Shown here: positions 1 through 64,000 of the stretch, one piece after another | Numbering within the stretch: the stretch's first letter is position 1 | Layout: the number at the start of each line of letters is the position of its first letter | From: Alphaproteobacteria bacterium | Lineage (GTDB): Bacteria > Pseudomonadota > Alphaproteobacteria > Puniceispirillales > UBA1172 | DNA: 64,000 nucleotides | NCBI GenBank assembly: GCA_016778985.1 | Contig: JADHOM010000010.1 | Location: forward strand, 1 to 64,000 | Direction of reading: 5' to 3' | Translations under genes and position numbers: made by a program | Notes under the pieces: generated by a model | Databases searched by the model: none | What the model was told of the DNA's origin: nothing | The model's input: only the letters and a program-made list of their open reading frames with translations

Positions 1-292
1 CTGGCGGCGGTGTAGAGGTGGCAAGGATAGCGTTCACATCCTCCAAGCCAAAGCGTTCGCGCATGGAATTGATCCGCAGAATACGTTCCACCCCATCATC
101 GGCTTGCGGTTGAGCAAACAGAGCTAATGCCTTTTGCCGTGCCTCGGCCTTATCCTTGGGTGCGATACCGTCCTCAAGCTCAACGCAGACCATATCAACA
201 CCACTTGCCAGCGCTTTCGGATACATGTCTGGACGTAACCCCGGAACAAAAATGAAGCTGCGTCTTGGGCGAATGTTGGAATTGTCTGCCAT
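1..292 (-). CDS. HpcH/HpaI aldolase / citrate lyase beta family protein (N-terminal part)
   Basis: This gene runs off the left edge; only the first 97 codons are present. I translated them directly: the protein opens MADNSNIRPRRSFIFVPGLR, the usual N-terminus of CitE-like enzymes, where the F-V-P-G-x-R strand starts the TIM barrel. A V-C-V-E-L-E-D-G stretch follows, in which the acidic residues normally help bind the metal, and then a Lys/Ala/Arg-rich helix (KDKAEARQKA). The family cleaves or condenses CoA esters such as malyl-, methylmalyl- or citramalyl-CoA. The substrate cannot be told from this fragment. The ATG at 292 has an AGAGAGAGG ribosome binding site about ten bases upstream. The gene probably belongs to the same catabolic neighbourhood as the dehydrogenase at 516-2171. 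Confidence 0.85.
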   Translation of the reverse strand, partial: MADNSNIRPRRSFIFVPGLRPDMYPKALASGVDMVCVELEDGIAPKDKAEARQKALALFAQPQADDGVERILRINSMRERFGLEDVNAILATSTPPP

Positions 293-327
293 TAGTCTTT
301 TCCCTCTCTCTATTCACTTTTGGTCAA

Positions 328-486
328 TTACATATTTTCAGTACAATTAGGCACAGACTGCACGGCGACAGCAGCATAATCCGAAACCCCAATAATAGGC
401 ATTATCCCTATACTCTGCATGAGCTGATCATAAAATGCTACCGCACAATTCAGATCATTAGTGGCAAGCATTACATTTCCGATCAT
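328..486 (-). pseudogene. Truncated VOC (glyoxalase/bleomycin-resistance fold) protein remnant
   Basis: From the ATG at 486 the reading frame opens MIGNVMLATNDLNCAVAFYD, the typical first beta strand and helix of a vicinal-oxygen-chelate protein. The frame stops after 52 codons, whereas members need about 120. None of the later metal-binding or barrel strands can be seen in the following bases before the next gene starts at 292. A GGAAAGGAAG ribosome binding site precedes the ATG, so the 5' end looks intact and the 3' end deleted. It lies 29 bases downstream of the GMC dehydrogenase gene and may once have been its partner. It could still be translated as a small peptide, but a decayed gene is the simpler reading. 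Confidence 0.6.
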
Positions 487-515
487 TGGTTTTTCTTCCT
501 TTCCCATCGGGCGTC

Positions 516-2171
516 TCAACGCTGGCTGGTTTCGTAATGCGTATTCTGCCAAACAGGCACTTCAATGCGCGGCAATGGTGACTTACCAAGAATAGCATCG
601 CTCATCTTTTCGGCAATCATTATGGTTGGGCTATTGGTATTGCCATTTGTTGCCATTGGCATGACCGAGGCGTCAACTACTCTTAAATTATCAATTCCAT
701 GCACCCTACCATCCATATCAACTACGGCTCCGCGATCAATTTTCGCGCCCATCTTAGCGGTGCCGGAAAGATGCCATTGCGTCGCCAGGTTGCTAGCCAG
801 ACATTGATCCAGCTCACTGTCAGAATGCACAGTCTTGCCGGGATAGATTTCGTCACCACAGAGCCGCTCAAATGACGGCTGTTTGACAAGCTCCCGAACA
901 ATCCTGATGCCCTTGCGCAACTTATCACGGTCGCGCGAATCTTTCATGTAATTGACCAAAATCCGCGGTGGTGAGGAGGGGTTAGAGTCACGCAGAGTAA
1001 TGCTACCCCGGCTATATGTCCGCATCAGCCCAACATGTATCTGAAAGGCATGTTCTGGCAGTGGCTCCCATGTCTCGTCATCCACGGCAACGGGTGAGAT
1101 CGTGAGCTGAATATCTGGATATTCAACGCCAGCTGCCGACCGTAAACAGGCAACCGTTTCAAATTGGTTTGAGGCACAAATGCCATCACGCCACAACAAC
1201 CAACGGATACCGGCAAGCGTCCGCCCTAAAAGCCGCGTATGCGGCCAGATAGAAACCGGCTCATTACAACGGAATTTCAGAACAAAATCAGGGTGATCAT
1301 TAAGATTCTGGCCAACACCCGGCAGGTCTGCCAGCACCTCAATGCCCATCGCTTTCAGATCAATCGCGGGGCCAACCCCAGACAACATCAGCAAGTGCGG
1401 GCTACCAACAGCACCGGCGCTGAGGATAACTTCGGTTTTTGCATTGACATCAAAAGTCTGGCCATTTGCCTTTGTATAGCGAATACCAGTCGCGGTTTTG
1501 CCATCAAATAAAATTTTCTCAACCTGAGCTTTTGTGATGATGTGGAGATTTTTGCGTGACCGCGCCGGGTCTAAATAAGCAATTGCAGTACTGCTTCTAG
1601 CTCCATTGTGGATACTCATATCGAGAACACCAAATCCCTCTTGGCGATAGCCGCAAATATCCTCAGTTATGGGATAACCTGCCTCTTCGCCCGCGGCCAT
1701 AAAGGCCTTGTAAATCGGGTTTTGCGGTGATGGACGATTGACATTAAGAGGCCCACCGCCACCACGGTATTCTGTCGCACCGCCCGAATAGTTTTCCATG
1801 CGTTTGAAATAGGGCAAAACATCCGCATAGCCCCAACCTTCGCATCCTGACTGTCGCCATCCTTCAAAATCAAGTGCATGACCACGGATGAAAACCATGC
1901 CATTTATGGACGAAGATCCACCAAGCGTCTTGCCGCGATCATGGGTCATGACGCGCCCACCTAATTCGGGTTCAGGTTCACCCTGAAATGCCCAGTTATG
2001 CCGCGTGGATTGCAGATTTTGCAAAACGGCGGCAGGAATTTTCAAAGATAGGGCATTATTTTTTGGCCCTGCCTCAATCAGAAGAACGCGATGCTTACCC
2101 TCATGGGACAACCGATTGGCAAGGACACAGCCTGCTGAACCAGCCCCTACAATTATATAGTCATAATCCAT
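516..2171 (-). CDS. GMC family FAD-dependent oxidoreductase (choline dehydrogenase-like)
   Basis: This 551-residue protein is full length for the glucose-methanol-choline family, which oxidises alcohols with FAD. The Rossmann motif GAGSAG lies at residues 9-14. The first GMC signature, with GGSSSINGM, is at 84-92, and the second (SAGAVGSPHLLMLSGVGP) is mid-protein. The catalytic His sits in QWHLSGTAKMG at about 467, with the partner Asn near 511-513 in NGNTNSP. There is no signal peptide, so it is cytoplasmic. A BetI-like regulator gene lies just upstream on the same strand. That suggests choline or another small alcohol as substrate, but GMC substrates are hard to predict. The promoter region holds a dyad at 2272-2294. 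Confidence 0.93.
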   Translation of the reverse strand: MDYDYIIVGAGSAGCVLANRLSHEGKHRVLLIEAGPKNNALSLKIPAAVLQNLQSTRHNWAFQGEPEPELGGRVMTHDRGKTLGGSSSINGMVFIRGHALDFEGWRQSGCEGWGYADVLPYFKRMENYSGGATEYRGGGGPLNVNRPSPQNPIYKAFMAAGEEAGYPITEDICGYRQEGFGVLDMSIHNGARSSTAIAYLDPARSRKNLHIITKAQVEKILFDGKTATGIRYTKANGQTFDVNAKTEVILSAGAVGSPHLLMLSGVGPAIDLKAMGIEVLADLPGVGQNLNDHPDFVLKFRCNEPVSIWPHTRLLGRTLAGIRWLLWRDGICASNQFETVACLRSAAGVEYPDIQLTISPVAVDDETWEPLPEHAFQIHVGLMRTYSRGSITLRDSNPSSPPRILVNYMKDSRDRDKLRKGIRIVRELVKQPSFERLCGDEIYPGKTVHSDSELDQCLASNLATQWHLSGTAKMGAKIDRGAVVDMDGRVHGIDNLRVVDASVMPMATNGNTNSPTIMIAEKMSDAILGKSPLPRIEVPVWQNTHYETSQR

Positions 2172-2252
2172 GAGATAATTTCCATCACCTTTTTGCGCTG
2201 GTAATATTTCATCACCATCGGCAAGCCAAACCCATAATTCAAAGCTTATAAC

Positions 2253-2294
2253 AAAACTTACCGTTTGTAAATAAACTTACCAATAGTTAGTTTA
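2253..2294 (-). promoter_or_regulatory. Candidate operator of the GMC dehydrogenase gene
   Basis: Two copies of GGTAAGTTT (minus strand) lie 19 bases apart, about 85-110 bases before the start codon at 2171. The distal copy is half of a near-perfect dyad at 2272-2294, with arms TAAACTAAC and GTAAGTTTA, a five-base centre and one mismatch. The same box recurs upstream of the GcvT-family and DUF1330 genes. Binding by the adjacent TetR-type regulator is an inference. Confidence 0.5.
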
Positions 2295-2310
2295 AAAAAA
2301 ATTGATGCGA

Positions 2311-2988
2311 TCAAAACACGTTCCGGTGAAAGAGTTTTGAGCTCAATGCGATATCGGCAATCGCCTTAATCTTCTGACGCGCGGCGCGGTGATATTCACG
2401 TTGTTCATCAGAAGCGCCTATTAGCTCAAGTGTCGTAAACTCAAACTCATCAAGCGCTTTATCGCAATCAGGGGTATTGGCAAATAAACCCGCCCGAACC
2501 CAAATCCCATCAATTAAAATACCAAGGATATTGGCGACATCAGAAACCTTATCGGCATCCAGAAAATGCTTCAGCTCATGCGAAAGATTGCTTTTAATGC
2601 GGGCATTATTTACAGCCTGCACACGCTGGCACATGGCATTGTGCGGGACTTCTGCTAATAGCGATACCCATGCTTGGCAGACTTCTCTGTTATAAATTGT
2701 TTTGGAAAAATTGGAATAGGCGATGGCCCAGAACCGCTCATAAGGTGTTTCTGTATGGCGGATCAATTCAACTAAAGACATGCTCAAAAGCGAATTAGAT
2801 CGGCGGAATACCGCCTCCAATAATGCGCTTTTGTCTTTAAAATGATGCAGCACCACGCCTTTGGAGACACCAGCGATTTCCCCAACCTTTTCAAGGGTAG
2901 TGCCTCTCAATCCGTATCTTATGACCGCTTCAAACGCAGCTTGCGAAAGCTCATGGCGTCGGATTGAGCGGATTGAACGTGCTTGCAT
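2311..2988 (-). CDS. TetR family regulator, BetI-like
   Basis: This 225-residue protein has an N-terminal helix-turn-helix at about residues 12-60: an ISRA-like first helix (RRHELSQAAFEAVIRYG), then TTLEKVGEIAGVSKGVVLHHFKDKSALLEA. The G-V-S-x-G-x-V-x-H-H-F recognition helix resembles BetI, the choline-responsive repressor, more than generic TetR. The C-terminal half is helical and should bind the ligand. It is transcribed in the same direction as the GMC dehydrogenase gene, which begins 139 bases further on. A dyad upstream of its own start (3041-3060) could be an autoregulatory site. The ligand is unknown, and I would not assign betI without synteny to betA and betB. Confidence 0.88.
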   Translation of the reverse strand: MQARSIRSIRRHELSQAAFEAVIRYGLRGTTLEKVGEIAGVSKGVVLHHFKDKSALLEAVFRRSNSLLSMSLVELIRHTETPYERFWAIAYSNFSKTIYNREVCQAWVSLLAEVPHNAMCQRVQAVNNARIKSNLSHELKHFLDADKVSDVANILGILIDGIWVRAGLFANTPDCDKALDEFEFTTLELIGASDEQREYHRAARQKIKAIADIALSSKLFHRNVF

Positions 2989-3040
2989 GATACGACATTA
3001 TCCTCGCAGAGAAGAAACCAGTTTCATGGATAACGCCCAT

Positions 3041-3060
3041 AAGTAAAGATGTCTATACTT
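3041..3060. promoter_or_regulatory. Inverted repeat upstream of the TetR gene
   Basis: AAGTA and TACTT arms with an inner AGA/TCT pairing form a 20-base imperfect palindrome in which eight of ten positions pair. It lies 53 bases before the TetR start codon, a plausible operator position. It does not resemble the ATTGGTAA box, so the two sites may bind different proteins. Confidence 0.35.
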
Positions 3061-3155
3061 GACGATTAAAATAAACCCTAGCCATAAGAGCTTTTAGGTT
3101 AAGGGCGGTTAATTTTTCAACATTAAGCATGGGCATTATTTGACCTCTTTTGACG

Positions 3156-4322
3156 TTAGGGAATAGTGCGATCAAGCCCTCTGACGATACGGTGATCTCT
3201 GTCATAGAACGGCGTTTCTACAATGTCACAATCATGCAAACTGCCATCAGGGAGCTGCAGTGTCATCTTGCGCCCGACCCATTCACCTGGTGCATGAAAC
3301 CGCGCATAGCCTATCCCTAGACCTAGTGTAGGTGATGGCACACCAGCGGTGATCTGGCCAACCTCAGTGCCTTCATCAAGGATACGGCTTCCCGAAGACG
3401 GCGTTGCCGTGGCGCAGGTAAGCCCCTTCAACAAAGGGCGCTTATCAGCGTTAATCAAAGCATCACGTCCGATAAAGCTCTCATTCTCCAAATCGACAAA
3501 ACTGCCAAGCCCAGCCTCAAATGGCGTCATGGTTGTATCCATATCTGTTGTATTGCCCAGAATACCTCCCTCAATGCGGCGAATGGTCAACGCACGAGTG
3601 GAAGAAAACTCCATCCCGAACGGCGCGCCAGCCTGCATCAGATGATCCCATAACGCGAGATGATCCGTGCTGGCACCGCCACAATAAATCTCAAACCCCA
3701 GCTCATTAGTGAAGCCAGAACGTGAGACATAAAGGCTCTGGCCACCAAGATCAAAGTATCCTGATCTGAAATACTTCATATTTTCATCAATTTTACCTGC
3801 CGAAGCCGCTTTCATGATATCAAAAGACGCTGGCCCCTGGATTTGCAACACCCGTGAGTTAGGATCCGAAATCTCAACGTCAAAGCCGCCACTATGCGCC
3901 ATCAGCCAAGTTTCAAATGGGCCGTCAGCCTGCACATACCAGAACCGATCAGGGGCAAGTTTGAATACCACACCATCCATGAAAATGCCGCCCTGTGGCG
4001 TGCAAGCGAGCGCGTAATAACCACGGCCTTCGGTCATTGTCGACACTTTGCGGGTCAGCACCTTTTCCAGAAACGGCACAGCATCTGGCCCGGAAATTTC
4101 AACCGGTTTTTCTGGCACGTCAAAAATTAACGCCTTGCGGCGCAGTGTCCAGTATTTAGCAAGAAAATCTTCCTCATTATATACAGCAAAAAATCGTCCT
4201 GCATAAATACCGCGAACCATTTTGGACGTGTCATGGCGTTCAATGAAGGGGGATTCCTCAAATCGCCTTGCACTAATGGTAATCGTATTCTCAAAGTCTT
4301 TTTCTTCCTGAAAATTCGCCAT
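3156..4322 (-). CDS. Aminomethyltransferase (GcvT/DmdA superfamily) folate-binding enzyme
   Basis: This 388-residue protein belongs to the GcvT family, which moves one-carbon units from an amine or sulfonium substrate to tetrahydrofolate. It contains the N-terminal folate-binding core (F-D-V-P-E-K-P-V-E-I-x-G-P-D-A), the segment VLQIQGPASFDIM, the central RSGFTNELGFEIY and the C-terminal beta domain ending with GIGYARF. Its length fits free-standing enzymes such as DMSP demethylase-like or dimethylglycine-type proteins. The substrate cannot be fixed from sequence alone. I chose the ATG at 4322 because the GGAAG ribosome binding site is six bases from it; the ATG at 4328 would be too close. 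An ATTGGTAA box lies about 100 bases upstream. Confidence 0.82.
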   Translation of the reverse strand: MANFQEEKDFENTITISARRFEESPFIERHDTSKMVRGIYAGRFFAVYNEEDFLAKYWTLRRKALIFDVPEKPVEISGPDAVPFLEKVLTRKVSTMTEGRGYYALACTPQGGIFMDGVVFKLAPDRFWYVQADGPFETWLMAHSGGFDVEISDPNSRVLQIQGPASFDIMKAASAGKIDENMKYFRSGYFDLGGQSLYVSRSGFTNELGFEIYCGGASTDHLALWDHLMQAGAPFGMEFSSTRALTIRRIEGGILGNTTDMDTTMTPFEAGLGSFVDLENESFIGRDALINADKRPLLKGLTCATATPSSGSRILDEGTEVGQITAGVPSPTLGLGIGYARFHAPGEWVGRKMTLQLPDGSLHDCDIVETPFYDRDHRIVRGLDRTIP

Positions 4323-4337
4323 CTCCATCTTCCTTTC

Positions 4338-4379
4338 TGAGCTTTCCCTTGCTGAGCTTTCCCTTGCTGAGCTTTCTTT
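4338..4379. repeat. 15-base tandem repeat in the GcvT-family gene leader
   Basis: Two exact copies of TGAGCTTTCCCTTGC (4338-4352 and 4353-4367) are followed by a third that shares its first nine bases. They lie just upstream of the ribosome binding site and would be transcribed in the 5' untranslated region. Confidence 0.9.
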
Positions 4380-4416
4380 AGAGTAAGATCACTCTCACGG
4401 AAAAAACAATGGACTA

Positions 4417-4430
4417 AAAACTTACCAATG
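4417..4430 (-). promoter_or_regulatory. ATTGGTAA box upstream of the GcvT-family gene
   Basis: The minus strand reads ATTGGTAAGTTTTT. It matches the box in the GMC dehydrogenase promoter over 12 consecutive bases and sits at a similar distance, about 100 bases, from the start codon. Only one arm of the dyad is well conserved here. Confidence 0.45.
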
Positions 4431-4615
4431 AACAGTATTATTTCAATGTCTCTTACTCAAAACCTGAAAATAAAGGATGAGTCATGAAAAATGAATATGA
4501 TCGAAGTCTCATTTAGGGGTCAAGATAAAGGAGGCGACATAAATATCATATTAGCGGCTAGTGGCAAATCGGATAGCATCTTCAAGCCGGTCGTCACCCC
4601 AGAATATCTCATCAC

Positions 4616-4912
4616 CTATTCAGCGACGCCCTCGGCAAGCATCAAATCCGTATCTGAGCATTGTTCACGCACCGCTTTTGCGGCTTGATACTCCGCACTA
4701 TGATAAAAGCTGTTAGCGACCTCCATGCTTTCAAACTCAATCATCATCACGATACCCGTGACATCGCCCTCTAGCCTGTCCGCCACCGGGCCACGAGCAA
4801 GCACTTTGCCGCCATATTTTTTGATAGCAGGCCCTGCCATGCCAGAAAACTCTTGGAACTTGTCTTGATCTGTAACTCTAATATTAGCAACTAAATAGCC
4901 TTTGGGCATCAT
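4616..4912 (-). CDS. DUF1330 family protein
   Basis: This 98-residue protein carries the DUF1330 pattern, a dimeric alpha-beta barrel (ferredoxin-like) fold. It has GYLVANIRVTDQDKFQEF at the start, the central KKYGGKVLARGP, the strand VMMIEFES and the helix AxxFYHSAEYQAAKAVR. The biochemical role of the family is unknown; relatives often sit near catabolic enzymes. Two adjacent ATG codons (4912 and 4909) are possible, with AAAGG seven bases before the first. An ATTGGTAA box 26 bases upstream suggests co-regulation with the GMC and GcvT-family genes. Confidence 0.85.
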   Translation of the reverse strand: MMPKGYLVANIRVTDQDKFQEFSGMAGPAIKKYGGKVLARGPVADRLEGDVTGIVMMIEFESMEVANSFYHSAEYQAAKAVREQCSDTDLMLAEGVAE

Positions 4913-4937
4913 CCACCTACCTTTTATATATCTGATT

Positions 4938-4946
4938 TTACCAATG
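4938..4946 (-). promoter_or_regulatory. ATTGGTAA box upstream of the DUF1330 gene
   Basis: The minus strand reads CATTGGTAA. It shares nine bases with the box at 4417-4430 and lies 26 bases before the start codon, close enough to overlap a promoter -10 region or the 5' leader. Confidence 0.4.
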
Positions 4947-5096
4947 CATAGATTTAAGCTTAACAGGAAGATCGATTTATGAAAGGGTATTTTGAGTTAT
5001 GTTGAGATATTGATGATGCTGTTTTGAAAACAGCCGAATAAGAAAGTGTTATCATTGCTAAGATATTTTACACCTAAAACAAACCCCTCAAAACCA

Positions 5097-6113
5097 ATGG
5101 CAAAACGTAAGATTTTAATCTTAGCCCCCATGATAGGTATTGGTGATTTGGTATGGGTGAAACCATGGATTGATGCGGCGGCAGACCAGCATGACGTTGT
5201 TTTAATGACAAAACCGTCATCCCACGCCCATATTACCATGCAAGAGCATATCCACAAAAATAACCAAGAAAAAAATATGGAACTGCGCTCACTTTATCGT
5301 TCTATGAGAGGCCAAAAGGGCAAACATGATGGCATTTCCGGTATCTTCAGATTAGCCCATGATATCACTAAAATTAAGCCTGATGAAGTCTGGATATTTC
5401 ACCGGAGCTGGCGTTATGCGGCGGCGGCTTGGCTGGCAAGGGTCAAAAAAAGAATTGGCTTTGGTCTGGGCAGACAGCAATGGTTTTTGACCGAACCTTC
5501 ACCAATACCTGATGACATGATCGGCATTCATCCGCGTCAAGCCGTTGCCAGTATATTAAATCCTCAAGGCATATGCCCCAAAGATACCCATCCCCGACTT
5601 AAAGCCAATGCTGATCAAATCGCTCTGGCGAAAGCAACTCTGCCTGCGAATACGCCAATACTTATTATGGGTGTTGGGTGCAGCACAGCGGATCGCCGCT
5701 GGTCGCCGACACATTTTGCCGAGGTGATTAACTGGCTCCATCAATCATACCCGAATTATCATATCGCGCTATGTGGAGGGCCTGATGAAGGCGATATTGG
5801 AGAGCAGGTTGTGAAGCGTGTCGATAGCAAGCCTGATCAGGTGCAGCTGATTTTTGACCAACCGCTTGGCGTTGTCGTTGGTATTCTTCAATTATCCACA
5901 CTTTATATTGGTAATGATACCAGCCTGATCAATATCGCGGCAGCAACGGGAACACGTTGTATCCGCATTTATGCAAGCTCTTTACCAATCCTCTCCTCTG
6001 AGTATATCACCTCATTATGGCCAGCCGATAAATCACGGATCGATGTTTGGGGTAGCATTGATGACATCACCCCACAAGACGTCATAGATGCGGTAAAACC
6101 CTTACTGAATTAA
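5097..6113 (+). CDS. Glycosyltransferase family 9 (ADP-heptose:LPS heptosyltransferase-like)
   Basis: This protein of about 338 residues has the two-domain GT-B layout of family 9. The N-terminal stretch ILAPMIGIGDLVWVKPW corresponds to the G-x-G-D loop of heptosyltransferases. The C-terminal domain has GVGCSTADRRWSPTHFAEV, ALCGGPDEGDIGE, and the nucleotide-sugar site LYIGNDTSLINIAAATGT. Family members add heptose to the lipid A-Kdo core on the cytoplasmic side of the inner membrane. The ADP-heptose epimerase gene 126 bases downstream supports that substrate. The ATG at 5097 is preferred over a GTG at 5046 because family similarity begins there; no clear ribosome binding site is seen at either. 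Confidence 0.85.
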   Translation: MAKRKILILAPMIGIGDLVWVKPWIDAAADQHDVVLMTKPSSHAHITMQEHIHKNNQEKNMELRSLYRSMRGQKGKHDGISGIFRLAHDITKIKPDEVWIFHRSWRYAAAAWLARVKKRIGFGLGRQQWFLTEPSPIPDDMIGIHPRQAVASILNPQGICPKDTHPRLKANADQIALAKATLPANTPILIMGVGCSTADRRWSPTHFAEVINWLHQSYPNYHIALCGGPDEGDIGEQVVKRVDSKPDQVQLIFDQPLGVVVGILQLSTLYIGNDTSLINIAAATGTRCIRIYASSLPILSSEYITSLWPADKSRIDVWGSIDDITPQDVIDAVKPLLN

Positions 6114-6205
6114 TCCGCTACCGATACTCTTAATTTTCATAAGGCATCGTCATAAGACGAAGCATTACCGCTTGTTATATTTTTTGGGAAAACATACACT
6201 AGATT

Positions 6206-6235
6206 TTGATAATATTCTTGAGGCAAATTTATAAC
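6206..6235 (+). promoter_or_regulatory. Sigma70-type promoter of the epimerase gene
   Basis: TTGATA at 6206-6211 and TATAAC at 6230-6235 are separated by 18 bases. The expected start point falls within two bases of the ATG at 6240, so the mRNA should have almost no leader. Confidence 0.5.
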
Positions 6236-6239
6236 TATC

Positions 6240-7076
6240 ATGAAAATTTTATTGACCGGACATAAAGGTTTCATCGGCCAAAATCTATATAAAACCCTGT
6301 TAAAACTGGGGCATAATGTTGAGGGCTGGGATTGGGGTGATGGGCTAGCGCCATCGGCTCCATATCCTCAAATTGTAGGCCGTGATATCGTTATCCACCT
6401 CGGCGCAATTAGCTCAACCACCTATCCAAATGTTGAGCAGATTTTCACCCAAAATACAGATTTTAGCATTTGGCTCTATGATCAATGTCAGGCGCATAAT
6501 ATTGATTTTCACTACGCCTCAAGCGCCAGCGTCTATGGAACGCTAAACCATTTTAATGAAGCTGGGCCGTTTCAACCGCAAAGCCCCTATGCGTATAGTA
6601 AATATCTATTTGATCGTCACATTATGCAAAATCCGGCCGAGCATATTAAAGTCATCGGCTTTCGGTATTTTAATGTTTATGGCCATTATGGCGAAACCCA
6701 TAAAGGCGACATGGCAAGCCCTTACACAAAGTTTATAAAGCAAGCGAAAGAGCAAGGTGCGATAAAGCTGTTTGAGGATAGTGATCAGTATAGCCGCGAT
6801 TTTATCAGTGTCGAAGATGTTGTCAAAATACACTGCACGATGATTAATAATGCCCAATCAGGCATATATAATATCGGCACAGGCAAGCCAGTCAGTTTTC
6901 AGGTTGTTGCAGAGAGTATTGCAGATAAATACAATGCTCAGATTACATATGTCCCAATGCCGAATAATCTCAAGCAACAATATCAGAAATATACCTGCGC
7001 TGATCTCACTCGGCTGAAACCGCTTATTGATCATGAGTTTCAGTGCATTACAGAATATATCAACAGCCATAATTGA
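6240..7076 (+). CDS. hldD: ADP-L-glycero-D-manno-heptose 6-epimerase-like SDR enzyme
   Basis: This 278-residue extended short-chain dehydrogenase/reductase has the NAD(P) motif GHKGFIG at residues 7-13. The catalytic region shows SSASVYG, and the Y-x-x-x-K pair is in PYAYSKYLFD. RYFNVYGHYGETHKGDMASP and KLFEDSDQYSRDFISVEDV follow. The E-x-H-K-G-x-M-A-S block and the KLFE-x-S-x-x-x-x-RDF block are hallmarks of HldD, which inverts C6 of ADP-D-glycero-heptose for LPS core synthesis. The protein is slightly shorter than the usual 310-330 residues. The preceding heptosyltransferase gene supports the call. The start is preceded by a promoter rather than a ribosome binding site. Confidence 0.82.
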   Translation: MKILLTGHKGFIGQNLYKTLLKLGHNVEGWDWGDGLAPSAPYPQIVGRDIVIHLGAISSTTYPNVEQIFTQNTDFSIWLYDQCQAHNIDFHYASSASVYGTLNHFNEAGPFQPQSPYAYSKYLFDRHIMQNPAEHIKVIGFRYFNVYGHYGETHKGDMASPYTKFIKQAKEQGAIKLFEDSDQYSRDFISVEDVVKIHCTMINNAQSGIYNIGTGKPVSFQVVAESIADKYNAQITYVPMPNNLKQQYQKYTCADLTRLKPLIDHEFQCITEYINSHN

Positions 7077-7195
7077 GGCATCGTCAGTGACTGTCGGCTT
7101 TGCAAAAAACATTCCGACGATATCACTTAATTATAATTTTTATCGGTAATCAGATACTAGCCAAACACTCCACTAGAAAAAACCTGGCATATTTA

Positions 7196-7642
7196 TCAAG
7201 ATAAGGTTCCGTCAATAACATATTGCAAAATACGAACAACTTGCTCAGGTGTTTCCACCACCGCCAAGGCGGCGGCATCAACCTCTTTTAACGCATGCTG
7301 ATGGTCTGGCTGGTGCATAACAATGATTGATTTACCCAGCGCCGCCGCATAACCCGCATCAAATGCCGCGTTCCATTGTTTATATTTTTCGCCAAATCGC
7401 ACCACCACAATATCGGCATCAGCAATGGCCTTTCTTGTCCGTATAGCATTAAGCTTTGCGCCTTTGTGATCATGCCAAAACTTGTTGGGCTCATCACCAA
7501 GAATAGCCACACCACAATCATCACTCGCGCTATGATCGGTCACAGGAGAAGTGAAGCGAACATCCATTCCCTTGGCGCCTCGAATGATCTGATCGCGCCA
7601 GTCAGTATGGATTTCTCCGGATAGATATACGGTCATTATCAT
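7196..7642 (-). CDS. YtoQ family protein
   Basis: This protein of about 148 residues matches the YtoQ family, a nucleoside 2-deoxyribosyltransferase-like fold of unknown substrate. It shows VYLSGEIHTDWRD at the start, then TSPVTDHSASDDCG, the central IRTRKAIADADIVVVRFGEKYKQWNAAFDAG and a final helix with PEQVVRILQYV. The acidic and aromatic residues in the last block would line the nucleoside pocket. Two ATG codons (7642 and 7636) follow a GGTGAG ribosome binding site; the first is better spaced. It stands alone, divergent from a permease gene. Confidence 0.85.
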   Translation of the reverse strand: MIMTVYLSGEIHTDWRDQIIRGAKGMDVRFTSPVTDHSASDDCGVAILGDEPNKFWHDHKGAKLNAIRTRKAIADADIVVVRFGEKYKQWNAAFDAGYAAALGKSIIVMHQPDHQHALKEVDAAALAVVETPEQVVRILQYVIDGTLS

Positions 7643-7816
7643 CACTAATTCTCACCACTGGATGTTGATAAAGCATCAGCCTATATGGGCTAAAACAACA
7701 AAGCAAGCCGCATGCCAAGACAATATGGTCTGCATTACTGATTGCCTTTAAGCCAATATAGCAATAGGGTTTTAGGTCTCGTCAGGCTTTTACGTCTCGC
7801 CACAGGGCACCACATT

Positions 7817-8647
7817 ATGATTGAAGATATATTTTCCCATAGCTGGCTGGCGCCACCTTTCCTAAATCCCTCGCTCGATGCTTCTGCCTTATCATTCTGG
7901 CTGATTTGTGCGGCGGCGGTTTTGCTAATGGCTATTGCCAAATCAGGATTTGGTGGTGCTATCGCCTCTTTATCAGCGCCATTAATGCTGACTATCCTGC
8001 CAGCTCGGGAAACCTTGGCCATTCTGCTGCCACTATATATGCTGACCGATATATGGGCGATCCTGATTTGGCGCGGCTATTGCTATTGGCGGGTTCTTTT
8101 CTGGATGGTGCTGTTTGCCACTATCGGTCAAGTCTTGGGCTATTTGCTGATTAGCGTCATCAATGATGATATGCTAAAAGCCATGATTGGCGCGATTGCT
8201 ATCCTTATCGGCTGTCGCTATTTCATCAGGCTAAACATCAAAACCAAGGTTGATCAGACACGTCAGATGCGGAAAAAAATTCCTCAGCGGGCAGCATTCT
8301 GGTGCAGCCTATCTGGATTTTCGTCTTTTATTTCGTTAACTGGCGGAATTCCGGTACAGATATTTTTACTGCCCTTGCGCATGCATCGCTATTTAGTCGT
8401 CGGGACAAGCGCCTGGTTTTTCTTTTCCATTAATATTGCCAAAATTCCGTTCTATCTGCATTTAGGTATGTTCTCATCATCGACGCTGTTTATCAGCTTG
8501 TCGCTAATTCCGGTTATTCCTGTCGGTGTTGTTATCGGAAAATGGCTTAACCGCAACATGACTGATACGGTATTCTATCATCTTGTCCATGCTGGGCTGG
8601 CTGTGCTTGGCTTGCGGTTAGTTTGGGGAATTATCAGCGCTGCATAA
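7817..8647 (+). CDS. TauE/SafE family anion permease
   Basis: This integral membrane protein of about 276 residues has eight or so hydrophobic segments. The glycine-rich first repeat (MAIAKSGFGGAIASLSAP) and second repeat (LSGFSSFISLTGGIPVQIFLLPL) are typical of the TauE/SafE family, which is thought to export sulfite or organosulfonates. The ATG at 7817 is chosen because the frame upstream offers only a TTG and lacks family similarity. A second, distinct member is encoded at 15417-16193. The substrate is not predictable from sequence. Confidence 0.85.
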   Translation: MIEDIFSHSWLAPPFLNPSLDASALSFWLICAAAVLLMAIAKSGFGGAIASLSAPLMLTILPARETLAILLPLYMLTDIWAILIWRGYCYWRVLFWMVLFATIGQVLGYLLISVINDDMLKAMIGAIAILIGCRYFIRLNIKTKVDQTRQMRKKIPQRAAFWCSLSGFSSFISLTGGIPVQIFLLPLRMHRYLVVGTSAWFFFSINIAKIPFYLHLGMFSSSTLFISLSLIPVIPVGVVIGKWLNRNMTDTVFYHLVHAGLAVLGLRLVWGIISAA

Positions 8648-8684
8648 GGCTATCATTTTAATAACAGACAGATAACATTGGCAT

Positions 8685-8713
8685 AAAAAAGGCGCGGATC
8701 ATGCCGCGCCTTT
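8685..8713 (-). terminator. Rho-independent terminator, likely bidirectional
   Basis: A seven-base GC stem (GGCGCGG at 8691-8697 with CCGCGCC at 8704-8710) is flanked by AAAAAA on the left and TTT on the right. Read leftward it ends the lipoprotein gene; read rightward it can also stop the permease transcript. Confidence 0.85.
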
Positions 8714-8733
8714 GCGATGATAAGAAAAAAGTA

Positions 8734-9066
8734 TTAGCAGCTCATATCTGGTTGGGTAGTCGCAAGCGCGCTCTGCATTTTTTGCGCTCGTGCAGCCAGT
8801 TTCATTTGGCGTTCTATCTGCGCTTCGCTTGGCTTTTTACCTTGCTTTGTCAGCTCACTAGATTGTTGGCCAAGTTCCATAAACTTTGCCATAACAGCAG
8901 TGACTTCAGTCATGCAAACTGATGATTTTCCTTCAAATCCTTCAATTTGCTCTACCACGTCTTCAAGTTTATCCAGAACTTCATTAATTGCGGGATCACC
9001 AGAATCACCACAAGCAGATAAACCTAAACTAGCACTCAATAACAAAATAGCTGCCAAAACTCTCAT
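8734..9066 (-). CDS. Small putative lipoprotein
   Basis: This 110-residue protein starts with a signal peptide (MRVLAAILLLSASLGLSACG) whose L-S-A-C lipobox puts the lipidated Cys at residue 19. The mature part is a charged helix-rich domain with an I-x-E-V-x-x-x-L-E-x-V-V-E-Q-I pattern that could form a coiled coil. It ends in a Cys (DMSC), and another Cys sits mid-protein (SSVCMTE), so a disulfide is possible in the periplasm. I do not recognise the family. The ATG at 9066 is chosen over 9078 because GGAG lies six bases before it. It is followed by a strong terminator. Confidence 0.75.
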   Translation of the reverse strand: MRVLAAILLLSASLGLSACGDSGDPAINEVLDKLEDVVEQIEGFEGKSSVCMTEVTAVMAKFMELGQQSSELTKQGKKPSEAQIERQMKLAARAQKMQSALATTQPDMSC

Positions 9067-9101
9067 TACATACTCCATAAATTAAAATCATAATTTATGA
9101 A

Positions 9102-9149
9102 TTAGTATAAAAATAAAGCCCTTCCAAAATTTAATTTCAGAAAGGCTTT
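9102..9149 (-). terminator. Terminator of the small acidic gene
   Basis: The arms AAAGCC (9115-9120) and GGCTTT (9144-9149) pair, with a further three-base extension past one mismatch. Read on the minus strand the stem is followed by a T-rich run (9114-9102). It lies 55 bases after the stop at 9205. Confidence 0.6.
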
Positions 9150-9204
9150 GTCAAAACCGGCAAAATTAAAAATGGCTTGAATTAGCGCATTTGCATTTAC
9201 TAGA

Positions 9205-9426
9205 TTAATCGAGTCGGCCTTCTTGGTGCGCCTTCCATACTTCTAATAATAATTCTTCACATTCCTCATTAGAAAGAAACTGCGGCTTATTTTCAAAAGC
9301 ATCAAATACTCTAGCAACAAACTCATCACCATCTTTACAGCCTTCCAGGTGGCGTTCTGCTTTATGTAAAAAAATATGAAGGTCTGTAACACGTCTCCGC
9401 GCTTCCTGATTAAATTGCATTTTCAT
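9205..9426 (-). CDS. Small acidic hypothetical protein
   Basis: This predicted soluble protein of 73 residues is rich in Glu and Asp, and I do not recognise it. It begins with a basic helix (QEARRRVTDLHIFLHKAERH). An acidic half (NEECEELLLEVWKAHQEGR) follows, with one Cys in each half. The ribosome binding site AGGAAAGGA is strong, and the ATG at 9426 or 9420 could be used. It has its own terminator. The gene lies in an AT-rich stretch (about 9.1-10.7 kb) with two other genes of unknown function. Confidence 0.6.
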   Translation of the reverse strand: MKMQFNQEARRRVTDLHIFLHKAERHLEGCKDGDEFVARVFDAFENKPQFLSNEECEELLLEVWKAHQEGRLD

Positions 9427-9432
9427 ATCCTT

Positions 9433-9468
9433 TCCTATTTTTGGTCCTATTTTTGGTCCTATTTTTGA
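9433..9468. repeat. 12-base tandem repeat
   Basis: Three copies of TCCTATTTTTGG with a 12-base period (9433, 9445 and 9457; the last differs at the end) lie in the leader of the small acidic gene, a few bases before its ribosome binding site. Confidence 0.9.
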
Positions 9469-9556
9469 GACCCAATTTTGGGAGTCCTATTTTGCGATAT
9501 TAACCTCTTAGAGACATATTCATATTATGTCACCAGAGCGGTATGATGACTAGTTT

Positions 9557-10138
9557 TTATCCTGCTCTTAATGATAATTTATTTATCATGCGAAAGATCA
9601 AAATCAATATTAGCATGGAACTTATCAGTCCAGTAATGTCACCAATAAGGAAACGAACGATCACCTGAAACAGTTGATCAGTCTCGATCTGCTCACCCTT
9701 TAGCAATGCTCCGGTGATGGAATTAAAAAATGAAGCAATAATACCAGCAATGATAACACCCCGCCAATTCGGTAAGCGGTTTGCATATGGGTATATATTG
9801 TAACCAAGCAATTTCAGGCTCTCAAATCCAACTAAAGCAGAACAGGCACTAAAGATCGGGATCAATACAGATCGCGGATATGAAAAATCAAGCCCCCAGA
9901 TAGAATGAGCAATCACCTCCGCCGGGATCAGCGCAAATAGAACCTTTGGGCCTAACAGCCAGGTCGCTAAAACACGCACAGCATGTGGCAAAAAAAGAAT
10001 ACTCGAAATACTTGTCAAATCGCCCAAAACAGCGGCTTCTATTGGAAAAATAATATGCACACTCATCCAAAATAAGAGCAGGTATAGCGTAATAACGAAC
10101 CCAGCCCAGTGCTGAGAAATCAAGCGAAAAAGATACAA
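9557..10138 (-). CDS. Integral membrane protein, MASE1-like
   Basis: This 193-residue protein has five or six hydrophobic segments and no soluble domain. The stretch SSILFLPHAVRVLATWLLGPK resembles the second segment of MASE1 sensor domains (F-L-P-x-G-x-R), which are normally fused to histidine kinase or GGDEF outputs. Here there is no output domain. The C-terminus ends shortly after the last membrane segment, in IFRMINKLSLRAG. A small winged-helix protein is encoded 68 bases upstream on the same strand and could be the partner. The family link is by eye only. Confidence 0.55.
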   Translation of the reverse strand: MYLFRLISQHWAGFVITLYLLLFWMSVHIIFPIEAAVLGDLTSISSILFLPHAVRVLATWLLGPKVLFALIPAEVIAHSIWGLDFSYPRSVLIPIFSACSALVGFESLKLLGYNIYPYANRLPNWRGVIIAGIIASFFNSITGALLKGEQIETDQLFQVIVRFLIGDITGLISSMLILILIFRMINKLSLRAG

Positions 10139-10206
10139 AATAAAACCCTGAGCAACATCTAAATATGAACATCACAATATATCAAAACACACTTATCTGA
10201 TGCGTA

Positions 10207-10506
10207 TCAAGAAAACCGTTCGATTTGCGGGACGTATAATCCAGACCGTTCGGTGCCAACTTTATCAATGTAACCTGATTTAATCAGCGTTTGAAATGCT
10301 CGGTAGAGCGACGGCTGAGGCATGGATTTAACCAACGGATGCTCACGCAGCTGATCGAGATGGATGGGCTTTTGTTCTTTATTTGACAAGATAATGAGAG
10401 CAGAGATAACCTTTTTCTCAATCTCAGTCAGAGATGCAATAGACAAATCTCTTTCCATTTGAAGAATAAGGTTTCTTAGTTCAGCATAATAGGTAATTTC
10501 AGTCAT
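10207..10506 (-). CDS. Small winged-helix DNA-binding protein
   Basis: This 99-residue protein has a helix (LTEIEKKVISALIILSNK), then a helix-turn-helix-like pair (LDQLREHPLVKSMPQPSLYRAFQTLIKSGYI) and a basic wing (DKVGTERSGLYVPQIERF). The layout fits a winged-helix regulator of the MarR/PadR type. No ligand domain is present, so it may act as a dimer or with a partner. It is co-directional with the membrane protein at 9557-10138 and probably shares its transcript. The ATG at 10506 has little ribosome binding site. Confidence 0.6.
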   Translation of the reverse strand: MTEITYYAELRNLILQMERDLSIASLTEIEKKVISALIILSNKEQKPIHLDQLREHPLVKSMPQPSLYRAFQTLIKSGYIDKVGTERSGLYVPQIERFS

Positions 10507-10738
10507 AATTTAATAAAACCAATCATAAGATAATATTACTTTATATAAGTATAAGTATTGATATTTCAACACTTAGCCATTGAAACATGATGCTGAAATG
10601 AATATTTGAAGAAGTTGGATAGTTGGTCTAAGATCAAATAATGATTTAAATTTCAATATGTGCACCGTTTAGGCTCTGTTCTCAAATTACTAAAACCATC
10701 AAAATATACATCACTTTATAAAAGAAATCAGGCTCGTT

Positions 10739-11191
10739 ATGATCACTCAACCATCAACAAAATCAGCGCATGTGAATTGGTTATGTATGCACACATGGCG
10801 ACGTTCATCCTATAACACAATGTGGTGTTTAATTGGCTGTTCTATTGGTGATTTTGGAACGATTGCATTTTTCCAGTTCACCGGCATTCCGTGGCCAACA
10901 TTGGCCATCATGACGCTGGCAATCATAAACGGTATCATCACTTCAATCTGTCTGGAAACAATTATTTTGAGCCGACAAATGGAGTTTCGTCTAGCCTTTA
11001 AGACGGCGATCGGCATGTCGCTATTATCTATGATAGCCATGGAAATCGCTATGAACAGTGTTGATGTTTTGATGACAGGCGGCGCCAAGCTAACTTGGTG
11101 GGTTATCCCGTTTATGCTGGTTGCCGGTTTTATTGCACCCCTGCCCTATAACTATTGGCGGCTTAAAGCATTGGGTAAAGCCTGTCACTAA
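10739..11191 (+). CDS. DUF4396 family membrane protein
   Basis: This 150-residue protein has four hydrophobic segments and the DUF4396 pattern: W-R-R-S-S-Y-N-T-M-W-C-L-I-G-C-S-I-G-D at residues 21-39, a central GxxTSICLETIIL, a helix with SLLSMIAMEIAMNSVD, and the C-terminal PLPYNYWRLKALGK. The conserved Cys, Asp and Glu within membrane segments hint at metal or ion handling, but the function is unknown. It stands alone; the 232 bases upstream are AT-rich with no feature I can name. Confidence 0.75.
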   Translation: MITQPSTKSAHVNWLCMHTWRRSSYNTMWCLIGCSIGDFGTIAFFQFTGIPWPTLAIMTLAIINGIITSICLETIILSRQMEFRLAFKTAIGMSLLSMIAMEIAMNSVDVLMTGGAKLTWWVIPFMLVAGFIAPLPYNYWRLKALGKACH

Positions 11192-11198
11192 TATATGA

Positions 11199-12083
11199 TT
11201 AGATGTGAGGCTTCATGCAAATCGCATCATAATGATGGCGTGTCGTAATTTTGCCATCATGCGCAAAGATATCCAGCATAGCTGCAAATCCTTGATCCGT
11301 AATCTCCATATGCGGTGGCCAACATCCCATACTTTGATAGGCATGAATACATTGCGCCAAAACCGCCTCATCAATATTTGGGAATAATGGCTTTTCAGCC
11401 TTAGCGATATCGCTAGCAGAGGTTTTTGACATATATTCGCGCGTGCTCTGATAGGCACGGCAAAATGCTTTACCCTCATCACTCGCCAGCCAGTCTGGCA
11501 TCGTTGCCAGACTAGAAAATGCACATGACCCAACCACTGGCCCCAGCGCCGCCACGACATAGCCTGCGCCATCGGCTTCTATTTGTTGTGGGGCTGGCCC
11601 TTGCTGATGAATATATTGACCAGTGCCTGCCCGAAAGGCTGCGTCCATTTCTTTGGCATTGCCAGCATCAATCACATTGATCTTAGCAACATCAATCCCG
11701 GCCTTGAAACAAGCATATTTGAACATCGTCATCGGCTGACCGCCATGATGAACAAGCACGTCAGCGCCTTCCAGCTTAGACCACTCAAAATCATTGTCAG
11801 GGCTGCGGCTAGTCAAGAAAAAGCCATCCATATCATTAATCAAGGCAAAGTGACGGGCCTTGTCTTGGCGGCCTTTTTCCAATGAATGAAAGCCCTGACT
11901 GATCGTCGATTGAACGACTTGCGCGGTGCCGTCCTCCAGCGCTGCCAATGCTGATACGCCGGGGGTTGCCACACTCCATTCATAATCAAATCCCTCTTTG
12001 GCTAAAAAACCGCCAGTCATTGTTGAGATGAGAGGTGAGTAAAATGCTGAAAACAACGTGAATTGAATATGAATACTTGGCAT
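11199..12083 (-). CDS. NMT1/THI5-like substrate-binding protein
   Basis: This 294-residue protein resembles periplasmic-binding-protein type II folds of the NMT1/THI5 group, with F-Y-S-P-L-I at the start, KEGFDYEW, then ALEDGTAQVVQ and a hinge region with INVIDAGNAKEMDAAFRAG. Unusually there is no signal peptide or lipobox, so it should be cytoplasmic. No ABC permease or ATPase gene is adjacent. It may bind a small ligand for an enzymatic or regulatory role rather than uptake. The start has a strong AAAGGAAG ribosome binding site. It is convergent with the DUF4396 gene, seven bases away. Confidence 0.65.
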   Translation of the reverse strand: MPSIHIQFTLFSAFYSPLISTMTGGFLAKEGFDYEWSVATPGVSALAALEDGTAQVVQSTISQGFHSLEKGRQDKARHFALINDMDGFFLTSRSPDNDFEWSKLEGADVLVHHGGQPMTMFKYACFKAGIDVAKINVIDAGNAKEMDAAFRAGTGQYIHQQGPAPQQIEADGAGYVVAALGPVVGSCAFSSLATMPDWLASDEGKAFCRAYQSTREYMSKTSASDIAKAEKPLFPNIDEAVLAQCIHAYQSMGCWPPHMEITDQGFAAMLDIFAHDGKITTRHHYDAICMKPHI

Positions 12084-12408
12084 ATGGCTTCCTTTCTAGG
12101 GATCAAAAGCGTCTTGAATTATCAGGCGTTCACTAGCAAGGTTATTGTTACCTCTGGCCCTGTCAAGCAGGTAATATTTTCATATTAAGCCTAATCAAGT
12201 AAACACCAAATAAACGCCACATAATCGATAAGGCAAACGATAAGATAGCTTTCTGAAAAAATATATATAAAAATTATCTCGCTTTTTTTGCAACAAAGTG
12301 TCATAAGCAACTCACTCACTACTATGTTTTGAGGGTCAAACGATTTGCTTCTCCACGGAAAAGAGGTTGATTGACGATTTAACAACCTTTTATCCAAAGG
12401 AGAGAAAG
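12084..12408. other. Intergenic region with the cold shock gene leader
   Basis: This 325-base gap separates two divergent genes. An inverted repeat (TTACCT at 12148 and AGGTAA at 12169) lies 65 bases before the NMT1-like gene and could be an operator. The right part should hold the promoter and untranslated leader of the cold shock gene, ending in AAGGAGAG at 12397-12404. I cannot place its -10 and -35 with confidence. A very AT-rich patch (12255-12295) may be the promoter zone. Confidence 0.4.
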
Positions 12409-12615
12409 ATGCCTAATGGCACCGTAAAATGGTTTAACGAAACCAAAGGTTATGGGTTCATTGAACCCGAAGATAAGTCGCAAGATGTTTTTGTTCATAT
12501 CTCAGCTGTCAAAGATGCTGGTATGCAAACACTGAACGAAAACCAAACTGTAAGCTATGAACTCGAACAGGGTAAGAATGGCAAAAGTTCAGCGGTTAAT
12601 CTGAAAAGCGCATAA
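12409..12615 (+). CDS. Cold shock domain protein, CspA family
   Basis: This 68-residue protein is a single cold shock domain: GTVKWFNETKGYGFIEPED contains the RNP1 element, DVFVHISAV the RNP2 element, and the last strand is VSYELEQGKNGKSSAVNL. It binds single-stranded RNA and DNA and melts RNA structure. The ATG at 12409 follows AAGGAGAG at ideal spacing; an upstream in-frame start at 12367 would add an unrelated tail. The gene is monocistronic with its own terminator. Cold induction is likely for the family but cannot be read from the sequence. Confidence 0.95.
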   Translation: MPNGTVKWFNETKGYGFIEPEDKSQDVFVHISAVKDAGMQTLNENQTVSYELEQGKNGKSSAVNLKSA

Positions 12616-12616
12616 T

Positions 12617-12632
12617 CTTGTCACCTGACAAG
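12617..12632. other. Short perfect hairpin after the cold shock gene
   Basis: CTTGTCA and TGACAAG form a seven-base stem with only two bases between them, just after the stop codon. It lies upstream of the terminator and may protect the 3' end of the message or be a protein site. Confidence 0.4.
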
Positions 12633-12656
12633 ATCATATGACAAGACTATATATTG

Positions 12657-12686
12657 AAAAGGCCAGTTACAAACGCTGGCCTTTTT
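12657..12686. terminator. Bidirectional rho-independent terminator
   Basis: GGCCAG (12661-12666) pairs with CTGGCC (12676-12681), flanked by AAAA on the left and TTTTT on the right. It ends the cold shock transcript and the convergent EamA permease transcript. Confidence 0.9.
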
Positions 12687-12734
12687 ATTTTGGAAAATGG
12701 CGGCATAACGCTATCAGGTCTATATGCATTGCTA

Positions 12735-13673
12735 TTACCGCAGCCTGATTTTAATAACAAATGGAATACCGCGGGCTTGCTCTCGAATAAAAATGAACAG
12801 ACCACTTGCCGCGATAATGAGCATACCAAGCATGGAATATTTATCCGGCACCTCATCAAATAGCATATAGCCAATAATGATCGAAATGATCAGCAACGTA
12901 TATTCAAATGGCGCTATAACAGGTGGTTGGCTAATCCGGTAGGCTGTGATCAGACATAATGTTCCAATCGTCGCAACCACCGAAATCAAAAGCACACTAG
13001 ATATGATGACGATATTATTTAATACCCATGGGCGGAACACATATTCTAATCCCCGAACGCCTTCAAACGACCATCCCAGTGATTTAGACAACAATAGCGT
13101 TGCGATACCGCATATTGTACTTGCTATATACATATGGAATATTTGCTGAAACACCGTATCTTTTTCGCGCGTCTGTTTTGCCAAAATCATGGAAATGGAA
13201 TAACTAAGAGCAGTAAAAAGCGGCAAAAGATAGGCCCATTGAAAATTGCTAGTGCTTGGCTTAACAATTAAAAATGTACCAATAAAGCCTGTCAAAATTG
13301 CACCCATTCGATACCAGCCAACATCATTGCCAAGAAAGATGCGCGATAAGATAGTGATAAATAGTGGGCTGACAAAAAATAGCGCCGTAGCCTCAGCTAT
13401 GGACATCAATGACAGTGCAATATAAAAGCTCATAAATCCCAAAAAGAAGAATGTCGCCCTGATCGTTGTTAACAGAGGATAGGCAGTAGAGAAAATAATG
13501 GGACGGCCGCTCAAATATAAAAAGGCGGAGATAAAGCCTGTGCCAATGATCCCGCGCATAACAATTATCTGCAATAATGAGCCATCGGAAGCCAATAATT
13601 TTATGACAACATCTTGAATACTAAATAATGCCATACCAAGGATAATAAGCAGTATTCCCAGCTTGTCCTGCAT
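12735..13673 (-). CDS. EamA/DMT family transporter
   Basis: This 312-residue membrane protein has ten hydrophobic segments in two EamA repeats. The first repeat includes GMALFSIQDVVIKLL, an R-G-x-I-G segment and SIAEATALFFVSPLF; the second begins near the middle with LPLFTALSYSISMILAKQTR and has APFEYTLLIISIIIGYMLFDEVPD. The family exports metabolites, often amino acids or drugs; the substrate is unknown. The gene is divergent from malonyl-CoA synthetase with 204 bases between the starts. It ends toward the shared terminator at 12657-12686. Confidence 0.9.
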   Translation of the reverse strand: MQDKLGILLIILGMALFSIQDVVIKLLASDGSLLQIIVMRGIIGTGFISAFLYLSGRPIIFSTAYPLLTTIRATFFFLGFMSFYIALSLMSIAEATALFFVSPLFITILSRIFLGNDVGWYRMGAILTGFIGTFLIVKPSTSNFQWAYLLPLFTALSYSISMILAKQTREKDTVFQQIFHMYIASTICGIATLLLSKSLGWSFEGVRGLEYVFRPWVLNNIVIISSVLLISVVATIGTLCLITAYRISQPPVIAPFEYTLLIISIIIGYMLFDEVPDKYSMLGMLIIAASGLFIFIREQARGIPFVIKIRLR

Positions 13674-13843
13674 CGCGCCTATCCTTATATAATTTGTTAA
13701 AGCATCATATATTTTTTTAATATAATCAATAGGTTAATAAGGAGTACTTTTGTCGTGAAATGACCATTTTTGAAACTATTTATATTTTATTTACGACACT
13801 TTCATCTATATCCGTCATAAACACTTCACAACAACATCAGCGG

Positions 13844-13871
13844 TTGCAATTTAGGTCGAAATGGTAACAAT
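13844..13871 (+). promoter_or_regulatory. Promoter of the malonyl-CoA synthetase gene
   Basis: TTGCAA at 13844-13849 and AACAAT at 13866-13871 are separated by 16 bases. The predicted start point coincides with the A of the ATG at 13878, and no ribosome binding site is visible, so the message may be leaderless. Confidence 0.45.
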
Positions 13872-13877
13872 AGCCCC

Positions 13878-15416
13878 ATGACATCTTTAGTAGTTGACGA
13901 TAGTATTAATGACACCGTTAATTCGGTGATTTTTGATCATCTTGCCGAGCGTGATGCGGCTTATCTGATCACGCCTGAGCATATTTGGACAGGCATAGAG
14001 TTTCATCAACTGGTTATGCGTCTAGCGGCATATTTGCGGCAATCCGGGCTCAAGAAAGGTGATCGGCTATTAGCACAATTAGACAAATCACCGGCCAGTT
14101 TCGCGCTCTATGTTGCGACACTAAAAATAGGCGGGGTCTATATTCCGCTTAATACCACCTATACGATGGCAGAGCTGGAGTATTTTATTGCTGATGCGGA
14201 GCCAACCATAATTGTTTCATCAAGCGAACGCCGGTCAGCGCTGGCGGCAAGTTATCCTGAGGCTGACGTATTTTCGCTCAATGCCGATGGCACTGGCCAG
14301 CTCATGGATTGTGTTCAAGACATATCAGCAGAAGATATTGATGACATGACAAATAGCCTTGCTGAGGATGTAATTAGCGCCGATGATCTTGCCGCAATTC
14401 TCTATACATCTGGCACAACAGGGCGATCTAAAGGAGCTATGCTGACGCATCGCAATCTGGTCAGCAATGCTGTTACACTGGTCGATTACTGGCAATTTTC
14501 AGAGCAAGATATCCTGCTTCATGCCTTGCCAATTTACCATACACATGGACTTTTTGTGGCTTGCCATGTGGCGACACTTTGTCGTGGGAAGATGATCTTT
14601 TTACCAAAATTTGATCCTGCCTCTATCTGTTATTGGCTGCCCCATGCAACCACAATGATGGGCGTGCCGACCTTTTATACACGGCTGCTGGCGCATGATG
14701 ATTTTAGCCATGAGACAGCCGCCCATATCAGGCTTTTTATATCTGGTTCAGCGCCGCTATTGGATGAAACCCATAGCGCCTTCAAGACCCGCACTGGACA
14801 TGCCATTCTCGAACGCTACGGGATGACAGAAACCAACATGAATACATCAAACCCATATCAAGGTGAACGCCGACCTGGGTCTATCGGCTTTGCCTTGCCG
14901 GAGGTATCGGTGCGTCTATCCAACCCTAATAATGCTGAGGATGGTGAAGCTATTCGTATGATCGAAGTCAAAGGCGACAATGTCTTTAAGGGGTATTGGA
15001 AAAAGCCAGAGCAGACGAAAGATAGCTTTACTGATGATGGCTATTTTCGCACAGGTGATCTGGCAGCGATCAGTGATGATGGATATATCTCTATCATTGG
15101 CCGCCAAAGCGATATGATCATTTCTGGCGGCTTGAATATCTATCCAAAAGAAATTGAAGATGCGTTAAACGATATCAATGGCGTCACTGAAAGCGCGGTC
15201 ATAGGTATTCCTGATGCTGATTTTGGTGAAAAAGTCTTGGCAATTCTTGTTGCTGATAAAGCCAGCGTAACCGATGCCATGATTGCCAACACTCTAGATC
15301 AGAGACTGGCAAGATTTAAGCACCCGAAAGTCTTTATTTTCACCGATGCTCTGCCGAGAAATGCGATGGGCAAGGTGGAAAAGAAAAAGCTCCGCCAAAC
15401 TTATGGTGACGCCTAA
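13878..15416 (+). CDS. matB: Malonyl-CoA synthetase (acyl-AMP ligase)
   Basis: This 512-residue enzyme is a full-length member of the adenylate-forming family. It has the P-loop-like AILYTSGTTGRSKGAMLTH, the ALPIYHTHGLFVA block, GVPTFYTRLL, RLFISGSAPL, and GHAILERYGMTETNMNTSNPY. The last block is characteristic of MatB, which joins malonate or methylmalonate to CoA using ATP. The C-terminal domain carries YFRTGDLA, ISGGLNIYPKEIE and the catalytic Lys in NAMGKVEKKKL. It acts in the cytoplasm and would supply malonyl-CoA from scavenged malonate. No decarboxylase gene is adjacent. Its stop codon abuts that of the convergent TauE-family gene. Confidence 0.9.
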   Translation: MTSLVVDDSINDTVNSVIFDHLAERDAAYLITPEHIWTGIEFHQLVMRLAAYLRQSGLKKGDRLLAQLDKSPASFALYVATLKIGGVYIPLNTTYTMAELEYFIADAEPTIIVSSSERRSALAASYPEADVFSLNADGTGQLMDCVQDISAEDIDDMTNSLAEDVISADDLAAILYTSGTTGRSKGAMLTHRNLVSNAVTLVDYWQFSEQDILLHALPIYHTHGLFVACHVATLCRGKMIFLPKFDPASICYWLPHATTMMGVPTFYTRLLAHDDFSHETAAHIRLFISGSAPLLDETHSAFKTRTGHAILERYGMTETNMNTSNPYQGERRPGSIGFALPEVSVRLSNPNNAEDGEAIRMIEVKGDNVFKGYWKKPEQTKDSFTDDGYFRTGDLAAISDDGYISIIGRQSDMIISGGLNIYPKEIEDALNDINGVTESAVIGIPDADFGEKVLAILVADKASVTDAMIANTLDQRLARFKHPKVFIFTDALPRNAMGKVEKKKLRQTYGDA

Positions 15417-16193
15417 TCAGAATAGCGATACCACGATTAATCGGCATCCCATGACCAGAAAAAACAACAAGATCAGTTTGCGAAACCAGTCTTGCGATAT
15501 GTAATGGCGTATCCATTCGCCAAGCATAAATCCGGCTAGCGCCACCACTAGACCAAGCAAAGATGTGATGGCGAGGTCAAGGGTTAGCACGCCATTTATC
15601 CATAATGCCAGCACCAGTGGCGCGCACCCGGCAAAAAACAGGAACCCAGTGGCGGCAATAAACTCCTCCTTATCGGCATCTCGACCGAGCAGATACATGA
15701 CAATAGGTGGCGAGAACACCGAACTTAAGCCGCCTATAAAGCCTGCCACAGCACCGCATAACACTTGCCAATAGGCTTGGCTTGAGAAGCGAAGTCTGAA
15801 CCCGGCCAGGGCTTGCACCGCAAAGACAACCATAGCAATGCCTAATGCCAAGAGCAAAAGCGCCTCAGGAAAAGACAAGATAAAAAACCCTGTCAGAAAT
15901 ATGCTGATCAGCAAAGTTCCCCCAAAGACACTATATTTTTTGATCACAATATGGCGCGCTTGTGACCGCTGTAATTGCAGCAAATTGACTAGCATAGTCG
16001 GAATGGCGGTCAACGGTATGGCCTCTAATGGAGGGATAAATAATGTCAGCAATACCATGCAAATGGCAGGCATACCCATGCCAATCATGCCCTTAACCGT
16101 GCCGGCGATTAAAAACGTCGTCATTAGCGCAACTAATGTTGCTGGTTCCGCCATATAGCCTAGTAATGTGTCGGGCATCGTGTCTAGTATCAC
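15417..16193 (-). CDS. TauE/SafE family anion permease
   Basis: This 258-residue protein has seven or eight membrane segments and the TauE/SafE repeats: TFLIAGTVKGMIGMGMP near the start and AVAGFIGGLSSVFSPPIVMYL in the middle. The GTG at 16193 overlaps the previous stop as GTGA, which argues for translational coupling; an ATG lies 15 bases further in. It is the last gene of a three-gene minus-strand unit with two very small proteins. The likely role is export of sulfite or a related anion, substrate unknown. Confidence 0.85.
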   Translation of the reverse strand: MILDTMPDTLLGYMAEPATLVALMTTFLIAGTVKGMIGMGMPAICMVLLTLFIPPLEAIPLTAIPTMLVNLLQLQRSQARHIVIKKYSVFGGTLLISIFLTGFFILSFPEALLLLALGIAMVVFAVQALAGFRLRFSSQAYWQVLCGAVAGFIGGLSSVFSPPIVMYLLGRDADKEEFIAATGFLFFAGCAPLVLALWINGVLTLDLAITSLLGLVVALAGFMLGEWIRHYISQDWFRKLILLFFLVMGCRLIVVSLF

Positions 16194-16390
16194 AGAGCAT
16201 ACCCACAGAAACTGGCAACAGCTCTAGCTATGTCCAACCCCCGCGTCGTTAGTGGCAAGAGCCCAATGGATATGACAGCAATAACAATCCAGATTGTCCA
16301 GATCAGACGATTGCCGCTGGTATCATTACCCATCTTTAGATCATTGTCTGGACACGGTTTGACATCCGATTTTTGATCAGATAATGCCAT
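16190..16390 (-). CDS. Small single-span membrane protein
   Basis: This 66-residue protein, which I do not recognise, has a polar N-terminal third (Asp/Lys/Pro) and then one membrane segment (LIWTIWIVIAVISIGLLPL). A short C-terminus ends in ARAVASFCGYAL, which may be a second half-span. The start is two bases after the previous gene's stop, and its own stop overlaps the permease start by four bases. That arrangement suggests a small accessory subunit of the permease, but this is inference from context. Confidence 0.6.
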   Translation of the reverse strand: MALSDQKSDVKPCPDNDLKMGNDTSGNRLIWTIWIVIAVISIGLLPLTTRGLDIARAVASFCGYAL

Positions 16391-16392
16391 GG

Positions 16393-16584
16393 CTAAGTCC
16401 TGACTACAAATTCCATGCCCGATTGATTGCCAACATATATTTGTGGTTTATGGCGATATAACCTGATGATTAAGTCGCCAAGCGCAACATCAAATCCATC
16501 AGGTCTAATCCGCACGACCTTACCAGAGGCGGACACACCTGTATCTGTACATTCTACGGTGACTTTTTGATCAAGTGTTAGCAT
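16393..16584 (-). CDS. Small beta-rich hypothetical protein
   Basis: This 63-residue protein has no recognised family and is predicted mostly as beta strands (KVTVECTDTG, ASGKVVRIRPDGFDVAL, LIIRLYRHKPQIYV, GMEFVVRT). The pattern recalls PilZ-like or small SH3-like barrels, but the PilZ RxxxR and DxSxxG motifs are absent. It is the first gene of a tightly packed minus-strand unit with the small membrane protein and TauE-family permease. The ATG at 16584 has only a weak ribosome binding site. Confidence 0.55.
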   Translation of the reverse strand: MLTLDQKVTVECTDTGVSASGKVVRIRPDGFDVALGDLIIRLYRHKPQIYVGNQSGMEFVVRT

Positions 16585-16642
16585 CCTGGTCTCGCTTTCT
16601 TTGGCTTCATCATCTAAGCGGTCGTATTTTTGACATTGTCAT

Positions 16643-17053
16643 TTAAGGATTAGTATCACCTTTATCATAATCAATAGCCAGCGATTTGAGATGATCAAGG
16701 TCACAAACATTGAGCGTCGCCATATTCGTTGCCGCCAGCACAACATGCGGCGCCGCGCCTGCCTGCCTTGCCTGCTCCCATCGGGCGGCGCATAAACACC
16801 ATTGATCACCTGCTTTCAGCCCCGGAAAACCAAATTCCGGCCGCGGTGTAGATAGATCATTGCCAGCGCTGCGGCTAAAGTCAAGAAAGGCGTCTGTCAT
16901 GACCGCACAGACGGTATGCATGCCCATATCTTCGGGCCCCGTATCACAACATCCATTTCTGTAAAAGCCTGTCATCGGGTCACTTGAGCATGGGATAAGC
17001 AGGCCGCCAAGGACGTTACGCTGTCTGTTGTTACCGCCAGAAAAACCATCCAT
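16643..17053 (-). CDS. DUF2237 family protein
   Basis: This 136-residue protein is a clear DUF2237 member: QRNVLGGLLIPCSSDPMTGFYRNGCCDTGPEDMGMHTVCAVMT at residues 11-53 and GNDLSTPRPEFGFPGLKAGDQWCLCAARW follow the family almost word for word. The conserved Cys residues (C22, C35, C36 and later WCLCA) suggest a metal site or redox role; the function is unknown. The N-terminus has a few extra Gly/Asn residues. AAGGAT precedes the ATG. It stands alone. Confidence 0.93.
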   Translation of the reverse strand: MDGFSGGNNRQRNVLGGLLIPCSSDPMTGFYRNGCCDTGPEDMGMHTVCAVMTDAFLDFSRSAGNDLSTPRPEFGFPGLKAGDQWCLCAARWEQARQAGAAPHVVLAATNMATLNVCDLDHLKSLAIDYDKGDTNP

Positions 17054-17152
17054 ATTATAGATATCCTTTTGTCATATATTCCAATCCTAGCATCACAAAA
17101 ACAGTTTTTCTATATTTTTGGGCCTATATTTTCAGGGGTATAATTTTAGTGC

Positions 17153-17857
17153 CTATATTTTTGGAGCTAGCTGACGCGACTCGGTTTCGATCGCTTCTTC
17201 AACTTTTGCCATTAATTCCTGTCTTGTCAAACCGGGGGGAATAGGCGGTAATAACCGCACCGTAATCTGCCCCGGGGTTTTTGAAATACTATCACGAGAC
17301 CAGAAATATCCTGAATTAAGGGCGACCGGAACAACCGGCAATCCAGTCGCGGAATAGAGCGCATATAGCCCACTATGATAAGGCTGATAGGCATCAGGGG
17401 CAAGCCGAGTTCCTTGCGGGAAAATGAGTAAGTGACGCCCTGTGGAAGCTGCTTTCTGGCTAACTCTGATCATTTGTTTAAGCGCTGCCTTACCTTTGCT
17501 TCGGTCAATTCCCATAACGCCAAAGCGCGCCAGATATAGTCCAAATAAGGGGATCATTAGCAATGAGCGTTTCATGACTGTCACAGGCTGATGTAGCAAA
17601 GCTAGCAGAACAATGGTCTCCCACGCTGATTGATGCTTGACCGCATAAATCACTTGCTGGTGAGGTATATCACCTTCTATGCGTGAGGTAATACCGCATA
17701 TCAGCGCCAGCAATATCATCATTAGCCGCGCCCATAACCACTGCCAGAAAAACGTCACAGGTTGCGGCAACAGCAACAGTGGCAAGCCAATAATTGCCAT
17801 TACCGCCGTCATGCCGTAAAATAAAAATGAAAAAATCAGACCTCGTATAAATCGCAT
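17153..17857 (-). CDS. plsC: 1-acyl-sn-glycerol-3-phosphate acyltransferase
   Basis: This 234-residue PlsC-family enzyme acylates lysophosphatidic acid at the inner membrane to give phosphatidic acid. Two hydrophobic segments open the protein. Motif I is VKHQSAWET, an H-x4-E version common in alphaproteobacteria. Motif II includes FGLYLARFGVMGIDR, motif III is FPQGTRLAP, with Gln in place of the usual Glu, and motif IV is LPVVPVALNSG. The ATG at 17857 follows AAAGG at seven bases; an upstream in-frame start at 17968 would overlap the divergent gene. It is divergent from the gene at 17908 with 50 bases between. Confidence 0.9.
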   Translation of the reverse strand: MRFIRGLIFSFLFYGMTAVMAIIGLPLLLLPQPVTFFWQWLWARLMMILLALICGITSRIEGDIPHQQVIYAVKHQSAWETIVLLALLHQPVTVMKRSLLMIPLFGLYLARFGVMGIDRSKGKAALKQMIRVSQKAASTGRHLLIFPQGTRLAPDAYQPYHSGLYALYSATGLPVVPVALNSGYFWSRDSISKTPGQITVRLLPPIPPGLTRQELMAKVEEAIETESRQLAPKI

Positions 17858-17907
17858 TATATGCCTTTGATAATTCTTTTTTATACCATAACAAATATAG
17901 CAGTAGC

Positions 17908-18273
17908 ATGACTGAAGACGCGATAACAGACCCAGTATGGCAGAAAAATGTTGTTTCCATATTAGCATCGCTTGCCGTCGCTAATCAGACCATCACCTAT
18001 GCTGATCTCGCTGATCTGGCGGCTCTACCTTCACCGCATCGCATTCATAAATTGACCAATTATCTGGAAACCTTAATTGCCGAAGATATTGGAGCGGCGG
18101 GCCCTATTCGTGCCGCAGTCGTCATTAGCAAGCGTGATCATGGCATGCCAGCTGAGGGGTTTTTTGATTGCTGCCGAAGCTATGGATTAGCCCCTCATAG
18201 CGGTGAGAATGATACCGCCTTTCATCAGCGATTGCTGACCACGCTCTATCAATCCGCCGCATCATTTGAATAG
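17908..18273 (+). CDS. Conserved hypothetical protein
   Basis: This 121-residue soluble protein lacks a domain I can name. The first half is helical (WQKNVVSILASLAVANQTITYADLADLA) and recalls a winged-helix start. Then come PSPHRIHKLTNYLETLIAEDIGAAGPIRAAVVISK and GMPAEGFFDCC, which look conserved in alphaproteobacterial hypothetical proteins. A Pro-His-Arg-Ile-His-Lys-Leu-Thr block and a strand ending in R-A-A-V-V-I-S are the strongest marks. It shares a 50-base divergent promoter region with plsC. No ribosome binding site is evident. Confidence 0.65.
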   Translation: MTEDAITDPVWQKNVVSILASLAVANQTITYADLADLAALPSPHRIHKLTNYLETLIAEDIGAAGPIRAAVVISKRDHGMPAEGFFDCCRSYGLAPHSGENDTAFHQRLLTTLYQSAASFE

Positions 18274-18294
18274 GATATTTTCTGATATTTGGCT

Positions 18295-18537
18295 TTAGGC
18301 TTTTCTAATCCGAAAAGAAATAACTCCATGATCATCTTCGCTTTGTTCCATAAGGGTATGACCGCCGACTTCACAAAAATGGGCAAAATCAAGCGGAGCG
18401 GCAGGATCATCTGCGCGAACCATCAAAATATCGCCGCTATCCATAGCCGCTATCTGCCGCCGTGCTTTCAGCACCGGCAACGGGCATTTAAGACCCGTGG
18501 CATCTAGGCTAACATCATTGTAGCTATCATTTGACAT
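18295..18537 (-). CDS. TusA-like sulfur carrier protein
   Basis: This 80-residue protein has the TusA fold: VSLDATGLKCPLPVLKARR carries the C-P-x-P active site with the persulfide-carrying Cys at about residue 18. The ILMVRADDPAAPLDFAHFCEVGGH strand-helix and a last strand VISFRIRK follow. TusA proteins relay sulfur for tRNA thiolation or molybdenum cofactor; this one is a stand-alone paralogue whose partner is unknown. The ATG at 18537 follows GGTG; the longer frame to 18597 would add an unrelated hydrophobic tail. It is convergent with the gene at 17908-18273. Confidence 0.88.
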   Translation of the reverse strand: MSNDSYNDVSLDATGLKCPLPVLKARRQIAAMDSGDILMVRADDPAAPLDFAHFCEVGGHTLMEQSEDDHGVISFRIRKA

Positions 18538-18641
18538 GGTCACCAGACATACCAGTTTTATGAGTAATGGCAAGAAAAGATATGCAATATGCCGCACCAG
18601 TTTTGCTTGCCAAGCCTATAACAATTGATTGATAAGATAGC

Positions 18642-19358
18642 ATGAGCATTTGGGGTATTATAATTGGCGGCACAGCTGGACTGGCCATAGGCGGCCCCAT
18701 TGGTGGTTTAGTTGGGGCATTGGCTGGTCATGCCATTGACACTATGCGGGTCAGCCAAGATGACCATTTGCGGCAAAATATTGCCTATTCGGTTGCCCTG
18801 ATCGCGCTGTCGGCAAAAATGGCTAAATCTGATGGTAAAGTGACACTGGATGAGGTGCTGGCCTTTCGTGAGAAAGTTGATATCCCCGAGGCGGATGTCG
18901 CCAAGGTTGGCAAATTATGGGATTTAGCTCGCCAAACTACGACAGGATATGAAGCCTATGCAAGACAGTTACGGCAGTTATTTGGTGCCAAGGCAACCGT
19001 ATTTGAGCATCTGATGGGATTGCTCTTTCATATTGCCAATGCTGATGGCAGCATCACTGATAAGGAAGATGAATATCTCTATTATGTAGCCTGTGAGCTT
19101 GGCTTTGATGATAAGGATTTTGAGCGCCTCAAGCAGCTTCATGGTAACTATCCGGATAACCCCTATCAAGTCTTGAATATTAGCCCCGACACAGATATGG
19201 GTAAGGTTCGTCAAGCATGGATTAGCCTTATGCGCAAGCATCATCCTGATCAGCTTCAGGCCGATGGGTTGCCAGCTGAGTTTATGCGCTCTGCTACGGA
19301 AAAAGTCGCACAAATCAATGCCGCATATGAAAGCATCAGACGATCGCGTGAGATATAA
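18642..19358 (+). CDS. TerB-DnaJ domain protein (DjlA-like)
   Basis: This 238-residue protein has three parts. A Gly-rich hydrophobic N-terminal segment (IGGTAGLAIGGPIGGLVGALAG) probably inserts in the membrane. The TerB-like helical domain spans about residues 45-160 (ALIALSAKMAKSDGKVTLDEV, HIANADGSITDKEDEYL). The C-terminal J domain (NPYQVLNISPDTDMGKVRQ, then KHHPDQL) keeps the HPD tripeptide needed to stimulate DnaK. This layout is DjlA-like, a membrane-bound co-chaperone facing the cytoplasm. It lies five bases upstream of uup and is likely co-transcribed. Confidence 0.88.
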   Translation: MSIWGIIIGGTAGLAIGGPIGGLVGALAGHAIDTMRVSQDDHLRQNIAYSVALIALSAKMAKSDGKVTLDEVLAFREKVDIPEADVAKVGKLWDLARQTTTGYEAYARQLRQLFGAKATVFEHLMGLLFHIANADGSITDKEDEYLYYVACELGFDDKDFERLKQLHGNYPDNPYQVLNISPDTDMGKVRQAWISLMRKHHPDQLQADGLPAEFMRSATEKVAQINAAYESIRRSREI

Positions 19359-19363
19359 ATAGC

Positions 19364-21211
19364 ATGGCTGAAAATCTGTTGAGTGTTCATGATATTGGCG
19401 TCAATCTTGGCGACCGATGGCTAGTCCGAAATGTCGATATCAGCCTCGAGGCTGGTGATCGCTTATGCTTGGTTGGGCGCAATGGCGCTGGCAAATCAAC
19501 ATTATTGAAGATCATGGCAAATCTGGCTGAGATTGATGAAGGCTCATTATGGGTAGCGCCCGGAAAAACTGTCTCATATTTGCCGCAAGCGCCTGAATTG
19601 CCGAAATCCATGAGCCTATCAAGTATAGTCCAACACGGCACCGGCAGTGATGGTGATCTGATCATCCCCACCCATAAAGCGGATGCTTATCTGACCCGAA
19701 TGGGGCTTGATCCGAGCCGCTTGAGTGATGGCTTATCAGGTGGTGAGGCACGCCGGGTGGCCTTGGCAAGAGCATTGGTCAAGGCCCCTGATGTGTTGCT
19801 GATGGATGAGCCAACAAACCATCTTGATCTGCCAACGATTACATGGATGGAAGATATCCTGATGACGCATAATGGGGCGCTAGTTGTCATTAGCCATGAC
19901 CGCGCCTTTCTAAGACGCATTGGCAATGGCACATTATGGATCGATCATGGTAAGTGCCGCCGCCGCCAAGGCAGCTTTGATGGCTTTGATGATTGGGCAG
20001 ATACTATCCTTGCCGAAGAAGCCGTCCGCCGACAGAAACTCGATCGCCGTATTATTGCCGAAACACGGTGGTCGATCGAAGGCATAAGCGCCCGCCGAAA
20101 ACGCAATCAGGGCCGGATGCGTGAGCTTGATGAAATGCGCCAGCAACGCGCCACAATGGCGGCCGGAGCCAGCCGTTCTAGTCGGATGCTAACAACCACC
20201 ATTGATAGTGGTGGTCAGATTGTTTTAGAGGCCATTGACCTAACCGCAACCGTGCCGCAAGCAAGCCCGTCATCCGATGCGCCGCGTATCCTCTTTAAGC
20301 ATTTTAATCAGATTATCCGTAAAGGTGACCGCATAGGCATTATCGGCGCTAATGGTGCGGGCAAATCAACACTTGTGAAAATCTTGCTTGGCCAGATTGC
20401 CCCTGAAAGTGGTCGTGTGCGTGTCGGCTTTGGGCTAGAGCCGTCTTATTTTGATCAGCAAAGGGAGACCCTAAAACCTGATGCTACGCCATGGCAAGTG
20501 CTTTGCCCTGATGGTGGTGATACGGTTGAACGTGACGGCCGAAACCTGCATGTGAAACGCTATTTGCAAGACTTCCTCTTTGATGATCATAAAGCCACAC
20601 AGAAGGTGCGGACGTTATCAGGTGGTGAGCAAAATCGGTTGCTGTTAGCACGGCTATTCATTGAAAAACACAATATGCTAGTTCTCGATGAGCCGACCAA
20701 TGATCTGGACATGGAAACCCTGGAATTACTGCAAGAAGTCATCGCAGATTATAAAGGCACGGTGATCATTATTAGCCATGATCGGGATTTTATTGACCGA
20801 TCCGTCACCTCAATTCTGGCGTTTGAAGATGATGGCCGGATTATCACTCATGCTGGCGGCTATTCGGATTATCTGGAACGCCGGACAAAGCAAGCGATAA
20901 GGAAACCCGAAGCATCAGCTAAAGCTAGCGCAAAAAATAAAGCCCCGCGGCCAGAGCGCCGGCGTGAAAGAAAGCTTAGTTTCAAAGATATTCATGCGCT
21001 GGAAACCCTGCCTAATGAAATTGCGGCACTCGAAGATAGCATTAGCGGCATTGAGGAAAAGCTAACAGACCCAGACTTATTTGCCCGTGATGCTGATCTC
21101 TTTCAGCTATTGGTCAAGCAACTTGAGGCAGAACGCCATTTGCTAGCCAAACAAGAACAGCGTTGGCTAGAAGTCGCGCTATTAAAAGATGACATTGAAA
21201 AGGATAGCTGA
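19364..21211 (+). CDS. uup: ABC-F family ATPase Uup
   Basis: This 615-residue protein has two ATP-binding cassettes and no membrane segments. The first Walker A is GRNGAGKST near residue 38, with signature LSGGEARRVALARAL and Walker [13 protein letters not shown]. The second Walker A is GANGAGKST, with signature LSGGEQNRLLLARLF and [11 protein letters not shown]. The charged linker between them and the C-terminal coiled coil (after about residue 520) fit Uup, which acts on DNA branch structures or ribosomes. The gene starts five bases after the DnaJ-like gene. A GCTGTC/GACAGC hairpin just after the stop lacks a T run and overlaps the rnpB promoter. Confidence 0.92.
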   Translation: MAENLLSVHDIGVNLGDRWLVRNVDISLEAGDRLCLVGRNGAGKSTLLKIMANLAEIDEGSLWVAPGKTVSYLPQAPELPKSMSLSSIVQHGTGSDGDLIIPTHKADAYLTRMGLDPSRLSDGLSGGEARRVALARALVKAPDVLLMDEPTNHLDLPTITWMEDILMTHNGALVVISHDRAFLRRIGNGTLWIDHGKCRRRQGSFDGFDDWADTILAEEAVRRQKLDRRIIAETRWSIEGISARRKRNQGRMRELDEMRQQRATMAAGASRSSRMLTTTIDSGGQIVLEAIDLTATVPQASPSSDAPRILFKHFNQIIRKGDRIGIIGANGAGKSTLVKILLGQIAPESGRVRVGFGLEPSYFDQQRETLKPDATPWQVLCPDGGDTVERDGRNLHVKRYLQDFLFDDHKATQKVRTLSGGEQNRLLLARLFIEKHNMLVLDEPTNDLDMETLELLQEVIADYKGTVIIISHDRDFIDRSVTSILAFEDDGRIITHAGGYSDYLERRTKQAIRKPEASAKASAKNKAPRPERRRERKLSFKDIHALETLPNEIAALEDSISGIEEKLTDPDLFARDADLFQLLVKQLEAERHLLAKQEQRWLEVALLKDDIEKDS

Positions 21212-21232
21212 ATATTCATGCAGCTGTCCGGC

Positions 21233-21261
21233 TTGACAGCATGGCATCAACATCTTAAGTA
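21233..21261 (+). promoter_or_regulatory. Promoter of rnpB
   Basis: TTGACA at 21233-21238 lies 17 bases before TAAGTA at 21256-21261. The predicted start, seven bases on, is 21268, exactly where the P1 helix of RNase P RNA begins. The -10 is a poor match, but the position supports it. Confidence 0.5.
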
Positions 21262-21267
21262 AAAACT

Positions 21268-21632
21268 AGGTCAGATGGTCGGATGGTCGCTGTTTCGGCA
21301 GAGGAAAGTCCGGGCTCTAGAAAACTACGGTGCCGGATAACGTCCGGCGAGGGTGACCTTAGGGAAAGTGCCACAGAAAACAAACCGCCATTTTTATAAT
21401 GGTAAGGATGAAACGGTGCGGTAAGAGCGCACCGCGATCTCGGTAACGAGATTGGCAGGGTAAACCCCACCGAGAGCAAGACCAGATAGGAACATACTGC
21501 CATATGGCAAAGGGTAGTTTTCCCCTATGTTCGGGTAGGTCGCTTGAGGCGTGAAGGTAACTTGCGTCCCAGATGAATGGCCATCCCGCCGCATTGCGGC
21601 GGACAGAACCCGGCTTATAGACCATCTGACCT
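21268..21632 (+). ncRNA. rnpB: RNase P RNA, class A
   Basis: The catalytic RNA of RNase P, which removes 5' leaders from tRNA precursors, is recognised by its conserved blocks: CAGAGGAAAGTCCGGGCTC near the 5' end, the GGTAAACCCCACC region that binds the tRNA CCA tail, and ACAGAACCCGGCTTA near the 3' end. The 5' end (AGGTCAGATGGTC) and 3' end (GACCATCTGACCT) are perfectly complementary over 13 bases and form P1. The length, about 365 bases, is usual. It lies between uup and the dcw cluster. Frames reading through it are not genes. Confidence 0.97.
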
Positions 21633-21710
21633 GTTTCCTTATGCTGATATTAGAGCTACTTAATCCGCCCTCTAAGCATCCCTACCAATATTCATATTGG
21701 CATCCATGTG

Positions 21711-21746
21711 TGTAACCATGTCTGTAACCATGCCTGTAACCATGTC
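21711..21746. repeat. 12-base tandem repeat
   Basis: Three copies of TGTAACCATGTC with a 12-base period (starts 21711, 21723 and 21735; the second has one change). Confidence 0.9.
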
Positions 21747-21764
21747 TATATCTATATTGCCAAG

Positions 21765-21803
21765 CCTTTTCATGCAGCCTTTTCATGCAGGCTTTTCATG
21801 CAA
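21765..21803. repeat. 13-base tandem repeat
   Basis: Three copies of CCTTTTCATGCAG with a 13-base period (starts 21765, 21778 and 21791). The third copy has changes at its first and last base. Confidence 0.9.
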
Positions 21804-21958
21804 GATGACGATTCTCATGGTTAAGATATTGAAATTATTTAAGAACATAAAGTGAACAAATAGATTTACTGTTTTTTTTCAATGCTTTAGCATAAATTCT
21901 TAAGATATCAATCTAACTATATGAATTAATTACATTTTTTGAGTTAGTTATAGGTTTT

Positions 21959-22004
21959 CCCATTGACAGTCCATAAAATCCCATGTTATCCCATAATATC
22001 CCAT
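21959..22004 (-). promoter_or_regulatory. Candidate MraZ operator of the dcw cluster
   Basis: On the minus strand TGGGA is repeated three times with a 10-base period, followed by a degenerate fourth unit (TGGAC) and a fifth TGGG one base out of phase. On the plus strand these read CCCAT at 22000, 21990 and 21980, TCCAT at 21970 and CCCAT at 21959. In E. coli MraZ is known to bind direct TGGGN repeats separated by five bases in its own promoter. The repeats end 45 bases before the mraZ start, so autoregulation of the cluster is likely. Confidence 0.7.
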
Positions 22005-22048
22005 ATAGTATTTTTCATATATGGACGGGAAACGACTAACAAGAGGCA

Positions 22049-22522
22049 ATGGTGGAACTGTTCACATCAACATTTGAGAACAAGGTGGACCGCAAAGGCC
22101 GCGTATCTGTGCCTGCCAAATACCGTGCCATTCTGGAATCGCGTGGTGAGCCGATTATCTTGACCAGATCGCTCACCCTGCCCTGCCTTGAAGGCATGTC
22201 GGTAGATCGGATCAATCAATATGCTGATGCCATTGACAGCATGGATGTGTTTTCCGAAGAAGCCGAAATGCTGCAAATGATTATCGCTAGCGCGCAGGAA
22301 ATGCGCCCCGATAGCGAAGGCCGAATTGTCCTCCCCGAAGATTTTCTTGCCCATGCTAATATTAGCGATGCAGCAACATTTATCGGTATCGGTCGATCAT
22401 TCCAGTTATGGCAACCGGCGGCCTTCAAAGCTCGTGAGACCAAAAGCCGCCAAGCCGCCCGCAATGGCCAGACGCCAAAATTAATCCTCAAACCACGGCC
22501 AACATCAGGAGGCGGATCATGA
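22049..22522 (+). CDS. mraZ: Transcriptional regulator MraZ
   Basis: This 157-residue protein is the usual first gene of the dcw cluster. It has two AbrB-like DNA-binding repeats, each centred on a D-x-x-G-R motif: NKVDRKGRVSVPAKY near residue 12 and RPDSEGRIVLPEDF near residue 90. MraZ forms ring-shaped oligomers and represses its own promoter. The C-terminus (KPRPTSGGGS) is a flexible tail. The ATG follows AAGAGG. Its last codons overlap the rsmH start as ATGA. Confidence 0.96.
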   Translation: MVELFTSTFENKVDRKGRVSVPAKYRAILESRGEPIILTRSLTLPCLEGMSVDRINQYADAIDSMDVFSEEAEMLQMIIASAQEMRPDSEGRIVLPEDFLAHANISDAATFIGIGRSFQLWQPAAFKARETKSRQAARNGQTPKLILKPRPTSGGGS

Positions 22523-23475
22523 GCTCTCACCCGGAGCATAATCCCGTTCTGGTCGTTGAAGTCGTTGAAGCTCTGTCACCCAAACCAAATGCGGTTTACC
22601 TAGACGCCACCTTTGGCCGCGGCGGCTATAGCCGTGCCATTCTTGATGCTGCCGCCTGTCAAGTAATTGCCATTGACCGCGACCCTGACGCCATTGCGGC
22701 AGGCCAGTCGATGTGCCAAGAATATGAGAACCGGCTGAAATTATGTGAAGGCCGATTTTCCGATATGCGTAATTTGTTAGAGTCGGCGGCAACACCTCAT
22801 GTTGATGGTGTTGTCTTTGATTTTGGTGTCTCGTCACCACAATTAGATGATGCCGACCGCGGATTTTCTTTCCGCTTTGACGGCCCGCTTGACATGCGCA
22901 TGGAACGGTCAGGCCGTGATGCTAGTGACTTTATCAATTCGGCGGGCGAGACAGATATTGCCAATATTCTATGGCAATGTGGTGAAGAACGTGCCTCACG
23001 CCGCATTGCTCGCGCCATTGTTAAAGCTAGAGGTGAGTCACCGATCACGACAACATCGCAGCTAGCACGGATTATTCGTGCCGTTATGCCGCGTCCAAAG
23101 CCCGGTCAGATTGATCCTGCAACACGCAGTTTTCAGGCTATCCGTATTCACATAAATGATGAGCTAGGGGAAATTCGAGCCGCCCTTCCAGCGGCGTTAG
23201 CATGTCTTAAACCTGGCGGCAAATTGGCTGTTGTATCCTTCCATTCGTTAGAAGATCGGCTGGTCAAAACATTTATCATGAATGAAGCCGGCAAAGCGCC
23301 GCGTCCATCAAGGCATTTGCCTGATTTACCCGAAGATGCGCCACGGCTAGATATCATTACCCGCAAACCTATCACGCCTTCTGCTGATGAGATAAGCCAA
23401 AACCCGCGCGCTAGATCAGCGCGGTTGCGGGTGGCAAGGCGAACCAATGCCCCTTTATTAAATGAGGTGGCGTGA
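22519..23475 (+). CDS. rsmH: 16S rRNA (cytosine-1402 N4) methyltransferase
   Basis: This 318-residue RsmH (MraW) uses S-adenosylmethionine to methylate N4 of C1402 in the ribosomal P site. HNPVLVVEVVEAL opens the protein. The SAM site is YLDATFGRGGYSRAIL, and DGVVFDFGVSSPQLDDADRGFSF and the long R-x-A-R-A-I-V block follow. The C-terminal part has GGKLAVVSFHSLEDRLVK and ends in a basic tail (RARSARLRVARR). It overlaps mraZ by four bases and ftsL by four bases. Confidence 0.97.
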   Translation: MSSHPEHNPVLVVEVVEALSPKPNAVYLDATFGRGGYSRAILDAAACQVIAIDRDPDAIAAGQSMCQEYENRLKLCEGRFSDMRNLLESAATPHVDGVVFDFGVSSPQLDDADRGFSFRFDGPLDMRMERSGRDASDFINSAGETDIANILWQCGEERASRRIARAIVKARGESPITTTSQLARIIRAVMPRPKPGQIDPATRSFQAIRIHINDELGEIRAALPAALACLKPGGKLAVVSFHSLEDRLVKTFIMNEAGKAPRPSRHLPDLPEDAPRLDIITRKPITPSADEISQNPRARSARLRVARRTNAPLLNEVA

Positions 23476-23816
23476 TGATCGTTTTCTCATTAAGAGCGAC
23501 CATAATCTTAACCCTTATAACAATCATGTTAGGGCCGTTAGTTTATCTGTCGGGCATCCGTAAAGATTCGCGTGAAACAGAGCTGATGCGAATAGAGGCG
23601 AGCATCGCCGAAACTCGCGATAGCATCATCGTGCTGAAAGCGGAATGGGCATATTTATCGCGCCCTGATCGTATCCTGCAATTATCGGAACGGTTTCTCG
23701 AAGTGGAGCCATTAGACCCGCATCAAATTATTCCTATTGATGAGCTGAACAAAATTACCAAGCCTCAAACCAACAACAATATTGAAGAAGCCAATCTGAT
23801 CTGGAGAATAGAATGA
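23472..23816 (+). CDS. ftsL: Cell division protein FtsL
   Basis: This 114-residue bitopic protein has one membrane segment near the N-terminus (LRATIILTLITIMLGPLVYL). A periplasmic coiled-coil region (ETELMRIEASIAETRDSIIVLKAEWAYLSRPDRI) contains the LKAEWAYLSRPDR block typical of alphaproteobacterial FtsL. It would link FtsB/FtsQ to the FtsWI synthase in the divisome. The GTG at 23472 overlaps the rsmH stop; the next codon but one is ATG (23475), which may be the real start. It overlaps ftsI by four bases. Confidence 0.88.
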   Translation: MMIVFSLRATIILTLITIMLGPLVYLSGIRKDSRETELMRIEASIAETRDSIIVLKAEWAYLSRPDRILQLSERFLEVEPLDPHQIIPIDELNKITKPQTNNNIEEANLIWRIE

Positions 23817-25513
23817 AAATCTGGTCACGTCTTATTCGTTTAATCTCAGATATGCCGGCCGCCGAAGCCCGCCGTGTGGCGGCATCGCGGTTAGGTGTCG
23901 TACGGATCGTTGCGCTATGCTGTTTCTGCGCTATTGGTTTGCGCGTTGGCTGGCTTGCGATTGATTTCAGCAGTGAGGCAAAAGCCTTTACCCCAACAAT
24001 CGAACAGAGCGTCCGCGGTGATATCCTTGATCGCAATGGACAGGTCATGGCAACTACTGTTCCTGTCTTTGAACTTTATGCAGACCCACAAGAGATTCTA
24101 GACCCTCGTGAAGCGGCGGCAAAACTTGCCACTGTTCTAACCGATATGAACGAGGAGACAATCTATAAGCGTATCACCCGCGACACCCGATATGCCGAAT
24201 TAGCATGGCGGCTATCGCCAAAAAAATATGCTGATGTGTTGCGGCTAGGTGTTGCCGGTATACATGGTCGGCGTAAATTGACACGCGCCTACCCTAACGC
24301 TATGGCGGCGGCACATGTGCTTGGCGGCGTCAACAAAGATGGTCAGGGCATTGCTGGCATTGAACATCATCAGAATACATTGCTTGCATCAGGCACCGAC
24401 CTAACGCTTTCAATCGATCTCAATATTCAGGCTATTCTGCGTGAAGAAATTAGCAGTCAGATTGATTTATTTGAAGCTATTGGCGGCGCTGGCATTATTC
24501 AGGATATCGAAACTGGTGAAATTATTGCTATGGTCTCACTGCCTGATTATGACGCTAATCACATGGGATATATTGCCGATGATCACCGCTTTAATCGGGC
24601 CACCAAAGGGCTGTATGAGCTCGGTTCAACATTCAAGGTTATGAACACCGCTATGGCTCTGGAAAGCGGCGTTTTTGCAGAAACCGATATGATTGACGTT
24701 GTCTCAACTCTGCGCGTTGGCCACCATATCATTAATGATTATCATCCCGAAAAAACCAACCTCAATGTCGCCGAAGTGCTGATTGTTTCATCAAATAAAG
24801 GGTCTGCCCGTATTGCTGATAAAATAGGCGCAGATATTCAGAAACATTATCTTAAAGAGCTGGGGTTTTTTGAAAAAACCGCTCTTCAATTACCTGAATT
24901 AGGTGCGCCTTTAATTCCCTCGCGCTGGGGGCGTGCAGAAATTATGACGATTTCATATGGCCATGGTATTTCCGTCACCCCTGTTCACTTAACCAGCGCG
25001 ATTGCTACTACGGCAGGCTCAGGCATGTTAATAACGCCCACTCTTATCAAGCAATCACAGCCTGCTGAGATCAATGTTCAGGTATTTTCACCTCAAACAA
25101 CGGCAAAAATCCGCGCCATGATGCGGCGTGTCGTAAGCCACCCTCGCGGCACCGCCAATAAAGCCGATGTCAATGGTTATTTAGTTGCGGGCAAAACTGG
25201 TACATCTGAAAAAATTTCCGGTAACGGCTATGACAAGAAAGCCAATATCACCAGTTTTGTCAGCGTTTTTCCTGCCAATGATCCGAAATATGTCGTTTTC
25301 ACCATGATTGATGAGCCGAAAGGCCAAAAGCATAGCTTCAATTTTGCCACTGCAGGCTGGGTGGCGGCACCAGTTGCCGGGCGTATCATTCAACGTGTTG
25401 CACCTATGCTTGGGGTTCATCCTATTGACGAAAATATGCCGGAAATTCGCCAGAGTTTGATGCTTAATTTGCCTGAACTTGAAAAAGAGGGGGCAAAACA
25501 TGCATCTTTCTGA
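23813..25513 (+). CDS. ftsI: Penicillin-binding protein 3 (septal transpeptidase)
   Basis: This 566-residue class B penicillin-binding protein cross-links septal peptidoglycan. A short cytoplasmic N-terminus is followed by a membrane segment at about residues 31-50. The non-catalytic pedestal domain includes RGDILDRNGQVMATT. The transpeptidase domain carries the catalytic Ser272 in STFK, the SSN motif at 325-327 and KTGT at 460-463. All three motifs are intact. It works with FtsW, encoded later in the cluster. Its last 14 bases overlap the murE start. Confidence 0.97.
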   Translation: MKIWSRLIRLISDMPAAEARRVAASRLGVVRIVALCCFCAIGLRVGWLAIDFSSEAKAFTPTIEQSVRGDILDRNGQVMATTVPVFELYADPQEILDPREAAAKLATVLTDMNEETIYKRITRDTRYAELAWRLSPKKYADVLRLGVAGIHGRRKLTRAYPNAMAAAHVLGGVNKDGQGIAGIEHHQNTLLASGTDLTLSIDLNIQAILREEISSQIDLFEAIGGAGIIQDIETGEIIAMVSLPDYDANHMGYIADDHRFNRATKGLYELGSTFKVMNTAMALESGVFAETDMIDVVSTLRVGHHIINDYHPEKTNLNVAEVLIVSSNKGSARIADKIGADIQKHYLKELGFFEKTALQLPELGAPLIPSRWGRAEIMTISYGHGISVTPVHLTSAIATTAGSGMLITPTLIKQSQPAEINVQVFSPQTTAKIRAMMRRVVSHPRGTANKADVNGYLVAGKTGTSEKISGNGYDKKANITSFVSVFPANDPKYVVFTMIDEPKGQKHSFNFATAGWVAAPVAGRIIQRVAPMLGVHPIDENMPEIRQSLMLNLPELEKEGAKHASF

Positions 25514-26954
25514 TCTGCTAACATCTGATCATCAAAATACTGATAATCCGATTGTCACCGGCGTCAGCTCTGACTCACGGCAGATTAGTGATGGGTTTGT
25601 TTTTGTCGCCATTAAAGGCATATCCATTGATGGCAACCAATTTATTGACGATGCGATTAGCAAGGGCGCGGCGGCTATCATTACAGATCAAGACGTGTCC
25701 AATGCTCAAGTTCCTGTTATCAAAGTTGACGATAGCCGTCTGGCACTTGCGCAAATTGCCAGCCGTGTTCATTCAAATAAACCAAACTTATTAGCGACAG
25801 TAACCGGCACAAATGGCAAAACATCTGTCGCTGAGTTCGTTCGCCAAATCTGGCAACGCATGGGCTGGCAAGCTGGCAGTATAGGTACGTTAGGTGTCCG
25901 TTCAGGACATATGGAAATGCCCATGCCATTGACCACCCCTGATGCGCTCACGCTGCATCAGTCTCTGGGTCAGTTATGTGAAAATAATATCTCCCATGTT
26001 ATTCTGGAAGCATCTAGTCATGGCATAGAACAGCATCGGCTGAGCCAACTGCCAATAGCGGTTGCTGGATTTACAAACCTGACACGCGATCATCTGGATC
26101 ATCATAAAACGATTGAGGCTTATTTTGCTGCAAAATTGCGGCTCTTTACCGATTTACTGGTAGATGGCGGTACTGCCGTTATTAATACCGATAATGATTA
26201 TGGGAAAACCATTGTTAAAGCTATATCTGACCGCCAGATACGCATTATTACCGTCGGCTATAATGCCGATGCTGATTTCCAGATTATTGAAAATGAAAAT
26301 CTGCCTTGGGGGCAATTGGTAACCGTCAAACATGATGGCCGTAACTATAAAGTGCCGCTGGCTTTGCTGGGATCATTTCAAGGCGAGAATGCTGTTCTTG
26401 CCGCCGCTATGGCGCATGCGTCAGGTCTGTCGGCTACCCATGCGCTCTTATCCCTGCCCTATCTGATGCCTGCCAATGGCCGCATGCATAGCATTTTCTT
26501 ATCACATAATACCGGCCGCGTTGTTGTTGATTATGCGCATACGCCTGACGCGCTAGATACGGTGCTGAAAACGCTCCGGCAGGTCGTTCAGGGTAAACTT
26601 TATGTTGTGTTTGGCTGTGGCGGTAATAGAGATAAAGGCAAGCGCGTGGAGATGGGTAAGAGCGCAGCAACATGGGCTGATCATGTTATTGTGACAGACG
26701 ATAATCCACGCAACGAAGACCCTGCAGCTATCAGAGCGGACATTATGGTGGGCTGTCCCGATGCTGAAAATATGGCTGATCGGGCAAAAGCCATTAGCTA
26801 CGCTATCAATCAATTAAATGACGGCGACATCCTACTCATTGCTGGAAAAGGGCATGAAAATCAACAGCTTATCGGCAATGAGACATTGCCGTTTAGCGAT
26901 GAAGGGACGGTTCGCGCCATTCTTCGGACGCACGCCGTAGGAGAGATGGCATGA
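25500..26954 (+). CDS. murE: UDP-MurNAc-tripeptide synthetase (meso-DAP adding)
   Basis: This 484-residue Mur ligase adds meso-diaminopimelate to UDP-MurNAc-Ala-Glu. The ATP loop TGTNGKTS is at residues 102-109. The carbamylated-lysine region and the ligase core (EASSHGIEQHRL, TNLTRDHLDHH) follow. DNPR at 401-404 is the motif that selects DAP over lysine, so the wall is of the A1gamma type. The ATG at 25500 is chosen because AAGAGGGGG lies just before it; the longer frame begins with a TTG. It overlaps ftsI by 14 bases and murF by four. Confidence 0.96.
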   Translation: MHLSDLLTSDHQNTDNPIVTGVSSDSRQISDGFVFVAIKGISIDGNQFIDDAISKGAAAIITDQDVSNAQVPVIKVDDSRLALAQIASRVHSNKPNLLATVTGTNGKTSVAEFVRQIWQRMGWQAGSIGTLGVRSGHMEMPMPLTTPDALTLHQSLGQLCENNISHVILEASSHGIEQHRLSQLPIAVAGFTNLTRDHLDHHKTIEAYFAAKLRLFTDLLVDGGTAVINTDNDYGKTIVKAISDRQIRIITVGYNADADFQIIENENLPWGQLVTVKHDGRNYKVPLALLGSFQGENAVLAAAMAHASGLSATHALLSLPYLMPANGRMHSIFLSHNTGRVVVDYAHTPDALDTVLKTLRQVVQGKLYVVFGCGGNRDKGKRVEMGKSAATWADHVIVTDDNPRNEDPAAIRADIMVGCPDAENMADRAKAISYAINQLNDGDILLIAGKGHENQQLIGNETLPFSDEGTVRAILRTHAVGEMA

Positions 26955-28417
26955 TCTGGTCAGCGACAAATATAATTGCCGCTGTCAATGGCTGTGCCGC
27001 AGGCGGAGCCAATTGGTCAGTCAACGGTATCAGCATTGATAGCCGCAATACTAATGCTGGCGATCTTTTCATTGCTATTAAAGGCGAGCGCCAGGATGGC
27101 CATGATCATATCGGCCAAGCCATTGACAACGGTGCCGTAGCGGTATTGGTATCCCGCTCTATTGAGGCCGATATTCCATCGATCATGGTTGATGATACTT
27201 TTGCCGCGTTAAATCAGCTGGCACTTGCGTCACGCCAGCGTCATCAGGGCAAGCGTATTGCAATTACCGGTAGTGTTGGCAAAACTGGAACCCGAATGTT
27301 GGTCGCCAAAGCACTTGCGGCTTATGGCAAAACTCATTTTTCCGAAGGTAATTTGAATAATCATATTGGCGCACCTTTAAGTCTGGCAAGAATGCCACAA
27401 GATGCGGCTTTTGCTGTTTTTGAATGTGGCATGAATCACGCTGGTGAATTATCACCGCTCAGCCAATATATCGCGCCTGATTTTGCCGTTATCACAACAA
27501 TATCGGACAGCCATATAGCGCATTTCAGCAGCCTTAATGATATCGCCATGGCGAAGGCGGAAATCTTTGATGGGCTGACAGCTGGTACTAGCGCAGGCAT
27601 AGCTTTAATCAACTCCAGTGATCACTTCACCCCATCACTAGCAGATAAAGCCTATCAAGCTGGGGCTAAGCAGGTACTTTCTTTTGGCCTGTCTGATCTG
27701 GCAGAGTTTCAAATAATCAGCGTTCAGCGCCATGCCGAAGGGCTTAATATCACTGCTGATATCCGTGGCCAGATGATCACATTTTCGCTGGGCATGATGG
27801 CAAGCCATTGGGCGCAAGCAGGCGTCATCGCATTAGGAATTGTCGATGCGCTTGGCTTGCCGCTTGAGCCTGCAATAACCGCTTTGGCGTCAACACGCGA
27901 TCTGCCCGGACGCGGCGAACGCAGCAACCTGATTTGGCGGCAACATGACAACTCTATTGGCTTAACCCTAATAGATGATAGCTATAATGCCAGCCCGCTA
28001 TCCATGATATCTGCGCTTGAAAGCCTTGCTGAATACGGTGATGAAAATGCTACCCCAGATGCTAGCCTAGACGCTAATAAAGGCCGCCGTGTCGCAATTC
28101 TGGGTGACATGCTGGAATTAGGCGATAGCGCGGTTGAACGGCATCAGGCATTAGCTCCACTTATTGAGGCATCCGGCATATCCATATTGATCACCGTAGG
28201 TGCGCTGATGGAACATCTAAATGCGGCCATAGCAAGTCCTAATATAACGGCGATCCATGTGCATGATGCCGATGCGGCGATTGCCTTGCTGCCATCACTT
28301 CTTGAACATAATGACGTTATCCTCGTCAAAGGATCAAACGGCATTCGCCTGTCCAAATTAATACATGCGTTGAAATCGTCATGTTCTGAAACTAATGGAG
28401 ATAGCCATGCTGCCTGA
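26951..28417 (+). CDS. murF: UDP-MurNAc-pentapeptide synthetase
   Basis: This 488-residue ligase attaches D-Ala-D-Ala to the UDP-MurNAc tripeptide in the cytoplasm. The ATP loop is GSVGKTGTR at 107-115. The middle domain has [15 protein letters not shown] and [15 protein letters not shown], and the C-terminal domain has [13 protein letters not shown] and [11 protein letters not shown]. These match MurF. It starts in the ATGA overlap with murE. A small insertion ([13 protein letters not shown], about 368-380) lies just before the final domain. Confidence 0.96.
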
Positions 28418-29495
28418 TCTGCTGGTTCCCCTTGCTGATGAGTTTCAGCTATTCAATATTTTCCGCTATATCACATTCCGAACTGGTGGCGCGGTTATGA
28501 CCGCCCTGATTATTTCATTTTTGTTTGGCAATCAGATGATCCGTTGGCTGAAATCGGTTCAAGGCGAAGGCCAGCCTATTCGTGATGATGGGCCTGAAAG
28601 CCATATAATCAGCAAGAAAGGCACTCCGACAATGGGCGGATTGCTCATCCTTGTCGCCTTTGGCATCTCATCTTTGCTATGGATTCCAATGGCTAGCGTT
28701 TATTTATGGCCTGTTTTATTTGTGGCAATTGGATATGGAGTTATTGGATTTTCGGATGATTACCTGAAAATTAAACGCCGTGATACCAAAGGCATTCCGG
28801 GGCGGGTAAAATTAATTGGACAAGTCGGGATTGCGTTTATCGCCACCCTCTATCTGGTTGAAGTCACACCTGATAATTTGCGCTATACGCTGGCCATTCC
28901 ATCATTCAAAGATGTGTTGCTGCCGCTAGGCATGCTCTATGTGCCATTTGCTATTTTTGTCATGGTTGCAGCATCTAATGCGGTTAATCTGACAGATGGC
29001 TTAGATGGTCTGGCGATTGGACCAGTCATTATCTGCGCGCTGTCATTTGCTTTAATTGCCTATTTGGTCGGCAATGCTGTGTATTCAGATTATCTGCAGC
29101 TGCATTATGTTCCCGGAACAGGTGAGCTAACGGTGATGTGTGGCGCGTTAATCGGCGCAGGTCTTGGCTTCTTATGGTATAATGCACCGCCTGCTAGCGT
29201 CTTTATGGGCGACACTGGCTCACTGTCTTTGGGCGGCTGTCTGGGGGCTATGTCGGTCGCGACCAGGCATGAACTTGTGCTGGCTATCATTGGCGGGCTG
29301 TTTGTTCTCGAAACCGTTTCTGTGATTGTTCAGGTCATCTCATTCAAGCTGACTGGAAAACGTGTTTTTGCCATGGCGCCTCTGCATCATCATTTTGAGA
29401 AAAAGGGTTGGGCAGAGCCAACTATCGTTATCCGCTTCTGGATTATTTCCGTCATTCTCGCGCTGATCGGCCTAGCGACACTGAAACTGAGATAG
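28407..29495 (+). CDS. mraY: Phospho-MurNAc-pentapeptide transferase (lipid I synthase)
   Basis: This polytopic enzyme of 362 residues and about ten membrane segments moves phospho-MurNAc-pentapeptide to undecaprenyl phosphate. Diagnostic blocks are [13 protein letters not shown], the D-D-x-x-K site in [43 protein letters not shown] with the catalytic Asp, and the loop [14 protein letters not shown]. The ATG at 28407 is preferred because GGAG lies six bases upstream; an ATG at 28395 would leave no such site. It overlaps murF by 11 bases. Confidence 0.96.
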
Positions 29496-29498
29496 AGC

Positions 29499-30845
29499 AT
29501 GATTATTCCGCACCATATGTCAGGCAAAACCGTTGCAATTCTTGGACTAGGACGTTCAGGCATGAGCGCGTGTTCAGCGTTGCTGGCAGCTGGTGCGATA
29601 TGCTTTATTCATGATGATCAGATGATCCCTGATAAGATACCATCAGCCGCTAGCGCGGCGCCGCCTGAGCAATGGCCATGGCAAGACCTTGATGCCCTGG
29701 TGATAAGCCCCGGCATACCTAGCCTTTATCCAACACCGCATCCAGCGGCAGCAAAAGCACGTGCCAATGATATTCCGATTATTAGCGATATTGAGCTGTT
29801 CATGCAGTCCAATATTGCGGCAAGGGTTATTGGCATTACCGGCACAAATGGCAAATCGACTACAACGGCGCTGATCACGCATATCATTAATCAATGCGGG
29901 ATGTCGGCATGTGCAGGCGGCAATATTGGCATGCCGGTCATGGCTTTGGATGACCCGGGCGCAGATGGCGTCATTGTGCTGGAGCTATCATCATATCAGC
30001 TTGAGATCACACCGTCGCTCCGGCTTGATGCCGCCGCTATTCTCAATATCACACCTGATCATTTGGATAGGCATGGCGGCTGGGCGGGATATAAAGCCGC
30101 TAAAGCATCTATCGCGCATGCCGTCACTACCCCTAAAACACTGATTATAGGCGATGATGATAGCTGTGGTGAGATTGCGGAAGCATTTCCTCAATTTGCG
30201 GTGAAGATTGATCCCGCTATAGTGGCGGCACGGCTGTCAAATATGGATTTACCGCCATCATTATATGGCCGTCATAATCTGATGAATATCGCCACAGCAA
30301 TGTTAATCTGTGATGCGCTTAGCCTCGACGTCTCCACATGGGATGCGGTGCTGACCAGCTTTCACGGTTTAGCGCATCGGATGGAATGGCTCGGCGAATG
30401 TGATGGCGTGCAGTTCATTAATGACAGCAAGGCTACTAATGGTATGGCGGCGGCTAAGGCCTTAGCCAGCTACCCGATGATTTACTGGATTGTTGGCGGA
30501 CAAATGAAAGATGATAGTCTGGGTGAAGCCATGCAAGTCCTAGATCATGTGCGTTATGCTTTTACTATTGGTGAGCAGGCTGAGGCTTGCGCGACTATGC
30601 TAACGCCACATGTGTCTGTTGAAACGTGTCACAGTATTGAAAAAGCCACTCGCTCTGCCTTTGCTATCGCCCAAAAGGATCAGTTGGCTAAATCGGCAGG
30701 CGCAGATAGCGCAACAATCTTGCTATCTCCTGCTGCTGCTAGTTTTGATCAGTTTAATAACTTTGAGCATAGAGGCAATGTCTTCCGACAGGTCGTAAAT
30801 AGTATTCTCGGTGAAACAAAGTCAGTGGAGCTAGCGCATGTTTGA
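29499..30845 (+). CDS. murD: UDP-MurNAc-Ala:D-Glu ligase
   Basis: This 448-residue ligase adds D-Glu. It has an N-terminal Rossmann domain (VAILGLGRSGMSA), the ATP loop GITGTNGKSTT at 112-122 and LELSSYQLEI. The middle domain shows NITPDHLDRHGG, and the C-terminal domain FINDSKATNGMAAAKAL and IVGGQMKDDS. The start lies three bases after the mraY stop. The final codons overlap the ftsW start by eight bases. Confidence 0.96.
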   Translation: MIIPHHMSGKTVAILGLGRSGMSACSALLAAGAICFIHDDQMIPDKIPSAASAAPPEQWPWQDLDALVISPGIPSLYPTPHPAAAKARANDIPIISDIELFMQSNIAARVIGITGTNGKSTTTALITHIINQCGMSACAGGNIGMPVMALDDPGADGVIVLELSSYQLEITPSLRLDAAAILNITPDHLDRHGGWAGYKAAKASIAHAVTTPKTLIIGDDDSCGEIAEAFPQFAVKIDPAIVAARLSNMDLPPSLYGRHNLMNIATAMLICDALSLDVSTWDAVLTSFHGLAHRMEWLGECDGVQFINDSKATNGMAAAKALASYPMIYWIVGGQMKDDSLGEAMQVLDHVRYAFTIGEQAEACATMLTPHVSVETCHSIEKATRSAFAIAQKDQLAKSAGADSATILLSPAAASFDQFNNFEHRGNVFRQVVNSILGETKSVELAHV

Positions 30846-32052
30846 TCGCACCGACCGCAGCTTTGTTAGTATCTGGTGGTGGACGATCGACCGGACGGTG
30901 TTAACGCTCACCTTGTTGTTATCAATTGCTGGATTGTTCATGGTTATGGCGGCCAGCCCAACGGTGGCGATAAAAATTGGCTATAATGAATGGCATTTTG
31001 TCATCCGTCATGCCGTCTTCATGATATTCTGTCTTATCCTCATGCTAGGCACCGCCATGCTAAATGAGGGCATGGTCAGAGTAGTCGGCATCTTAGGCTT
31101 GCTGATAGCCATAGCCATGATCGGCTTAACCTTGGTCATTGGCGCGGAAACCAAAGGGGCAACCCGTTGGATTTCGCTAGGGGCATTTAAGATACAGCCG
31201 TCTGAGTTTGCTAAACCCTGCTTTGCCATTACCTGTGCATGGCTCCTAAGTATGTGGCGCGAGGAACGGCATTTTCCGGGCTGGATATTTTCTATCGGAT
31301 TACTGGGTTTAATCGTCTTATTGCTTGTCTTACAGCCCGATATTGGCATGACCATTCTCTTTGTCATGACATGGGCGTTACTGATATTTCTGGCTGGCAT
31401 GCCTATTGGTCAAGTCATTGGGCTTGCCGGCCTTGCCCCGATTGCCGGATATCTAGCCTATGTGCTGATGCCGCATGTCACCATCCGCGTCAATAAGTTT
31501 CTCAATGGAACTAATGATCAGGCGGATATTGCTATGGAAAGCTTCTCGCATGGTGGATTATTAGGGGTTGGCGCATCCGAGGGCGTGATTAAAAAGCATC
31601 TGCCTGATGCTCATGCTGATTTTATTTTTGCCGTCACTGCTGAGGAATATGGCATCTTGTTCTGCATTGCTTTGATCATCTGCTATATCTTTATTGTTCA
31701 ACGCGGCTTTGCCCATGCCCAAACATCCCACAGTCTGTTTAGAACCTTAGCGATTGCCGGGCTAACCCTACAATTTGGCTTGCAGGCGGCCATTCATATG
31801 GCGTCATCGGTTCAGCTGATCCCTACCAAAGGCATGACATTGCCATTTATCAGTTATGGCGGCTCTTCCCTGATGACGTCTGGACTGACCATAGGCTTGC
31901 TCATTGCGTTGACCCGACATCGCCAACATAGCATGGCTTCGGCTAAACCTGATGCTGCTAAAGCCTATGCCCCTGATATCAATAATAGCAGTAATCCCAA
32001 TACTGCAAGTGATCCCAATGCTAGTCGTGATAAAGGAGAGGTCTATGGCTAA
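30838..32052 (+). CDS. ftsW: Septal peptidoglycan glycosyltransferase FtsW
   Basis: This 404-residue SEDS family protein has about ten membrane segments and polymerises lipid II with FtsI. Key blocks are KGATRWISLGAFKIQPSEFAKP, LLVLQPDIGMTILF with the essential Asp, and QAAIHMASSVQLIPTKGMTLPFISYGGSS. The N-terminus is cytoplasmic. The C-terminal tail is long, polar and Asn/Ser/Asp-rich (DINNSSNPNTASDPNASRD), apparently from short repeat expansion. Its last bases overlap the murG start by eight. Confidence 0.96.
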   Translation: MFDRTDRSFVSIWWWTIDRTVLTLTLLLSIAGLFMVMAASPTVAIKIGYNEWHFVIRHAVFMIFCLILMLGTAMLNEGMVRVVGILGLLIAIAMIGLTLVIGAETKGATRWISLGAFKIQPSEFAKPCFAITCAWLLSMWREERHFPGWIFSIGLLGLIVLLLVLQPDIGMTILFVMTWALLIFLAGMPIGQVIGLAGLAPIAGYLAYVLMPHVTIRVNKFLNGTNDQADIAMESFSHGGLLGVGASEGVIKKHLPDAHADFIFAVTAEEYGILFCIALIICYIFIVQRGFAHAQTSHSLFRTLAIAGLTLQFGLQAAIHMASSVQLIPTKGMTLPFISYGGSSLMTSGLTIGLLIALTRHRQHSMASAKPDAAKAYAPDINNSSNPNTASDPNASRDKGEVYG

Positions 32053-33148
32053 ACCTGTCATCATGCTAGCGGCTGGCGGTACAGGTGGGCATATCTTCCC
32101 TGCCTTAGCGGTTGGCGAATATCTCATTAATCATGGGTGGTCACCTGTATTTGTCACCGATAAACGTGGCCGCCATATGATTCCAAAGGAATATAAAACG
32201 ATTACAATCTCTGCCGCCTCACCTTTTGCCCTACGTCTGCATATGCGGTTATGGCGGTTATTTCATCTGGGAATGGGCTTATTATCATCAGCATGCACAA
32301 TTCTCTGGCGCCGACCTAAAGCTGTGATAGGCTTTGGCGGCTATCCTGCGGTACCGCCTGTTATTGCCGCGCATGGACTTGGTCTGCCGGTGATGCTGCA
32401 TGAACAAAACGCATCTATGGGGCGAGCAAATCGCTTTCTTGCTAAGCGAGTCCGACTATTGGCCACATCATGGCCAGATACGAAAGGCATCAATCAAGAT
32501 AACAAAACCCCTGTTATCATCACTGGAACACCTGTGCGCGCGGCCTTTCATCAGATTGGTGAAAATGGCTATACTCCTCCGCAAGATGATGCACCTGTGC
32601 GTATCCTCATTGCTGGCGGCAGCCTTGGCGCAAAAGTGTTTGGTGAGACTGTGCCTGAGGCTCTTAGCCGCCTACCCGACGATATCAAAGCCCGGCTCAA
32701 ACTGGTGCATCAGGTCAGGTCAGAACAAATTGAAGACGTCAAGGCCCGATATGAAGCAAGCGGCATTGATGCCAATATCACAACATTTATTCATGATATG
32801 GGTGCAGAGATTAAACAAGCGCATTTGGTAATTTGCCGCGCTGGAGCATCTTCAGTGGCAGAATTGGCAGCGGCTGGCCGGCCGGCGCTTCTCGTGCCAT
32901 TTCCCCATGCAATGGATGATCACCAAACCGCAAATGCAAAACTCGTCCATGACATTGGTGGCAGTTGGCTGACCCCTGAGGCAGAAATGAGCGCCGGATC
33001 ACTAGCTGGTAAGATTGCTGCTCTCATCGCTGATCCAGCACGGCTAACGGTTGCCGCCACTAATATTATGCAACTTGCAAAACCCGATGCGGCAAAAGAC
33101 TTAGCAGACCATATCATCAGCCTAACCAAAAAAGGGAAAGCATCATGA
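32045..33148 (+). CDS. murG: Lipid II synthase (UDP-GlcNAc transferase) MurG
   Basis: This 367-residue GT-B enzyme adds GlcNAc to lipid I on the inner face of the membrane. LAAGGTGGHIFPALAV lies at the N-terminus, the second Gly-rich loop is GFGGYPAVPPV, and LLHEQN appears as MLHEQNASMGRANR. The C-terminal donor site has ILIAGGSLGAKVFGE, ICRAGASSVAELAAAGRPALLVPFPHAMDDHQTANA. The ATG at 32045 is fixed by AGGAGAGG just upstream; a frame from 31952 would run deep into ftsW. It overlaps murC by four bases. Confidence 0.96.
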   Translation: MAKPVIMLAAGGTGGHIFPALAVGEYLINHGWSPVFVTDKRGRHMIPKEYKTITISAASPFALRLHMRLWRLFHLGMGLLSSACTILWRRPKAVIGFGGYPAVPPVIAAHGLGLPVMLHEQNASMGRANRFLAKRVRLLATSWPDTKGINQDNKTPVIITGTPVRAAFHQIGENGYTPPQDDAPVRILIAGGSLGAKVFGETVPEALSRLPDDIKARLKLVHQVRSEQIEDVKARYEASGIDANITTFIHDMGAEIKQAHLVICRAGASSVAELAAAGRPALLVPFPHAMDDHQTANAKLVHDIGGSWLTPEAEMSAGSLAGKIAALIADPARLTVAATNIMQLAKPDAAKDLADHIISLTKKGKAS

Positions 33149-34569
33149 GCCAGCTCCCCCTTAGCATTGGGCGCATTCATTTTACTGGTATCGGCGGCAT
33201 CGGCATGAGCGGCATAGCCGAGATACTGCATGATATGGGATATCAGGTTAGCGGCAGTGATATGTCTAGCAATGCCAATGTAAAACGGCTGATCAGCAAA
33301 GGCATTCCTATCACCATTGGTCAGCATGAAGATAATGTAACAGGGGCAGCAATTATTGTCGTATCAACAGCGATCAAGCCTGACAACCCAGAAATGATTG
33401 CCGCGAGAAAGCATTTTCTGCCTGTTGTGCATCGCGCCGAAATGCTGGGTGAACTGATGCGGCTGAAATGGTCTGTGGCCATTGCTGGAACACACGGCAA
33501 AACTACCACAACATCATTGGTCGCCTCATTACTGGATATGGGCGGCATTGATCCAACCGTCATCAATGGCGGCATCATCACCGGCTGGGGAAGCAACGCC
33601 AAGCTCGGCAATAGCGAATGGATGGTTGTCGAGGCTGATGAAAGTGATGGCTCATTTTCAAGACTCAATCCGACGGTTGCAGTTGTCACCAATATTGATC
33701 CCGAACATTTAGATCATCATGGCAGTTTTGATAATCTCAAACAGGCGTTTAGAGATTTCATTGCCTCAATCCCATTTTATGGATTTGCCAGCCTTTGTAT
33801 TGATCACCCTACCGTCCAGCGCATGATTGCCGATATTCCTGAACGGCGGATTATCTCATATGGATTTTCAGCCAGCGCTGATGTTCGCGGCGTTAATCTG
33901 CGTTCTGAAAATGGCACGATGATCTTTGATACCATTATCAGCAAACGTCTCAGTAATGATGGCATTATTGAGGGCTTCAGATTACCCATGCTAGGTGACC
34001 ATAATGTTCTCAACACACTTGCCGCCATAAGTGTTTGTCTGGAAATGGGGATTGATACCGATAAGGTGATTAATGCGGTTAGCCAATTCAAAGGCGTTGG
34101 GCGGCGCTTTGATCATAAAGGCTGTGTCTCTGACATAACAATTATTGATGATTATGGCCACCATCCTGTTGAGATTACGGCGGCGCTCTCAGCGGCCCGG
34201 ATGCTCAAGCCGAACAATCAAATTATCGCTGTGTTTCAGCCGCATCGCTATACCCGCATGCGTGATTTATTTGATGATTTTTGCGCCTGTTTCAATGACG
34301 CTGATCATGTCATCATTAGCGATATTTACGCCGCTGGTGAGGACCCCATAGACGGCTATGAACGTGATGATTTTGTGAATAGTCTGCGTGCCCACGGCCA
34401 TCCATCGGTTGAGGCGCTTTACCATCCTGATGAGCTGGCCAAAGACGTCATGACAAAGGCTAGGCCAGGTGATGTGATCATGTGTCTAGGGGCTGGCACG
34501 ATTACCAACTGGGCGGCGGCTTTACCCAATCAGATTGCTGCGATTACTGGTGATGAGGTGCAATCATGA
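33145..34569 (+). CDS. murC: UDP-MurNAc:L-Ala ligase
   Basis: This 474-residue enzyme adds the first alanine of the stem peptide. The N-terminal loop is HFTGIGGIGMSGIAE, the ATP loop GTHGKTTTT lies at 115-123, and VVEADESDGSF and TNIDPEHLDHHGSFDNL follow. The C-terminal domain has DDYGHHPVEI and AVFQPHRYTRMRDLFDDF, which are MurC hallmarks. It starts in an ATGA overlap with murG and ends in one with murB. Confidence 0.97.
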   Translation: MSQLPLSIGRIHFTGIGGIGMSGIAEILHDMGYQVSGSDMSSNANVKRLISKGIPITIGQHEDNVTGAAIIVVSTAIKPDNPEMIAARKHFLPVVHRAEMLGELMRLKWSVAIAGTHGKTTTTSLVASLLDMGGIDPTVINGGIITGWGSNAKLGNSEWMVVEADESDGSFSRLNPTVAVVTNIDPEHLDHHGSFDNLKQAFRDFIASIPFYGFASLCIDHPTVQRMIADIPERRIISYGFSASADVRGVNLRSENGTMIFDTIISKRLSNDGIIEGFRLPMLGDHNVLNTLAAISVCLEMGIDTDKVINAVSQFKGVGRRFDHKGCVSDITIIDDYGHHPVEITAALSAARMLKPNNQIIAVFQPHRYTRMRDLFDDFCACFNDADHVIISDIYAAGEDPIDGYERDDFVNSLRAHGHPSVEALYHPDELAKDVMTKARPGDVIMCLGAGTITNWAAALPNQIAAITGDEVQS

Positions 34570-35567
34570 CAGCACTAATCACCAGATTGCCAGATATTCG
34601 AGGCCATTATCAAGAAGCCGCCATGTTGTCTGATCACACCTGGTTTGGGGTTGGCGGTCCAGCAGAGGTATTATTCACCCCCGCAGATGCCGAAGATTTG
34701 ATCCATTTTTGCAAGAATACTTGTCCAGATATCCCTGTGTATACTATCGGTGCTGGGTCTAATCTGTTGGTTCGTGATGGCGGCATGGCAGGCGTTGTTA
34801 TATCCACCAAAGCCATTAAGCATCTGCATATCGAAGGCACCAGCGTCACCGTTGGTAGTGGCTGGACAGATGCCGAGGCAGCGCGTCTGGCGGCTAGACA
34901 TGGCATTGCCGGGCTTGAGTTTCTTATTGGTATCCCCGGCACTATTGGCGGTGGCCTGCGGATGAATGCAGGAGCATTTGGTAAAGAGTTTTGTGACGTT
35001 GTGGAGGTTGCCACAGCGATTGATCGGCACGGCAATATCCATCATCTGACCCCACAAGATATGGGCATGCGTTACCGCCATACGGACACCCCTCATGACT
35101 GGATTTTCACCGAAGCCAAATTGAAAGGTGAGACTGGCGATCCTGAGAGTATTCGCGCCAAGATGAAAGCCATTATTACTACCCGCTCGGATAGCCAACC
35201 GCAAGGGGTCCGCACTGGCGGCAGCACCTTTGCTAATCCTGATGGTCATAAATCTTGGCAGTTAATTGATCAGGCAGGATGCCGAGGACTAAGTCATGGC
35301 GGCGCCATTGTGTCAGACAAGCACTGTAATTTTCTGATCAATGCCGATAAGGCGTCAGCAAGCGATATCGAAACATTAGGCGAAATAGTCAAAGCCCGCG
35401 TCAAAGATCAAAGTGGCATTGATTTACGGTGGGAAATTCGCCGCATTGGTCAGCCCGCGCCTGCCCCTGAACAATCAAGGCCGAATAAGAGCAGTCAAAG
35501 TGATGCCAGTCAAAATGATGCCAGTCAAAATGATACCAGTCAATATAATGGAGGTCAGCATGGTTGA
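34566..35567 (+). CDS. murB: UDP-N-acetylenolpyruvoylglucosamine reductase with repeat tail
   Basis: This 333-residue flavoprotein reduces enolpyruvyl-UDP-GlcNAc to UDP-MurNAc with NADPH. The FAD domain has NTWFGVGG-like DHTWFGVGGPAEV, GAGSNLLVRDGG and GIPGTIGGGLRMNAGAFG. The catalytic Ser220 is in GGSTFANP, and Glu290 is in RWEIRRIG. The enzyme proper ends there. A tail of about 40 residues follows, with four Ser-Gln pentapeptide repeats (residues 310-329) made by a 15-base DNA repeat. The stop overlaps the ddl start. Confidence 0.95.
   Translation: MTALITRLPDIRGHYQEAAMLSDHTWFGVGGPAEVLFTPADAEDLIHFCKNTCPDIPVYTIGAGSNLLVRDGGMAGVVISTKAIKHLHIEGTSVTVGSGWTDAEAARLAARHGIAGLEFLIGIPGTIGGGLRMNAGAFGKEFCDVVEVATAIDRHGNIHHLTPQDMGMRYRHTDTPHDWIFTEAKLKGETGDPESIRAKMKAIITTRSDSQPQGVRTGGSTFANPDGHKSWQLIDQAGCRGLSHGGAIVSDKHCNFLINADKASASDIETLGEIVKARVKDQSGIDLRWEIRRIGQPAPAPEQSRPNKSSQSDASQNDASQNDTSQYNGGQHG
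35493..35552 (+). repeat. 15-base tandem repeat in the 3' end of murB
   Basis: Four copies of about AGTCAAAATGATGCC with a 15-base period encode (SQSDA)(SQNDA)(SQNDT)(SQYNG). The repeat ends inside the ribosome binding region of ddl. Confidence 0.95.
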
Positions 35568-36474
35568 TATGCGCGGCCTCACCCTATTTCTGATGGGCGG
35601 CTGGACAGATGAAGCAGAGGTATCCCGCAATACAGCCAAGGCTTGCTATGCTGCCGCTATTGAGGCTGGCTGGACAGCAGAATTGCTTGAAGTCGATCAT
35701 AATATTGCCAATCAGTTGCATGTTATGAAACCAGCGCGCGTGTTCAATGCCTTGCATGGTCAACTTGGTGAGGATGGCAATATGCAGGGCATGCTCAATC
35801 TCATGGGTATTCCTTACACCCATAGTGGCGTGCTGGCATCTGCCGTTGCAATGGATAAACCGATGACTAAAACCGCACTTGCCAGTACTGAGATTGTTTT
35901 TGCAAATGATATTGCTATTCAGATAAGCGATGGCGTGATTACCCCGCATGACAAAGCCGCACCGTCAGCTATGGTCATCAAGCCCAGGAATACTGGCAGT
36001 AGCGTCGGGGTTCATATCTGGCATGAAGGTGATGCTTATCTGCAAGAAACCATCTGGCCAAAAGGCACACAGCTAATGGCAGAGCGGTTTATTCCTGGCC
36101 GTGAATTGACTGTATCGGTTCTTCATGGTGAGCCGTTAACAGTTACCGAAATTGTTCAGGATAATCGGTTTTATGATTATGAAGCCAAATATGCTGATGG
36201 CGGGTCAACCCATATCCTGCCTGCTCAGATTGATCGTGATGTTTTCAATACAGCGATGGAATGGGCGACCATTGCTCATGAGCAGCTAGGATGCCGCGGC
36301 GTCTCACGTTCCGATTTTCGCCTAGATAATGAAGCTGGTGAGCTGGTTATGCTGGAACTGAACACGCAACCGGGCATGACCAAAACCTCACTCGTCCCTG
36401 AACAAGCCGAATATAACGGCATCAGCATGACGGCGCTGGTGTCATCACTATTGGAGGCAGCGCAATGCGACTAG
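35560..36474 (+). CDS. ddl: D-alanine--D-alanine ligase
   Basis: This 304-residue ATP-grasp enzyme makes D-Ala-D-Ala for MurF. It has MGGWTDEAEVSRNTAKA at the start, then RVFNALHGQLGEDGNMQGMLNLMGIPYTHSG, the ATP-binding strand MVIKPRNTGSSVGVH, and the metal site near the C-terminus (SDFRLDNEAGELVMLELNTQPGMTKTSLVPEQA). The usual G-G-x-S-x-E loop is G-G-W-T-D-E here. The ATG at 35560 is fixed by GGAGGTC; the frame upstream is the murB repeat in another phase. It overlaps murB by eight bases and ftsQ by ten. Confidence 0.95.
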   Translation: MVDMRGLTLFLMGGWTDEAEVSRNTAKACYAAAIEAGWTAELLEVDHNIANQLHVMKPARVFNALHGQLGEDGNMQGMLNLMGIPYTHSGVLASAVAMDKPMTKTALASTEIVFANDIAIQISDGVITPHDKAAPSAMVIKPRNTGSSVGVHIWHEGDAYLQETIWPKGTQLMAERFIPGRELTVSVLHGEPLTVTEIVQDNRFYDYEAKYADGGSTHILPAQIDRDVFNTAMEWATIAHEQLGCRGVSRSDFRLDNEAGELVMLELNTQPGMTKTSLVPEQAEYNGISMTALVSSLLEAAQCD

Positions 36475-37265
36475 CGCTATATAAAGAAACCTTTGCCGAT
36501 ACACGTTCCGACCGGCCGCGGCGGTTAGGGCGGCGGATGCTTGCCGGTATATTATGTCTGGGCATGATACTAGCGGCAGCTAGCCTATGGATATATCGCG
36601 ATAGCATAATGCAGCGCGTCACTCTGTTGACCGCAGACGCAGGTATTAAACTTGAGGGAATTACAGTATTTGGGCGTCTAAATACCGATCAGAGAGACAT
36701 ATTAAACGCTGTTGGATTAAACCGCGGTGATCCCATGCTTGGCATGGATTTGTATCAGATCAAGGCAGATATTGAATCGCTTGGCTGGGTCAAAACGGCG
36801 CGTGTGGAAAGACATTTTCCATCAGATTTAGTGATCTATTTGGTCGAAAGACGCCCCATAGCCATTTATCAAACGGCCGCCGGCCATAAAGTCATTGATA
36901 AATCTGGTCAAATTATCGATGGCATCAAGGTTGAAGATTTCCGGCATCTGCCTGTCGTTAGCGGCAAGAATGCCCAAAACCGGGCGGGAGAAATTATAAC
37001 CGTCCTTGAATCCGAAGCTGATCTTTACAATGAAGTATGGTCTCTGACCTATCGGTCAGAACGCCGTTGGGATGTCTTCCTTGGCGATAATATCCGTATC
37101 ATGTTGCCCGAAGAAAACCCTATGGATGCGTGGAACCAACTAGCCAAGCTTGATCGCCAACACAAGTTAACCCAACGCAACACCGTTAATATTGATCTGC
37201 GTATTCCGGGGCAGATCATCATTAAACCCGATCAACCTGTTAAAGGTAAAGGTAGTCAGACATGA
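36465..37265 (+). CDS. ftsQ: Cell division protein FtsQ
   Basis: This 266-residue bitopic protein has a cytoplasmic basic N-terminus, a membrane segment (MLAGILCLGMILAAASLWIY) and a POTRA domain starting at GIKLEGITVFGRLNTDQRDILNAVGLNRGDPM. The beta domain that follows has LGWVKTARVERHFPSDLVIYLVERRPIAIYQ, and the protein ends in a polar tail. It links FtsL/FtsB to the divisome in the periplasm. GGAGG precedes the ATG. It overlaps ddl by ten bases and ftsA by four. Confidence 0.95.
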   Translation: MRLALYKETFADTRSDRPRRLGRRMLAGILCLGMILAAASLWIYRDSIMQRVTLLTADAGIKLEGITVFGRLNTDQRDILNAVGLNRGDPMLGMDLYQIKADIESLGWVKTARVERHFPSDLVIYLVERRPIAIYQTAAGHKVIDKSGQIIDGIKVEDFRHLPVVSGKNAQNRAGEIITVLESEADLYNEVWSLTYRSERRWDVFLGDNIRIMLPEENPMDAWNQLAKLDRQHKLTQRNTVNIDLRIPGQIIIKPDQPVKGKGSQT

Positions 37266-38557
37266 ATGTTATGCCGCGTATATCAGGCTTGCTTGGTCAA
37301 ACCAAAACACGCCACGGAACAATAGGTGTTCTCGACATTGGCACAAGCAAAGTCGTCTGCATGATTGCCCAAGGTGATGGTAATGCGCAACCTACAATAA
37401 AGGGGATTGGTCAGCATGCGTCGGCTGGAATAAAACGTGGCGAAGTGGTCGATATCTCCGCCCTTAGTCTGACTGTTGGTAAAGCTGTTGAAGTAGCGGA
37501 AAGAATGGCAGGCATTTCTATAGAAAATGTTGTTGTTGGCCTGTCAGGAGCGACGCAAAAATCACAAATCCGAACGCATCAGGTCGATGTCGCCAGTGGC
37601 GAAGTCCTTGAACGTGATATCCGCCGGCTTATTAATCTTGATTTCCTCGAAGCCGAGCCGCAAGGCCGCGTTATTCTGCATCGCCTGCCTATTGAGTTTT
37701 CTTTGGACGGTATCACCGGCATCAAAAACCCTCAAGGCATGTTTGGCCAGACCCTTGGCATCAAAATATGTTCGATTAGCGCCTCCGATACCGCTCTTCG
37801 CAATATCCAAATGGCGGTTGAACGTAACCATTTATCAATTGAGCATTATGTATCGAATATCTATGCCGCCGGCTTATCTGCTCTGCTCGAAGATGAACGC
37901 GACCTTGGCGCCACGGTTATTGAGATTGGCGGTGGTGTGACTAGCCTTGCCTATTTCACCGATGGTGAGTTGCGCTTTCTTGATAGCATCCCCTTGGGCG
38001 GGGCCAGCATCACCAATGATATTGCTCGCGGCTTATCGATCCCCGTTGAGGAGGCTGAACGTATCAAAACGCTCAAAGGCAGTGTCCTGGCTGGCCCCGG
38101 CGATAGTGATGAAATGCTGACCTTACCTATGCTGAGCCAAGATAGCGATCATCCGCTATCAATCGAACTAGGCGTGTTGGGGGATATTATCCGGGCACGG
38201 ATTGAGGAAATCCTGGAAATGCTGTTATTGCGTCTTGAAAAAGCCGGATACTCATCCGCCGCTGGCCAGCGCGTCATTTTAGTCGGCGGCGCCGCACAAT
38301 TACCCGGAATGCGGGAGTTTGTATCAACCATGATTGGCCGTTCTGTCAGATTAGGCAGGCCAGCGGGTGTCATTGGTCTTGCCGATGCGACCGCTCATTC
38401 CGCCTTTGCCTCACCTGTGGGGTTAATTCATTATAGCTATGTCAGACAACCATTTGAACTATCGCTTGCCGATGCCGGAACATCCAGACGGTCTGGACGT
38501 CTCAGCCAGATTGGCAGCTGGTTCAAATATTACATTTGGGATGCCGGAAGCCGATGA
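37262..38557 (+). CDS. ftsA: Cell division protein FtsA
   Basis: This 431-residue actin-like ATPase anchors FtsZ to the membrane. It has phosphate loop 1 (GVLDIGTSKVVCMIA), the 1C subdomain with VVVGLSGATQKS, phosphate loop 2 (ATVIEIGGGVTSLAYF), and the adenosine motif RVILVGGAAQLPGM. The C-terminal amphipathic helix that binds membrane is GRLSQIGSWFKYYIW. Two starts (37262 and 37271) are possible; the first overlaps ftsQ as ATGA. Confidence 0.96.
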   Translation: MNVMPRISGLLGQTKTRHGTIGVLDIGTSKVVCMIAQGDGNAQPTIKGIGQHASAGIKRGEVVDISALSLTVGKAVEVAERMAGISIENVVVGLSGATQKSQIRTHQVDVASGEVLERDIRRLINLDFLEAEPQGRVILHRLPIEFSLDGITGIKNPQGMFGQTLGIKICSISASDTALRNIQMAVERNHLSIEHYVSNIYAAGLSALLEDERDLGATVIEIGGGVTSLAYFTDGELRFLDSIPLGGASITNDIARGLSIPVEEAERIKTLKGSVLAGPGDSDEMLTLPMLSQDSDHPLSIELGVLGDIIRARIEEILEMLLLRLEKAGYSSAAGQRVILVGGAAQLPGMREFVSTMIGRSVRLGRPAGVIGLADATAHSAFASPVGLIHYSYVRQPFELSLADAGTSRRSGRLSQIGSWFKYYIWDAGSR

Positions 38558-38701
38558 AGAGCATGTTTTTCCATCGTCAGACCATGACTGATCCGTCATC
38601 CAAAATCGGGGCGTATGTGTTGCAGGCATATCCCCCTTATCACAACAATTTGCCCGTTAGGTCATGGATATTGGGCAAGCCACCTCAAAGGAGATCATAC
38701 C

Positions 38702-40555
38702 GTGACTCTAAATATATCAATCCCCAGCACGACTGAGGAATTATCCCCAAAAATCACTGTTATCGGTGTTGGCGGGGCTGGCGGTAATGCCGTCAATAAT
38801 ATGATTGAAGCCAATCTCGAAGGTGTCGAGTTTTTAGTTGCTAATACTGATGGGCAAGCTCTTGCGGCCTCTCTTGCGCCTCGCAAAATCCAATTAGGAC
38901 GTATCCATACCGAAGGACTAGGAGCAGGCTCAAAGCCCGAAATTGGTCGTCTAGCCGCGGAAGAAAGCCTTGATGAGATCATGGCCGAATTAGCCGACAG
39001 CCATATGGTATTTATTACCGCAGGTATGGGTGGCGGCACCGGCACAGGCGCCGCCCCAGTGATTGCTCGTGCTGCCCGTGAGCAAGGCATTCTAACTGTT
39101 GGAGTTGTCACAAAACCATTTGAGTTTGAAGGAACACCACGGATGCGTTTAGCCACACAAGGCATTGATGAATTACAAGCCTATGTTGATACGCTTATTG
39201 TTATCCCGAACCAAAATCTGTTCCGTCTGGCCAATGAGCGGACAACATTTACAGATGCCTTTGCCATGGCCGATAATGTTCTGCACCAAGGCGTGTCAGG
39301 TGTGACTGATCTGATGATCAAACCTGGCATGATTAATCTGGATTTTGCCGATATTCGCTCAGTCATGACAGAAATGGGTAAAGCCATGATGGGTACAGGC
39401 GAAGCATCAGGTGAAAGCCGTGCTACCAACGCGGCTGAGGCGGCTATCCATAATCCGCTATTAGATGAAACCACGCTGAAAGGCGCCCAAGCCTTATTGA
39501 TCAATGTTACTGGTGGGTCTGATATGACCTTATTCGAAGCTGATGAAGCGGCAAACCATATCCGTAAAGAAGTGGATAATGATGCCATCATCATCTTTGG
39601 CGCTATCATTGATCCAAAAATGGAAGGCGTCATGCGTGTATCAGTTGTCGCTACTGGAATGGAGGCTGAAAGCCAAACATCACGGCCCCCAATGAGACAT
39701 CTCACCAATGCCAAAGCGTCTGCCAGTGATGAAACTAGCACTGATATGGACCAGCCTTTTTATGCCATTCGGCGCAACGAAGGCGTTGTTCAAAAAATCA
39801 TAGCAGAACCCACCACGGCAGTGGAAAGCAAACCCATGGGCGAACATGCTGGCCCATCATCAGCAATAGCTTCACCAATGGCAACAGCAGTCGCGACACC
39901 AATGGAAACTGCGCCTATGGAAGCTGGGATGGCAGAGCCAGAAGTCATGCCAGAAATGTCTGATGCGGGTGCCGAAGCTAAATTGGCGATTGGGGCAGAG
40001 CCAAGCCATGCCTCAAATGCCGCCACAGACGATGACTCTCAGCTTAGCATCATGGATATGATAGACGCTAAGGATGAGCGGCCAGAACCCGAAAAGGCAT
40101 TGCCAGTAGATGATCGTTCTGCAAGCAGTTTGGATGACGATGATGTGCCTTTCACATTGGGAAAAACCATTGATATCCCTGTTGATGAGCATGTTCAGCC
40201 AAAGGAAACTACAGGTTTGATCAAGCATATCACGCGATTATTCTCATCGCATCAGCAAGAGGAAAAGATCGTGCAAGAGCCTATTGTGTCTGATGTAAAA
40301 CCATTGAACTTGCGGAATACAGACCCTGTAGACCCCATAAACCCCACGCTTCAATCAGATGAGGGGCAAGCTGATGAGATGATAAAATCGGATATCGATC
40401 ATACCGCCATATCTCAGAATACCAGCATGACAGATGACACAACTGAACAACCCAATCTGTCAAACCAAAGCGCTGAACCAGAGCTGGATATCAAAGATCA
40501 ACAAGATGATTTTGATCTTGAAATCCCTGCCTTTCTCCGTCGTCAGGCTAACTAA
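38702..40555 (+). CDS. ftsZ: Cell division GTPase FtsZ
   Basis: This 617-residue tubulin homologue forms the Z ring. The GTPase core (to about residue 325) has [17 protein letters not shown], the tubulin signature [13 protein letters not shown] and the synergy loop region [11 protein letters not shown]. The disordered linker that follows is nearly 290 residues, long even for alphaproteobacteria and rich in Met, Ala, Pro and Glu. The conserved tail [13 protein letters not shown] binds FtsA. The start is a GTG at 38702, preceded by AAAGGAG at eight bases; the frame back to 38615 lacks family similarity. Confidence 0.96.
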
Positions 40556-40582
40556 TCATCTGAGGGTATGATCAGCATTTGG

Positions 40583-40616
40583 AATGGTTACCGATCTGCA
40601 ACAATCGGTAACCATT
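40583..40616. other. Strong hairpin between ftsZ and lpxC
   Basis: A perfect 13-base stem (AATGGTTACCGAT at 40583-40595 and its complement at 40604-40616) with an eight-base loop lies in the 114-base gap. It is followed by only TTTGTG, a poor T run. It may be a terminator, an attenuator or a processing site that sets the lpxC level apart from the dcw transcript. Confidence 0.6.
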
Positions 40617-40669
40617 TGTGATTTGCCACAGGCATGAAACCACATAATTATAATTTAAAATAAAGGATT

Positions 40670-41572
40670 ATGTCTGTGTTTGGCTACCAAAATACTGTTA
40701 ATTCATCTGTCACACGAAGCGGAATTGGTCTTCACACGGCGCGGCTCGTTTCCATCACTCTCCGACCAGCACCTGCCAATACTGGCATCATATTTCACCG
40801 CTCTGATCTGACTGGCATTGATACGGCTATCCCTGCTCATATCCGCAATGTCAGTGATGTGTCGCTTAATACCAGCATTTGTAATGCTGATGGGGCAGAA
40901 ATAGGCACTATTGAGCATCTGATGGCGGCTTTTGCTGGCATGGGCATTGATAATGCCTATGTCGATGTATCAGGGCCAGAGCTGCCTGCTTTTGATGGCA
41001 GCTCAGACCGCTACTGCCAGATGATCAGTGATGCTGGCATAAAAGAACAAAGCGAAGATCGCCGCTTTATTAAAGTCCTAAAGCCCGTTTCAGTAAAACT
41101 CAACGCCTCGTCATCGCACCTGACCCCTTCCTCATCTCTGCAAATCTCAACCAAGATTGATTTTAGCGATCCGTTTATTGGTGCCTCACAATATTTTTAT
41201 GTTCATGACAATACTAGCTTTATCGAGGAATTGGCGGCGGCACGCACCTTTTGTCTGCACAAAGATGTCTCACAAATGCGCGCCGCTGGCTATGCTATTG
41301 GTGGCTCATTGGATAATGCCATTGTAGTGAAAGACGGGCAGATGCTTAATGAGACGCCGCTGCGCTATACAGATGAGTTTGTTCGTCATAAAACCCTCGA
41401 CTGTTTAGGTGATTTGCGGCTGGCTGGCATGGGAATTATTGGTCATATGTCAACCACACGCCCCGGACACCGCATTAATTCAGAATTGCTAAAAGCGTTG
41501 TTTAGCGACGATAGCAACTACACGATTATGACTGGCGAAGAATTAGCCAATGCCGAAGAAAAAGTTGCTTGA
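40670..41572 (+). CDS. lpxC: UDP-3-O-acyl-GlcNAc deacetylase
   Basis: This 300-residue zinc enzyme catalyses the committed step of lipid A synthesis. The zinc ligands are His83 (GTIEHLMAAF), His240 and Asp244 (RHKTLDCLGDL), and the general acid-base His267 is in TTRPGHRINSEL. TVNSSVTRSGIGLHT opens the protein. It is preceded by AAGGA near the ATG. The position right after ftsZ is common in Gram-negative dcw clusters and couples envelope lipid synthesis with division. Confidence 0.97.
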   Translation: MSVFGYQNTVNSSVTRSGIGLHTARLVSITLRPAPANTGIIFHRSDLTGIDTAIPAHIRNVSDVSLNTSICNADGAEIGTIEHLMAAFAGMGIDNAYVDVSGPELPAFDGSSDRYCQMISDAGIKEQSEDRRFIKVLKPVSVKLNASSSHLTPSSSLQISTKIDFSDPFIGASQYFYVHDNTSFIEELAAARTFCLHKDVSQMRAAGYAIGGSLDNAIVVKDGQMLNETPLRYTDEFVRHKTLDCLGDLRLAGMGIIGHMSTTRPGHRINSELLKALFSDDSNYTIMTGEELANAEEKVA

Positions 41573-41667
41573 TTAGATTTTTCATATCTCAACGCATGGA
41601 ATGAACTTTAATTGCTTTGCGTATCGGCATAATATATATTCTGTTAACGATATTATGGAGACAGGTT

Positions 41668-42489
41668 GTGCATCATCAAATGGTGAGATCAGTGTTGCTT
41701 TGTGGCATGGCAAGTCTGGCTATGCTTACCGCTTGTTCCAGCGCTGATGATGAGCTGGTTCAAATTGAACGTCCTGTCGAAGAAATATATAATGAAGCGC
41801 TTGATTTGGCACTTGCTGGCGATACCAATGATGCGGCAACGCTGTTTGATGAGGTAGAGAGACAACATCCCTATTCTGAATGGGCAACGCAAGCACAGTT
41901 AATGGCCGCTTGGTCATTATATGAGAGCAACAATTATCCCGCCGCTCTAGCCTCCTTAAACCGATTTATTGAACTCAACCCCGCGCATCCTGATATTGAT
42001 TATGCCTATTTTCTGCGCGGCCAATCCTATTATGAGCAAATTGTCGATGTTGAACGTGATGCTAGTATGACCGTTGCCGCCAAAGAAGCTTTTGAGGCTT
42101 TGATCAGGCGCTTCCCGAACAGCGACTATGCGCGTGATGCCCAATTAAAACTAGACCTAACGCTCAGCCATCTGGCTGGTAAAGAAATGGCTGTTGGCCG
42201 GTTCTATCTGAAAGCTGGTCATTATGATTCCGCGCTCCGGCGTTTTAGCAAAGTTATCGAAAATTACCAAACATCTAACCAAGTCCCCGAAGCGCTCTAT
42301 CGCATGGTCGAGAGCTATCTGGCGCTAGGAATTTATAGCGAGGCAGAACGTTCGGCAGCCGTATTACAATTTAATTTTCCAGACTCTATTTGGACTCAAC
42401 GGATGGCATTGCTGATTGATGACCCCGGACGCGATTATGATCCATCTTTGATTAAATCCTTTTTCGGTCGAGCAACCTCTTGGTTTTGA
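41668..42489 (+). CDS. bamD: Outer membrane assembly lipoprotein BamD
   Basis: This 273-residue protein has a signal peptide ending in the lipobox LTAC (Cys at about residue 23). TPR repeats follow: EIYNEALDLALAGDTNDAATLFDEVERQHPYSEWATQAQLM, then repeats at YPAALASLNRF, AFEALIRRFPNSDYARDA and YDSALRRFSKVIENY. It is the essential lipoprotein of the BAM complex, which inserts beta-barrel proteins. The GTG at 41668 is chosen because GGAG lies seven bases before it; ATG at 41680 is an alternative. recN starts three bases after its stop. Confidence 0.93.
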   Translation: MHHQMVRSVLLCGMASLAMLTACSSADDELVQIERPVEEIYNEALDLALAGDTNDAATLFDEVERQHPYSEWATQAQLMAAWSLYESNNYPAALASLNRFIELNPAHPDIDYAYFLRGQSYYEQIVDVERDASMTVAAKEAFEALIRRFPNSDYARDAQLKLDLTLSHLAGKEMAVGRFYLKAGHYDSALRRFSKVIENYQTSNQVPEALYRMVESYLALGIYSEAERSAAVLQFNFPDSIWTQRMALLIDDPGRDYDPSLIKSFFGRATSWF

Positions 42490-42492
42490 TCC

Positions 42493-46252
<3,760 letters not shown>

Positions 46253-46267
46253 GCCTGATAACATCAA

Positions 46268-48043
46268 TCAAAGCGGGTTGGTTTGGGCGGCAAGCCATGC
46301 AATTGCATCACCATCACCGTCACTGTAATCATGCTCTGTTAATGCTGGCATGATTTTATCTTTGACATTCCGATGATACCGATTAAGCCAATCCCGCTCA
46401 GCCTCAGTTAGCAGCGATACATCAATAAGCCGGCGATCAAACGGCACCCATGTCACATGCTCAAACCCAAGCATATCATTGGCTTTTGCGACCACTATGA
46501 TCAGATTCTCAAGGCGGATACCAAAGCTCCCGTCACGGTAATATCCAGGCTCATTCGATAGCACCATGCCCTCACAAATGCTGACACTGCCGCGCGGTGA
46601 TATGCTGGCAGGGCCTTCATGAACACCTAGAGCACAGCCTACCCCATGCCCTGTTCCATGCGCATAATCTAGTCCAGCATTCCACATCGTTCGGCGCGTG
46701 ATGGCATCAAGCTGAATGCCTGTTGTGCCTTTCGGGAAGATTTGCTGATCTAATGCAATATGGGCTTTCAGGACATGCGTGTAGCAAAACATCTCATCCT
46801 TACCGGGCTGACCAATGGCAACGGTGCGCGTTATATCAGTTGTCGCATCATGATATTGCCCGCCTGAATCAATCAAATAGAGGCTATTCGGAAGCAGCGG
46901 CGCATTGCTCGCCTCGGTCGCGCGATAATGAACAATAGCACCATGCGCACCACTGCCTGAAATAGCTGAAAAGCTATCAGATAGATATCCGCTCACCTCT
47001 TTCCGGTAAGACTGAAGCTTTTCACTAGCCTCAATTTCAGTAACGGTTTGATCCATCACATGCGTATCTAGCCACGCAAGGAAACGGATGACAGCAACCG
47101 CATCACGGCAATGCGCAGACCGAAAGCCATCTTGCTCAACGCTATTTTTAATCGCCTTCATCTGCTTAAGCGGGCTGATCCGCGATATGATTTTTGTATC
47201 AGCGGCTTGTCTCGCTTCAACAGCCTCTGCCAGTGCTAATGGCGTTTGCACCGGATCAAGCCAAATGGACTTCCCATCAAGACCGCGCAAGTCATCTATC
47301 ATCTGTTGCTGTGGCCGTATGCTAATATGCCGCTGGTCAATATCTAAACTCTCCATATCATCATGAAATATAATGACCTCTTTATCATGGCTTAGCATAG
47401 CAAAGGCCAGCATCACCGGAGTATTGGATAAATCTGCCGCCCTAATATTGAGAAGCCAAGCCAGTTCGGTCGGGTCACAAATCATCAAAATATCTGCCCC
47501 AGCATCCTTCATATCCGCCACCGCGGCATTGATTTTATCTGCTCTATCAAGGCCATGATGCAATGGGTCAACATCCCAAGGGATAGATATTTTTGGCGCT
47601 GGTCGGTCTTGCCATATCTGATCGATCAGATTATCAGCGACGGGTTTAACATCTATGTCTTTATCTGATAGCGCGCAAATAAGCTGGCTATGTTCGCTCA
47701 TGGTCATGAGCATCGGATCAAAACCAAGCGTCTTGCCGCCCAAATGAGACTTTATCCATTCAGAAGGCTTATTACGTGGCATGACCATGCATTGCCAATG
47801 GCTATTGGTTTGGGTTTTCATCTGTAGTGTGTAGCGTCCATCACTGAACAAAATCGCCGCATCTATAGTGACAATGGCAAGCCCTGCGGAACCAGTAAAG
47901 CCACTGATCCAAGCCAGTCGCTCATCAGCGGCTTGGACTTCTTCACCAGAAAACGCATCACCATGGGGGATAAAATAGGCATCAATCTCCGCGCCTTTCA
48001 TGGCTAGGCGTAAAGCCTCAAGCGGCGTCATTGCATCATCCAT
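46268..48043 (-). CDS. Xaa-Pro aminopeptidase (M24B), long form
   Basis: This 591-residue enzyme has the three-domain layout of the long aminopeptidase P group: two creatinase-like N-terminal domains and a C-terminal pita-bread metalloprotease. Metal ligands are Asp in LIDSGGQYHDATTDITRT, His in AHGTGHGVGCALGVHEGP, and Glu in LSNEPGYYRDGSFGIRLENL. It removes N-terminal residues before proline in the cytoplasm. The start overlaps the end of prmA by eight bases, so it is the third gene of a uvrD-prmA-pepP unit. Confidence 0.93.
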   Translation of the reverse strand: MDDAMTPLEALRLAMKGAEIDAYFIPHGDAFSGEEVQAADERLAWISGFTGSAGLAIVTIDAAILFSDGRYTLQMKTQTNSHWQCMVMPRNKPSEWIKSHLGGKTLGFDPMLMTMSEHSQLICALSDKDIDVKPVADNLIDQIWQDRPAPKISIPWDVDPLHHGLDRADKINAAVADMKDAGADILMICDPTELAWLLNIRAADLSNTPVMLAFAMLSHDKEVIIFHDDMESLDIDQRHISIRPQQQMIDDLRGLDGKSIWLDPVQTPLALAEAVEARQAADTKIISRISPLKQMKAIKNSVEQDGFRSAHCRDAVAVIRFLAWLDTHVMDQTVTEIEASEKLQSYRKEVSGYLSDSFSAISGSGAHGAIVHYRATEASNAPLLPNSLYLIDSGGQYHDATTDITRTVAIGQPGKDEMFCYTHVLKAHIALDQQIFPKGTTGIQLDAITRRTMWNAGLDYAHGTGHGVGCALGVHEGPASISPRGSVSICEGMVLSNEPGYYRDGSFGIRLENLIIVVAKANDMLGFEHVTWVPFDRRLIDVSLLTEAERDWLNRYHRNVKDKIMPALTEHDYSDGDGDAIAWLAAQTNPL

Positions 48044-48959
48044 CTATGTCTCCATCAGGCTTTTGCATTAATACGGTCATCCAGTCACCAACTGGCAGGC
48101 TTTCGACATGCACGAGGCCGACAGCCAGATGGGCGGCAATAACATCATCAGCATGTTTAAGATTGAGACCTGAAAGGATAATCTTACCGCCATCACGCAG
48201 CGCCTTTGCCGCATCTGCCGCCATTGTGATCAATGGGCTTGGAAGGATATTTGCCATAACCAAATCAAAGGGTGCATGGTCATGGATATAAGGCGAGTCA
48301 TAGCCATCAGACAGCCCGCACGTAATCTGCTTATCGGTTTTATTATGTTTAATATTTTCCACCATTACCGTCACCGCAACTGGATCATTATCAACGGCTA
48401 TAATCTGGCTTCTGGGGTCAAGTTTTGCTGCCGCAATAGCAAGAATACCGCTACCTGAGCCAATATCAGCAATTTTTGGGGCATGAGGCGTTTGAATATG
48501 CGTCTCAACAAGCAAAATACAGCCCTGTGTTGTGGCATGATTACCAGTCCCAAATGCCATGCCCGCATCGAGATGAACACCAATTTTACCGTCAGGAACA
48601 GGATCAGTGATATGGGTGCCATAAATCCAAAACCGACCTATTTCTAGGGGCTTCATATCCATCCAGTTCTTTTGCAGCCAATCAATATTGGGCATAACGC
48701 TAACCACTGGCGGCGTTGCGGCCATTCCGAAATCAGCTGTGAGCGTTTCGACAGCCATGTCGAGCCTGTTCTGGTCAGGTGGAGTTTGGCAAATCAGCAC
48801 TACATCCCATGGCTTATCATCTTGCTCATCATCTTGCGTATCATTTTGCTTATGGGTCATGCTGATGGTAACGGCATCTGAGGCGGCAATCAGAATCTCA
48901 CCAGCGATATCCTGATCGCCGGTTAGCTGTAACCTGACTTGCCATAAATCTGCACTCAT
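48036..48959 (-). CDS. prmA: Ribosomal protein L11 methyltransferase with acidic insertion
   Basis: This 307-residue enzyme trimethylates L11. The SAM-binding core has HLDAGMAFGTGNHATTQGC and IADIGSGSGILAIAA. A substrate motif follows (MANILPSPLITMA, in place of the usual N-I-L-A-x-P-L), and then GGKIILSGL. In the N-terminal domain an acidic insertion (KQNDTQDDEQDDKPWD, around residues 36-51) is encoded by a 12-base tandem repeat. The start lies in an ATGA overlap with uvrD. Confidence 0.93.
   Translation of the reverse strand: MSADLWQVRLQLTGDQDIAGEILIAASDAVTISMTHKQNDTQDDEQDDKPWDVVLICQTPPDQNRLDMAVETLTADFGMAATPPVVSVMPNIDWLQKNWMDMKPLEIGRFWIYGTHITDPVPDGKIGVHLDAGMAFGTGNHATTQGCILLVETHIQTPHAPKIADIGSGSGILAIAAAKLDPRSQIIAVDNDPVAVTVMVENIKHNKTDKQITCGLSDGYDSPYIHDHAPFDLVMANILPSPLITMAADAAKALRDGGKIILSGLNLKHADDVIAAHLAVGLVHVESLPVGDWMTVLMQKPDGDIDG
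48816..48851 (-). repeat. 12-base tandem repeat inside prmA
   Basis: Three copies of about ATCATCTTGCTC (plus strand, 12-base period, starts 48816, 48828 and 48840) encode three rounds of a QND/QDD tetrapeptide, an in-frame expansion. Confidence 0.9.
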
Positions 48960-51241
48960 GACTGTTCCGTTCTTTCAACAAAGCTTGCAACCAGCTTTTT
49001 CTCACCCGCTTTATCAAAGGCGATGGTCAACTTATCACCCTCAACGGATACCACATTGCCATTCCCAAACTTGAGATGAAAGACCCGATCGCCGGGTGAG
49101 TAATCACTATGACCGGTTAATCCAGCAGTCTGCTCATTAGGTGCTTTAGATGGCAGAAATCCAGTCTGGCGTCGCGCCCGCAATCGCGCCCAGCCAGGGC
49201 CATATCCACCAGCAGCAGAAGGTGTTGGCAGTGTATCAAATACTCCTGGGCGTGCTGTCCCTGATGCCATGCCCTGTTCGCTTTCTTCGACTAAATGCTC
49301 TTGCGGTAATTCGGCTAAGAACCGTGACGGGATACCGCTTTGCCATAGACCGTGAACACGCCGACTTGAGGCATAGGAGATATAAAGCTGTTTACGGGCG
49401 CGGGTAATACCAACATAAGCAAGGCGACGTTCTTCCTCTAGGCCAGAAGCGCCTTTTTCATCTAATGTCCGCTGTGATGGAAATGCCCCCTCCTCCCAGC
49501 AAGGCAGAAAAACGACGTTAAACTCAAGCCCCTTAGCGGCATGTAATGTCATCAGCATGACCTCACCGCCTTGGTTGGTGTTATCACCATCCATGACAAG
49601 CGAAATATGTTCAAGAAAGCCTTGCAGATTGTCAAAATCATCCATTGCTGTAATGAGTTCTTTGAGGTTTTCCAACCGGCCTTCGGCATCTGGTGTCTTT
49701 TCCTTTTGCCACATGGCGGTATAGCCGGAATCGTCTAATACCTGCATAGCCAGTTCAGTATGCGGCAGGTGATCAATTTGGCGCCGCCAATGATTGACCA
49801 TATTGACAAACTGGCTAAGGCTATTGCGCGCCGCTGATTTTAATTCCGTGCCTGTCAGCATATGTTCAGCAGCTGCCAGCATCGGCAGCCCCTGCGCTCT
49901 GCTGGCATTGCGGACTAGGCTCACCGTTTTTGCGCCTAGCCCGCGTGTCGGAGTGTTAATAATGCGCTCAAAGGCCAAGTCATCTGCGGGCTGAACGATT
50001 AGCCGCAGATAGGCAATCGCATCTCGAATTTCCTGTCTTTCATAGAATTTCGCGCCAACAACCCGATACGGGATACCCAATTTGATGAATACCTCTTCAA
50101 ACTCTCTTGTCTGGTATCCAGCCCGCACGAGAACCGCCATTTCATCAGCTGAATAAGTGTCATAGCGGATCAGAGAGGCGATCTGATCAGCGACCGTACG
50201 GGCTTCGCTTGCGCCATCCCAAAAGCCATTAACGCGGACCTTCTCACCCTGAGCATCATCGGTATAAAGCGTTTTCCCCAAACGGCTTTCATTATGTGCA
50301 ATTAATCCTGATGCGGCGCCAAGAATATGGCCAGTTGAGCGATAATTTTCTTCAAGGCGAATGGTCTCGGCCTCTGGATAAATCTCAGGAAAACGCAACA
50401 TATTCGTGACCTCAGCGCCGCGCCACCCATAGATGGATTGATCATCATCACCAACACAGCAAAGATTGCGAGATTTTTGCGATAACAGGCTGAGCCACAA
50501 ATACTGTGAGACATTGGTATCCTGATACTCATCCACCATGACATGCGTGATACGTTGATGATAATCCGCCAGAATATCGGGATAGCTGTTGAAAATGGTC
50601 AGATTGTGAAGCAACAAATCACCAAAATCACAGGCATTGAGATCGCATAGGCGTTGCTGATATTGCTGATAGATATCGGCCCCATTACCCTCGATCAAAT
50701 TGCTAGCATCGGCGAGACTAACCTTATCAGGGGTCAGGCCCTTATCTTTCCAGCGACTGATCATGCCCAATACCATCCGCGGAGGATGCCTTTTGGTATC
50801 AATACCATTAATTTCCATGATTTGTTTGATCAATCGCAACTGATCATCGGTATCCAGTATGGTGAAGTTTGATTTTAATCCCACACATTCCGCATGCCGC
50901 CGCAATATTTTAGCTGCTAGCGCATGAAACGTGCCAAACCAGACCTGTTCTACCATTGGCCCGATCATGTTGGCGACACGCTCTTTCATTTCACGCGCTG
51001 CCTTATTGGTAAAGGTCACGGCGAGAATATTCCAAGGTTTTGCTCGGCCTGTTGCAATCAAATTAGCAAGGCGGCTGGTCAAAACGCGCGTCTTTCCGGT
51101 GCCAGCACCTGATAGCACAAGTAACGGGCCGTCGAGATGCTGAACAGCCATTTTCTGTTGCGCGTTCAAGCCTTCTAGCCAAGGCGCTTGGGCGGACATC
51201 TCAGGCGGTTGGTCAGGGGATTGGGATAAATCATTTTGCAT
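48956..51241 (-). CDS. uvrD: DNA helicase UvrD/PcrA
   Basis: This 761-residue superfamily 1A helicase acts in nucleotide excision and mismatch repair. Walker A is GAGTGKTRVL at 45-54, and FTNKAAREMKERV, Walker B region MVDEYQDTN, GDDDQSIYGWRGA and LEENYRST follow. The C-terminal motifs are LMTLHAAKGLEF and YVGITRARKQL. The last 50 residues form the Tudor-like domain (GDRVFHLKFGNGNVVSVEGDK) that contacts RNA polymerase in relatives. It is the first gene of the uvrD-prmA-pepP unit, divergent from mlaA. Confidence 0.96.
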   Translation of the reverse strand: MQNDLSQSPDQPPEMSAQAPWLEGLNAQQKMAVQHLDGPLLVLSGAGTGKTRVLTSRLANLIATGRAKPWNILAVTFTNKAAREMKERVANMIGPMVEQVWFGTFHALAAKILRRHAECVGLKSNFTILDTDDQLRLIKQIMEINGIDTKRHPPRMVLGMISRWKDKGLTPDKVSLADASNLIEGNGADIYQQYQQRLCDLNACDFGDLLLHNLTIFNSYPDILADYHQRITHVMVDEYQDTNVSQYLWLSLLSQKSRNLCCVGDDDQSIYGWRGAEVTNMLRFPEIYPEAETIRLEENYRSTGHILGAASGLIAHNESRLGKTLYTDDAQGEKVRVNGFWDGASEARTVADQIASLIRYDTYSADEMAVLVRAGYQTREFEEVFIKLGIPYRVVGAKFYERQEIRDAIAYLRLIVQPADDLAFERIINTPTRGLGAKTVSLVRNASRAQGLPMLAAAEHMLTGTELKSAARNSLSQFVNMVNHWRRQIDHLPHTELAMQVLDDSGYTAMWQKEKTPDAEGRLENLKELITAMDDFDNLQGFLEHISLVMDGDNTNQGGEVMLMTLHAAKGLEFNVVFLPCWEEGAFPSQRTLDEKGASGLEEERRLAYVGITRARKQLYISYASSRRVHGLWQSGIPSRFLAELPQEHLVEESEQGMASGTARPGVFDTLPTPSAAGGYGPGWARLRARRQTGFLPSKAPNEQTAGLTGHSDYSPGDRVFHLKFGNGNVVSVEGDKLTIAFDKAGEKKLVASFVERTEQS

Positions 51242-51359
51242 GACCGATTCCTAGCACGAAGGCGGACAAATGAATAGATCAGCTTAATCAAATTTTCCAT
51301 GCTAAGCCCAGCAAACCTCTAGCCAAACCCATGCTTAAAGACAAATCCTGCTTATAACT

Positions 51360-51387
51360 TTGACTTTCCACTAACTTATCATAAAAT
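51360..51387 (+). promoter_or_regulatory. Sigma70-type promoter of mlaA
   Basis: TTGACT at 51360-51365 and TAAAAT at 51382-51387, separated by 16 bases, place the start point at about 51394. The ATG is at 51395, so the transcript is expected to be leaderless or nearly so. Confidence 0.6.
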
Positions 51388-51394
51388 GTAGATC

Positions 51395-52141
51395 ATGAAA
51401 GCATTGTCAAAAATATGTGGTTTAAGGATATCTGCGCTGATCGTTGTTGTCGCATTGAGTGGCTGTACCACAGCCCCAAATGACAGATTTACCGAAAACC
51501 GCGATCCTTATGAAAATACAAACCGTAAGGTCTTTGCTTTCAATACGAAGGTGGATGATTACGTTATCGAACCTGCGGCCAAAGCATATCTGCAACTACC
51601 TGATCGTGGGCAAATGATGCTTACTAATTTTGCCGGTTGGACTAGCCTGCCGTCAACGGCGGTAAACTCGACCATGCAGGGTGATGTTGAAAATGCCGCG
51701 ATCGGCACATTTGAGTTTTTGATTAATGGATTAACGCTTGGCTTTGCTGACCTAACAGGTGATGTTGATACTCCGCGCCGCACCAATTTTGATGATACCC
51801 TTAGTTATTATAACATTGGGCAAGGGTCTTATGTGGTGTTGCCGCTGCTTGGCCCGGGCACAGTCAGAAGCCATTCAGGATTTGTTGTTGATAGCATAAC
51901 TAATCCCCTGAATTTCGCCGCAACACCAGCTGCTGCTAATATAACCGCTGTCAATACCCCTGTTCGTGTAGTGACTTTTCGCGGCAATAACTTTGAATAT
52001 ATAAATGAGGTGAAATACCAATCTCTAGATGCCTATGCCCGAACGCGATCAATCTATTTACAATATGATTATGCCAATGAAATTGATGCCAGCGAGAATT
52101 ACGAAGATGAGTTCGACAGCTTCATTGAAACCTTGGAATAA
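51395..52141 (+). CDS. mlaA: MlaA (VacJ) family outer membrane lipoprotein
   Basis: This 248-residue lipoprotein has a signal peptide ending in the lipobox LSGC (Cys at residue 24). The MlaA domain follows: DPYENTNRKVFAFNTKVDDYVIEPAAKAY, and then the block ending in GxGSYVVLPLLGPGTVRSHSGFVVDSITNPL. MlaA removes mislocalised phospholipids from the outer leaflet of the outer membrane and passes them to MlaC. The latter is encoded next. No ribosome binding site is seen before the ATG, in line with the promoter position. The C-terminus is acidic. Confidence 0.93.
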   Translation: MKALSKICGLRISALIVVVALSGCTTAPNDRFTENRDPYENTNRKVFAFNTKVDDYVIEPAAKAYLQLPDRGQMMLTNFAGWTSLPSTAVNSTMQGDVENAAIGTFEFLINGLTLGFADLTGDVDTPRRTNFDDTLSYYNIGQGSYVVLPLLGPGTVRSHSGFVVDSITNPLNFAATPAAANITAVNTPVRVVTFRGNNFEYINEVKYQSLDAYARTRSIYLQYDYANEIDASENYEDEFDSFIETLE

Positions 52142-52142
52142 A

Positions 52143-52796
52143 ATGCACCGTCATTTACACATATGCCGCGATGCAATAATGCGGATATTAGTCGGTCTTG
52201 CGCTTGGCTTTATGCTGACTAGCGCCGCTTATGCAGATAGAACAGACGAAGCGGCAAAAATGATTGAGACGCTGGTCGCAGAAATACAAGATATCGCCGC
52301 TACTGTCACCATAGGTGATTATATTTACAAACAATCTGATGATATTATTGATCGTTACTTCAAATATGAAACCCTAGCCAGCTTTACTATTGGGCCCTAT
52401 TGGCGCAAAGCTAGTGATGCTCAAAGACAACGCTATCTCAAAACATTTCGCGCCGTTGTTGTTGAACAAGCGGCAAATAATTTTGATTATTTCAGGTCAC
52501 TAGAATATCATTTTCAGTCGTCGGAGAAAAAGGGTGAAAATTGGATAATCGTAAACGGCATTGTTCATGATAAAACCGGAAAATATCCAGATGCTGCGAT
52601 CTCTTGGCGGATAAATGATATGCCAGGTCAAGACCTCTATATCTTTGATCTGAGCTTTGAAAACGTCTCTATGATCTTAACCCAAAAAGATGAGAACATG
52701 GCTGTCATCAGACAAAACAAGGGCAATCTAGATGCCTTGATTGATCTGCTGGCAAAACGCAGTGAGGAGCTTCGGCAAGCCCGTTTAAGAAATTAG
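52143..52796 (+). CDS. mlaC: MlaC-type phospholipid-binding protein
   Basis: This 217-residue MlaC/Ttg2D protein is the periplasmic shuttle that carries phospholipid between MlaA and the inner membrane MlaFEDB transporter. A signal peptide ([19 protein letters not shown], from residue 13) ends at AYA. The domain has [37 protein letters not shown] and then [22 protein letters not shown]. The ATG at 52143 is one base after the mlaA stop; starting at 52179 would give a more usual signal peptide. Its stop overlaps that of the convergent ettA gene. Confidence 0.92.
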
Positions 52797-54472
52797 CGCG
52801 AAATGGGCTTATACTTAATCCGCGTTGGTTGGTCGGCCTCTGCCCCAAGTCGGCGCTTCCTGTCTTCTTCATAGGATTGCCAGTTGCCTTCAAACCACTC
52901 AACGTGGCTATCGCCTTCAAACGCCAAAATATGCGTTGCAATGCGATCAAGAAACCACCTGTCATGGGTAATGACAACCGCGCATCCACCAAACTCTAGC
53001 AAAGCCTCTTCCAATGATCGTAAGGTATCAACATCGAGATCATTTGTCGGCTCATCGAGCAGTAACAAGTTACAACCAGATTTTAGCATCCGAGCCAAAT
53101 GCACACGGTTTCTTTCCCCGCCAGATAACTGACCGACACGCTTTTGCTGATCACCGCCCTTAAAATTAAACTGACCGACATAGGCGCGTGAGGATACGGT
53201 GCGCTTGCCCAGCGTAATTTCATCCAAGCCATCAGAGACCACTTCCCACACCGTTTTGTCGTCAGGCAGGGCATCACGCGATTGATCCACATACGCCATG
53301 ACAACAGTCTCACCAATTTTAAGCTCACCATTATCAGGTTTATCTTGGCCGGTAATCATCCGGAATAAAGTTGTTTTACCAGCACCGTTCGGGCCGACAA
53401 CACCAACAATTCCACCTGGCGGCAGACGAAACTCTAAATCATCAATGAGCAATTTCTCACCAAAGGCTTTTGAGATATGCTCTCCTTCTAGGACAACATT
53501 ACCTAATCTAGGCCCAGGTGGGATGGTAATTTTTGCGGTTTCACTAACACTTTCATTTTGCTCTTCAAGCAATCTTTCATAAGCCGTTAAGCGCGCTTTT
53601 GATTTGGCTTGCCGCGCTTTCGGGGCTGATCGCACCCATTCTAATTCCCGCGCCAAGGTTTTAATTCTGGCCTCTTCGCTTCGCCCTTCTTGTTGCAGGC
53701 GTTTCTGCTTTTGCTCTAGCCAACTAGAATAATTGCCTTCAAACGGGATGCCTTGCCCACGATCGAGTTCTAGTATCCAGCCTGCCACTTCATCGAGGAA
53801 ATAGCGGTCGTGAGTGATGGTGACAACCGTGCCGGCAAAGTCTTTCAAAAACCGCTGTAACCAAGCCACTGATTCAGCGTCTAAATGGTTAGTAGGTTCA
53901 TCCAATAAAAGCATATCAGGTGCGCTCAATAACAACTGGCATAAGGCCACACGGCGTTTTTCACCACCTGATAAATTAGTCACCTCCCAATCAGATGGTG
54001 GCAGCCGCAAGGCATCCATAGCAATCGCCGCTTTACGTTCCAAATCCCAAGCATCAGCAGCATCAATTTTTTCTTGTAATTCGCCTTGCTCCTCAATTAG
54101 CGCATTCATTTCATCATCGCTCATCTCTTCACCAAACTTAGCACTTATCTCATTAAACCGATCTATAAGCGTCTTTTTTTCACCCATCCCAAGCATGACG
54201 TTATCAAGTACATTGAGGCTGTTATCCAGTTCAGGCTCTTGCGGCAAATAGCCAACTTTCAGACCATCAGCTGCCCATGCCTCACCTTGATACTCGGTTT
54301 CAATACCTGCCATGATACGCAACAAGGTTGATTTACCAGCACCATTAATACCGAGAACACCAATTTTAGCCCCAGGTAAAAACGATAGCGATATATTTTT
54401 GAGCACCTCTTTGCCACCTGGCCAAGCCTTGCTCAAACGACTCATAGTATACACATATTGCGGGTTGGACAT
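52793..54472 (-). CDS. ettA: Energy-dependent translational throttle protein EttA
   Basis: This 559-residue ABC-F ATPase acts on the ribosomal E site in response to ATP/ADP ratio. It opens [22 protein letters not shown] and has two cassettes: Walker [10 protein letters not shown] with [17 protein letters not shown] and [12 protein letters not shown], then GPNGAGKTT with [16 protein letters not shown] and [12 protein letters not shown]. The arm and linker ([22 protein letters not shown]) are typical of EttA. The ATG at 54472 follows GTGAGG; the GTG at 54487 is an unlikely start. Its stop overlaps that of mlaC. Confidence 0.95.
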
Positions 54473-54639
54473 GGGGTATTGCCTCACAGTTTTTCAAACA
54501 ATAAAAATACACACCTGATGTAGCATGAAATTCTTGCCTTATCCATAGTCTCACTGATCTATTCGCATTCGACACCCTATTCGCTTTTGACGTGAAGGAT
54601 GTCATGCGCTATTCATAATGGGAGAGGAGAAAGAGCAAG

Positions 54640-54966
54640 ATGTTTGGCTGGCCAGTTGGATTAATTTTACTTGATAGCGCGTTTGCTGTGGCCATGTGGA
54701 TATGTCTAGGCCGCTTCTTCCTTGGTATAGCCTTACATAATAATTCCAGCTTTATCATGATGCGCTGGCTGGTACAGGCGAGCACGCCATTGGTCAATGC
54801 TGGAAACCGCATTTGCCCCAGAGAAATTCCTGAAAAACTGCGCCCTTTATATGCTGGTTTTGTTGTTTTGATTATTCGATTTTATGTATTTCCAATGATA
54901 ATCGGCTATCAGGTAGATGGATTAGGCGATTTTCCATTAGAGAAAACCGTTCTTAATTTATTTTGA
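54640..54966 (+). CDS. Small membrane protein, YggT-like
   Basis: This 108-residue protein has three hydrophobic segments: LILLDSAFAVAMWICLGRFFLG, a short segment and FVVLIIRFYVFPMIIG. The central RWLVQASTPLVNAGNRICPREIPEKLRPL recalls one half of a YggT protein (the R-x-x-x-x-x-T-x-P-x-L pattern), a family linked to turgor and division. The resemblance is partial and the function is open. The start has GGAGAGG well upstream. It is convergent, six bases from the next gene. Confidence 0.6.
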   Translation: MFGWPVGLILLDSAFAVAMWICLGRFFLGIALHNNSSFIMMRWLVQASTPLVNAGNRICPREIPEKLRPLYAGFVVLIIRFYVFPMIIGYQVDGLGDFPLEKTVLNLF

Positions 54967-54972
54967 AGGCGG

Positions 54973-55380
54973 CTATTCTGACAGCCCCGGTGTGAGCGTA
55001 AATGCTGCCCCTTGCTCTGGGGTAAGCGTTGCTATGACATGCACACTCGCCTGATCAGGCGATATTTTTATTACCGTAATCTGACCTGTATCATCCGTAA
55101 AAGCCATGATAGTCGCGCCATCACCAGCACTGGCAAGGCCGGTTAGCGATAATCCATCAGGAAACCGAAGATCAGCGGTCTGATCGGTCGATTGTGAGCT
55201 GCCGCCAATTTGGGTTGCGAGACCATAAAACAACAAGCCGATGCCAATAATGATCAGTAATGACATTATCTTGACAGCAGTTTTTACTGGCTTCAACCAT
55301 GCCGGTTCAGTATAGGGCATAGCATCTTCTGCTGACCTATTTGGATTTTCGGGCTGGTGATTTTTATCACTTGGGTGCAT
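54973..55380 (-). CDS. Single-span membrane protein of unknown function
   Basis: This 135-residue protein has a polar N-terminus (about 30 residues) and one membrane segment (IMSLLIIIGIGLLFYGLAT). A small periplasmic beta domain follows (LSLTGLASAGDGATIMAFTDDTGQITVIKI). It resembles alphaproteobacterial DUF6476 proteins in layout, but I cannot confirm that by eye. It is divergent from rluD with only ten bases between starts. GAGGA precedes its ATG, while rluD has none. Confidence 0.6.
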   Translation of the reverse strand: MHPSDKNHQPENPNRSAEDAMPYTEPAWLKPVKTAVKIMSLLIIIGIGLLFYGLATQIGGSSQSTDQTADLRFPDGLSLTGLASAGDGATIMAFTDDTGQITVIKISPDQASVHVIATLTPEQGAAFTLTPGLSE

Positions 55381-55390
55381 ATTTCCTCAC

Positions 55391-56440
55391 ATGAATAATA
55401 CATTAACCACATTGACACTTACCGTAGCCGAGGACGCGACGCAAGATCGCATTGATCGTTGGCTATCGGAAAGCTGCCTGAAATTAAGTCAGGATGAGCA
55501 TCAGCCAGATCATTCTGCCTATGCCGGATTATCGCGCTCACGGCTGAAAGCCTTGATCCTTGATGGTATGGTTAGCGCCAATGATAAGGTGATTACCAAT
55601 CCATCAGCATCTATTCAGGCGGGGACAACTTATACCATCACAATACCTGAGACGGTTTCAGCCACCCCAAAAGGAGAGGATATTCCGCTTAATATTCTCT
55701 TTGAAGATAGCCATATCATCATCATTAACAAACCGGCGGGAATGGTTGTTCACCCTGCCCCAGGGTCTATGCAAGGCACGTTAGTCAATGCGCTGATTTC
55801 CCATTGTGGTGACAGTTTAACCGGAATTGGCGGGGAGCAACGGCCAGGCATTGTCCATCGCCTAGACAAAGACACCAGCGGGGTTATGGTGGCGGCTAAA
55901 ACTGCGGTTGCCCATCAAAACCTGTCTAGTATGTTTGCTGCCCATGATCTGACAAGGCGCTATACCGCTCTGACTTGGGGGATCATAAAAAGCCGTGAGC
56001 AAACGATAGATGCGTCAATCAACAGAAATGCTCGTGACCGCAAAAAAATGGCCGTCATGGCAAATGGTCGTCATGCTGTCACTCATGTCACCGTTAAGCG
56101 GATATTGCCGCCCTTGGCGTCGGTCGCGGAATGTCAGCTGGAAACTGGCCGCACACATCAGATCCGTGTCCATATGGCGCATATTGGTCATGGGATTATT
56201 GGTGATCCCACCTATGGCCGAGCTATGCGCTCAGGCCAGATGCCAGACAATGCCCTGCGTGAGGCGTTGAGTTATCTGCGGGCTTTCCCGCGGCAGGCCT
56301 TACATGCCAGTCATTTAGGCTTTGATCATCCTATCTCCGGTCAGCCGATGGAGTTTGATACTGATTTGCCTGATGATATGGCTAATCTGATGCAAGGGCT
56401 CGAGGTTCGCATTACCGATCGCGGCAAGCTAGAGCAATAG
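55391..56440 (+). CDS. rluD: 23S rRNA pseudouridine synthase, RluD-like
   Basis: This 349-residue RluA-family enzyme makes pseudouridines in helix 69 of 23S rRNA. The N-terminal S4 domain (about 20-85) is split by a short His/Asp/Glu-rich insertion. The catalytic block is GIVHRLDKDTSGVMV, with Asp159. NKPAGMVVHPAPG, the ECQLETGRTHQIRVHMAHIGHGIIGDPTYG block and the C-terminal RQALHASHLGFDHP all match the family. It precedes rpoH, with 100 bases and a hairpin between. Confidence 0.93.
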   Translation: MNNTLTTLTLTVAEDATQDRIDRWLSESCLKLSQDEHQPDHSAYAGLSRSRLKALILDGMVSANDKVITNPSASIQAGTTYTITIPETVSATPKGEDIPLNILFEDSHIIIINKPAGMVVHPAPGSMQGTLVNALISHCGDSLTGIGGEQRPGIVHRLDKDTSGVMVAAKTAVAHQNLSSMFAAHDLTRRYTALTWGIIKSREQTIDASINRNARDRKKMAVMANGRHAVTHVTVKRILPPLASVAECQLETGRTHQIRVHMAHIGHGIIGDPTYGRAMRSGQMPDNALREALSYLRAFPRQALHASHLGFDHPISGQPMEFDTDLPDDMANLMQGLEVRITDRGKLEQ

Positions 56441-56467
56441 ATTATTGTCATGCCTTTGATCAATATG

Positions 56468-56489
56468 GGCAAAAAGTCATATTTTTGCC
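56468..56489 (+). terminator. Hairpin after rluD, possible terminator
   Basis: GGCAAAAA (56468-56475) and TTTTTGCC (56482-56489) form an eight-base stem with a six-base loop. The T run is inside the stem rather than after it, so termination is possible but not certain. It lies just upstream of the rpoH promoter candidate. Confidence 0.45.
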
Positions 56490-56492
56490 GCC

Positions 56493-56521
56493 TTTACATC
56501 CGACAATAAACCACCCATATA
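56493..56521 (+). promoter_or_regulatory. Promoter candidate of rpoH
   Basis: TTTACA at 56493-56498 and CATATA at 56516-56521 are separated by 17 bases. The -10 is weak. The predicted start near 56528 would leave a leader of about 13 bases that includes AAAGGGG. Confidence 0.35.
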
Positions 56522-56540
56522 GGGATAAAGGGGCTATGCT

Positions 56541-57440
56541 ATGGCAGAAAAAAAATTACCATCTGTAATCGGGAACCTGACACCCGAAGGCAATTTGTCA
56601 CGCTATCTTGATGAGATTAAGCGGTTTCCAATGCTTTCGGCAGAGGATGAATATACCTTAGCCAAAAACTGGAGAGAAAATGATGATTTAGAGGCAGCGC
56701 ATAAGCTGGTAACAAGCCATTTGCGGCTAGTCGCTAAAATCGCTATGGGATATCGGGGATACGGCTTGCCAATGGGGGAATTGATTGCTGAAGGCAATCT
56801 GGGCATGATGCATGCGGTGAAACGGTTTGAGCCTGAAAAAGGCTTTCGGCTATCGACCTATGCCATGTGGTGGATCAGAGCCAGTATTCAAGAATATATC
56901 TTACGCTCATGGTCACTGGTCAAAATTGGCACGACAGCGGCACAGAAAAAACTGTTCTTCAATTTGCGCCGTATAAAAGGTGAGATTAAAGCCATTGATG
57001 ATGGCGATATGGAACCTGAACAGGTGACAGAAATTGCGCAACAACTCGATGTTCCCGAAATGGAAGTCATTAATATGAACCGCCGTCTGGGGTCAGGTGA
57101 TCATTCTCTCAATGCCTCGATTGGCGGTGATGGTGAGATTACGGAATGGCAAGACTGGCTAGAGGATGGGCGGGATAATCAAGAGATCACCTTTGCAGAA
57201 GCCGAAGAATATGACAGCAGACGACAATTGCTGGTGGCGGCAATGGATGAATTGAATGATCGCGAGGTTGAGATTATTAAAGCAAGGCGTCTATCTGATA
57301 CGCCGTTGACGCTGGAAGAATTATCACAACGGTTTGGAGTCAGCCGTGAACGTATCCGTCAGATCGAAAGCCGCGCTTTTGAAAAGCTCCAACTATCCGT
57401 GCGTGATCGCGCTATCGAATCCAACTTGATTGAACAATAA
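56541..57440 (+). CDS. rpoH: RNA polymerase heat shock sigma factor RpoH (sigma 32)
   Basis: This 299-residue group 3 sigma factor has region 1.2 (SRYLDEIKRFPMLSAEDEYTLAKNW), region 2 (AHKLVTSHLRLVAKIAMGYRGYGLPMGELIAEGNLGMMHAVKRFEP) and the core-binding FRLSTYAMWWIRASIQEYILRSWSLVKIGTTAAQKKLFFNLRR. The RpoH box Q-R-K-L-F-F-N-L-R appears as QKKLFFNLR. Region 4 (LTLEELSQRFGVSRERIRQIESRAFEKL) completes it. It directs heat shock transcription. AAAGGGG lies just before the ATG. Confidence 0.96.
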   Translation: MAEKKLPSVIGNLTPEGNLSRYLDEIKRFPMLSAEDEYTLAKNWRENDDLEAAHKLVTSHLRLVAKIAMGYRGYGLPMGELIAEGNLGMMHAVKRFEPEKGFRLSTYAMWWIRASIQEYILRSWSLVKIGTTAAQKKLFFNLRRIKGEIKAIDDGDMEPEQVTEIAQQLDVPEMEVINMNRRLGSGDHSLNASIGGDGEITEWQDWLEDGRDNQEITFAEAEEYDSRRQLLVAAMDELNDREVEIIKARRLSDTPLTLEELSQRFGVSRERIRQIESRAFEKLQLSVRDRAIESNLIEQ

Positions 57441-57457
57441 TCGGTGCTCCTTGCTTT

Positions 57458-57512
57458 AGGGATTCTTCAGGGATGCTTAAGGGATTCTTATGGGATGCTG
57501 AGGGGATGCTTA
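57458..57512. repeat. 11-base tandem repeat between rpoH and the methyltransferase gene
   Basis: Five imperfect copies of about AGGGATGCTTA with an 11-base period (starts 57458, 57469, 57480, 57491 and 57502). The repeat runs over the last codons of the methyltransferase gene, which stops at 57488. Confidence 0.85.
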
Positions 57513-58144
57513 GGGTCTGCTTTTCGTTTTGGTTGATAAAAATAATGCGGAGCAAGACCAGCTATATTGAAAATCAAAATCTCACTATGAAACATGACAT
57601 CACTATAAATATCTTTCGGCAATGCTATTATTGATGAGATCTTTGGATAATCGCCATTGGTAAATTTTTGCCAGCGTTTGCTGCTCAATGATTGATTAAG
57701 CCGCATCCCATAAGGCGTAAATAGGATAATCGGAATATCCTTACCAAAAAGTGCGATGATTCTCTGTAACCATACCTCAGGCAATAGTGGCCGCCGCCCA
57801 TAATGCTCAGAAATGATTACCTTTGTTGTAGGGTCAATATTAAATGGAGGGTTAGCGATAACTAAGGCTGGGGTTGCCAAATCTGCCGCATCATAGGTGA
57901 TGAAGTTATGAATGATGGTGTTTTTATAGCCATGATCAACAATATCCAACCCAACAGTTTTGAAACCAGCATCATCAAAGGGATGCAAAAGTGAGCCTTG
58001 CCCCACACAAGGGTCAAAGACAGGTCTGGTTTTATCAATTTTGCTCGCAACAACATCAAAGATAAACCGACTCACCCCTTGGGGCGTGAAGACAGTTGAA
58101 CTTTTCTGATTTTCGTAGAAATTGTTTCGGCTGACATTATACAT
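57488..58144 (-). CDS. Orphan N6-adenine methyltransferase-like protein
   Basis: This 218-residue protein has a class I methyltransferase core: VFDPCVGQGSLLHPF corresponds to the SAM-binding motif I (D-P-x-C-G-x-G), GLDIVDHG to motif II and VIANPPFNID to motif IV. N-P-P-F is the catalytic tetrapeptide of N6-adenine (or glutamine) methyltransferases. A C-terminal stretch (GMRLNQSLSSKRWQKF, SEILIFNI) may form part of target recognition. It looks like a small type I/II DNA methylase but no restriction or specificity subunit is adjacent. GGGGGA lies seven bases before the ATG. Confidence 0.65.
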   Translation of the reverse strand: MYNVSRNNFYENQKSSTVFTPQGVSRFIFDVVASKIDKTRPVFDPCVGQGSLLHPFDDAGFKTVGLDIVDHGYKNTIIHNFITYDAADLATPALVIANPPFNIDPTTKVIISEHYGRRPLLPEVWLQRIIALFGKDIPIILFTPYGMRLNQSLSSKRWQKFTNGDYPKISSIIALPKDIYSDVMFHSEILIFNIAGLAPHYFYQPKRKADPKHPLSIP

Positions 58145-58221
58145 CTGTCATTCCCCCATAAGGAAGAATAACAGCCAAAAGTTAATAAACTCTTAAGACC
58201 ACGAGGTTTTATTTTATCTCA

Positions 58222-59514
58222 TCAGCCTGCAAATGGATCATGCACCAGAATAGTATCATTGCGTTCTGGGCTAGTTGAAACGCTGGCGACAGGAATGCCG
58301 GTCAGCTCTTCCAGGCGTTTGATATATTTCACGGCTTGCGGCGGCAGATCAGCCCATGAGCGGGCACCACGTGTCGTCCCCTCCCAGCCTTGCATAATCT
58401 CATAAACAGGCTCTAGCAGTTCCTGATCGACGGTGGCGACAGGGAAACGGTCAATCATCTGCCCATCCAATTTATATCCTGTGCAAATCTTAATCTCATC
58501 AAAGCCATCAAGCACATCCAGTTTTGTTAGTGCCATGCCTGAAATACCAGTGATTTTTCCTGCCTGCCGAACCATCACCGCATCAAACCAGCCACAACGC
58601 CGCTTGCGGCCTGTGACCGTACCAAACTCATGCCCTCGCTCACCTAGTAATGTGCCGTCTGGCCCCTCATCTTCGGTCGGGAAAGGCCCTGATCCAACAC
58701 GTGTTGTATAGGCTTTGGTGATGCCCAGAACATAACCGATCGTAGTGACGCCAACACCAGCGCCGGTGGCGGCTTGACCAGCGACCGTATTTGAGGATGT
58801 AACAAACGGATAGGTGCCATGATCAATATCTAGCATGACGCCTTGCGCGCCTTCATATAGAATGCGCTTATTATCACGTCTTGCATCATCTAGCAGCGCC
58901 CATGCCTCACCCAGAAACGGCATAATACGGTCACGCAAGCTGTTAATACCATCAATGATGGGCTCAGCCTCCATCGGCTCTTCGCCAGCGCCTTTCAGGA
59001 ACAGATTATGATGCGCCAGCAGTAGCCGAACCTTTTCTGCCATTGCGGATGGATCAACGATATCGGCCAAACGCAATCCGCGGCGGGCGACTTTATCCTC
59101 ATAAGCAGGGCCAATACCGCGCCCTGTTGTTCCAATTTTAGCTTTGGCTGCAATGGCCTCACGCACCTGATCAACCCGCTGATGGACCGGCAAGATCATG
59201 GAAGCGGAATATGAAATGAGGAGATTATCTGGCGAGATAGCAACATTCTGGGAAAGCAATTTATCCATTTCGGTGATTAGTGCATTGGGGTCAATAACAA
59301 CGCCATTACCAATGACAGACATCTTACCCGACCGCACTATCCCTGATGGCAGCAAACTAAGTTTATATTCAACCCCATCAATAACCAGCGTATGACCAGC
59401 GTTATGGCCACCCTGAAATCGGACAATCACATCCGCCCGTTCAGATAACCAGTCGACAATCTTACCTTTACCTTCATCGCCCCATTGTGAGCCGATTACC
59501 ACTACATTGGTCAT
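58222..59514 (-). CDS. purA: Adenylosuccinate synthetase
   Basis: This 430-residue enzyme makes adenylosuccinate from IMP, Asp and GTP in AMP synthesis. It opens [40 protein letters not shown], containing the GDEGKGK phosphate loop with the catalytic Asp13-equivalent and His41-equivalent. [38 protein letters not shown] and [13 protein letters not shown] follow. AGGTGAATT precedes the ATG at 59514. It lies ten bases after hisZ on the same strand, an arrangement found in several alphaproteobacteria. Confidence 0.97.
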
Positions 59515-59524
59515 AATTCACCTG

Positions 59525-60703
59525 TCAAATTGTTGTAATGCCTTGCGAAGAATAGATATGTGTTGCGCCGCATATTTTGGCTTCTTCCAGACATGCAGCA
59601 TGATCATTGGGGTCAGCATCACCGATAGTGATATGATAGCCTTCTCTGGTCAAGGCTATCATAGCATCTAACCCCTGATCTTTCTTAAGATAGAGCTTAT
59701 CAGCTTGTGGCTGGGCTGGTGCGGCTTGCAGCAGACGTTCCAAATATAAGGTAACGCCAGTTGATACTTCTGTTGCCGCACCTTGTGGTGACAGCGTTTG
59801 ATAACGGCCGCCACGGCCAAGCTCACCACGCACGCCTGACGCTAAAATCGAATAGCCTATGCCTTGATGATAATCAAATCCACGGCGTTCCAGCGGGTCT
59901 ATGGTAACCGACACATAAGACGCAGACGCCGATATCAAAGCCGCTAAATCGACCAAATCATTAAGCATTTGCTGGGCTGATACTGATATGGATTTATCTA
60001 AACGATCAATATGCGCTTTCATGTCAGACACAGCGTTAAGCGGCATTTCCAATAAGGCTTTGATAAGTGATGCTTGCGGGTGGTTAACACCGCCTGCCGC
60101 TTGGCTATCTTTGATGCTAACCGCATGACGCAAAGCTAACGCCGTTTCCGTATCGCTATCATCATCGCGCAAAATCACATCCAGCAAACGCGGCACATTA
60201 AGATCAATAGATAGTGAAGTGATGCCAGCTTGATAGAGACTTTCTAGCGCCATTACCGCGACTTCGGCATCATGATTAATAGTTGAGGCGCCGATCAGTT
60301 CAGCGCCAATCTGAACAAGCTGGCGTTCTGGATTAACCGGGTCTGGATTAATCCGCATCACTTGTCCTGTGTAGGATAGCCGTAATGGCCGGGGCTGATG
60401 CGCCAGACGACTGCTCGCGATACGGGCAATTTGCGCTGTCATATCAGACCGTAGGGCAAGCATTCGGCGCGTCACCGGGTCCATTAAGCGAAACGTATTA
60501 TCAGCTAGAGCCGCGCCAGGCCCAGCAGCAAGTAAAGTGTCCTCATATTCAACCAATGGTGGACTAACATCCGCACATCCAAAACGCGCGAAACTATCCA
60601 TAATAGCGTTAATAATATAGCGCCGCTTGGACGTTTCAGCGGGAAGAATATCACCCAATCCATTAGGAAGGAGTTGCGCGTGAGATGAATTATTACTGAC
60701 CAT
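59525..60703 (-). CDS. hisZ: ATP phosphoribosyltransferase regulatory subunit HisZ
   Basis: This 392-residue HisRS paralogue lacks tRNA synthetase function and forms a complex with the short form of HisG to start histidine synthesis. It has LLPNGLGDILPAETSKRRYI, the DNTFRLMDPVTRRMLALRSDMTAQIARI block with the R-x-D-M-T motif, and ERQLVQIGAELIG. The C-terminal domain has FDYHQGIGYSILASG and GRGGRYQTL. The presence of HisZ predicts a short hisG elsewhere in the genome. The region upstream (60704-60849) contains a 13-base duplication at 60754. Confidence 0.93.
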   Translation of the reverse strand: MVSNNSSHAQLLPNGLGDILPAETSKRRYIINAIMDSFARFGCADVSPPLVEYEDTLLAAGPGAALADNTFRLMDPVTRRMLALRSDMTAQIARIASSRLAHQPRPLRLSYTGQVMRINPDPVNPERQLVQIGAELIGASTINHDAEVAVMALESLYQAGITSLSIDLNVPRLLDVILRDDDSDTETALALRHAVSIKDSQAAGGVNHPQASLIKALLEMPLNAVSDMKAHIDRLDKSISVSAQQMLNDLVDLAALISASASYVSVTIDPLERRGFDYHQGIGYSILASGVRGELGRGGRYQTLSPQGAATEVSTGVTLYLERLLQAAPAQPQADKLYLKKDQGLDAMIALTREGYHITIGDADPNDHAACLEEAKICGATHIYSSQGITTI

Positions 60704-60753
60704 TAATATCGCCCAGAAATCGTAAAATTAGGACATCCTGCTTTTTTATTTCT

Positions 60754-60779
60754 GCCTGTTTATCTTGCCTATTTATCTT
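60754..60779. repeat. 13-base direct duplication
   Basis: GCCTGTTTATCTT and GCCTATTTATCTT are adjacent (60754-60766 and 60767-60779), in the gap between hisZ and glmM. Confidence 0.8.
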
Positions 60780-60849
60780 GTTTTTTTATTGTGCGTACCC
60801 ATATGGACTACCCCAGACAAGGGTTTACCGCAACGGTTTTCCGCATGTT

Positions 60850-62226
60850 TTATGCTGATACGGCGTTAAGCGTATCGGTTATCACCGCCTCCAGTGTATT
60901 TGCCCATTCTTGCATATCACTTTTATCTTCTGCCTCTACCATGATCCGTAACAGCGGCTCAGTGCCAGAAGGACGCACAACAACACGCCCCGACGCCCCT
61001 AGCGCATCTTGGGCTGTCTGAATAGCCTCTTTAATGGTTTTATCTTCCAATGTTTTAGTTATATCAGGGCGGCGGTTAGCCTTAATATTAACTAATATTT
61101 GCGGCGTTTCGGCAAACTTCTGTAAGGCCTGACTTGCAGGCTTATCTGCCATCTTCAGCGCTGATAACATAACCAAGCCAGTCATCAAACCATCACCAGA
61201 TGTGGCGACATCTGTCATCAAGACATGACCAGATGGTTCGCCCCCCAGATTAAGATCATGTTGCCGCATCGCATCGAGAATATAGCGGTCACCAACCTGT
61301 GTCCGCATCAATTCTATGTCATTTTCTGCCAAAAACCGGCCTAATCCATGATTAGTCATCAAGGTACCAACAACCGTATTGCCTTTAAGGGTATTGTTGC
61401 GCCGCATCATATCAGCAATCACGGCAAGACATTGATCCCCATTAATTAACTGGCCTTTCTCATCAGCCATGATCAGCCGGTCAGCATCACCATCAAGCGC
61501 AATCCCGATATCAGCTTGATGCGTCACCACCGCCTCAGCCATTGTCATGGGATGAACAGCCCCACAATTATGATTAATATTAAAGCCGTCAGGGCTGATG
61601 GCAATGGGTATAACCTCAGCCCCCATTTCAAACAACACATCAGGCGCGGCACGATAAGCCGCCCCATTCGCACAATCAACAACAACCTTCAAATTACTAA
61701 ATCGCTGATTTCTTGGCACCGCACCCTTGACCTGTTCAATATAGCGCCCTAGCCCGTCTTGCATACGTTTAGCGCGGCCTAAATCCTCCGCTGCCGCCAG
61801 CACAATATGCTCATCCATGATACTGGCAATTTGATCTTCGGTGGTGTCTGGCAATTTATAACCATCAGGGCCAAACAGTTTTATGCCATTATCATGATGC
61901 GGATTATGGCTAGCCGAAATCATCACCCCCAGATCAGCCCGAAGCGAACGCGTCAGATTGGCAACAGCAGGTGTTGGCAATGGCCCTAAAAGCCGCGTAT
62001 CCATTCCGATTGAGGCAAATCCAGCTTGCAATGCCGCCTCAACCATATAGCCAGATAATCGCGTATCTTTGCCAATCACAACCAAAGGACGTTGGCGGCT
62101 CACGCTGTGTTTCTGTGACATAAAAAAGCGTCCGGCGGCTAAGGCCAAGCGAACAATATTTTCTGCTGTCATGGGGCCTGTATTAATGGCGGCGCGCACC
62201 CCATCAGTGCCAAAATAACGTGTCAC
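60850..62226 (-). CDS. glmM: Phosphoglucosamine mutase
   Basis: This 458-residue enzyme converts glucosamine-6-phosphate to glucosamine-1-phosphate for UDP-GlcNAc, feeding both peptidoglycan and lipid A. It opens RYFGTDGVRA, has the phosphorylated Ser106 in ISASHNPHHDNGIK, the metal loop ALDGDADRL, the sugar loop GGEPSGHVL and the phosphate loop RPSGTEPLLRIMVE. The GTG at 62226 follows AAGGAG at eight bases. A nearer ATG is out of frame. Confidence 0.97.
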   Translation of the reverse strand: MTRYFGTDGVRAAINTGPMTAENIVRLALAAGRFFMSQKHSVSRQRPLVVIGKDTRLSGYMVEAALQAGFASIGMDTRLLGPLPTPAVANLTRSLRADLGVMISASHNPHHDNGIKLFGPDGYKLPDTTEDQIASIMDEHIVLAAAEDLGRAKRMQDGLGRYIEQVKGAVPRNQRFSNLKVVVDCANGAAYRAAPDVLFEMGAEVIPIAISPDGFNINHNCGAVHPMTMAEAVVTHQADIGIALDGDADRLIMADEKGQLINGDQCLAVIADMMRRNNTLKGNTVVGTLMTNHGLGRFLAENDIELMRTQVGDRYILDAMRQHDLNLGGEPSGHVLMTDVATSGDGLMTGLVMLSALKMADKPASQALQKFAETPQILVNIKANRRPDITKTLEDKTIKEAIQTAQDALGASGRVVVRPSGTEPLLRIMVEAEDKSDMQEWANTLEAVITDTLNAVSA

Positions 62227-62267
62227 GGCACATTCTCCTTATGTTTCTTCTCAGCTTACCATGTCGA

Positions 62268-63566
62268 TTATGTTTTGCCCATATTTGACGGCTTGCTGAT
62301 GGCATCTTTATTGGTTTCGACGAAATCAGCTTCACCAAAACGCACGGCTTTCGCCAGCGCTAATGCTTGCATCGTTTCAGGAACATCATGGACGCGCAGC
62401 ATCTGAACACCTTGGGCATATCCACATGTTGCCAGTGCTAATGATCCGGGCAACCTATTTTTAGCGGCTTCACCATTAGAGAAATGAGCGATTGACGATT
62501 TCCGGCTAGCCCCAAGCAAGAGCGGCACACCTAACCCATGAAACATAGAAAGCCACGCCATCAGCACCATATTATGCTGTGGGGTTTTGCCAAAGCCAAA
62601 GCCAATATCAACCGCAATATTTTGTTTTTTAATGCCCTTGCTGATCGCCATATTGATCCTTTGTTCTAGCCAATCATAAACATCAGCGGCAACAAATTCA
62701 TATTGCGGCTGTTTTTGCATTGTCCCCGGTTCACCCTGCATATGCATGATAATCACTGGCGCATCATTGCTGGCTATCAATTCTGCTGACCCGTGGGCGC
62801 GCAATCCGCCGACATCATTGATCAGGCTTGCCCCTTGCACCAACGCCTGCTGCATAACGCTAGTATGGCGAGTATCCGCAGACACACAATACCCTGCTTT
62901 TGCAAGAGCATCTATGACAGGCAAAATACGCCGACATTCCTCCGCTTCAGAAACAGCATCCGCACCAGGACGAGTGGATTCGCCGCCAATATCCAGTATG
63001 CTTGCCCCGGCATCAGCCATCGCTATGCCTGATCTGATTGCAATATCTGACTGAATATGATCACCACCATCCGAAAAACTGTCAGGGGTCACATTAATAA
63101 TTCCCATAACATGTGGGCCATGCTGGCTATACTCGCCTTTTATGGCAAGATGAGACATGGCAAGATGAGACATGGCAAGATGAGACATGGCAAGCCCGGC
63201 AAAATCATCACGTGGAGTGGTAAATTGCCCAAGCATATGCTGAACTAGCGCCAAAGCATCAGCACCTGTTGCCTTGGCATAGGCGATCAGCACCTGAACT
63301 GACATCCGCGCGACGGTAAAGCCAGCCTGTGTTTTGGTCAGCACGTCAATCGCGTTAAAACCAAGCCCTGTTCCAGCAAGTGGCAGAATATCCGCACCAT
63401 AATCGGCAACATTTTCTGCATGATGTTCAGGACGATATTCAGGGTTATAATCAGGGTTATAAGGGGTCAGATGAACTGGCCTAAGCCAGTTTCGATCTAC
63501 GCCATTGCTACATCGGTGATCACCAGCAAAAAGCGGCGATGCCAAAGATGCCGTCCGCGTGATCAT
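62268..63566 (-). CDS. folP: Dihydropteroate synthase with N-terminal extension
   Basis: This 432-residue enzyme joins p-aminobenzoate to the pterin pyrophosphate in folate synthesis. The TIM-barrel core begins at about residue 150 with HVMGIINVTPDSFSDGG. SILDIGGESTRPGA, ISADTRHTSVM and the Asn/Lys/Arg phosphate sites (LINDVGG, GFGFGKTPQHN, GASRKSSI) follow. The first 150 residues form an extra domain with two in-frame repeats: YNPx units at 36-48 and three MSHLA pentapeptides at 127-141. It lies 24 bases after ftsH. Confidence 0.92.
   Translation of the reverse strand: MITRTASLASPLFAGDHRCSNGVDRNWLRPVHLTPYNPDYNPEYRPEHHAENVADYGADILPLAGTGLGFNAIDVLTKTQAGFTVARMSVQVLIAYAKATGADALALVQHMLGQFTTPRDDFAGLAMSHLAMSHLAMSHLAIKGEYSQHGPHVMGIINVTPDSFSDGGDHIQSDIAIRSGIAMADAGASILDIGGESTRPGADAVSEAEECRRILPVIDALAKAGYCVSADTRHTSVMQQALVQGASLINDVGGLRAHGSAELIASNDAPVIIMHMQGEPGTMQKQPQYEFVAADVYDWLEQRINMAISKGIKKQNIAVDIGFGFGKTPQHNMVLMAWLSMFHGLGVPLLLGASRKSSIAHFSNGEAAKNRLPGSLALATCGYAQGVQMLRVHDVPETMQALALAKAVRFGEADFVETNKDAISKPSNMGKT
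63142..63194 (-). repeat. 15-base tandem repeat inside folP
   Basis: Three full copies of ATGGCAAGATGAGAC (plus strand; starts 63142, 63157 and 63172) plus an eight-base partial copy encode the repeated A-M-S-H-L pentapeptide. The copies are identical, which implies recent expansion. Confidence 0.95.
63428..63463 (-). repeat. 12-base tandem repeat inside folP
   Basis: Three copies of about CAGGGTTATAAT with a 12-base period (starts 63428, 63440 and 63452) encode Y-N-P-D, Y-N-P-E and Y-R-P-E units near the N-terminus. Confidence 0.85.
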
Positions 63567-63590
63567 CTCTATACCGGCTGAACCAGTTGA

Positions 63591-64000
63591 TTAGACGACC
63601 TGATCACCAGATGCCTCACCCTTAGGTTTACTGGCTGGCTTTCTGCGGCTACCGGGGATACCTGTTCGGGTTTTTGAACGCGGTGTTGCGGGCGCCTCAT
63701 CGGTATCCGTGTTTCTCACAATCGTTCCGCCTTCGGCGATGATTTTAATTTCGTCTCCGGAAAGGGTTTCATATTCAAGCAATGCTTGGGCAATATTTTC
63801 CAGCTCATTAGAAAATTTCTTCAACTGTTTTTCTGCATCGGAATAGGCGCTATCGACAATCTTTCTAATCTCAACATCAATGGCGGATGCGGTGGCATCA
63901 GATACATTCTTTTGCTGTGATACCGAGCGTCCTAGAAACACCTCCTGCTCATCCGCAGAATAGGCCAGAAAGCCAAGCTTTTCGGACAGTCCCCATTCAG
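63591..64000 (-). CDS. ftsH: Membrane protease FtsH (C-terminal part)
   Basis: The gene is cut by the right edge; 136 codons remain. The visible end of the M41 protease domain reads WGLSEKLGFLAYSADEQEVFLGRS, then the helical DATASAIDVEIRKIVDSAYSDA, matching FtsH after the zinc site. The Lys/Arg/Pro-rich C-terminal tail (TPRSKTRTGIPGSRRKPASKPKGEASGD) is typical of alphaproteobacteria. FtsH is an AAA+ zinc protease of the inner membrane whose substrates in relatives include RpoH and LpxC, both encoded in this window. It is followed by folP, the usual alphaproteobacterial order. Confidence 0.95.
   Translation of the reverse strand, partial: EWGLSEKLGFLAYSADEQEVFLGRSVSQQKNVSDATASAIDVEIRKIVDSAYSDAEKQLKKFSNELENIAQALLEYETLSGDEIKIIAEGGTIVRNTDTDEAPATPRSKTRTGIPGSRRKPASKPKGEASGDQVV

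Follow-up and report, generated by a model that had tools for sequence, protein, structure and literature searches.

In other bacteria, MraZ is reported to form rings and to regulate the operon to which its own gene belongs. In E. coli, where MraZ is reported to repress the dcw operon, the Pmra operator carries three TGGG units with a 10-base period shortly before mraZ; the TGGG units stand on the mraZ strand and are reported to lie after the -10 element (PMC7761207). In the sequence of strain K-12 the units read TGGGA-n5-TGGGG-n5-TGGGA on the mraZ strand. A site with the same period was reported for Burkholderia cenocepacia, in which four 7-base repeats are separated by 3-base spacers and a fragment carrying the site is bound by MraZ in EMSA, but these repeats are of the GTG type and are located downstream of the -10 element, over the start site (PMC7761207). 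The MraZ box reported for Mollicutes, AAAGTG[T/G], also consists of direct repeats with a 10-base period before mraZ, but its core is GTG, and the mycoplasma MraZ is described as an activator (PMC7761207). Direct repeats over the -10 element and the start site are likewise reported for the HsdC site of Mollicutes, which differs in that it belongs to another protein, has a repeat spacing off by one base, and controls restriction-modification genes.

The repeat array before mraZ and its neighbourhood

The array described here lies at 21959 to 22004 of the window, i.e., the whole stretch of 64,000 nucleotides that was analysed, and the sequence between rnpB and mraZ in which it is found runs TTTTCCCATTGACAGTCCATAAAATCCCATGTTATCCCATAATATCCCATATAG. 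The features of this region are as follows.

21271 to 21633, plus strand: rnpB (RNase P RNA; RF00010, E 2.3e-104), the upstream neighbour, outside the operator
21959 to 21963, minus strand: MraZ-type unit 1, CCCAT on the plus and ATGGG on the minus strand, one base off the 10-base register
21963 to 21968, plus strand: putative -35 element, TTGACA, overlapping unit 1 by a T
21970 to 21974, minus strand: unit 2, weaker, TCCAT on the plus strand
21980 to 21984, minus strand: unit 3, CCCAT on the plus strand
21984 to 21992, plus strand: putative extended -10 element, TGTTATCCC, with TATCCC at 21987 to 21992, 18 bases after the -35 element
21990 to 21994, minus strand: unit 4, CCCAT on the plus strand
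22000 to 22004, minus strand: unit 5, CCCAT on the plus strand
22049 to 22522, plus strand: mraZ, with ATG at 22049 (PF02381, E 4e-20, 72 bits against a cut-off of 23)
22519 to 34569, plus strand: rest of the dcw cluster (rsmH, ftsL, ftsI-type, murE, murF, mraY, murD, ftsW-type, the murG region, murC)

The window thus has, just upstream of mraZ, at least three direct repeats of the TGG(G) type with a 10-base period, as in described MraZ operators. It departs from the E. coli layout in that the TGGG strand is opposite to mraZ, as the first-pass annotation had stated, and in that the array does not follow the -10 element but has the putative -35 and -10 elements inside it. The exact 10-base period claimed in the same annotation holds for units 2 to 5 only (21970 to 22004; the TRF program gave 21971 to 22005 with period 10), since unit 1, a perfect CCCAT, stands 11 bases before unit 2 and is one base out of register; this 11-base step recurs in relatives of the same family. 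Its grading of the units as three good plus two weaker has to be replaced by four perfect CCCAT units and one TCCAT.

The mraZ product scored above the Pfam gathering threshold, and the motif D.KGR is kept in both of its halves. The NCBIfam models for MraZ also matched the product, every one below its curated cut-off, with NF001477 as the best at 141.9 of 162 bits and TIGR00242 at 64.5 of 98.35 bits. The curated cut-off of TIGR00242 was reached in none of 386 genomes sampled from the class, although 327 of them matched at E 0.001, and the low score is therefore a property of the class and not of the MraZ in the window; TIGR00242 alone would miss MraZ in Alphaproteobacteria. The gene heads a dcw cluster, as rsmH, ftsL, murE, murF, mraY, murD, murC and others come after it. 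These calls were based on a scan of nine proteins besides mraZ, with the murG region outside the scan, in which the ftsI-type protein exceeded no cut-off and ftsW stayed below its own. Because the genes after the array form the dcw cluster headed by mraZ, the autoregulation of the whole cluster proposed in the first-pass annotation would be its natural prediction.

On the upstream side, rnpB adjoins mraZ on the same strand (21271 to 22049), which was also observed in 9 of the 13 alphaproteobacterial mraZ loci searched, and RNase P RNA is tabulated next to mraZ in Pelagibacter (PMC2704228). Two short tandem arrays are present between rnpB and the operator, one with 3.7 copies of the 12-base CCATGTCTGTAA at 21704 to 21747 and one with 3.1 copies of the 13-base AGCCTTTTCATGC at 21763 to 21802; neither was reported by TRF in the relatives L020 and L025.

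Conservation, link to mraZ and polarity

The exact three-unit pattern was found once in the 2.1-Mb genome, and this single match is the array in the window. Among 41 relatives it gave 22 matches in 19 genomes, all 22 of them upstream of mraZ and in the sense of mraZ when their positions were compared with those of the relatives' mraZ genes by eye, and the pattern written backward gave no match in the same 41 relatives. When the threshold was set so that no more than 2% of 200 dinucleotide shuffles attained the reversed-array score, a reversed array was found in 35 of 36 upstream regions of relatives, the window's included, and a forward array at the 2% shuffle level in none of the 36. The 36 regions came from 37 mraZ-bearing relatives, with G029 left out, and the single one without a reversed array (L031) had just 115 bases before the end of its contig.

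A similar link to mraZ was observed in the class sample. The exact triple was present in 136 of 386 genomes. For 80 triples a mraZ position was available in the same genome; 77 of these were within 500 bases (30 to 355) upstream of the mraZ match and in its sense, and 3 were elsewhere. Genomes with a detected mraZ carried exact triples in 134 of 327 cases in comparison to 2 of 59 for genomes without (Fisher p 6e-10); G153, one of these two, does encode MraZ beside its array. In G247 the triple forms a perfect tandem repeat of 10 bases and falls in none of the ORFs of at least 80 residues found there. As is expected of operator repeats, the pattern is thus peculiar to the region upstream of mraZ, without exception in this genome and among its relatives and nearly so in the class. 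The first-pass annotation had named absence of the repeats before mraZ of relatives as the observation that would count against an MraZ operator; the repeats proved to be kept through the order and in most of the class sample, which supports the match. An origin of the array by chance is ruled out by its uniqueness in the genome, its conservation in the relatives and the class census.

To count the polarities, both senses of the 400 bases preceding each mraZ were searched for [AG]TGG in at least three of four ten-base slots, a level that shuffled sequences reach in either polarity in about 0.1% of cases. By this measure the array was reversed in 110 and forward in 2 of 140 alphaproteobacterial loci, forward in 36 and reversed in none of 50 loci of other Pseudomonadota, and forward in 22 and reversed in none of 50 further loci, taken from a scan extending to other phyla. 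The last set, grouped by title, comprised 25 loci of Deltaproteobacteria/Desulfobacterota, 12 of Patescibacteria, 6 of Bacillota, 2 of Verrucomicrobiota and 5 with no phylum. The alphaproteobacterial loci are a selection of the MraZ matches with the best scores plus 20 further ones, and the exceptions to reversal gather among divergent MraZ; loci within groups are related, so that the counts are not independent. With the four-letter score at the 2% shuffle level, 10 of the 140 alphaproteobacterial loci had a forward array and 12 had no reversed one, a reversed array was found in 4 of the 50 loci of other Pseudomonadota, and the scan reaching other phyla gave 2 reversed and 19 forward arrays in 50 loci. 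Reversed polarity is the usual form in the sampled Alphaproteobacteria, which rules out that it is a peculiarity of the genome studied here, and forward polarity is widespread and probably ancestral.

The same division was obtained without a motif. When the strongest self-similarity at lag 10 was used, the repeat was of the CCA type in 63 of 64 strong cases among 138 alphaproteobacterial loci, and of the TGG type in 15 of 16 strong cases among 50 loci of other Pseudomonadota. The repeat profile of the other Pseudomonadota correlated with the reverse complement of the alphaproteobacterial profile at one phase (0.68, all other phases at most 0.32), and with the alphaproteobacterial profile as read it showed no correlation at any phase. 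The base before TGG is G in other Pseudomonadota and A in Alphaproteobacteria, from which it appears that the specificity of MraZ for the operator unit may have shifted between them; the units of Patescibacteria are forward ATGG(G). In Deltaproteobacteria/Desulfobacterota (L225 to L257) many arrays were observed to be graded along their length, with GTGG-n6-GTGG followed by GGG-type units, e.g., AGTGGTGCAAAGTGGGAAAAAAGGGGAAAAAGGGG.

Forward arrays were also found within Alphaproteobacteria. In the genus of G050, two species have four forward units each (L264 and L268, near 1317) and two others keep reversed arrays of the CCC type (L265 and L270), and G050 itself has three forward units (L192; L203, near 604). 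PF02381 matched 13 of the 41 genomes of this genus, G050 not among them, and 6 of the 13 first loci were anchored. By eye, a possible promoter (TTGAAC, TGTTAC) follows the forward array of L264 and L268 and is not inside it. In the genus of G574, a looser motif used with no shuffle control gave three forward units in 7 of 13 species and three reversed units, further upstream, in 3 of 13. Array polarity can thus apparently change back, and the forward arrays in some species of these two genera suggest that polarity is not essential and that MraZ does not need one direction of the array.

A putative promoter within the array

The putative -35 and extended -10 elements in the window have counterparts in most alphaproteobacterial arrays. 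TTGA[CTG] was found in or near the array in 99 of 118 cases, CCATGnTA in 95, and both together in 87. All 87 arrays with both motifs had at least one pair with a distance of 23 or 24 from TTGA to TA, and this was the distance in 87 of all 101 pairs (62 at 23 and 25 at 24). It would place 17 or 18 bases between the -35 element and an extended -10 element of the form TGnTATCCC, and the periodicity of the array alone would equally permit spacings of about 13 or 33. Since a TTGA-type -35 element and TGnTA thus occur inside the array at 17 to 18 bases, the alphaproteobacterial array would cover the putative core promoter. In the window, the putative -10 element would place the transcription start near 21999. 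A generic sigma-70 promoter scan gave no site in 21600 to 22100, the reason being that TATCCC is poor by consensus, without the final T of a typical -10 element. In other Pseudomonadota, 33 of 38 arrays are preceded by a motif of the TTGAC, TTGCC or TTGAT type, which starts 28 to 43 bases ahead of the first unit.

A weak outside check comes from Rhodobacter sphaeroides, for which a dcw leader of 268 nt is reported (PMC5089854). Five arrays of family f24, which we infer to be Rhodobacteraceae, the family of R. sphaeroides, would give leaders of about 245 to 303 nt by hand, with the start codon taken from other f24 loci. A search of six leader loci against Rfam gave no RNA assignment, so that the f24 leaders were not identified as UpsM.

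Probable operator function, rival readings and implications

The repeats are very likely the docking site of MraZ, the cluster's own control protein. In the reading that we consider likely, 21959 to 22004 is the operator through which MraZ controls the dcw operon, it is interleaved with the promoter, and MraZ represses by occluding RNA polymerase. The MraZ ring would read the minus-strand ATGGG(A) direct repeats, about one per helical turn, and MraZ on the units would cover the -35 (TTGACA at 21963) and -10 (TGTTATCCC at 21984) elements needed by RNA polymerase. As one unit per turn lies over both putative promoter elements, mutual exclusion of MraZ and RNA polymerase would be the simplest working, with negative autoregulation of mraZ and the dcw genes predicted to be co-transcribed with it. 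Evidence that weighs against this reading comes from the negative result of the generic promoter scan, from the 12 alphaproteobacterial loci that have no reversed array and the 10 that have a forward one at the 2% shuffle level, and from the different base before TGG in other Pseudomonadota.

The main rival to repression is that the array is indeed the MraZ operator but that MraZ activates, or does both by circumstance. Activation has the mycoplasma protein as its reported precedent (PMC7761207), and in L264 and L268, from the genus of G050, the forward array stands, by eye, before a possible promoter and not over it; we nevertheless consider it quite unlikely for the window, where the units sit on the -35 and -10 elements themselves, the usual place of a repressor, and E. 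coli MraZ is reported to repress, while a mraZ mutant of M. genitalium is listed with a raised ftsZ transcript. It is very improbable that the array serves NtrX, CtrA or some other protein acting on the dcw promoter in place of MraZ. In R. sphaeroides NtrX is reported to bind the DNA before mraZ, and for S. meliloti CtrA motifs are reported in the corresponding position, but the motif proposed for NtrX, GCAn9TGC, is unlike the CCCAT repeats, and the array goes with the presence of mraZ and, when flipped, agrees with the MraZ boxes known from other groups. A site for either of these two regulators was therefore rejected. There is next to no chance that the array is a functionless short tandem repeat, arisen by chance or drifting: the two other tandem arrays in the same spacer, not reported in two relatives, would suit such an origin, but it is contradicted by the conserved triples of the relatives, the polarity census, and the uniqueness of the array and its link to mraZ.

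How the reversed form arose is a separate question. We hold it to be an even call that a forward operator was inverted early in Alphaproteobacteria and moved into the core promoter, where its polarity became locked for most of the class, that it was turned back in a few lineages, outside this arrangement, and that MraZ can work either way. The lock would come from the -35 and -10 elements being written through the units (CCCA-TTGAC and TGnTAT-CCCAT). It is unlikely, on the other hand, that MraZ binds an alphaproteobacterial array which is a different motif of new origin and not the old operator turned round. A new motif would fit the different base before TGG (A in Alphaproteobacteria, G in other Pseudomonadota), and no place was seen where the turn happened; but the profiles correlate through the reverse complement at a single phase, the Patescibacteria have forward ATGG(G) units, and both polarities occur inside one alphaproteobacterial genus.

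The operator in the window is in the form usual for the class, and what stands out is that this form is inverted in most of the class and interwoven with the putative promoter. To judge by its listings, the literature searched, with the primary MraZ-box papers outside it, has no description of an alphaproteobacterial MraZ site or of MraZ-operator polarity, and we do not claim that the reversal is unpublished. With these results, one odd site becomes a design rule for the division-cluster switch that applies to most of a class. The signature CCCATTGAC ... CCAT ... CCCATGnTATCCCAT may help to locate dcw promoters in Alphaproteobacteria that have not been cultured, and the occurrence of both polarities can serve as a natural experiment to learn if repression or activation by MraZ depends on its direction on DNA.
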